Positions 1 to 24,402 of a stretch of 24,402 nt of DNA are shown piece by piece. Each line of letters opens with the position of its first letter. Positions within the stretch are counted from its first letter, which is position 1. Origin of the DNA: a virus. The position numbers and the translations under genes were made by a program. The notes below the pieces were generated by a model. The model did not search any database. It worked only from the letters and a program-made list of their open reading frames with translations, and had not been told where the DNA came from. The DNA is taken from positions 1 to 24,402 of the IMG/VR virus record IMGVR_UViG_3300031649_000051. One strand, 5' to 3'.

Positions 1-1335
1 TCAGGGGTTTTCGCTAGGCCTGCGCAGGCTGTCCAGGGTCCTGGCCAGCCATTCGAGCATGCCAGGATCGTGGCTGGTGGCGATGTTGAGGCGCATCCAT
101 GGGCTGGGTGCCTGCGACGGTGAGAACAGCGCGCCCGGGGCCAGCAGGTAGCCCGCGTCCAGCGCCAGGGCGGCGAGCAGGTTGGTGTCCACCCCGGTGT
201 GGAACCAGCCCAGAAAACCCGCCTGTGGCTGGCAAAACGATGGCATGCCCAGGTCGTGCATGCGCTTGAAGGTGGGTTCGCGCAAGCGGTCCAGCGCAAG
301 CTGCACCCGCTGGCAATGCTTGCGGTAGCTGCCCTCGGTGAGCGCGCTGTAGACGATGCGTTCGTTGATCTCCGGCGTGGCCAGTGAGGTCAGCATTTTC
401 TGGGTGACCAGGCGCTCCACCATGTCGGCGGGGCCGGCGAGAAAGCCGACGCGGATGTTGGGCACCAGCATCTTGGAAAAACTGCCCAGGTACACCACCC
501 GGCGCAGCTGGTCCAGGCTGGCGAGCCGTGTGGCGGGCATGCCCTGCGGCACGAAATCGGCGTAGATGTCGTCCTCTACCACCAGCATGTCATGTGTCTC
601 CGCGACCCGCAGGATCTGGTAGGCCGTGGCGGCATTGAGCACGGTGCCGGTGGGGTTGTGCAGCACCGAGTTGATCAGCAGCATCCGGGGCTTGTGGGTT
701 TCGGCCAGTTGGACCAGGGCCTGCACGTCCAGCCCCTGCGGCGTGTACGGCACGCCGACCAGATTCGCCCCGATAAGGGACAGCGCGCCGAGCTGCGCCG
801 ACCACGCCGGGTCGCCGACCAGCACCGTATCGCCGGGGCGCAAGACCAGGCGGCAGATCATGTCGACGGCCTGCGTGGCCCCGGTGGTGGTGAGCACCTG
901 CGCCGGGCTGGCCTGGATTTCAAGCTCGGTCAGTTTGCGTTCGATCTGCGCCCGCAGTGGTGGATAGCCTTGCGCCAGCGCGCCGTGCGACAGCTGCAGA
1001 CCCGGGCTGCTGGCCAGCGCCCGCAGGCCGGCCTTGAGCAGATCGCCGCCGCACAACTCGGGCGAGATGTAGCCCGAGCCGGGGGACAGATGGGCTGGGA
1101 TGCCGCTGGTCATGTTGCGCACCAGCCAGCCCAGGTCGATGGCCTGGGTGCGGGGCGGAGCGGATGTGCGTCGTGCCGGCGGGCTGGGCTGAGGTTCACG
1201 CACAAAAAAACCGGCGCCCCGGCGCGCCATCAAATGCCCGCGCGCCACCAGCCGCTCGTACGCTGCGACGACCGTGAAGCGGGACACCCCGCGCTCCACG
1301 GCCAGTTGCCGCACCGATGGCATGCAGGGGGGGGA
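1..1335 (-). pseudogene. Host MocR/GntR-family PLP-dependent regulator, 5' end lost to prophage insertion
   Basis: The 444 host-derived residues resemble MocR regulators: a GntR winged-helix DNA-binding domain fused to a class I aminotransferase-like domain that binds pyridoxal phosphate. Visible marks are PSVRQLA...GVSRFTVVAAYERL (second half of the GntR helix-turn-helix), NPTG, and SFSK carrying the expected PLP lysine. The stop codon is at positions 1-3. The first helix of the DNA-binding domain, normally about 40 residues before MPSVRQ, is absent. Instead the frame runs through the phage end (codons for Gln-Thr, CAAACA, are the phage terminus) and stays open to an ATG at 1479, giving a possible 492-aa chimera whose first 48 residues are phage-encoded. 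No good ribosome binding site precedes that ATG. I infer the gene is inactivated; which amine or amino-acid pathway it controlled cannot be told. Confidence 0.85.
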
Positions 1336-1540
1336 TGTTTGAATTGATCCAGACCAAAACAGGTCAAAAACAGGCCGAAAAACCAGGCGAATCAATAACT
1401 TACGGTGTTTTGAGGCAAGCGGGTTAGGAACGTTTATTTTGATCCAGTGGCTGACCAAAATGCGGCGCGGTTTGTTCATTAAATGCCCGGCGATTGCCCG
1501 CTGTGGTGTCCATTAAATGCCCTGAAATTGTCAAAACAGG
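1336..1540. repeat. Left prophage terminus with repeated transposase-binding-site candidates
   Basis: Within 205 bp of the TG end there are several short repeats and no convincing gene. AAAACAGG occurs at 1356-1363, 1367-1374 (11 bp apart, one helical turn) and 1533-1540. TTGATCCAG followed by GACCAAAA occurs at 1344 and again at 1438 with five extra bases between the halves. CATTAAATGCCC occurs at 1477-1488 and 1511-1522, 34 bp apart. Mu ends carry several transposase-binding sites with irregular spacing, so these are the natural candidates. Which repeat family is bound is an inference. Confidence 0.6.
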
Positions 1541-1592
1541 GTCTGGCGCCTACACTTGGGGCAAGCCGGTGGACTGGAAATGCACCATGCCC

Positions 1593-1609
1593 CGCGTAGC
1601 TCTTACGCG
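1593..1609. other. Perfect hairpin downstream of the F-like gene
   Basis: CGCGTA-GCTCT-TACGCG forms a 6-bp perfect stem with a 5-nt loop, 38 bp past the F-like stop codon and before the phage end. It could slow or end leftward late transcription before it reaches the host MocR gene. There is no T run on either side, so it is not a canonical intrinsic terminator. Confidence 0.35.
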
Positions 1610-1646
1610 ATTATGAAGACGTCGCGCTCTTCCCGGCCCCCTTCTC

Positions 1647-2918
1647 TCATAGCTTTCCGACCAGCAGCATGTACTGGCCGGACTTCAGCAAATCAGGCTT
1701 CGACGCCGCTCCCAAACTCACCACCGACAGCGCCGTGCCGTATTTCGAACTGACGTTCGGCCGCAGCACGATCTTGGGCACGGGTGTCGGCGTGATGCCG
1801 GTGCTGGCCGTGTTGTAGTTGCCTTGCGGCACCACCACCAGCGTCTCATTCTTCACATCCCACAACACGGCACGGTAATTCCGGAAGTTCTCGGGCAGCG
1901 CGTCGATCCAGTCGTCGGGCCAGGCTTGTTGCGGCTTGGCTTGGGCCTTGTGGGCACCGGTCAGGTGGATGGTCTTGCGGTCAAGCACGGCGACGGCCGT
2001 GGATTGCAGGTCGAGGGCTGGCACCTGGTCGGCCAGGGCCTGCAGCGTGGCGCTGTCGAGGAAACCGACGATCTGCGCGGCGCCGGTCGGTTTCGCAGTG
2101 GCTTTGACGGTGCTTCGAAAGGCTTTAAAACCGTCGTTCATCACCTTTTCAAACGCCGGTGAAATGGTTCTGTCCACCACGATGCCCTGCAACTCGCGCG
2201 GCAGGCGGGCCAGTTTTTGACCGAGGGCCAGCTCGGGCGACAGCCAGCTCTGGCCGACGTTGTGGTCCCAGCCCGGATCAATGCCGATAGGCACGCGGTC
2301 TTTGATTTCGCCGTCGCGGGTGATCACCTCGCGGGTTTTGTTGTCGAACGGCTGCGCCACCTGCAGGTCTTTGCTGTCCAGGTCTGTCTGGCTGTAGGCG
2401 CGCACGGTGCAGCGGCATCCCCAGCCGTTCGGCGGGTAGTGGGTTTGCCAAAACACGTCATCGACCGCGTAGATCAGTCCGTTCCACATGCGGTGCTGCG
2501 GGCGCACGCGGGCATCGCCGGCCGTGCGGTACTGCAGGAAGGGCCGGCGATCCTTGCCGGCCTGAATCTGCGACCAGCGGCCGGCCATGTGGGCCGAACG
2601 CATGTTGGTGTCGAAGATCACGGACGTGCGCCAGCCGCGCTTGCCCTTGTATTCCCAGCCGTGGTCTTGCACGGCCTTGTCGAAGTCTTTACGGAACGCG
2701 GTGATGGTGGTGCCGTTTTCGATGGCGGAGGTGAGCGATTGATGGATGTCGCGCACCAGGTCGGCCTTCGTGGCGCCGGTCACGGTGAACACCTTGGCGT
2801 GCACGGGGCCGGCCAGATCGTCCCAGGCCTGGCTGGTCTCGGGCAGCTTGGCCTTGAGGTAGTCGATGGCCTCGCTGAACTTGACGTTGAACCCACGCAC
2901 CTCCAGCGGCTCAGCCAT
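1647..2918 (-). CDS. Mu F-like head morphogenesis protein with possible C-terminal nuclease-like domain
   Basis: This 423-aa protein matches the Mu gpF/SPP1 gp7 minor head protein family, which enters the prohead at the portal and is needed for assembly or DNA ejection. The family core is visible around residues 95-180: WRTSVIFDTNMRSAHMAGRW, then YRTAGDARVRPQHRMWNG, then HYPPNGWGCRCTVRAYS with the conserved Gly/Cys cluster. The last 130 residues form a separate region (HLTGAHKAQAK...YRAVLWDVKNETLVVVPQG) that looks like the nuclease-like PBECR domains often fused to phage head proteins; this is pattern recognition only. It is the last gene of the minus-strand late operon and its start overlaps the DUF4406 gene stop by 8 nt. 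Confidence 0.88.
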   Translation of the reverse strand: MAEPLEVRGFNVKFSEAIDYLKAKLPETSQAWDDLAGPVHAKVFTVTGATKADLVRDIHQSLTSAIENGTTITAFRKDFDKAVQDHGWEYKGKRGWRTSVIFDTNMRSAHMAGRWSQIQAGKDRRPFLQYRTAGDARVRPQHRMWNGLIYAVDDVFWQTHYPPNGWGCRCTVRAYSQTDLDSKDLQVAQPFDNKTREVITRDGEIKDRVPIGIDPGWDHNVGQSWLSPELALGQKLARLPRELQGIVVDRTISPAFEKVMNDGFKAFRSTVKATAKPTGAAQIVGFLDSATLQALADQVPALDLQSTAVAVLDRKTIHLTGAHKAQAKPQQAWPDDWIDALPENFRNYRAVLWDVKNETLVVVPQGNYNTASTGITPTPVPKIVLRPNVSSKYGTALSVVSLGAASKPDLLKSGQYMLLVGKL

Positions 2919-3225
2919 TCAGGCTCTCCATGCGGCTGGCCCGGGCGATCTCCAGACCGAGCTGGTGCGCCAGGCGGACTTCGATCAATGCGCCCTTCGA
3001 CCTACGCCAGTTGGGCAAGGTGGCGACGTGGGTGCAGGTCAGCAACTGGGCCAGCGACAGGCGCATGTAGGCGGTGTGGCTGCCGCAAGGTGGCGCCGGG
3101 TTCTCGGCCGGGTTTTCGACGTGGTAGCCCATGCGGCGCAGCCGTGCGGCCTCGACGTTGAACGCTGGGTAGTTGAACTCGGGAAGGCCGGTCATTGGAC
3201 CTGAGAGAAAAACGCGGGTTTTCAA
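2911..3225 (-). CDS. DUF4406-type protein (nucleoside deoxyribosyltransferase-like fold)
   Basis: A 104-aa protein starting at TTG (3225) is preceded by GGAG at a suitable distance. The TTG overlaps the TGA of the previous gene (TTGA), which supports this start over upstream ATGs that lie inside other genes. The N-terminus TRVFLSGPMTGLPEFNYPAF and the later VENPAENP and SKGALIEVRLAHQLG are typical of DUF4406, a small family related to nucleoside 2-deoxyribosyltransferases. The enzymatic substrate is unknown; a role in the phage nucleotide pool or base metabolism is only a guess. It sits between the portal and F-like genes, where Mu has nothing, so it is probably an accessory insertion in the late operon. 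Confidence 0.75.
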   Translation of the reverse strand: MKTRVFLSGPMTGLPEFNYPAFNVEAARLRRMGYHVENPAENPAPPCGSHTAYMRLSLAQLLTCTHVATLPNWRRSKGALIEVRLAHQLGLEIARASRMESLNG

Positions 3226-3377
3226 AGCTGGCTCCTGTGCGGTGCCTTGCCACCAGGCAAGACAAACCAAAACGTGACGCAAGGCAGGGCATTGATGCAC
3301 CAGCGCCGATTGAATGGGGAGTAATGCGCGCCGATCCACCAGGCGCTCTTGTTGATCAGTACGCCGCAGGTCTTCAT
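3222..3377 (-). CDS. Small conserved phage protein, 51 aa
   Basis: ATG at 3377 overlaps the portal stop (ATGA) and its TGA overlaps the TTG start of the DUF4406 gene, so it is locked into the operon by translational coupling on both sides. The product (MKTCGVLINKSAWWIGAHYS, then PFNRRWCINALPCVTFWFVLPGG) contains WIGAHYS and NRRWCIN, a pattern I recall from small uncharacterised phage proteins. It is rich in Trp and Cys with no clear membrane segment. Function unknown. The longer open frame upstream in the same phase is only antisense overlap with the portal gene. Confidence 0.7.
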   Translation of the reverse strand: MKTCGVLINKSAWWIGAHYSPFNRRWCINALPCVTFWFVLPGGKAPHRSQL

Positions 3378-4924
3378 GCCGCGTTCGTGGCGGCACCACG
3401 CAACATCGAGTAGCTCAGTGCCCGGTCGAGAACCTCGCGCAGGCCTTCGTCGTCCACCTCTCCGACCACGTCGGCCAGCGCATCGCGGAACTCGGCGAGC
3501 GTCTTGCCGGCCTGTTCGAACTCGACCAGCATGCGGTAGATGGGCGCGATCATCTTGTCTTCGATGACCTGGTCGGCCGCGTCGGCCGCGAGCTGGATGG
3601 CCTCGTCTTCGGTCATGCCTGCGGCCTTGGCGAAGGTGAAGCCGGCCAGGGCAGAGAAGTCGGCCGGTGCAGGATCGGCAGACGTTGGATCGGCTGGCAC
3701 TGTGGCCGACTTGGTGGGCCGCAGCGCGTCGGCGTCGTCCTCGGCTTCCGGGATGTCCAGTTCGTCCAGCATGGCCTTGCGGCTCGGCTTGGCGCCCATG
3801 TCGGCGGCGATCTTGTAGGTCTCGGCCCGATCCTTGCCAGCCACCGTTTTCTTGAAGAACTCCAGTCGAGGCGGCGCGATGCCATCGCCGAAGTTGAACA
3901 GCGTGATCCATTTGAAAATCTGGCTCATGCCAGCGGCGGCGATATCGCGGTCGGAGTCGTGGACTTCGTTCTGTCGATCCTTGGCCGTGTCGGCCGCAGC
4001 ACGCGAGCCGACCGTGAGCTGCTCGCCGATCATGGCTTGGCTGGTGAGTGCCTTGCTCATTTCGCGGTTCGCCAGCGTGATCAGCCGCTCCTGCGGCAGA
4101 TCACTGCCGCTACCCGTGGGCGTGAGCAGCTCCAGGCCGGTGCCATCCTTCGCCACCACGTAGCCGGCCTCGATCATGCCGGCCAGGGCTTCTTCCAAGC
4201 GGTCGATGTCTTCCGGGCTCGAACCTTCGGGATAGCGGCCGATGGGCCACGGCAGGCCGTGCCGCTCGCAGTACTTGACGAAATAACGCCAACCGCCGGT
4301 CTTGAACGTCCACGGCCAGAAGCACGAGCTGAGCAACGCCACGCCATAGGGGTTGTCGCTGGTCGGCATATGGCGCGAGATCACGAGCTGGTAAGGCTCG
4401 ACGGGCGCGCCCAGCAGGTTGCCCCGGCTCACCAGCAGCGGATTGCCCATGGCATCGAATTTGACACGCCGGCCTGGCCGGTCGATCACCTCGGTCGGCA
4501 GGTATTTGCCATCGACCAGGTTCCAGACCACTTCGTGCGGGCGGTAGCCGGTGAGAATACAGGCGCACATCTGCCACATGACTTCCAGCCAGTCGGCCAT
4601 GGTGTTGGGCGGCGCGTTCTCCATCCATTGCTGGCACAGCTCACGCGCCGCATCGCTCTTGCCGTCGCCTTCGTTGCCCGAGACGATGCGGTATTCGTGC
4701 GAACGAAACGAGCCGCGGATCGACCGCACCTCGCCGATCACGTGGCCGTCGGCCAGGATCGACTGGTAGACCTTCTCGGCCACGCCCATTTCGCGCAGGA
4801 TCGGGTCTGGATTGGGCAGCGCATGCATCGCGCCGAAGAAGCGCTGCGGGTCGCTGTTGGCGTCGGCAATTGGTTTGCCCAACCAGCCTTTGATCGACTG
4901 GACCATTCCACGTAGAGGCATCAT
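3374..4924 (-). CDS. Portal protein, DUF935 family (Mu gp29-like)
   Basis: A protein of about 516 aa that forms the dodecameric portal at the capsid vertex for DNA entry and tail joining. Family features visible are RFFGAMHALPNPDPILREMG near the N-terminus, GYRPHEVVWNLVDGKYLP, GLPWPIGRYPEGSS, and a C-terminal region with LREVLDRALSYSMLRGAA. Two in-phase ATGs (4924 and 4921) overlap the terminase TGA in ATGATG; either may be used, and 4924 is given here. The C-terminal part (about residues 400-440) is an Ala/Asp/Pro-rich linker. It lies directly after the large terminase, as in Mu, and its stop overlaps the next start (ATGA). Confidence 0.92.
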   Translation of the reverse strand: MMPLRGMVQSIKGWLGKPIADANSDPQRFFGAMHALPNPDPILREMGVAEKVYQSILADGHVIGEVRSIRGSFRSHEYRIVSGNEGDGKSDAARELCQQWMENAPPNTMADWLEVMWQMCACILTGYRPHEVVWNLVDGKYLPTEVIDRPGRRVKFDAMGNPLLVSRGNLLGAPVEPYQLVISRHMPTSDNPYGVALLSSCFWPWTFKTGGWRYFVKYCERHGLPWPIGRYPEGSSPEDIDRLEEALAGMIEAGYVVAKDGTGLELLTPTGSGSDLPQERLITLANREMSKALTSQAMIGEQLTVGSRAAADTAKDRQNEVHDSDRDIAAAGMSQIFKWITLFNFGDGIAPPRLEFFKKTVAGKDRAETYKIAADMGAKPSRKAMLDELDIPEAEDDADALRPTKSATVPADPTSADPAPADFSALAGFTFAKAAGMTEDEAIQLAADAADQVIEDKMIAPIYRMLVEFEQAGKTLAEFRDALADVVGEVDDEGLREVLDRALSYSMLRGAATNAA

Positions 4925-6555
4925 TTTTTGCGTTTTCCAAGTCGAGGGATAGAGATACCGCCTGCTCGCGACACGGCCAGTTTCCAAAGCATTTCCAATG
5001 CGTCGGGGCCGTCGTCATGGTCGGCTTCTGGCCAGTGTTTCAACTGGCTGTTCAGAACCGTGTGGGCTTGTCTGAAGCGAATCAGGCCGTTGTTGACGTG
5101 AGGGCTCAAGCTCTCAATGCGCAGGTCTTTGTCACTATGGGGATTTACAGGCACTGCAGGCACCGGTATGCCTTCGGCTGCTGAGCGCTTTACCAGTTGC
5201 TGGCGCATAAATTCTTGGAACTGAATGCTCTCGAATGCCCAGGCCAAACAGGTGTATTCCTTCTGAAAATTGATGATGTGGCTGATCTGTAGGTCTGGCA
5301 CGCGCCGCGCCACGATGGCCTCGATCACGTCCAGAATGCCGTGCGCTCGGTCGAATCCGCCGACTAGGGTGGCTGCGGGATCGCGCTTCTTGTTGTTCCG
5401 CCCCAGGCTCGGATCGTGGGAGCCGTAGAACACCCAGTCACGGAAAGGCTGCACCCAGAATTGCATCGTCTGGAAGAACGAAGCCTCCTGATTGGTCGGG
5501 TCGTTTTGATACTCGCAGTCGAAGGCGTGGTGATCGCCCGCCCGGATTTGCATCAAACGCAACAAAGGTCGCATCGTCGGCCAGCTCACGATGGCACCTT
5601 CGTCCATTTCCGCTTTGTTCTCGCGGTAGAAAGCGTCCGACTCGGACTCGGCTTCATCATCGGGCTCTTCGTCCTCATCAACCTTGGCATTGATAAAAAG
5701 CTCTTCCCATTTTTGCCAAAGGTCCATGCGGTCCGGCCAGCGGATCACGGCCTTGAATTTACGGCGTGTACGCCATTGCGGATTGCTATGAAACCGGTTT
5801 GCGGCAGAGTCATAGTGAAGGATCGTGTTGAGGTACAGCACGTCCATCGAACCATCTGGCGGGCCGAGCGGGAGAACCACCTTTGTCACCCAGTCTTCCA
5901 CCTTGTCGCGCTGTTCCTTGCTCCGCACGTTCTCGTCGTTCTCGATGTCGTCGAGGAACACCATGTCAGGCCGGTACGGGCCGTGACGCAGACCGCGCAT
6001 GCGCGTGCCCGAGCCGAAGGCCTGCACCTTCACATTGCCGCGCGTGACGATCACGCCCGCGTTCCAGACACGGCCCGCGCCCGTCAGCTCGGGGTAGTCC
6101 ATCTGAAGCCGAGGATTGCTTTCCAGCTCCACCTTCACGGCTTCGAGCATGGTGGCGGCCTGGCTCAATGCGTCCATCACCAGCGGGATGAAGTGCTTGC
6201 GCTGGGTGACCACCAGCCAGATCGTGCCGAGCTGCGTGCCCAGCGTGGACTTGGCCTCGCCACGCGGCGCGGAGGCGTTGATCAGCTCGCCGGTGGGCTT
6301 GTCCACCATCTTCGGGAAGGTGCTGTACAGCCACTTCTGAAAGACGGAGGGCTCACCCTTCACGTAGTGCGGGAAGTAGGTCTTGCAGAAGAAATCGTAG
6401 TCGTAGTGCGCACGCGCGACCCGCTCCGCGCGCGCCGTCGGGTCGGTGCGGAAGCCGTCGCATTCGGCTTCCATCAGCTTGCGCTGCACCTCGGCATAGG
6501 CCCGCAACTCGGCGAGGAAATCCTTGTCTTTGAGGAGGCGGATTTTCTTGGCCAT
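4921..6555 (-). CDS. Terminase large subunit (Mu gp28-like)
   Basis: A 544-aa DNA-packaging motor ATPase and headful nuclease. Walker A is APRGEAKST at residues 96-104 and Walker B is MVFLDDIE at about 198-205, followed by the adenine-binding-type motif region around DVLYLNTILHYDS. The C-terminal RNase H-like nuclease begins near YGSHDPSLGR with its first Asp. The start MAKKIRLLKD is chosen because its ATG overlaps the upstream TGA (TGATG) and is preceded by GGAGG about nine bases away; an in-phase ATG at 6597 would extend far into the neighbouring gene. Codon use in the C-terminal third is slightly more AT-rich than the flanking genes. Confidence 0.94.
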   Translation of the reverse strand: MAKKIRLLKDKDFLAELRAYAEVQRKLMEAECDGFRTDPTARAERVARAHYDYDFFCKTYFPHYVKGEPSVFQKWLYSTFPKMVDKPTGELINASAPRGEAKSTLGTQLGTIWLVVTQRKHFIPLVMDALSQAATMLEAVKVELESNPRLQMDYPELTGAGRVWNAGVIVTRGNVKVQAFGSGTRMRGLRHGPYRPDMVFLDDIENDENVRSKEQRDKVEDWVTKVVLPLGPPDGSMDVLYLNTILHYDSAANRFHSNPQWRTRRKFKAVIRWPDRMDLWQKWEELFINAKVDEDEEPDDEAESESDAFYRENKAEMDEGAIVSWPTMRPLLRLMQIRAGDHHAFDCEYQNDPTNQEASFFQTMQFWVQPFRDWVFYGSHDPSLGRNNKKRDPAATLVGGFDRAHGILDVIEAIVARRVPDLQISHIINFQKEYTCLAWAFESIQFQEFMRQQLVKRSAAEGIPVPAVPVNPHSDKDLRIESLSPHVNNGLIRFRQAHTVLNSQLKHWPEADHDDGPDALEMLWKLAVSRAGGISIPRLGKRKK

Positions 6556-7154
6556 CAGGAAGGCCTCCGGCATCGTGCTGCCAGCTCTGCCAGCCATGCA
6601 GCCAGAGGCGGCGGCGTTTGCTCGCGCTCGGCTTTAGTTACCTCCGGACGCCATCCCGCCATCCCCTTGCGCAGCCTCGTGCCATCCTTGCGGCGCATCC
6701 TCGACTGAGCAATCACGTGGGTGGCATCGCCCAACCGAAGCGGGATGGTCGGCAGGTCACGCGGAACGCAACCGACGATGTACAGCCAAGTCATTTTCTC
6801 GGCCTTGTGACCCCACCAACTCTGAGATATCGGCAGCGTCCACCCACCCCATGCATCGATGGCACCCGGACGCGGCAGACCAGCCGCGGCCCACAGCTTG
6901 GAGTCCTTCGGATGTTCCAGCACGCCGCCGAAGCGCCTGACCTGGGCTACCGCGAAAATGGCCAGGTCTTTTTCGTCGGCGCGAGGTTTGGCGAAATAGA
7001 ACAGCTTGCCCCACGCCCTGCACGGTGGATGTGCCACAACAGGCACGCCGCCGGGCCACTTGCGAGCATCGCGCTCGGCGTCCCATACATCGACGCCAGG
7101 TAACGTCTTGTAGACGCTGTCCGCGCGCGCAAAAAGGACGGCAACCTGACTCAT
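6555..7154 (-). CDS. C5-cytosine-methyltransferase-like phage protein lacking a target recognition domain
   Basis: A 199-aa protein between the small and large terminase genes. It carries in order a motif-I-like start (VAVLFARADSVYKTLPGVDVWD), VVAHPPCRAWG at 39-49 (like the motif IV Pro-Pro-Cys with the catalytic cysteine), GGVLEHPKDSKLW at 77-88 (motif VI-like Glu) and QSWWGHKAEKMTWLYIVG at 111-128 (motif VIII-like). This order matches small phage C5-methylase-like proteins. It is half the length of a normal cytosine methyltransferase and no target recognition domain is evident. It could modify phage DNA, need a partner, or be catalytically altered. Coupled by ATGA to the DUF1804 gene upstream and TGATG to the terminase downstream. 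Confidence 0.6.
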   Translation of the reverse strand: MSQVAVLFARADSVYKTLPGVDVWDAERDARKWPGGVPVVAHPPCRAWGKLFYFAKPRADEKDLAIFAVAQVRRFGGVLEHPKDSKLWAAAGLPRPGAIDAWGGWTLPISQSWWGHKAEKMTWLYIVGCVPRDLPTIPLRLGDATHVIAQSRMRRKDGTRLRKGMAGWRPEVTKAEREQTPPPLAAWLAELAARCRRPS

Positions 7155-7657
7155 GCACCGCCCCCGAACTCGCGCACAAAATCTTCGCCCGATGCCTCGG
7201 TGATCTCCAGGAACTGGCTGCGGAACTTCGGATGGTGCTGGCCGATGAAGGCGTTGAGGAACTTCATCACGTCCATGGCGACGGCAAGACGGTTCGCGTT
7301 CGGCATGGCGCGGCTGGCGGCGCTGATCGCCTTGTTGTAGCCATCCATCAGGCGCACCAGGATGTCGGCCTTCTTGTCGGCGGGCATCTTCTTGTCGTCC
7401 TTCATGAGCTGCAGCGTGCTCATGAACTGCGTTGCCAGTTCACCCAGCACCTCGTTCGCCATTTCTTCCACGCCGCTCTTCGTCATGCGGCGGGCGTTGC
7501 GGGCGATCTCCCAGTCGTCGCCCTTGTCGGCGTCGGTGCGCTTCCAGTTGCGGGCGGTGTTGTAGGGCACGCGGCAAGCCTCCGCAGCCGTGGACAGGGG
7601 CATGCCCTGCACGTACTTGGCCTTCAGCTTGCTGCGGGTGGACTTGTCGTAGGCCAT
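7151..7657 (-). CDS. DUF1804 protein, probable terminase small subunit
   Basis: A 168-aa protein with an N-terminal helix-turn-helix-like stretch (STRSKLKAKYVQGMPLSTAA, then EACRVPYNTARNWKR) as in phage small terminases that recognise packaging sites, followed by a helical oligomerisation region (VLGELATQFMSTLQLMKDDK, then VRLMDGYNKAISAASRAMP). The DUF1804 family sits just upstream of the large terminase in many Mu-like phages. ATG at 7657 is used, with GGGAG upstream; the longer in-phase frame to 7726 overlaps the previous gene and lacks family resemblance. The assignment as small terminase is from family position rather than direct proof. Confidence 0.8.
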   Translation of the reverse strand: MAYDKSTRSKLKAKYVQGMPLSTAAEACRVPYNTARNWKRTDADKGDDWEIARNARRMTKSGVEEMANEVLGELATQFMSTLQLMKDDKKMPADKKADILVRLMDGYNKAISAASRAMPNANRLAVAMDVMKFLNAFIGQHHPKFRSQFLEITEASGEDFVREFGGGA

Positions 7658-7661
7658 GGGG

Positions 7662-7940
7662 TCAACGGCTCCCGAGGTACTTGATGAGCTCAACGGCGCC
7701 GGCCATGATGGCGCCAGAGAACGCACCGCCGCCTGCTGCCTTCAGCGCCGTGCCGCGTTCGTTGTCTTCGACTTTGTCGAGCCGGGCCTCGACGCCGGTG
7801 ATGCGGCCTTCGATGGCATGGCGAAAGTCGTTGATGCGCTGGTGCGTGGAGTCATGGTTCTGCTGCATCAGTTGCGTCATGGCCGTGAGCTGGCCCTGAA
7901 CCTGTGCAAGCTGCACCAGCACTTCGTTGTTTTCGCTCAT
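7662..7940 (-). CDS. Small coiled-coil protein with C-terminal membrane-like segment
   Basis: A 92-aa protein (MSENNEVLVQLAQVQGQLTA...) predicted to be a long amphipathic coiled coil over residues 5-65 (RINDFRHAIEGRITGVEARLDKVEDNE), ending in a Gly/Ala-rich hydrophobic segment (AAGGGAFSGAIMAGAVELIKYLG). This layout resembles XhlA-like or DUF2730-like phage proteins near lysis and head genes. A lysis accessory or membrane tether is plausible but unproven. The ATG at 7940 overlaps the TGA of the zinc-finger gene (ATGA). Confidence 0.72.
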   Translation of the reverse strand: MSENNEVLVQLAQVQGQLTAMTQLMQQNHDSTHQRINDFRHAIEGRITGVEARLDKVEDNERGTALKAAGGGAFSGAIMAGAVELIKYLGSR

Positions 7941-8146
7941 TTGCAAGTCCGTTCAAAAATGGTTTGACAGGCAATACAGCGAATTGCGTAGGGCGCTGCC
8001 AGACGCCTTTCGCGGGGGATGGGTTCGCCACAATCTTCACAATCGTCTTGGCCCGCGCCCTGCACTTGCGCGCTCGCCAGGTACAGGGCCTGGTCGCGGC
8101 GCGACTGTGCAAGGTCGCTGGCTTGTTCTAGAAACTTTTCGTCCAC
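7937..8146 (-). CDS. DksA/TraR-type C4 zinc-finger protein
   Basis: A 69-aa protein with CEDCGEPIPRERRLAAPYAI, then RCIACQ: cysteines at 36, 39, 57 and 60 form the C4 zinc finger typical of TraR/DksA proteins, preceded by a helix with acidic residues. Plasmid TraR binds the RNA polymerase secondary channel and acts without ppGpp; phage versions are common in lysis cassettes of Mu- and P2-like phages. The GTG start at 8146 overlaps the 3' end of Rz1. It may retune host transcription late in infection. Family assignment is firm, the role is inferred. Confidence 0.86.
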   Translation of the reverse strand: MDEKFLEQASDLAQSRRDQALYLASAQVQGAGQDDCEDCGEPIPRERRLAAPYAIRCIACQTIFERTCK

Positions 8147-8412
8147 TGCGTACAGCCTTTGGTATCGACTTCAAGGAATGCCAGCAGGCCGCACATCTGC
8201 GCGGCCAGTTGGTGGTAGGCCTTCGCCACCGCCTGGTGGTTGCGCTCCAGGTCCGGCACCTGGCCCGACTTCGCCAGCGGCAGAGGTGGCGGCACCACGG
8301 TCAGGTTCGCGGGGGGCGGCACCGGGATCGGCTCCGCCGAGATTGGCGGAATTCCAGCGGCGCAAGCGCTCAGCAGGCAGCACGCAGCTGTCCACAGGAT
8401 CAGGTTTTTCAT
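8128..8412 (-). CDS. Rz1-like outer-membrane spanin lipoprotein (overlapping Rz)
   Basis: A 94-aa protein whose signal peptide ends in LLSAC, a lipobox with the lipidated cysteine at residue 17, followed by a proline-rich segment (IPVPPPANLTVVPPPLPL). This is the standard Rz1 design: lipoprotein in the inner leaflet of the outer membrane that binds Rz across the periplasm and drives outer-membrane fusion in the last step of lysis. It overlaps the Rz gene for 242 bp in another frame, as in lambda. The C-terminal tail (HQAVAKAYHQLAAQMCGLLA...) is longer than in the shortest Rz1 proteins. Confidence 0.85.
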   Translation of the reverse strand: MKNLILWTAACCLLSACAAGIPPISAEPIPVPPPANLTVVPPPLPLAKSGQVPDLERNHQAVAKAYHQLAAQMCGLLAFLEVDTKGCTQWTKSF

Positions 8413-8677
8413 CGGAGGCCTCTCGGGCTAGTTGGTCGAAAACGGTGTCGATGGCCTGGCGCGCGGCTTCGCGCTGCTGGCCGGTGGCGCCCGCGCGGGC
8501 GATGTCGGTTTTGGCCTTGGCCTTCACCTTCACCTCGGCCTTTTGAATACCCTTGGCCTGGGTGACTTCACACTCCGCCTTGCCTGCGCGAAAGCCCATT
8601 TGGTGGACGCCATACAACGCGGCCAGCAGGGCCGCCACGAGCAGCAGCACAAGGGCTAGCTTGGCTTCTGCTTTCAT
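8171..8677 (-). CDS. Rz-like inner-membrane spanin
   Basis: A 168-aa protein with an N-terminal signal-anchor (LALVLLLVAALLAALYGVHQ), then a Lys/Ala/Glu-rich helical region likely to form a coiled coil in the periplasm, and SCVLPAERLRRWNSAN, an element common near the end of Rz proteins. The remaining 55 residues are Gly/Pro/Ala-rich, probably because this part also encodes Rz1 in the other frame. ATG overlaps the transglycosylase stop (ATGA). Works with Rz1 to disrupt the outer membrane after the cell wall is cut. Confidence 0.82.
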   Translation of the reverse strand: MKAEAKLALVLLLVAALLAALYGVHQMGFRAGKAECEVTQAKGIQKAEVKVKAKAKTDIARAGATGQQREAARQAIDTVFDQLAREASDEKPDPVDSCVLPAERLRRWNSANLGGADPGAAPREPDRGAATSAAGEVGPGAGPGAQPPGGGEGLPPTGRADVRPAGIP

Positions 8678-9435
8678 GGATTGCCCCCGGTAGCATCAGC
8701 TACACCGGTGTTTGGCCCGCCTGGATCAACGCTGGTGCACGAGCCCGGCCCCCACCCCAAATAGAGCGGCTCGAACGTCAGCAGGATCACGGCGGGATAG
8801 TGGGCGTTTTCGCGCTGGCTCGCAGGCGTGACACCGGGGTTGATGTCGCAAGTGCGGCCCATGCACAGGCCAGGCGCGGCGCTGAGCTTTTGCCGCTTGT
8901 AGACCCAGCCCAGGCCGCCGTTGTAGGCACTGAGCGCGAAGGCCATGCGGTCGCAATCGCTCTCGGCCTTGATGCGCAGCCACAACCATTGGTCGTAGAC
9001 CACCAGGGCGCGCATGGCCCATGTCGGGTTCAGGGGCGCTCGCTCGGCCAGGTCTGGCGACATGCCGCCGATCCATTGGGCCGTGGCGGGCATGAACTGG
9101 GTGAGGCCGACCGCCCCCACCGGGCTACGGGCATCGGCGCGCCAACGGCTTTCTTGGTGGATTTGCGCGGCGAAGGTGGCGACGGGTGCCTGCAAGCCCC
9201 AGACGCGCTGTGCCTCGCGCTTGAGGGTGCGCTTGTGCTGCTGGGCCTGGGGCGGGATTTCGGCGGCGTAGGCCTGGCCCGCGAACACGCTGTACGACAC
9301 GACCAGCAGCAGGAGGGTCAGCAGGACGGCACCGATGAACCGAAACTCCGAGCGCATCAGCTCGGCTTCGGTGCGGTGGTAGTCCTCCAAGCCTTGCAGT
9401 TGCTCGGGCGTGGGGATGCCGGGCGGGGGATTCAT
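8674..9435 (-). CDS. Phage lytic transglycosylase endolysin (SLT domain, membrane-anchored)
   Basis: A 253-aa muralytic enzyme. A transmembrane or releasable signal-anchor segment lies at about 33-52 (IGAVLLTLLLLVVSYSVF). The SLT domain follows: IHQESRWRADARSPVGAVGL at 92-111, with catalytic Glu95, then TQFMP, and LSAYNGGLGWVYK at 168-180. It cleaves the MurNAc-GlcNAc bond of peptidoglycan with 1,6-anhydro product formation. The N-terminal anchor suggests an export route not fully dependent on holin pores. Start overlaps the previous gene's stop (ATGA), with Rz and Rz1 following, giving a complete lysis cassette. Confidence 0.9.
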   Translation of the reverse strand: MNPPPGIPTPEQLQGLEDYHRTEAELMRSEFRFIGAVLLTLLLLVVSYSVFAGQAYAAEIPPQAQQHKRTLKREAQRVWGLQAPVATFAAQIHQESRWRADARSPVGAVGLTQFMPATAQWIGGMSPDLAERAPLNPTWAMRALVVYDQWLWLRIKAESDCDRMAFALSAYNGGLGWVYKRQKLSAAPGLCMGRTCDINPGVTPASQRENAHYPAVILLTFEPLYLGWGPGSCTSVDPGGPNTGVADATGGNP

Positions 9436-9794
9436 GCGCCCAGGCCCACGCAGATCAGCGCGGCGGCAACGATGATGGCGCGGCGGATCATGGCCATGCC
9501 GTAGTCGCGCCCCGAGACCAGTTCGGCCGTGGCGAACTCTTCGACCGGCGCGCCCTCGGGCGCCTTGTCTACTTCTTCCAGCTCGGGCAGCAGGTATTCA
9601 TGCGGCCGGTCGTAGGGGAACAGAGCCCGGTCAAGCCAGTAGCCGCCCCAGCCACCGAGGGACAGCAGGTGCGCCTTGTACAGCGACACGGCGATCAGGT
9701 TGCCGGGGAACTTGGCTTGCACGAAGAGCGCGATGGCCGAGAGCAGGATTGATGCGATGAGCCAGGGAAGAAGGCGAGTGAGGTTGCGCGACAT
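9432..9794 (-). CDS. Small membrane protein, probable holin
   Basis: A 120-aa protein with hydrophobic segments at about 10-27 (PWLIASILLSAIALFVQA), 32-50 (NLIAVSLYKAHLLSLGGWGG) and a C-terminal one (RRAIIVAAALICVGLGA), with a hydrophilic acidic loop between the second and third. Being the first gene of the operon and coupled by ATGA to the endolysin supports a holin role, which would be to permeabilise the inner membrane at lysis time. The sequence itself does not prove it; another lysis-timing or superinfection membrane protein is possible. Confidence 0.65.
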   Translation of the reverse strand: MSRNLTRLLPWLIASILLSAIALFVQAKFPGNLIAVSLYKAHLLSLGGWGGYWLDRALFPYDRPHEYLLPELEEVDKAPEGAPVEEFATAELVSGRDYGMAMIRRAIIVAAALICVGLGA

Positions 9795-9811
9795 GGGCTA
9801 ACTCCAGAAAT

Positions 9812-9838
9812 GAAAAAGGGCTTCTGAGAAGAAGCCCT
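9812..9838 (-). terminator. Rho-independent terminator after the repressor/exported-protein unit
   Basis: On the minus strand AGGGCTTCT-TCTC-AGAAGCCCT makes a perfect 9-bp stem with a 4-nt loop and continues directly into TTTTC. It follows the 90-aa gene (9896-10168) and precedes the lysis operon. It also lies downstream of the predicted late promoter at 9847-9883, so late transcripts must pass it. Confidence 0.85.
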
Positions 9839-9846
9839 AATGTCTG

Positions 9847-9883
9847 GAATTAGCGGGGTTGGGTCATGGTGAAGTGTTTCACC
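9847..9883 (-). promoter_or_regulatory. Late promoter element for the lysis/packaging operon (Plys-like), palindrome GGTGAA-N4-TTCACC
   Basis: Read on the minus strand, a perfect inverted repeat GGTGAA-ACAC-TTCACC (9868-9883) is followed by ATGACCCAAC and CGCT. The same 37-bp block occurs on the plus strand at 19984-20020 with 28/37 identities, ahead of the protease/capsid operon. Two copies, each upstream of a late operon and each pointing at it, suggest binding by the Mor/C-like activator encoded at 19286-19822, by analogy with Mu C sites at Plys and PI. No convincing -35 hexamer is present, as expected for an activator-dependent promoter. Repressor binding is the alternative. Confidence 0.65.
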
Positions 9884-9895
9884 GTCGGGCCGGTT

Positions 9896-10168
9896 TCAGG
9901 TGTCGTGGTCCTTCGCCGCTTTGCGCACGTAGTCGAGCAGGTCGCCACCGACCACACCGGCTTCGAACTCACGGTAGCCGCGCTGGTGGACGGCCGCGCC
10001 GATGGCGATCAGTTGCCACAGCTCTTGCTCGGTCAGCTTGGGGGCGATTTCCGACAAGCGCAGCGCGTACACGGCCAGCAGGTCGGCCCAGTTCGTGAAC
10101 TCCATCGGCTTGGTCTCGGCCATCATGAGTTGCACCAGGTCGGCGGGCTTGGTTGATGGAAACGCCAT
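9896..10168 (-). CDS. Small acidic protein of unknown function
   Basis: A 90-aa protein (MAFPSTKPADLVQLMMAETK...) with no recognised domain; it appears all-helical and ends in an acidic/basic tail (DYVRKAAKDHDT). The ATG at 10168 is chosen because GGGAG lies seven bases upstream; an in-phase extension to 10309 overlaps the upstream gene. It has no signal peptide, unlike its two neighbours. It is the last gene before the intrinsic terminator at 9812-9838 and is therefore most likely part of the unit that starts with the repressor. Confidence 0.75.
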   Translation of the reverse strand: MAFPSTKPADLVQLMMAETKPMEFTNWADLLAVYALRLSEIAPKLTEQELWQLIAIGAAVHQRGYREFEAGVVGGDLLDYVRKAAKDHDT

Positions 10169-10182
10169 GGTTGTCTCCCGAG

Positions 10183-10722
10183 TTAGTAACTGCCCCAGCT
10201 CACCACCACACCATTCATGACGTGGAAGTAGGCGCCCGCGCCCTGGTAGGTGCTCACCACGCCATCGGCCCGGTTGATCTGAGCCGTGAGCCTCACAGCG
10301 GTGACACATACCTTCACGCGTTCAATGTGCATGCCCACGCGGGGTGACTTGTAGTCGTCGCCGCACCGTTCCTTGGTGGCGGCCAGGACGGCTGCGGCTT
10401 TATCTGCAGCTCGGCGATCAGCCGCGGCTTGCGCTCGGTCTTCCGCCGCCATGCGTTTTTCGATTGCATCCCTTCTTTCCGCTTGCTCCGCCAGTTGCTT
10501 CTTACGCGCGGCGGCCCGCTCGGCTTGTTCTTCTTCCTGTGCCTCTCGCTGCGCCTGCCGCCGTTCATCCGCATCTTGCGCGGGTGTGCGGTACATCGAG
10601 CAGCCCGCTCCACGGCACATCCCATTGCTGAACTGCTGCGCGAATGCGGGGGCCATGACGCCGAGCAGCAGTGCAGCCGCCCACCTTGCCAAGATGGCTT
10701 TGTTCCATACAAGTTGCGGCAT
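10183..10722 (-). CDS. Exported protein with coiled coil and possible BamE/SmpA-like C-terminal domain
   Basis: A 179-aa protein with a signal peptide (basic N-terminus, AILARWAAALLLGVMAPAFA, cleavage likely after AFA). Next come a Cys-containing segment (MCRGAGCSMYRTP), an Ala/Glu/Arg/Gln-rich helix of about 65 residues likely to form a coiled coil, and a C-terminal module CGDDYKSPRVGMHIERVKVC, then DGVVSTYQG and YFHVMNGVVVSWG. The pattern GM...V ... NG.V is reminiscent of SmpA/BamE-type periplasmic domains; this is inference. It probably acts in the periplasm or envelope and may be made in the lysogen, since it lies downstream of the repressor on the same strand. Confidence 0.78.
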   Translation of the reverse strand: MPQLVWNKAILARWAAALLLGVMAPAFAQQFSNGMCRGAGCSMYRTPAQDADERRQAQREAQEEEQAERAAARKKQLAEQAERRDAIEKRMAAEDRAQAAADRRAADKAAAVLAATKERCGDDYKSPRVGMHIERVKVCVTAVRLTAQINRADGVVSTYQGAGAYFHVMNGVVVSWGSY

Positions 10723-10725
10723 CGG

Positions 10726-11088
10726 TCAGCCTTTCGAGTTCGCGCACTGTGCGGCGTACATCCGGTATTTGGTGTTCAGCTCATTCCAGTATTTCAGGTG
10801 CCGCGCGGCCTCGGCCTGGGACTGCGCCTCCCATTGCATTTCGATGTTGATGGGCATGGCGCGAAGCATGCCCGATGCGTCGAAACAACCCGTATCCGCT
10901 GGGCCGGCTGCAACCTGTGCATTGAGGCTTTCAGCCTGGGCGCGCAGGTCGCGCAAGCGGGCCTTGTCCGCGGACTGCCGCACGGTTTCGAACTGCTCAT
11001 GCAGAGCGTCCATTTTTTTCGCCACGGGCGGGGCGGCATGGGCCGAAAACGAAGCGATGAGGATTGCTGCTATGGCGATGGTTTTCAT
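10726..11088 (-). CDS. Exported helical protein of unknown function
   Basis: A 120-aa protein with a clear Sec signal peptide (MKTIAIAAILIASFSAHA, cleavage after AHA). The mature part is mostly helical (KKMDALHEQFETVRQSADKA) with two cysteines (DTGCFDASG and YAAQCANS) that may form a disulfide. No family recognised. It starts 6 bp downstream of the repressor stop, so the two are almost certainly on one transcript. Its stop is 3 bp before the next start. Together with the neighbouring exported protein it is a candidate for an envelope-directed lysogenic function such as superinfection exclusion. Confidence 0.78.
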   Translation of the reverse strand: MKTIAIAAILIASFSAHAAPPVAKKMDALHEQFETVRQSADKARLRDLRAQAESLNAQVAAGPADTGCFDASGMLRAMPINIEMQWEAQSQAEAARHLKYWNELNTKYRMYAAQCANSKG

Positions 11089-11094
11089 GTGTGT

Positions 11095-11727
11095 TTACCA
11101 CTCGTGAGTTGAAGCCCGGACCCGGCCGACGATGGACACGCTGTCCGTCTTCGCCAAATCGATATCGTAAGTTGGGTAGTCCGAATTCGCGCTGCTCACG
11201 CGCAGCAAACCTTCGGGCAAAAGCTGGCAGTACTTCACGAGCAGCTCGTCTCCCTGCAGCAGCACATAGGCGCGCCCGCTCTTGGGCAGGGTGTCGCTGA
11301 TGTCCACCAGCACCTTGTCGCCGTCGCTCAGCCTGGGCTGCATGGACTCGCCCACCACATCGATCACGCGCAGGTTGGTCGGTGACAGGCGCTTGCTGGC
11401 GAGCCACTTGCGGCTGAAGGCCAGACCGTCGATTTCTTCGTGGTCGCCATTCAACGCGCCAGGGCCGGCGCTGGCTGCTACCGCGTGCGAGGCGATCACC
11501 ACGAAGTCGCCATCGTTGCCGCCCATCTTTACGCCGGTGATCACGTAGTTCACGTCCATGCCGGCTTCGTGGGCGCGCTTCAGGTATTCGGCATCCGGTG
11601 CGCGGTCGCCAGATTCGTAGTTGAACTGCGTGGTTCGACTCACCCCGCACAGGACGCCGAAGTCCGTGGGGGCAATGCGCAGCCGCGTGCGTTCCGCTTT
11701 GAGACGTTCTCCCATTTCGACGTTCAC
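11095..11727 (-). CDS. Prophage repressor, XRE HTH plus LexA/CI-type S24 autopeptidase
   Basis: A 210-aa CI-like master repressor. Residues 5-60 form an XRE helix-turn-helix (LKAERTRLRIAPTDFGVLCG, then VSRTTQFNYESG). The C-terminal S24 domain has Ser128 in VVGESMQPRLSDGDKVLVD and Lys165 in DELLVKY, 37 residues apart exactly as in LexA (119/156), and an Ala87-Gly88 cleavage-site candidate in AASAGPG. RecA-stimulated self-cleavage, hence SOS induction, is therefore predicted; this differs from Mu, whose repressor is not of the LexA type. The GTG start at 11727 has GGGAG nine bases upstream; ATG at 11715 is an alternative. It faces the early operon across the control region. Confidence 0.92.
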   Translation of the reverse strand: MNVEMGERLKAERTRLRIAPTDFGVLCGVSRTTQFNYESGDRAPDAEYLKRAHEAGMDVNYVITGVKMGGNDGDFVVIASHAVAASAGPGALNGDHEEIDGLAFSRKWLASKRLSPTNLRVIDVVGESMQPRLSDGDKVLVDISDTLPKSGRAYVLLQGDELLVKYCQLLPEGLLRVSSANSDYPTYDIDLAKTDSVSIVGRVRASTHEW

Positions 11728-11934
11728 AGACGTGTACTCCCGTGTTGCATTTTTGGTTCACGGTCAATTCACGGTGAATCCAAGGCGTGGAATATACGTT
11801 CAACAACGCGGACTCGTAAGGGAAAACTCCTACAAAAGGTGAACGCTTCGTCTCAATTTGCAACCAAATTCCCGAAATCTGTACTTTCTTCTTGCAAGTA
11901 CCGTTTTGTGGACTCATAATCCATCACAGTTCAA
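11722..11934. promoter_or_regulatory. Repressor operator cluster and divergent control region
   Basis: The intergenic stretch 11728-11966 carries GTTCA-type half-sites: GTTCAC at 11722, GTTCACGG at 11756, ATTCACGG at 11767, GTTCA at 11798, inverted GTTCACC (as GGTGAAC) at 11838, and GTTCA at 11930. TTCACGGT is directly repeated at 11757-11764 and 11768-11775, one helical turn apart, and ATTCACGGTGAAT (11767-11779) is a perfect odd-length palindrome. A minus-strand -10 candidate TATATT (11796-11791) may serve the repressor gene, with a weak -35. Repressor binding here would turn off early transcription and tune its own. Confidence 0.6.
11892..11920 (+). promoter_or_regulatory. Early promoter (sigma-70 type), rightward
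   Basis: TTGCAA (11892-11897), a 17-bp spacer and CATAAT (11915-11920) make a good sigma-70 promoter. Transcription would start near 11927, about 40 bases before the first early gene, and a GTTCA half-site at 11930 overlaps the start region. It points into the transposition operon and lies inside the operator cluster. Confidence 0.7.
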
Positions 11935-11966
11935 TAACTGGCATTGCACAGTCAACGGAGATACAG

Positions 11967-12173
11967 ATGGGAAACAGCAAACCGCGCGCCGAAGCCGCTG
12001 GAATCAGCCCCGATTCCGCCAAGCAAGCCCTTTACGCGAAGGGCATCACCCTGAAGGAATTCGCAACCCGCCACGGCTTCAAGTACCGCACCGTGAGCGA
12101 GGTGGTGCGTGGCGTCAACAAAGGTCTGTACGGCGAGGGCCACAAGGTCGCCGTGAAGTTGGGCATCAAGTGA
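11967..12173 (+). CDS. Ner/BcepMu gp16-like DNA-binding protein
   Basis: A 68-aa protein whose centre (GITLKEFATRHGFKYRTVSE, then VVRGVNKGLYGEGHKVAVKL) is a helix-turn-helix typical of the BcepMu gp16 family of phage-associated proteins. As first gene of the early operon next to the repressor it occupies the position of Ner/Cro, which limits early and repressor transcription during lytic growth. ATG at 11967 is preceded by GGAG; an upstream in-phase ATG at 11892 coincides with the promoter and is rejected. Confidence 0.85.
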   Translation: MGNSKPRAEAAGISPDSAKQALYAKGITLKEFATRHGFKYRTVSEVVRGVNKGLYGEGHKVAVKLGIK

Positions 12174-12187
12174 AGAAAGAAACCGAA

Positions 12188-13201
12188 ATGGCAAAGAAAC
12201 AAGCAACTGAAGTGGTCGAGGTCAAAACGGCGAACGTTGTCCGATTTGAGATCAGCGATGAGATCGTGTCGTACGCGGCCCGTCTTGGTGCCGATCTCCG
12301 TGCCCCCCTGGAAGACCGGGCGGACCGCGCAGCCGAACACATGAACCGGTCGCAACGCCACGAACTGGCAACGGGATTGCTGCTCGGGTCTATCAAGGCG
12401 GAATGCGAGCATGGCCAGTTCCTGAGCATGCTTGAAGAGCGGGGTTTCGAAGAGCGCAGCGCTCGCCGTGCGATGCAGTACGCACAGTTCATCCTCTCCC
12501 GTTCAGACGACGAGCGTGAATTCCTCGTGGGTCTGCCGAAGACGAAAGTCATGGCGCTGGCTGGTGCCGATCTGGAGGTCGTGGACGACATCCTGGAAAA
12601 CGCCGATGGCGACATCGCCGTGCTCGGCGTCCGACAGCTTCGCCTGGAACTCCGCCGCCTTCAGGCCGAGAAGACCAATGCCGAAGTGGACCGCGACAAG
12701 GCCGTCGCCGAGCGCGATGGCCTCTCCAAACAACTGCGCAAGCGGCGCCGTGACGAAGAAGACAACGACGGCGTGCCGCTGGTGATCGCCGACGTGCGGG
12801 CCGAAGCCGCCGCCCTGGTGAAGAAGGCCGAGCTGGCGCTCACCAGCCTGTACCCGCTCGGCGTGGAAATGGCCGGCCTGGGCGGGCATGACGAAGCCGG
12901 TGTGTGGGTGCAGCCCAGCATGCGCCTGGCGCTGTCCGGCCTGGTGGCCCTGCGCGTGCAAATGGATGGGCTGATCGGCAGCTACGTGCAGGCCCTGGGC
13001 GACAAGGCCGACAAGCTCAAGAGCCACCCCGACAGCCTGGCCTTTTTGGACGCCAGCGAGATCAAGACCGTGGCCGAGGACTGGGAGCGCCTGACCGCGC
13101 TGCACCAGCACGAAGCTGCCCTGCGTGCCCACGAGCGCGATCAGGCCAAGCCCAAGGGCAAGGGACGCCCGAAGGCAGCGCCTGAAGCGCCCAAGGTCTG
13201 A
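12188..13201 (+). CDS. DUF3102-like early protein with coiled coil
   Basis: A 337-aa protein. Residues 50-115 (RHELATGLLLGSIKAECEHG, QFLSMLEERGFEERSARRAM, QYAQFI) resemble the DUF3102 region: a helical DNA-binding-like segment in which an organism-specific HGQFLxxLE motif is followed by a helix-turn-helix. A charged coiled coil follows (LELRRLQAEKTNAEVDRDKA), then a helical C-terminus ending in a basic Lys/Pro/Arg tail (KPKGKGRPKAAPE). It probably binds DNA and sits just before the transposase, as in other BcepMu-like early operons. Its precise role is unknown. ATG at 12188 is the first start after the gp16-like gene; upstream in-phase sequence is non-coding control DNA. Confidence 0.78.
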   Translation: MAKKQATEVVEVKTANVVRFEISDEIVSYAARLGADLRAPLEDRADRAAEHMNRSQRHELATGLLLGSIKAECEHGQFLSMLEERGFEERSARRAMQYAQFILSRSDDEREFLVGLPKTKVMALAGADLEVVDDILENADGDIAVLGVRQLRLELRRLQAEKTNAEVDRDKAVAERDGLSKQLRKRRRDEEDNDGVPLVIADVRAEAAALVKKAELALTSLYPLGVEMAGLGGHDEAGVWVQPSMRLALSGLVALRVQMDGLIGSYVQALGDKADKLKSHPDSLAFLDASEIKTVAEDWERLTALHQHEAALRAHERDQAKPKGKGRPKAAPEAPKV

Positions 13202-13236
13202 GCCCACCGATCACCCACCCCCCAACAGGTGACCAC

Positions 13237-14895
13237 ATGGGCTCAGTCCTCAAACTTGCGAACGACGTGCGGCAGATGAACGATCTACCCGCAGCGCTGA
13301 ATGCCGACCCCTGGGCGACGGCCAGCGAAGAACAGCGCCGCGTGGCGGGCTTCCGCGAAGCCCTGCTGCAGCCGCTGGCCGACCTGGTGAACCAGGGCAC
13401 CAGCATCAACCGCGCGGCGGGCCTGCTGGTGGCCCAGCTCGCCAACGGCACGGCCGAGATGCGCATCAAGCACATGGCCGCCATGCTGCACGCCGATGGC
13501 GCAATGAGCATGCCCACGGCCAAGCGCTGGCTGTCGGCCTACCTCAAGGGCGGCAAGACCGCGCTGCTACCGAGGCACACCGGCCGCGTGCGGCAGGACT
13601 ACGGCTGGGAAACCCGCGCCGTGGCGCTGTACAACCTGCCGGGCAAGCCAGGTTATGCGGACGTGACTTCAAAGCTGATCCAAGAAGGCTTTGAAGACGT
13701 GACCGAAAGCCGGGTGAAGCGCTACCTGAAGGCGCTGCCGGCCACGCTGGGCAAGCTGAGCCCGGCGCGCATCGGGCCGCACTTGCACCGCCTTACGCGG
13801 CAGAAGTTCCAGCGGCGCAGCCTGGCCGAGGTGCTGGTGGGCGAAATCTACGCAGGCGACGGCCACACGGCCGACTGCTACGTTGCGGACCCGAACACCG
13901 GCAAGCCGTACCGCCCGGAGCTGACTTGCTGGATCGACATCAAGAGCAGTTATCTGGCTGGCTGGTGGCTCAGCGAAAGCGAAAGCACCGAGTCCACCCT
14001 GTTCGCCATGAGCCATGCCATGCGCATGTTCAACCACGTGCCGGCCTGGGTGTATGTGGACCGGGGGCCGGGCTATCGCTCCAAGTTGCTGAGCGAGAAA
14101 GGCACGGGCTTCTATGACCGCTTCGACATCGGCCTGATCGGCGCGCTGCCGGGCAACCCACACGGCAAGGGCTGGATCGAACGCTTCTTCCGCACGGTGC
14201 GGGACAAGCACGACAAGTTCTTCGCCAACGGCACGGTGTACTGCGGCGACGACATGGCGCCCGAGACCAACCGCCGCCTGAGTGCCGACCTGGCGATGGG
14301 CCGGCGCACGCTGCCGAGCCTGAAGAGTTATGTGGACAGCTTCACGGCCTGGCTGGAGCACTACCACGACCAGCCGCAGGACAAGCTGGACGGCCGCACA
14401 CCCGCCCAGGTGTGGGCCGGGCTGCAGCCGGTGCCGGTGGAAAGCGGCATGGACGCCATTGTCCGGCCTCGCGTTGAGCGCACCGTGCGCCGCCAGACGA
14501 TTCAGCACCAGAAGCGCTTCTATTACGCCGAGGCACTCGCACTCTTCGATGGCCAGAAGATGGTGATGGAGTACGACTTGCACCACGACAGCCATGTGTG
14601 GATTTTCGACGGCAAGGGCCGCTTCGTGGCCGAAGCCCGCCTGGTCAACACCATCGGCGTGCTGCCCACCAGCCGCCTCGAAGAAGGCCGTGATCGCCGC
14701 CTGGCCGGACAGCTCAAGCGCCTGGAACGCAAGGTGGACGAAGCCAAGGCACGGCGCAACGACCCGATCACCGCCAGTGACCAGGCCGCAGCCATCGAGT
14801 CCCTGCAGCCACTGCTGCCCCCCGCCCCACCGCCGCCGCCCACCAGCGCGGATGTGATTGACATCGACGTACTGAACTGGAGGAACGACAAGTGA
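13237..14895 (+). CDS. DDE transposase, MuA-like
   Basis: A 552-aa transposase that pairs the phage ends, nicks them and joins them to target DNA for integration and replicative transposition. The catalytic triad is visible: Asp208 in YAGDGHTADC, Asp275 in WVYVDRGPGYRS and Glu315 in NPHGKGWIERFF (D-66-D-39-E spacing). N-terminal helix-turn-helix regions (residues 70-190, MSMPTAKRWLSAYLKGGKTA and later VTESRVKRYLKALP) would bind the end repeats. After the core come a Mu-type beta-barrel region (YDLHHDSHVWIFDGKGRFVA) and a helical tail with a proline run (LLPPAPPPPPTSADV), the part that should contact the MuB-like ATPase. GTG of the ATPase gene overlaps its stop. Confidence 0.95.
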   Translation: MGSVLKLANDVRQMNDLPAALNADPWATASEEQRRVAGFREALLQPLADLVNQGTSINRAAGLLVAQLANGTAEMRIKHMAAMLHADGAMSMPTAKRWLSAYLKGGKTALLPRHTGRVRQDYGWETRAVALYNLPGKPGYADVTSKLIQEGFEDVTESRVKRYLKALPATLGKLSPARIGPHLHRLTRQKFQRRSLAEVLVGEIYAGDGHTADCYVADPNTGKPYRPELTCWIDIKSSYLAGWWLSESESTESTLFAMSHAMRMFNHVPAWVYVDRGPGYRSKLLSEKGTGFYDRFDIGLIGALPGNPHGKGWIERFFRTVRDKHDKFFANGTVYCGDDMAPETNRRLSADLAMGRRTLPSLKSYVDSFTAWLEHYHDQPQDKLDGRTPAQVWAGLQPVPVESGMDAIVRPRVERTVRRQTIQHQKRFYYAEALALFDGQKMVMEYDLHHDSHVWIFDGKGRFVAEARLVNTIGVLPTSRLEEGRDRRLAGQLKRLERKVDEAKARRNDPITASDQAAAIESLQPLLPPAPPPPPTSADVIDIDVLNWRNDK

Positions 14896-15890
14896 GCACC
14901 CCCCAAGCACAAACCTCGCTGCCTGGCATGTCCAGCGGCAAAGTGAATGCGGCCTACACGCCGCAGGACATCGACAAGATCGGCACGGTCAAGCGCTGGC
15001 TGGACGACAACGCCAAGAGCCGTTCGTGGTTGTCCAAGAAGTCGGACATCCCGAGCGGCACGCTCAGCCAGATCATGAGCGGCAAGTACGTGAGCAGCCC
15101 GACGCGGCAGCTCAACCAGGTGCTCTCCGTACTGGAGACGGAAACCGAGCGCCTGAAGGACGGCACGCCCGGCTATGTGAAGGGCAGCGTGCACTGCTTG
15201 ATGAAGGTGGTGTGCGACCGGACCCGCAAGCACGCGAACATCGGCGTGGTGACGGGTTATGTGGGCGTGGGCAAAACCCGCTTCGGCAAGGAATACCGTG
15301 CCGCGCACCCGATGACGCTGATGGTGGAAGCCAGCCCGCACATGACGCCTGGCGTGCTGCTCACCGAGCTGCTGGAGCAACTGAACAACGCGGTGCCGCC
15401 CGGGCTGGACCGCAAGTTCCGCGAGCTGACCCGCGTGCTGCGCGGTACCAACTACCTGCTGATGGTGGACGAAGCCGAACGCCTGAGCAGCAGCGCCCTG
15501 GAATACCTGCGCCGCATCCGCGACATGGCGACCGTGGGCGTGGTGCTGATGGGCACGGAGAAGCTCACCGCGCTGATCAAGCCGCAGCACGGCCAGTTCG
15601 ACCAAATCCGCTCACGTGTGGGCATGTGGCCCAAGACGATTGAAGGCATCACCCGCGACGACGCCGACGACATGGTGCGCGCCGCACTGGCCGACATGGG
15701 CGACGTGCCCGACGACATGCTGGACGCGCTGTGGGCCTACTGCGACGGCAGCGCCCGCGTGCTCAACGAAAACCTGATCGGCGCCCTGCGCGACTACGGA
15801 ACTGGCCGTGCCCTCACCGCCGATCTGGTTCACAGCCTTGCCAGCAAGGTGCTGTTCATGGCCCGCCCGAAGATTGAAGGGGTGAAATGA
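14892..15890 (+). CDS. AAA+ target-selection ATPase, MuB-like
   Basis: A 332-aa protein. An N-terminal helix-turn-helix (about 40-80, SWLSKKSDIPSGTLSQIMSG) precedes an AAA+ domain with Walker A GYVGVGKT (122-129), Walker B LLMVDE (189-194) and a sensor I region (VVLMGTEKLTAL). MuB polymerises on DNA with ATP, chooses the target and stimulates MuA, giving target immunity. The start is GTG at 14892, overlapping the transposase TGA (GTGA) with GGAGGA upstream. The HTH plus ATPase layout and position directly after the transposase leave little doubt. Confidence 0.94.
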   Translation: MSTPQAQTSLPGMSSGKVNAAYTPQDIDKIGTVKRWLDDNAKSRSWLSKKSDIPSGTLSQIMSGKYVSSPTRQLNQVLSVLETETERLKDGTPGYVKGSVHCLMKVVCDRTRKHANIGVVTGYVGVGKTRFGKEYRAAHPMTLMVEASPHMTPGVLLTELLEQLNNAVPPGLDRKFRELTRVLRGTNYLLMVDEAERLSSSALEYLRRIRDMATVGVVLMGTEKLTALIKPQHGQFDQIRSRVGMWPKTIEGITRDDADDMVRAALADMGDVPDDMLDALWAYCDGSARVLNENLIGALRDYGTGRALTADLVHSLASKVLFMARPKIEGVK

Positions 15891-16039
15891 TGCGCCCTCT
15901 TGGATGGATCAAACGCCGGGCGCGCCGCCTGATGCGCTTCTATGGGCTCACCAGCCGCCGCGTGGCGGTAATGGAGGCCGCAGGCGACTACCGCCGCTTC
16001 GTGGGCATGCCGCTCATTCTGGTGCAGGGAGGGCGCTGA
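15887..16039 (+). CDS. Small basic early protein, 50 aa
   Basis: ATG at 15887 overlaps the ATPase stop (ATGA); the 50-aa product is very basic (MMRPLGWIKRRARRLMRFYG...) with eleven arginines, and ends 1 bp before the next ATG. Codon use matches the flanking genes. No known domain; translational coupling and lack of any other use for this stretch make it a probable gene. Confidence 0.6.
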   Translation: MMRPLGWIKRRARRLMRFYGLTSRRVAVMEAAGDYRRFVGMPLILVQGGR

Positions 16040-16040
16040 C

Positions 16041-16319
16041 ATGGGACGCCACATCGACCATGAAACCCTGATGCTGTGGGTGCGCCTGGTGCAGGCCGGG
16101 GACTACCACACGCCGAGGCAAATCCGCGAGGTCTGGTATCCGAACCTGACCACGCACGAGGTGCGCGACATGCTGGAGCGCCTGACCGCGAACCGGATGG
16201 TGCGCCAGAAGCGCGAGGCCTGCAAACACACCGTGTACGGCGTGACGACGCTGTGCATCGCCCCGCCCGGCTACGCGCACATGATGCAGCCAGCCGGCCG
16301 CCAAGGGGCCGCAGCATGA
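16041..16319 (+). CDS. Small winged-helix-like early protein
   Basis: A 92-aa protein with a helical pattern suggestive of a winged helix-turn-helix (YHTPRQIREVWYPNLTTHEV, then RDMLERLTANRMVRQKREAC, KHTVYGVTTL): a recognition-helix-like stretch followed by a beta hairpin. GGAGGG lies eight bases before ATG 16041. Its stop overlaps the following ATG (ATGA). It may regulate transcription, but no named family is assigned. Confidence 0.75.
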   Translation: MGRHIDHETLMLWVRLVQAGDYHTPRQIREVWYPNLTTHEVRDMLERLTANRMVRQKREACKHTVYGVTTLCIAPPGYAHMMQPAGRQGAAA

Positions 16320-16534
16320 TGGCCCGCATCTTCCGCCAGGTGTACCTGCTCGCCATGCGCTGGCTGTGCTTCTTTGCCTTGGCGCTGTGCCTGGCCGTGC
16401 TGGCCGGCACGGTGGCCATGGTGGCCTCCGTCGTGGGCTCGGCATTGCTCGCAGTGTGGGCGCTGGCCGACGCCGCGGTGCCGCTGACGCTGGGCGCGCT
16501 GGACTCACTCTGCGCGCTGGGAGGCTTGTTATGA
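16316..16534 (+). CDS. Small integral membrane protein
   Basis: A 72-aa protein (start ATG 16316, overlapping the previous stop; a second ATG follows at once) dominated by hydrophobic segments: LLAMRWLCFFALALCLAVLA, GTVAMVASVVGSALLAVWAL and a shorter C-terminal one. A few positive residues precede the first segment (MMARIFRQ), suggesting the N-terminus stays inside the cell. Membrane proteins of this type in early regions are sometimes exclusion proteins, but there is no direct evidence for this one. Confidence 0.72.
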   Translation: MMARIFRQVYLLAMRWLCFFALALCLAVLAGTVAMVASVVGSALLAVWALADAAVPLTLGALDSLCALGGLL

Positions 16535-17196
16535 GCCTCATCAACACCTGCCAGGTGTGCGGCGCCGAAGAGAGCCTGGACGGCCTGCTGCTGCGCATGA
16601 TCGAAGACGACACGGTGCGCCGGCTGATCGGCGACGTGATCACCAAGAGCTTTCCGCTCGGCGGGCTGGTGGTGCGCTACCTGCGCCTGCACAAGCCCGA
16701 GAAACAGAAGCTGCGCATGGGCACCGTGGGCAAGCTGCTGATGGAGCTGGTGCCCGACGTGCAGCGCGCCGCCATCGAGCGCAACGGCCGCATGTGGGCC
16801 GTGAGCGAGGCGCAGTGGCAAGCCGCCTTCCAGGCCGTGTTCGACCAGGCCGGCAAGGGCACGGTGGTGCTGCCGCTGCAGGGCAATGGCTACCTCTACA
16901 GCGTGCTGATGCGCCTGGCCGACCGGGCCGAGGCCAAGCAAGAGGTGCAGACCGAGGCCGAGCGGCGGCACGGGCCGAAGCACACCGCGAGCATGCCTAG
17001 CAACGTACCGGACATCGTCGCCGTGCAGCAGTTCGCTCAGTTCGGCGGCAAAGACCCTGCGCTGGCGAAGCTGGACGAAGACAGCAAGAAGGCCGCACCG
17101 ATGCCTGAGTCGGTGCGCGAGCGCATCGCGGCACTGAAGCGCGGCAGCGCCACTAATTCCACCAACCAAGAGCAACCATCAAAGGACCAAGCATGA
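16531..17196 (+). CDS. Conserved early phage protein with N-terminal CxxC
   Basis: A 221-aa protein beginning MSLINTCQVCGAEESLDGLL; the CxxC near the N-terminus has no obvious partner pair, so a complete zinc site is not evident. RYLRLHKPEKQKLRMGTVGK and LMELVPDVQRAAIERNGRMW form a recognisable block that I recall from early regions of BcepMu-like phages, without known function. The C-terminal third is polar and possibly disordered. ATG at 16531 overlaps the TGA of the membrane protein gene (ATGA), and its own stop overlaps the DUF3164 start. Confidence 0.78.
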   Translation: MSLINTCQVCGAEESLDGLLLRMIEDDTVRRLIGDVITKSFPLGGLVVRYLRLHKPEKQKLRMGTVGKLLMELVPDVQRAAIERNGRMWAVSEAQWQAAFQAVFDQAGKGTVVLPLQGNGYLYSVLMRLADRAEAKQEVQTEAERRHGPKHTASMPSNVPDIVAVQQFAQFGGKDPALAKLDEDSKKAAPMPESVRERIAALKRGSATNSTNQEQPSKDQA

Positions 17197-17819
17197 CGAC
17201 TGAAAACACCATCCCCCCGGGCTATTGGGCCGATGCCAATGGCACGCTGACGCCGGTCAGCAAGATCAAGGAAATCGACAAGGACCGCAGCCGCACGGTG
17301 GAAGAGCTGTGCAACCAGGCCAAGGCCGAAAGCGCGCGCCTGGCCGGCTTCAAGCTGGCCGCGAAGGAAGTGTTCGACGCCTTCATCGGCCGCAGCGCCG
17401 CCGAATACAAGGTGGAGCTGCGCGGCGTGAAGGGCAAGGGCAACGTGACGATCACGAACTACGACGGTCGTTACAAGATCGTGCGCCAGGTGTCCGACAC
17501 CCTGGTGTTCGACGAACGGCTGCAGGCCGCGAAAGTGCTGATCGATGAGTGCATCCAAGGCTGGAGCAAGGGCAGCAACGCCAACATCAAGGCCTTGGTG
17601 AACGATGCCTTTCAGGTGGACAAGCGCGGCAAGATCAGCACCGGCCGCGTGCTGGGCCTGCGCCGGATCGACATCACGGACCAGAAGTGGCTGCAAGCCA
17701 TTCAGGCGATCAGCGACAGCATGAGCGTTGCCAGCACGAAGAGCTATATGCGCTTCTACGAGCGCGACGATGCCTCGGGCGAGTACTTCCCGATCAATCT
17801 GGATGTGGCGGCTGTATGA
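17193..17819 (+). CDS. DUF3164 family early protein
   Basis: A 208-aa protein that matches DUF3164: PPGYWADANGTLTPVSKIKE at the start, a central KVELRGVKGKGNVTITNYDG with KIVRQVSDTLVFDERLQAAK, and IKALVNDAFQVDKRGKISTG with VLGLRRIDI near the end. Members occur in the early operons of Mu-like phages (often mislabelled sulfate transporters). Function is unknown; location after the transposition genes suggests a DNA-related role. No Gam-like host-nuclease inhibitor is seen elsewhere in the window. Confidence 0.88.
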   Translation: MTTENTIPPGYWADANGTLTPVSKIKEIDKDRSRTVEELCNQAKAESARLAGFKLAAKEVFDAFIGRSAAEYKVELRGVKGKGNVTITNYDGRYKIVRQVSDTLVFDERLQAAKVLIDECIQGWSKGSNANIKALVNDAFQVDKRGKISTGRVLGLRRIDITDQKWLQAIQAISDSMSVASTKSYMRFYERDDASGEYFPINLDVAAV

Positions 17820-18250
17820 GCACGAACCTTGTTCAATGCACGCGCTGTCGCGTCAAGCACACGGAGGCCGAGCGCGTTGATCACCCCATCCGTGCCGGCA
17901 TGACCGAATCGCACTGCCCGCGTTGCGACTGCAAAAGCTTCTATGACCTGCGGCCGCAGGTGGCCTGGTGCTGGGCATCGGGCCTGATCGAGATCGGCGA
18001 TGCCATGCCAGAGCCAGGTCCAGATGGTGGAGGCGCTATCAAGATCGCCAGTGGTCCCAAAGCCAACCTGAAGGCGCGGCTGGAGGTGGTTGCGCGGCAT
18101 GGCTATGGCGAAGGTGCCGGCCAGTTGCTCGTGCCTGGCGTGCCCGAGGCGGATGGCCAGCAGGCCAAGGGCGATGCCCTGGCTGCTTGGCTCAAGTGGT
18201 GCGGCGCCTTCCGCCGCAGCGGCGTGGTGTTCGCCAAGGAGTTCGCATGA
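17816..18250 (+). CDS. Hypothetical early protein with zinc-ribbon-like cysteines
   Basis: A 144-aa protein with CTRCRVKHTEAERVDHP and SHCPRCDCKSFYDLR: two CxxC pairs about 24 residues apart, consistent with a zinc ribbon in the first 45 residues. The rest (LEVVARHGYGEGAGQLLVPG, WLKWCGAFRRSGVVFAKEFA) is unfamiliar. ATG at 17816 overlaps the DUF3164 stop and its stop overlaps the next ATG, showing tight coupling. Confidence 0.75.
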   Translation: MSTNLVQCTRCRVKHTEAERVDHPIRAGMTESHCPRCDCKSFYDLRPQVAWCWASGLIEIGDAMPEPGPDGGGAIKIASGPKANLKARLEVVARHGYGEGAGQLLVPGVPEADGQQAKGDALAAWLKWCGAFRRSGVVFAKEFA

Positions 18251-18429
18251 AAAGCTTCGAACAACTCGCCCGCGCCGCCTACAGCGCCTACCTGAAGGTC
18301 TGCCAAGAGGCCGACGAAGAAGGTCTGGCCGGCCACGCCCTGACCTACGACGAACTGGACGAAGTCTCCAAGAGCGCCTGGCGCTCCGCCGCCATGGGCG
18401 TGGTGGCCGAGGTCTCCACGGTTCGCTAA
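18247..18429 (+). CDS. Small acidic helical protein, 60 aa
   Basis: ATG at 18247 overlaps the previous stop (ATGA). The product (MKSFEQLARAAYSAYLKVCQ, then EADEEGLAGHALTYDELDEV, SKSAWRSAAMGVVAEVSTVR) is acidic and helical with no named domain. It is the last gene before the terminator at 18479-18505. A stretch like TYDELDEVSKSAW is seen in small phage proteins with unknown roles. Confidence 0.68.
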   Translation: MKSFEQLARAAYSAYLKVCQEADEEGLAGHALTYDELDEVSKSAWRSAAMGVVAEVSTVR

Positions 18430-18478
18430 CCGGTTGTCTCCTTGATCGATGGACCGGACGGCCGGCCTTGATCTTTTC

Positions 18479-18505
18479 CCCCGGCGCTTCGGCGTCGGGG
18501 CTTTT
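18479..18505 (+). terminator. Rho-independent terminator inside the early region
   Basis: CCCCGGCGC-TTCG-GCGTCGGGG (9-bp stem with one G-U pair, UUCG tetraloop) is followed by CTTTT on the plus strand. It separates the early transposition genes from the 90-aa gene, GemA and the Mor-like activator. No T run follows on the opposite strand. Confidence 0.85.
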
Positions 18506-18517
18506 CTAGGACCAAGC

Positions 18518-18790
18518 ATGAACACCAACGACCTTATCAACAAGGCCCAGGGAATCGCCCGAACCCTGAGCTACAACGACAAGCCGCAAGGCGCCGCCAA
18601 GCACATGCTGCACGAGCTGTGCCACCGCCTGGGCGCGCGTACCGTTCGCATCCACAAAAAGAGCGACGGCTATCTGATGGTCACGCTGTACGGCGCATCT
18701 CGGTACCTGACGCGCCGCGAGGTGTTCATGTGGCGTTGGTTCGGCGTGGCGCCTGCCGGCGTGGTGGTCGAGCCGCTGGCGCAGGATTGA
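18518..18790 (+). CDS. Hypothetical phage protein, 90 aa
   Basis: ATG at 18518 lies 12 bp after the terminator, with AGGA upstream. The 90-aa product has helical and strand parts (QGAAKHMLHELCHRLGARTV, then RIHKKSDGYLMVTLYGASRY) and no known domain. The spacing to the terminator leaves little room for an independent promoter, so its expression probably depends on readthrough. It is followed 11 bp later by the GemA gene. Confidence 0.7.
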   Translation: MNTNDLINKAQGIARTLSYNDKPQGAAKHMLHELCHRLGARTVRIHKKSDGYLMVTLYGASRYLTRREVFMWRWFGVAPAGVVVEPLAQD

Positions 18791-18801
18791 GGGCCGATGC
18801 G

Positions 18802-19284
18802 ATGACGATGCACCCTGAACCACGCAAACGCGAGCTGGGCCTGATCCACATGGCGAAGGCGCAGCTTGGGCTGAGCCGGGAGGACTACGAGTTCGTGATC
18901 GGCCAGGTGACGCGCACCAAGAAGACCAGCGCGGCCGACCTGACCGATGCGGAGCGCAACACGCTGCTGCAGCACTTCAAGCGCATGGGCTTCCAGATCA
19001 GGCCGAAGGCTGGCTCACCACGGCCCCTCAATGAGCCGGTGAATCGGAAGATGCGGGCGATGTGGTACGCCCTCGCCGAGGTCGATGCCGTGAAGAAGCC
19101 GGCCGATCCGCTGGCCTGCGACAAGGCCATCGAAGCCTGGGCGAAGCGGCAGATCAACGAAGGCAACGCGCGGCGCGAGCTGGGCCAGCTCGACGCGCTG
19201 CGCTTCGCCACGGGTGAGCAGTTGCACAAGCTGATCGAAGAACTGAAGCAATGGGGGCGCCGCGTGAAAGCGGCCATTGACTGA
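18802..19284 (+). CDS. GemA-like regulatory protein (DUF1018)
   Basis: A 160-aa protein: RKRELGLIHMAKAQLGLSRE and DYEFVIGQV at the N-terminus, NRKMRAMWYALAEV in the middle and LRFATGEQLHKLIEELKQWG at the C-terminus are the familiar blocks of Mu GemA. GemA is an early Mu protein that affects host gene expression and DNA supercoiling. In Mu it also sits just before mor. The stop lies 1 bp before the Mor-like start, so they are probably cotranscribed. Confidence 0.88.
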   Translation: MTMHPEPRKRELGLIHMAKAQLGLSREDYEFVIGQVTRTKKTSAADLTDAERNTLLQHFKRMGFQIRPKAGSPRPLNEPVNRKMRAMWYALAEVDAVKKPADPLACDKAIEAWAKRQINEGNARRELGQLDALRFATGEQLHKLIEELKQWGRRVKAAID

Positions 19285-19285
19285 C

Positions 19286-19822
19286 ATGGACATCACGACC
19301 ACCGCCATCCCAGCCGCGCCGCCTGCTGTGCCCACGCCGGCCAGCAGCACCTGGCGCCGCGACCTGACGCTCAACCCGGACGCATTGCCCGCCGCGATCC
19401 GGGGCCTGGCGGAAGCTATCGGCGGCATCGACACCTTGCGCCTGATCGGCCAGCACGGCGGCGCGCGCGTGCAAGTGCCGAAGAAGCCGACCGAGGACCA
19501 CCCGCTGCGCATGGTGATGAGCGCGGCAGGCTTCGAGCTGCTGGTGCGTCTCTACGGCGGCGAACTGCTGGACCTGCCCAAAGGCGATGCTTTCCTGCGC
19601 CGGCTGCGGCACGACCAGGTGCGCCAGTGCCGCGAGGCCGGCCTGAAGGTGGATGACATCGCCGAAACGACGGGCTACACGCGTCGGCATGTGATCAACA
19701 TCCTCAGCGGGCGCGGCGACCTGAAGGACACGTGGACCATGGACATGTTCGAAGAGACGAACCCGGTCAGCACGCCGCAGGCCGGCAGGGCGAATGACCC
19801 GTTCGGCCTGGCTCGCCGGTAA
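19286..19822 (+). CDS. Mor/C-family transcription activator of late genes
   Basis: A 178-aa protein of the Mor transcription activator family. The N-terminal dimerisation half (LPAAIRGLAEAIGGIDTLRL, then IGQHGGARVQVPK) is followed by a helix-turn-helix (CREAGLKVDDIAETTGYTRR, HVINILSG). Mor and C of Mu bind DNA next to a weak promoter and bring in RNA polymerase. Only one such protein is seen here, so it may drive all late genes, most likely through the shared palindromic element found at 9847-9883 and 19984-20020. An extra tail of about 25 residues follows the HTH (MDMFEETNPVSTPQAGRAND). TTG at 19277 is a poorer alternative start. Confidence 0.88.
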   Translation: MDITTTAIPAAPPAVPTPASSTWRRDLTLNPDALPAAIRGLAEAIGGIDTLRLIGQHGGARVQVPKKPTEDHPLRMVMSAAGFELLVRLYGGELLDLPKGDAFLRRLRHDQVRQCREAGLKVDDIAETTGYTRRHVINILSGRGDLKDTWTMDMFEETNPVSTPQAGRANDPFGLARR

Positions 19823-19862
19823 GATTTCCGCATCGGGCACCTCCCCGACTGCTCGACATAGC

Positions 19863-19899
19863 GTTTAAAACCGCCTCAGACCCGTTTAAAACGCGTTTT
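19863..19899. repeat. Short direct repeats with an overlapping palindrome before the late promoter
   Basis: GTTTAAAAC is repeated at 19863-19871 and 19884-19892, 21 bp apart (two helical turns), each flanked by GC-rich bases. AAAACGCGTTTT (19888-19899) is a perfect palindrome overlapping the second copy. It lies in the AT-rich part of the 213-bp gap between the activator and protease genes and could be a protein-binding site. Nothing else in the window matches it. Confidence 0.5.
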
Positions 19900-19983
19900 C
19901 CGGGCCTGGGTGGCACATCCGGTGGTCTCAAGGCTGCGAACGCCTTCCAGGCCCTCCCCAATCTCCCAGATTTCTGACTCCTT

Positions 19984-20020
19984 GGTGAAGCGTTTCACCA
20001 TGACCTAACAGCGCTCGCTC
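19984..20020 (+). promoter_or_regulatory. Late promoter element for the protease/capsid operon (PI-like), palindrome GGTGAA-N4-TTCACC
   Basis: GGTGAA-GCGT-TTCACC (19984-19999) is followed by ATGACCTAAC and CGCT, sharing 28 of 37 positions with the minus-strand element at 9847-9883. The palindrome ends 36 bp before the protease start. No clear sigma-70 -35 is present. It is the natural target for the Mor-like activator encoded immediately upstream, though repressor binding is not excluded. Confidence 0.65.
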
Positions 20021-20035
20021 GGCAAAGTTCAGGTC

Positions 20036-21223
20036 ATGCCCAAGACCGCAACCACTGCCAAGAAAACCTCGACCCCACCCGCGACCGCGAAAGGCCTCAA
20101 AGGCTGGGTCGAGGTTTTCAAGGCCGGCCCACACACCGACAGCGCCAGCAAGCAGATCACCTTCAGCCAGGCCGACCTGGACCAGATGATCGCGAACCAC
20201 GAGCTGGGCCGCGCGCCAGCCGTCATCGGTCATCCCAAGAAGAACGCACCCGCCTATGCATGGGTCGATGCCTACAAGCGGGAGGGTGACTCGCTGTTTG
20301 CCAAATTCACCGATATCAATCCCGCCTTCGAAGCCGGCGTGCAGTCGAAGGCCTACCGCAACCGCTCGCTGAGCGTGTTCCAAGACAAAGACCACGGCTG
20401 GCGCATTCGCCACGTCGGTTGGCTCGGCGCTGTGCCGCCTGCCATCGATGGCCTGGCGGATGTGGAGTTCGCTGGCGACGACGCCGAGGTGCTGGAGTTC
20501 TCCGCGCCAGGTTATGGCCTGGTGTGGGCGGTGGAGTCCATCGCCCAACTGCTGCGCAGCCAGCGCGAGGCCTTGATTGCCGACAAGGGCATCGAAGCGG
20601 CCGACCTGGTGCTGCCGCAGTGGCGCATCGACAGCGCGTTCGAAGCCGTCAACCAGGCGCGCACCCAGTTCCAAGAGGCCGACACCACAGCCGGCCGGAT
20701 GTTTTCACAACCCAACGACACAGGAGTTTCCATGCTCACGACCGAAGAGCAGCTTGCCGCTGCGAAAGAAGAAGGCCGCAGGGAAGCGGAGGCCAAGAGC
20801 GCCGCCGAGTTCGCCGCCGCCAATGCAACGCTTCTGAAGCTGCAGGCCGAGCGCCAGGCGGAGCGCATCACCACGCAGATCGCCGGCTGGAAGGCTGGTG
20901 GCAAGGTGCTGCCGGCCGAGGAAGCCGGCCTGGCCGAGTTCATGGCGTCCATCGAAGACGCGGGCCAGGAGTTCAGCTTCAGCGCGCACGACGGCAAGGA
21001 AGCCAAGAAGACGCCCGCGCAGTTCTTCGCCGACTTCATGGGTGCCCGTACGGCGCTGGTGAAGCTGGGGGTGAAGAGCGAGGACGATCCCACGGCTACC
21101 GCCCTGGACAAGTCCAGCCACGTCGCCATCACCGCCGCAGCCCGCGAATTCCAGGCATCCGAAGAGAAGGCGGGTCGCGTGATCCCCTTCGAAGCTGCCG
21201 TTACGTCGGTCATGGCGCGCTGA
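20036..21223 (+). CDS. Prohead protease (Mu I-like) with nested scaffold
   Basis: A 395-aa protein. The N-terminal half matches the Mu gpI prohead protease: GWVEVFKAGPHTDSASKQIT at the start, APAVIGHPKKNAPAYAWVDA containing the conserved GHP, and SLFAKFTDINPAFEAGVQSK with AYRNRSLSVF. It matures the prohead by cleaving the scaffold. The C-terminal 163 residues (from Met233) are a charged helical scaffold, also made separately from an internal start (see 20732). It is the first gene of the plus-strand late operon. Confidence 0.9.
   Translation: MPKTATTAKKTSTPPATAKGLKGWVEVFKAGPHTDSASKQITFSQADLDQMIANHELGRAPAVIGHPKKNAPAYAWVDAYKREGDSLFAKFTDINPAFEAGVQSKAYRNRSLSVFQDKDHGWRIRHVGWLGAVPPAIDGLADVEFAGDDAEVLEFSAPGYGLVWAVESIAQLLRSQREALIADKGIEAADLVLPQWRIDSAFEAVNQARTQFQEADTTAGRMFSQPNDTGVSMLTTEEQLAAAKEEGRREAEAKSAAEFAAANATLLKLQAERQAERITTQIAGWKAGGKVLPAEEAGLAEFMASIEDAGQEFSFSAHDGKEAKKTPAQFFADFMGARTALVKLGVKSEDDPTATALDKSSHVAITAAAREFQASEEKAGRVIPFEAAVTSVMAR
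20732..21223 (+). CDS. Nested scaffold protein (Mu Z-like), internal in-frame start
   Basis: An in-phase ATG at 20732 inside the protease gene has CAGGAG seven bases upstream and opens a 163-aa product (MLTTEEQLAAAKEEGRREAE...) that is Ala/Glu/Lys-rich and helical, as expected of a scaffold. In Mu the scaffold gpZ is likewise translated from inside the gpI gene in the same frame. The strong site where the protease part ends and the scaffold part begins supports real internal initiation. Confidence 0.72.
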   Translation: MLTTEEQLAAAKEEGRREAEAKSAAEFAAANATLLKLQAERQAERITTQIAGWKAGGKVLPAEEAGLAEFMASIEDAGQEFSFSAHDGKEAKKTPAQFFADFMGARTALVKLGVKSEDDPTATALDKSSHVAITAAAREFQASEEKAGRVIPFEAAVTSVMAR

Positions 21224-21264
21224 GCGGCTGACCACCCCACACCCGCAACCACTGGAGCATCCAC

Positions 21265-21624
21265 ATGGGATCAATGAGCACTTTCCGGTCTTACAAGGCC
21301 GAGGCGGCCGTAGAAGGCTTCCGCATCATCAAGCATGGCAGCGCCGACGCCACCACGATCAAGGCCACCGCCGCGACCGACAAGCTGTTGGGCACTGCCG
21401 ATGGCCTGGACAAGGCGGTGGGCGAATTCGTGGACCTGAACGACAGCGCCGTCGGCGAGGTGCGGCTGGGCGGCACCGTGGCACGTGGCGACGCGTTGAC
21501 CGCCGATGCGAACGGCAAGGCCGTGGTCACGACCACCGTGGGCAACCGAATCATCGGCTTCGCGGACGCAAGCGGCGTGGTTGACGACGTGATTCCCTAC
21601 CTGCGCGCCCTCGGCGTGTATTGA
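21265..21624 (+). CDS. Small head protein, probable capsid decoration/cement (DUF2190-like)
   Basis: A 119-aa protein rich in Gly, Ala, Thr and Val with alternating strand pattern: GKAVVTTTVGNRIIGFADAS and a GTVARGDALTADANG segment typical of DUF2190-like head decoration proteins. It would bind the capsid outer surface and stabilise it. It lies between protease and major capsid genes, as decoration proteins often do. ATG at 21265 has GGAG ten bases upstream; ATG at 21274 is an alternative start. Confidence 0.72.
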   Translation: MGSMSTFRSYKAEAAVEGFRIIKHGSADATTIKATAATDKLLGTADGLDKAVGEFVDLNDSAVGEVRLGGTVARGDALTADANGKAVVTTTVGNRIIGFADASGVVDDVIPYLRALGVY

Positions 21625-21684
21625 GCGGCACCGTAGCCGCTTCCCTCGACTTCAAACACACAACCGATTTTTTAGGAGCCTTGC

Positions 21685-22644
21685 ATGGCAACCGCACCCT
21701 TCGTTATCGTTCCCGCGCTGACCGCCATCGCGGTCGCCTACAAACAAGGCAACCTGATCGCCGACGACGTGCTGCCGCGCGTGCCGGTGGCGGGCCAGGC
21801 CTTCCGCTACAACAAGTTCGCGCTCGGTGAGGCCTTCACGGCACCTGATACGCGGGTGGGCCGTCGCGGTGCACCCAATCAGGTCGAGTTCGGTTCGACG
21901 GAAGTGCAGGATGCCACGGTGGACCACGCGCTGGATTCGCCCGTGCCGAACGCCGATCAAAACGCATGGATTGCCGCAAACGCTGCGGGCCAGGGCATGG
22001 TGGGCACCGCCGATCCGCAAAGCCGCGCCACCGCGCAGGTGACCGGCCTGGTGCAGACCCGCCGCGAGAAGCGCGCCGCCGACCTGGTGTTCAACTCGGC
22101 CAGCTATGCCACTGCCAACAAGCTGACGCTGTCGGGTACGAGCCAGTGGAGCGACTACACCAACAGCAAGCCGCAGACCGCCATCAATGCGGCGCTGGAT
22201 TCGATGATCATGCGGCCGACCGTCGCCGTCTTCGGCCGGCTGACCTGGTCGGCCCTGTCGTGCAACCCTCAGCTGTGCCAGGCCATCTTCAAGAACGGCA
22301 CTAACGCCGGCCAGGTCAGCAAGCAACAGTTTGCCGACCTGTTCGAGCTGGAAGATGTGCTGATCGGGGACGCATGGATCAACACCGCCAACAAGGGCCA
22401 GGCGCCGACCGTGGTGCGCCTGTGGGGCAAACATGCTGCCTTCCTGCACCGCAACAAGCAAGCCGACACCGAGTTCGGCGTCACCTTCGGCTTCACCGCA
22501 CAGTTCGGCGAGCGCGTGGCCGGCCTGATCGAAGACGCAGACGTGGGCATGAACGGCGGTGTGCGTGTGCGCTCCGGTGAATCCGTGAAGGAACTGATCA
22601 CCGCGAACGACCTGGGCTTCTTCTTCGAAAACGCGATTGCGTAA
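21685..22644 (+). CDS. Major capsid protein
   Basis: A 319-aa protein. APFVIVPALTAIAVAYKQGN, LIADDVLPRVPVAGQAFRYN and KFALGEAFTAPDTRVGRRGA at the N-terminus, followed by NQVEFGSTEVQDATVDHALD, identify a capsid family I recall from B3-like transposable phages rather than from Mu gpT; the fold is presumably HK97-like. C-terminal blocks include RLWGKHAAFLHRNKQADTEF and SVKELITANDLGFFFENAIA. AGGAG stands seven bases before ATG 21685. Order protease - decoration - capsid is normal for a head module. Comparison with Mu gpT is from memory. Confidence 0.9.
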   Translation: MATAPFVIVPALTAIAVAYKQGNLIADDVLPRVPVAGQAFRYNKFALGEAFTAPDTRVGRRGAPNQVEFGSTEVQDATVDHALDSPVPNADQNAWIAANAAGQGMVGTADPQSRATAQVTGLVQTRREKRAADLVFNSASYATANKLTLSGTSQWSDYTNSKPQTAINAALDSMIMRPTVAVFGRLTWSALSCNPQLCQAIFKNGTNAGQVSKQQFADLFELEDVLIGDAWINTANKGQAPTVVRLWGKHAAFLHRNKQADTEFGVTFGFTAQFGERVAGLIEDADVGMNGGVRVRSGESVKELITANDLGFFFENAIA

Positions 22645-22784
22645 GCAATAAGCAAGAGAGGCCCTCGGGCCTAGCCGTGGTGCGCAAGGCCGGGGAGCGA
22701 GGCGCGCACAGGCGAGCAGAAAGGTGGAACGGCCTGCGCCCCCAGGCCGCCCACCGTCCCCGAACATTTTTGGAGTTGATCATC

Positions 22785-23342
22785 ATGGCAAAAGCAAAGA
22801 CGGCCGCAGCAGTGGCCGATACCACGACCACCACCGACGAAGCTACCAGCGAGACCGCAACCGAGAACACCACGGGCAGCGAAACCAGCGCTGATGCCGG
22901 CACTTCGAGCGAAGGCACCGACGCCGGTGCTGCTGACCAGGTCGAGAAGGCCGAGGCCACCGAGGGCGCTGCCGCATCGTCTGGCGTTGACCTGGTCGAC
23001 ACGGCAAGTGCATCGACCGCGGCTGAATCAACTGCAGCCGTTGCCGTGCTTTCCGCCGAGGGCCTGGAAGCCAACGACAAGCCGAAGACTGCCGCCGAGG
23101 CGCTGGAGCTGGTGAAACAGTTCTACCCGCAAGCCGAGTTCGCCCAGGCCGTGGCCGAACTGAATGGCGCCAGTGCTGCCGCCGCCAATTCGATCAGCGC
23201 CACGGTCATCAACGACGACAACTTCTACCGTGTGCTGAGCCCGCTGGAACACAACCACAAGCTCTACGCCGTCGGCAGTGCCGTGGTGCTCACCGATGAG
23301 GAAGCCGCGCCGCTGCTCGGCCGCGCCGTCGAAGCCATCTAA
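22785..23342 (+). CDS. Head-associated protein with low-complexity Ala/Thr/Glu-rich N-terminus
   Basis: A 185-aa protein. The first ~85 residues are almost only Ala, Thr, Ser, Glu and Asp, probably disordered and strongly acidic. The C-terminal half is ordered: KTAAEALELVKQFYPQAEFA, then VINDDNFYRVLSPLEHNHKL and AVGSAVVLTDEEAAPLLGRA, the last part resembling the short C-termini of head completion or neck proteins. TTGGAG lies 11 bases before ATG 22785. The 140-bp gap before it is GC-rich without a gene. Role in head completion is inferred from position. Confidence 0.65.
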   Translation: MAKAKTAAAVADTTTTTDEATSETATENTTGSETSADAGTSSEGTDAGAADQVEKAEATEGAAASSGVDLVDTASASTAAESTAAVAVLSAEGLEANDKPKTAAEALELVKQFYPQAEFAQAVAELNGASAAAANSISATVINDDNFYRVLSPLEHNHKLYAVGSAVVLTDEEAAPLLGRAVEAI

Positions 23343-23370
23343 GCGTTTTTGAAACACAGGGGGAAGTCAG

Positions 23371-24402
23371 ATGACGATCATTTTGAAAGACAAGGGCCTT
23401 ACGGTGAACGGGCAGTGGTATGCGCCCGGATCGGTCATTGTGGGACTCGACCCTGACAAAGAAGCGGCCATGATTGCCGGTGGGAATGCCACGCCAGGTA
23501 CGGGCCCGGTGGAAGGGGGTGGGAGTGGCGGCACGATCACCGGAGCACCAGCCATCATCGAACCAGTGGTGGTGGGAATTCCGGCAACGTTCACGCCGGC
23601 AGCGGGCGTGCCGACCAGCACTCAGTGGGCGCAGGGCGATGTCGATGTCGCGAACGCAAACCGGCCCACATTCACCGTGGCACTCGCCGACTATGCCAAG
23701 ACACTTGCCGTGAAACAATACGGCACGGCCCCTGCGGGTCGGCAAACTGCCGTCAGCCGCGCCGTGCTGGCGGGCTTCATGAATATCAAGTTGTCCAACA
23801 CGGTCAACCTCCGAGCAATGCGCGTCGGCGGCGTTCGCGGGCAAGTCTACGACGCTGGCGACAGCTTGCTGGCCTCATACGGCGCGACGGGCGCCGCCTA
23901 TACGGGTCAACGCACGATGGCACCCCTGGCGCAATTGGCCACGCTGTTGACCGCTGCTGGTTTGCCGGCTCGGGCCGATTGGTCGATTGGTTCAGGCGTT
24001 GCGAACACTTCGGCATACGCCCAGACGCCAGCCACCTGGACCGATCAGGATCCTCGCGTCACTTTCAGCGGCGGCAGCGTACCAGCAGGATTCGAGGTTT
24101 GGGGTGGCAGGTTCTATCGACTGTCATCCGCCGGCAATAAGCTCATCTTCACGCCCGGAAATACTTTCGATATCGGCATGATCTTGTTCGCGAAGAACAC
24201 CAGCGGCCAAGGCAACTTCACCGCCAGCATCGATGGCGGCACGACCACAGCTGCAACGATCGCGGATAACGATGCCGTTGACGTCGCATTGACCGAGATC
24301 GCTGTTGCCGCAGGGTCTACCGCCTTGACATTGGTGCGCGGTGCGGCGCTGAGCCACATCATCGGCGTGGGCACGCGCACCTCAACGGCTCCAGGTATCG
24401 AG
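23371..24402 (+). CDS. Partial virion protein, possible SGNH-hydrolase-type (runs off the window)
   Basis: An open frame of 344 codons from ATG 23371 (GGGGGAAG upstream) with no stop before the window end. The N-terminus (MTIILKDKGLTVNGQWYAPG) is followed by a Gly-rich linker (about 40-60). The rest (RAMRVGGVRGQVYDAGDSLL, then GATGAAYTGQRTMAPLAQLA, FSGGSVPAGFEVWGG and IGMILFAKNTSGQGNFTASI) resembles phage proteins that carry a GDSL/SGNH esterase domain and beta-sandwich parts. The catalytic Ser-His residues would lie beyond the window, so activity cannot be judged. It may act on host surface polysaccharide. Codon use is somewhat more AT-rich than in the capsid genes. Confidence 0.6.
   Translation, partial: MTIILKDKGLTVNGQWYAPGSVIVGLDPDKEAAMIAGGNATPGTGPVEGGGSGGTITGAPAIIEPVVVGIPATFTPAAGVPTSTQWAQGDVDVANANRPTFTVALADYAKTLAVKQYGTAPAGRQTAVSRAVLAGFMNIKLSNTVNLRAMRVGGVRGQVYDAGDSLLASYGATGAAYTGQRTMAPLAQLATLLTAAGLPARADWSIGSGVANTSAYAQTPATWTDQDPRVTFSGGSVPAGFEVWGGRFYRLSSAGNKLIFTPGNTFDIGMILFAKNTSGQGNFTASIDGGTTTAATIADNDAVDVALTEIAVAAGSTALTLVRGAALSHIIGVGTRTSTAPGIE

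Follow-up and report, generated by a model that had tools for sequence, protein, structure and literature searches.

How does a phage switch on late operons that lie apart on opposite strands, and how does it keep its lysis genes silent when they lie right behind the repressor operon? Both questions are raised by a 24,402-base virus record that is incomplete; we refer to the whole of it as the window. The window has a KS10- and TJ1-like gene layout: the lysis/packaging and repressor operons run leftward, and the rightward part holds an early operon ending with GemA and a Mor-like gene, followed by the protease and capsid genes. At its left end (1-1479) lies a MocR/GntR-like regulator-aminotransferase gene, identified from its translation only, and this stretch is probably host DNA flanking the prophage.

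The element in the window and in related phages

The left copy of the element (GGTGAAACACTTCACCATGACCCAACCCCGCT / GGTGAAACACTTCACCATGACC) is read on the minus strand from 9883 and the right copy (GGTGAAGCGTTTCACCATGACCTAACAGCGCT / GGTGAAGCGTTTCACCATGACC) on the plus strand from 19984. A sequence-only reading had counted 28 of 37 positions as identical between the two, which we confirmed exactly over the first 37 positions, and had described each copy as facing its own operon, as it does: the minus-strand copy is oriented toward the holin, endolysin, terminase, portal and MuF genes and the plus-strand copy toward the protease and capsid genes, with the holin and the protease as the first genes of the leftward and rightward late operons, respectively. 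That reading saw no other copy by eye, and the window indeed holds none. The perfect palindrome occurs at two places only, a 21-base version with up to two mismatches gave no third, and 300 dinucleotide-preserving shuffles of the window contained zero full motifs and zero bare palindromes. The description of the element as a two-copy one, however, is an artefact of the truncated record, as complete relatives have four; two more are predicted in the missing right end of the prophage, ahead of the tail-chaperone and baseplate genes. Moreover, of the letters first assigned to the element after the palindrome, ATGACC is part of it family-wide but YAAC and CGCT are not: YAAC does not belong to the conserved element because an exact 26-base motif ending in CYAAC matched no viral contig, and the CGCT of the left copy is a piece of a hairpin arm.

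Table 1. Positions of the element, the hairpin and the neighboring genes in the window
Feature	Position	Strand	Remarks
Holin	9432..9794	-	PF13272 6.6e-24; phrog_1528 2.9e-26
Long hairpin	9797..9854	-	Outer stem 9854-9843 / 9808-9797
Inner hairpin AGGGCTTCT/AGAAGCCCT and T-run, intrinsic terminator	9817..9838	-	From a terminator scan; conserved in relatives
Predicted -10 hexamer GACATT, left copy	9839..9844	-	Predicted start site about 9832
-35-position hexamer ATGACC (TGAC core), left copy	9862..9867	-	17 bp from the -10
Activator palindrome, left (holin) copy GGTGAAACACTTCACC	9868..9883	-	Predicted -51 to -36
Repressor and three close-packed same-strand genes	9896..11727	-	Short junctions; same order in TJ1 and KS10
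Repressor, S24-type	11095-11727	-	PF00717, phrog_4
Mor-like late activator	19277..19822	+	Directly after GemA; exact start codon uncertain; phrog_836 5.9e-24
Activator palindrome, right (protease) copy GGTGAAGCGTTTCACC	19984..19999	+	Conserved before the protease in TJ1 and other relatives
-35-position hexamer ATGACC, right copy	20000..20005	+	Position in the family alignment
Predicted -10 hexamer CAAAGT, right copy	20023..20028	+	Predicted start about 20035
Head-maturation protease	20036..21223	+	phrog_976 5.7e-77

The motif search in related phages that had been proposed as a check found the element kept at homologous late-operon sites. Curvibacter phage TJ1 has four copies, located before the holin, the protease, a tail-chaperone gene and a baseplate gene, and the site before the holin is shared by the window, TJ1, other loci and, in degenerate form, KS10. 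A scan of IMG/VR gave 57 stretches with the 21-base core, with many copies coming from closely related phages; lone palindrome matches in unrelated contigs that lack the -10 were left out of the set. Complete or near-complete phages carry about four copies each together with exactly one phrog_836 gene, the family matched by the Mor-like gene of the window. Exactly one such gene is present in TJ1 and in all 12 multi-copy IMG/VR records of at least 17 kb, and it is absent from five long records with a lone coincidental match. The element, its copy number and its association with the Mor-like gene are thereby established by sequence comparison.

More distant phages retain the arrangement to varying degrees. 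With a matrix built from the TJ1-type set, the three best matches in Burkholderia phage KS10 are the sites before the protease, the holin and the baseplate gene, and no fourth, tail copy was found; the KS10 palindromes are diverged but stand at matching sites. The protease site is kept in four further KS10-type phages and the holin site in two of the four. In Alteromonadaceae phage B23, a de novo search for repeated palindromes, run without the motif, returned CCTGAA-N4-TTCAGG before the lysis and protease operons, each copy with a -10 (TAATCT or TAGTCT) and a palindrome centred near -44.5, as well as a third copy, with one mismatch, ahead of a tail gene. The B23 Mor-like protein is about 30% identical, and a TGAA-N4-TTCA core is common to the three lineages. 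The repeated-palindrome search gave no clear repeated palindrome in Stenotrophomonas phage QH16. Rhizobium phage RR1-B has four near-identical palindromes, CCGGAA-N5-TTCCGG, before late operons (11533, 18997, 26074 and 31111); these look terminator-like, as hairpins, may also act as activator sites, and lend weak support.

In one subgroup of loci (L029, L033, L035 and L051) the lysis side carries two late promoters. The second of these points, in L033, toward MuF and is followed by a leader with a Shine-Dalgarno sequence, from which it follows that the head genes are arranged unlike those of TJ1.

Promoter anatomy and the Mor-like protein

The element consists of a 16-bp palindrome, GGTGAA-N4-TTCACC, followed by ATGACC and, after a 17-bp spacer, by a -10 of the form nAnnnT. 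Of 48 oriented copies, taken from phages that encode phrog_836, 44 show an A at offset 40 together with a T at offset 44, whereas any other offset gives 10 or fewer, and the -10 was absent from every search pattern. TGAC occupies offsets 17-20 in 41 of the 48, a count that is partly built in, given that the pattern used to retrieve some of the copies itself included ATGAC. When offsets 39-44 are read as the -10, ATGACC falls at -35 to -30 and the centre of the palindrome at -43.5, a spacing established by the aligned copies. The central letters of the palindrome vary freely (ACAC, GCGT, CCAG, GTAG). We also considered the conserved ATGACC as a start codon and rejected this, as it runs into immediate stops in many copies.

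The palindrome is thus placed where Mor binds in Mu: in the Pm promoter, the Mor site is a 16-bp inverted-repeat element whose centre lies at -43.5 (PMC4390567). The late promoters of Mu, four in number, are under C (PMC4461284). The defining arrangement of a Mor/C-dependent promoter, a dyad near -43.5 upstream of a non-consensus -10, is found here, and the likeness to the C-dependent late promoters of Mu that had been drawn from the window is supported. Judged from sequence, the element is an activator-dependent late promoter of KS10/TJ1-type transposable phages.

The Mor-like protein had been named as the obvious regulator, and the evidence agrees: the palindrome stands at the Mor position, -43.5, copies of the element track the Mor-like gene, and binding is predicted. 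The gene immediately follows GemA, the place that Mor occupies in Mu. The window protein matches the phrog_836 profile at 5.9e-24, the same profile that Mu Mor (1e-10) and Mu C (2e-11) match, and hhalign aligns it with Mu Mor and C at E = 5e-5. The Pfam Mor model is matched by 9 of 10 members of the alignment (best 7e-6), with the window protein itself falling short of that model. An AlphaFold model (pLDDT 63) is too poor to be matched to the Mor fold, an intertwined dimer plus HTH, and Foldseek and a search of the PDB gave nonsignificant, short HTH matches only. Profile comparison places the regulator in the Mor/C superfamily. Because the phrog_836 search found no second Mor/C-family gene in these phages, the two-step Mor-to-C relay of Mu is probably a single step here.

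The holin hairpin and the start codons of the late genes

The repressor and three further genes run on one strand straight into the holin promoter, an order shared with TJ1 and KS10. The three genes behind the repressor (9896-11088) are without clear function, one of them matching phrog_17831, and TJ1 has a thermonuclease-like gene at the corresponding slot, which may be a variable slot for lysogenic cargo.

Between the repressor operon and the holin gene, the RNA can form a long hairpin (-31.3 kcal/mol, z = -6.9 in the window) whose outer stem covers the holin Shine-Dalgarno sequence (9805-9802) and whose 5' arm overlaps the -10. The hairpin is conserved by sequence comparison: z ranges from -5.6 to -6.9 across the window and three relatives, and compensatory changes are found in 8 or 9 of 17 pairs among 13 sequences, counted on a hand-made register (the stems came out misaligned when the holin leaders were aligned with MAFFT). 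A search of Rfam found no match. The predicted late start (about 9832) lies in the 5' arm of the inner hairpin, and RNA beginning there folds no better than shuffles; the predicted gain in Shine-Dalgarno exposure in the late RNA is modest and exposure is not higher in every relative. This layout, with a late promoter in the 5' arm and the Shine-Dalgarno sequence in the 3' arm, matches that of T4 gene e. In T4 genes e, soc, 49 and I-TevI the late promoter lies in the 5' arm of a hairpin that masks the ribosome-binding site (RBS), and only the late RNA is well translated (PMC3014915, PMC2988022). The hairpin is probably a barrier to read-through from the repressor operon next to it and should keep the lysis genes silent in the dormant phage. 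That it is an ordinary terminator of the repressor operon, exerting no translational control, is unlikely. The inner stem and T-run do form a standard terminator, and the KS10 equivalent has no clear Shine-Dalgarno sequence covered, but the outer stem, which is dispensable for termination and in which the -10 region is base-paired to the holin Shine-Dalgarno sequence, shows compensatory changes, and it is retained in TJ1 even though a good T-run is missing there. A hairpin lock would explain how a lysogen survives with lysis genes right behind its repressor operon.

The other late genes are arranged differently with respect to the promoter. An ATG is present at offsets 50-52, the predicted +1/+2, in all 8 copies before the protease, all 14 before the tail chaperone and 15 of the 16 before baseplate genes (37 of 38 across the three classes), but in none of the 12 before the holin; the random expectation is about 3%. 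This start-codon position is a matter of direct comparison. In the window, the protease ATG is at offset 52, the predicted +2, and position 20036 is the first possible start past the upstream stop in the list of open reading frames. Judged from the position of the -10, 38 of 56 copies have a predicted leaderless start, and in phage B23 the lysis and protease genes start six bases past the -10. Upstream pairing with the anti-Shine-Dalgarno sequence is weak, with a median energy of -2.05 kcal/mol, whereas other TJ1 genes have a median of -6.1 kcal/mol (p = 3e-11, an optimistic value given that the copies are related). Because their ATG is at the predicted +1/+2 and there is little Shine-Dalgarno sequence, the late mRNAs of the protease, tail and baseplate classes are predicted to be leaderless.

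These starts could be misplaced, with the true transcription start further upstream or an upstream start codon in use, so that leaders exist after all. We judge this improbable, more so than the terminator reading of the hairpin. Some tail genes do share their frame with the ATG or GTG of the -35 hexamer, and the TJ1 tail chaperone is annotated from the -35 hexamer start codon; in many copies, however, the -35 ATG is out of frame or meets a stop at once, the ATG at offset 51/52 is where homology to TJ1 proteins sets in for the tail and baseplate classes, and upstream Shine-Dalgarno sequence is scant.

The motif corrects several annotated gene starts. For the KS10 protease the annotated start is a TTG at 18120, overlapping the promoter palindrome, and the ATG at 18177 (offset 52), a short way past the -10, fits the family. 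In TJ1 the promoter itself contains the annotated starts of the protease (18593, offset 25) and the tail chaperone (25586, offset 16). In addition, several predicted leaderless genes start with CA-rich codons (ATGAACACACAAAGC; TJ1 25622 and relatives), which might help leaderless initiation.

Alternative binding proteins, the model and known systems

The sequence-only reading had further suggested that the S24-type repressor binds the late palindromes and silences the late operons directly, a proposal that neither geometry nor conservation supports. The early region does contain the same TTCAC/GTGAA letters (TTCACGGTCAATTCACGGTGAA at 11757-11778, with candidate operators TTCACGGTCAA and TTCACGGTGAA), but the half-sites are everted and differently spaced, TTCAC-1-GTGAA versus GTGAA-4-TTCAC in the late palindrome. 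No GTGAA-N4-TTCAC-like site with up to two mismatches was found in the window's early regulatory region, and no TTCAC-N-GTGAA site in the early regions of TJ1 or the other loci searched, where the late palindrome is unchanged. With everted half-sites and early and late sites that are not co-conserved, we rejected repressor binding to the palindrome, and direct silencing by the repressor is highly improbable. It is just as hard to credit a host regulator (e.g. a LacI/Cra-type protein): Cra-type sites have a TGAA..TTCA frame, which TGAA-N4-TTCA resembles, but the centre of the palindrome varies freely, as that of LacI-family sites is not known to do, copies come four to a phage together with a Mor-like gene that the phage itself encodes, and the position is the Mor-like -43.5.

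We return to the Mor-like protein as the activator. After induction, the early operon would yield this protein, a dimer of which would bind the 16-bp palindrome at -43.5 and act with sigma-70 RNA polymerase, which would use ATGACC as its -35 and nAnnnT as a weak -10. About four late operons (holin/packaging, protease/capsid, tail and baseplate) would be turned on at once, and mRNAs of the protease, tail and baseplate classes would be leaderless, with the start codon at +1/+2. RNA reading through from the repressor operon would run into the terminator and have its holin site masked; RNA from the late promoter would start inside the 5' arm, lack the hairpin and leave the holin translatable. We regard this model as a whole, with its Mor-type late promoter, leaderless starts and holin hairpin lock, as very probable. 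We lean only slightly toward its strictest form, in which the activator site, the -35, the -10 and the start codon make up one rigid module of ~55 bp family-wide, giving leaderless protease/capsid, tail and baseplate mRNAs, and the lysis operon alone has a leader, locked against the repressor transcript by a promoter-terminator-RBS hairpin.

The analysis extends the earlier description of the locus by the further copies, the -35/-10 anatomy, the start codons that predict leaderless mRNAs and the hairpin in which the left copy is embedded, and it provides a late-promoter motif and a named candidate regulator for KS10/TJ1-type transposable phages. It also leads to the prediction that leaderless mRNAs serve for the synthesis of abundant structural proteins; in laboratory E. 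coli, leaderless mRNAs are usually linked with weak expression or with repressor genes.

Burkholderia phage KS10 and Curvibacter phage TJ1 share the gene layout of the window and have the element at homologous places. We found no promoter analysis in the KS10 paper (PMC2628397) and, in open-licence full text, no papers describing these promoters. T4 gene e works in this way at the translational level, its late promoter likewise lying in the 5' arm of an RBS-masking hairpin, but phage and promoter are unrelated; here a terminator is nested within the hairpin, and it is the repressor operon that would give rise to the unwanted transcript. Mu Pm and Mor offer the same 16-bp dyad at -43.5, a weak -10 and a Mor-family activator directly after GemA. 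The half-site differs, however, and Pm is one middle promoter, described as without a -35, whereas here about four late operons are served, a TGAC -35 core is present and the start codon is at +1/+2. Mu lys differs in having a leader with a Shine-Dalgarno-like sequence before its ATG. Finally, Mu Plys, PI, PP and Pmom with C present the same overall scheme, four late promoters under one Mor/C-family activator placed before lysis, protease and tail genes, but no separate C gene was found here, and the elements of the phages described here are much more uniform than the Mu late promoters.
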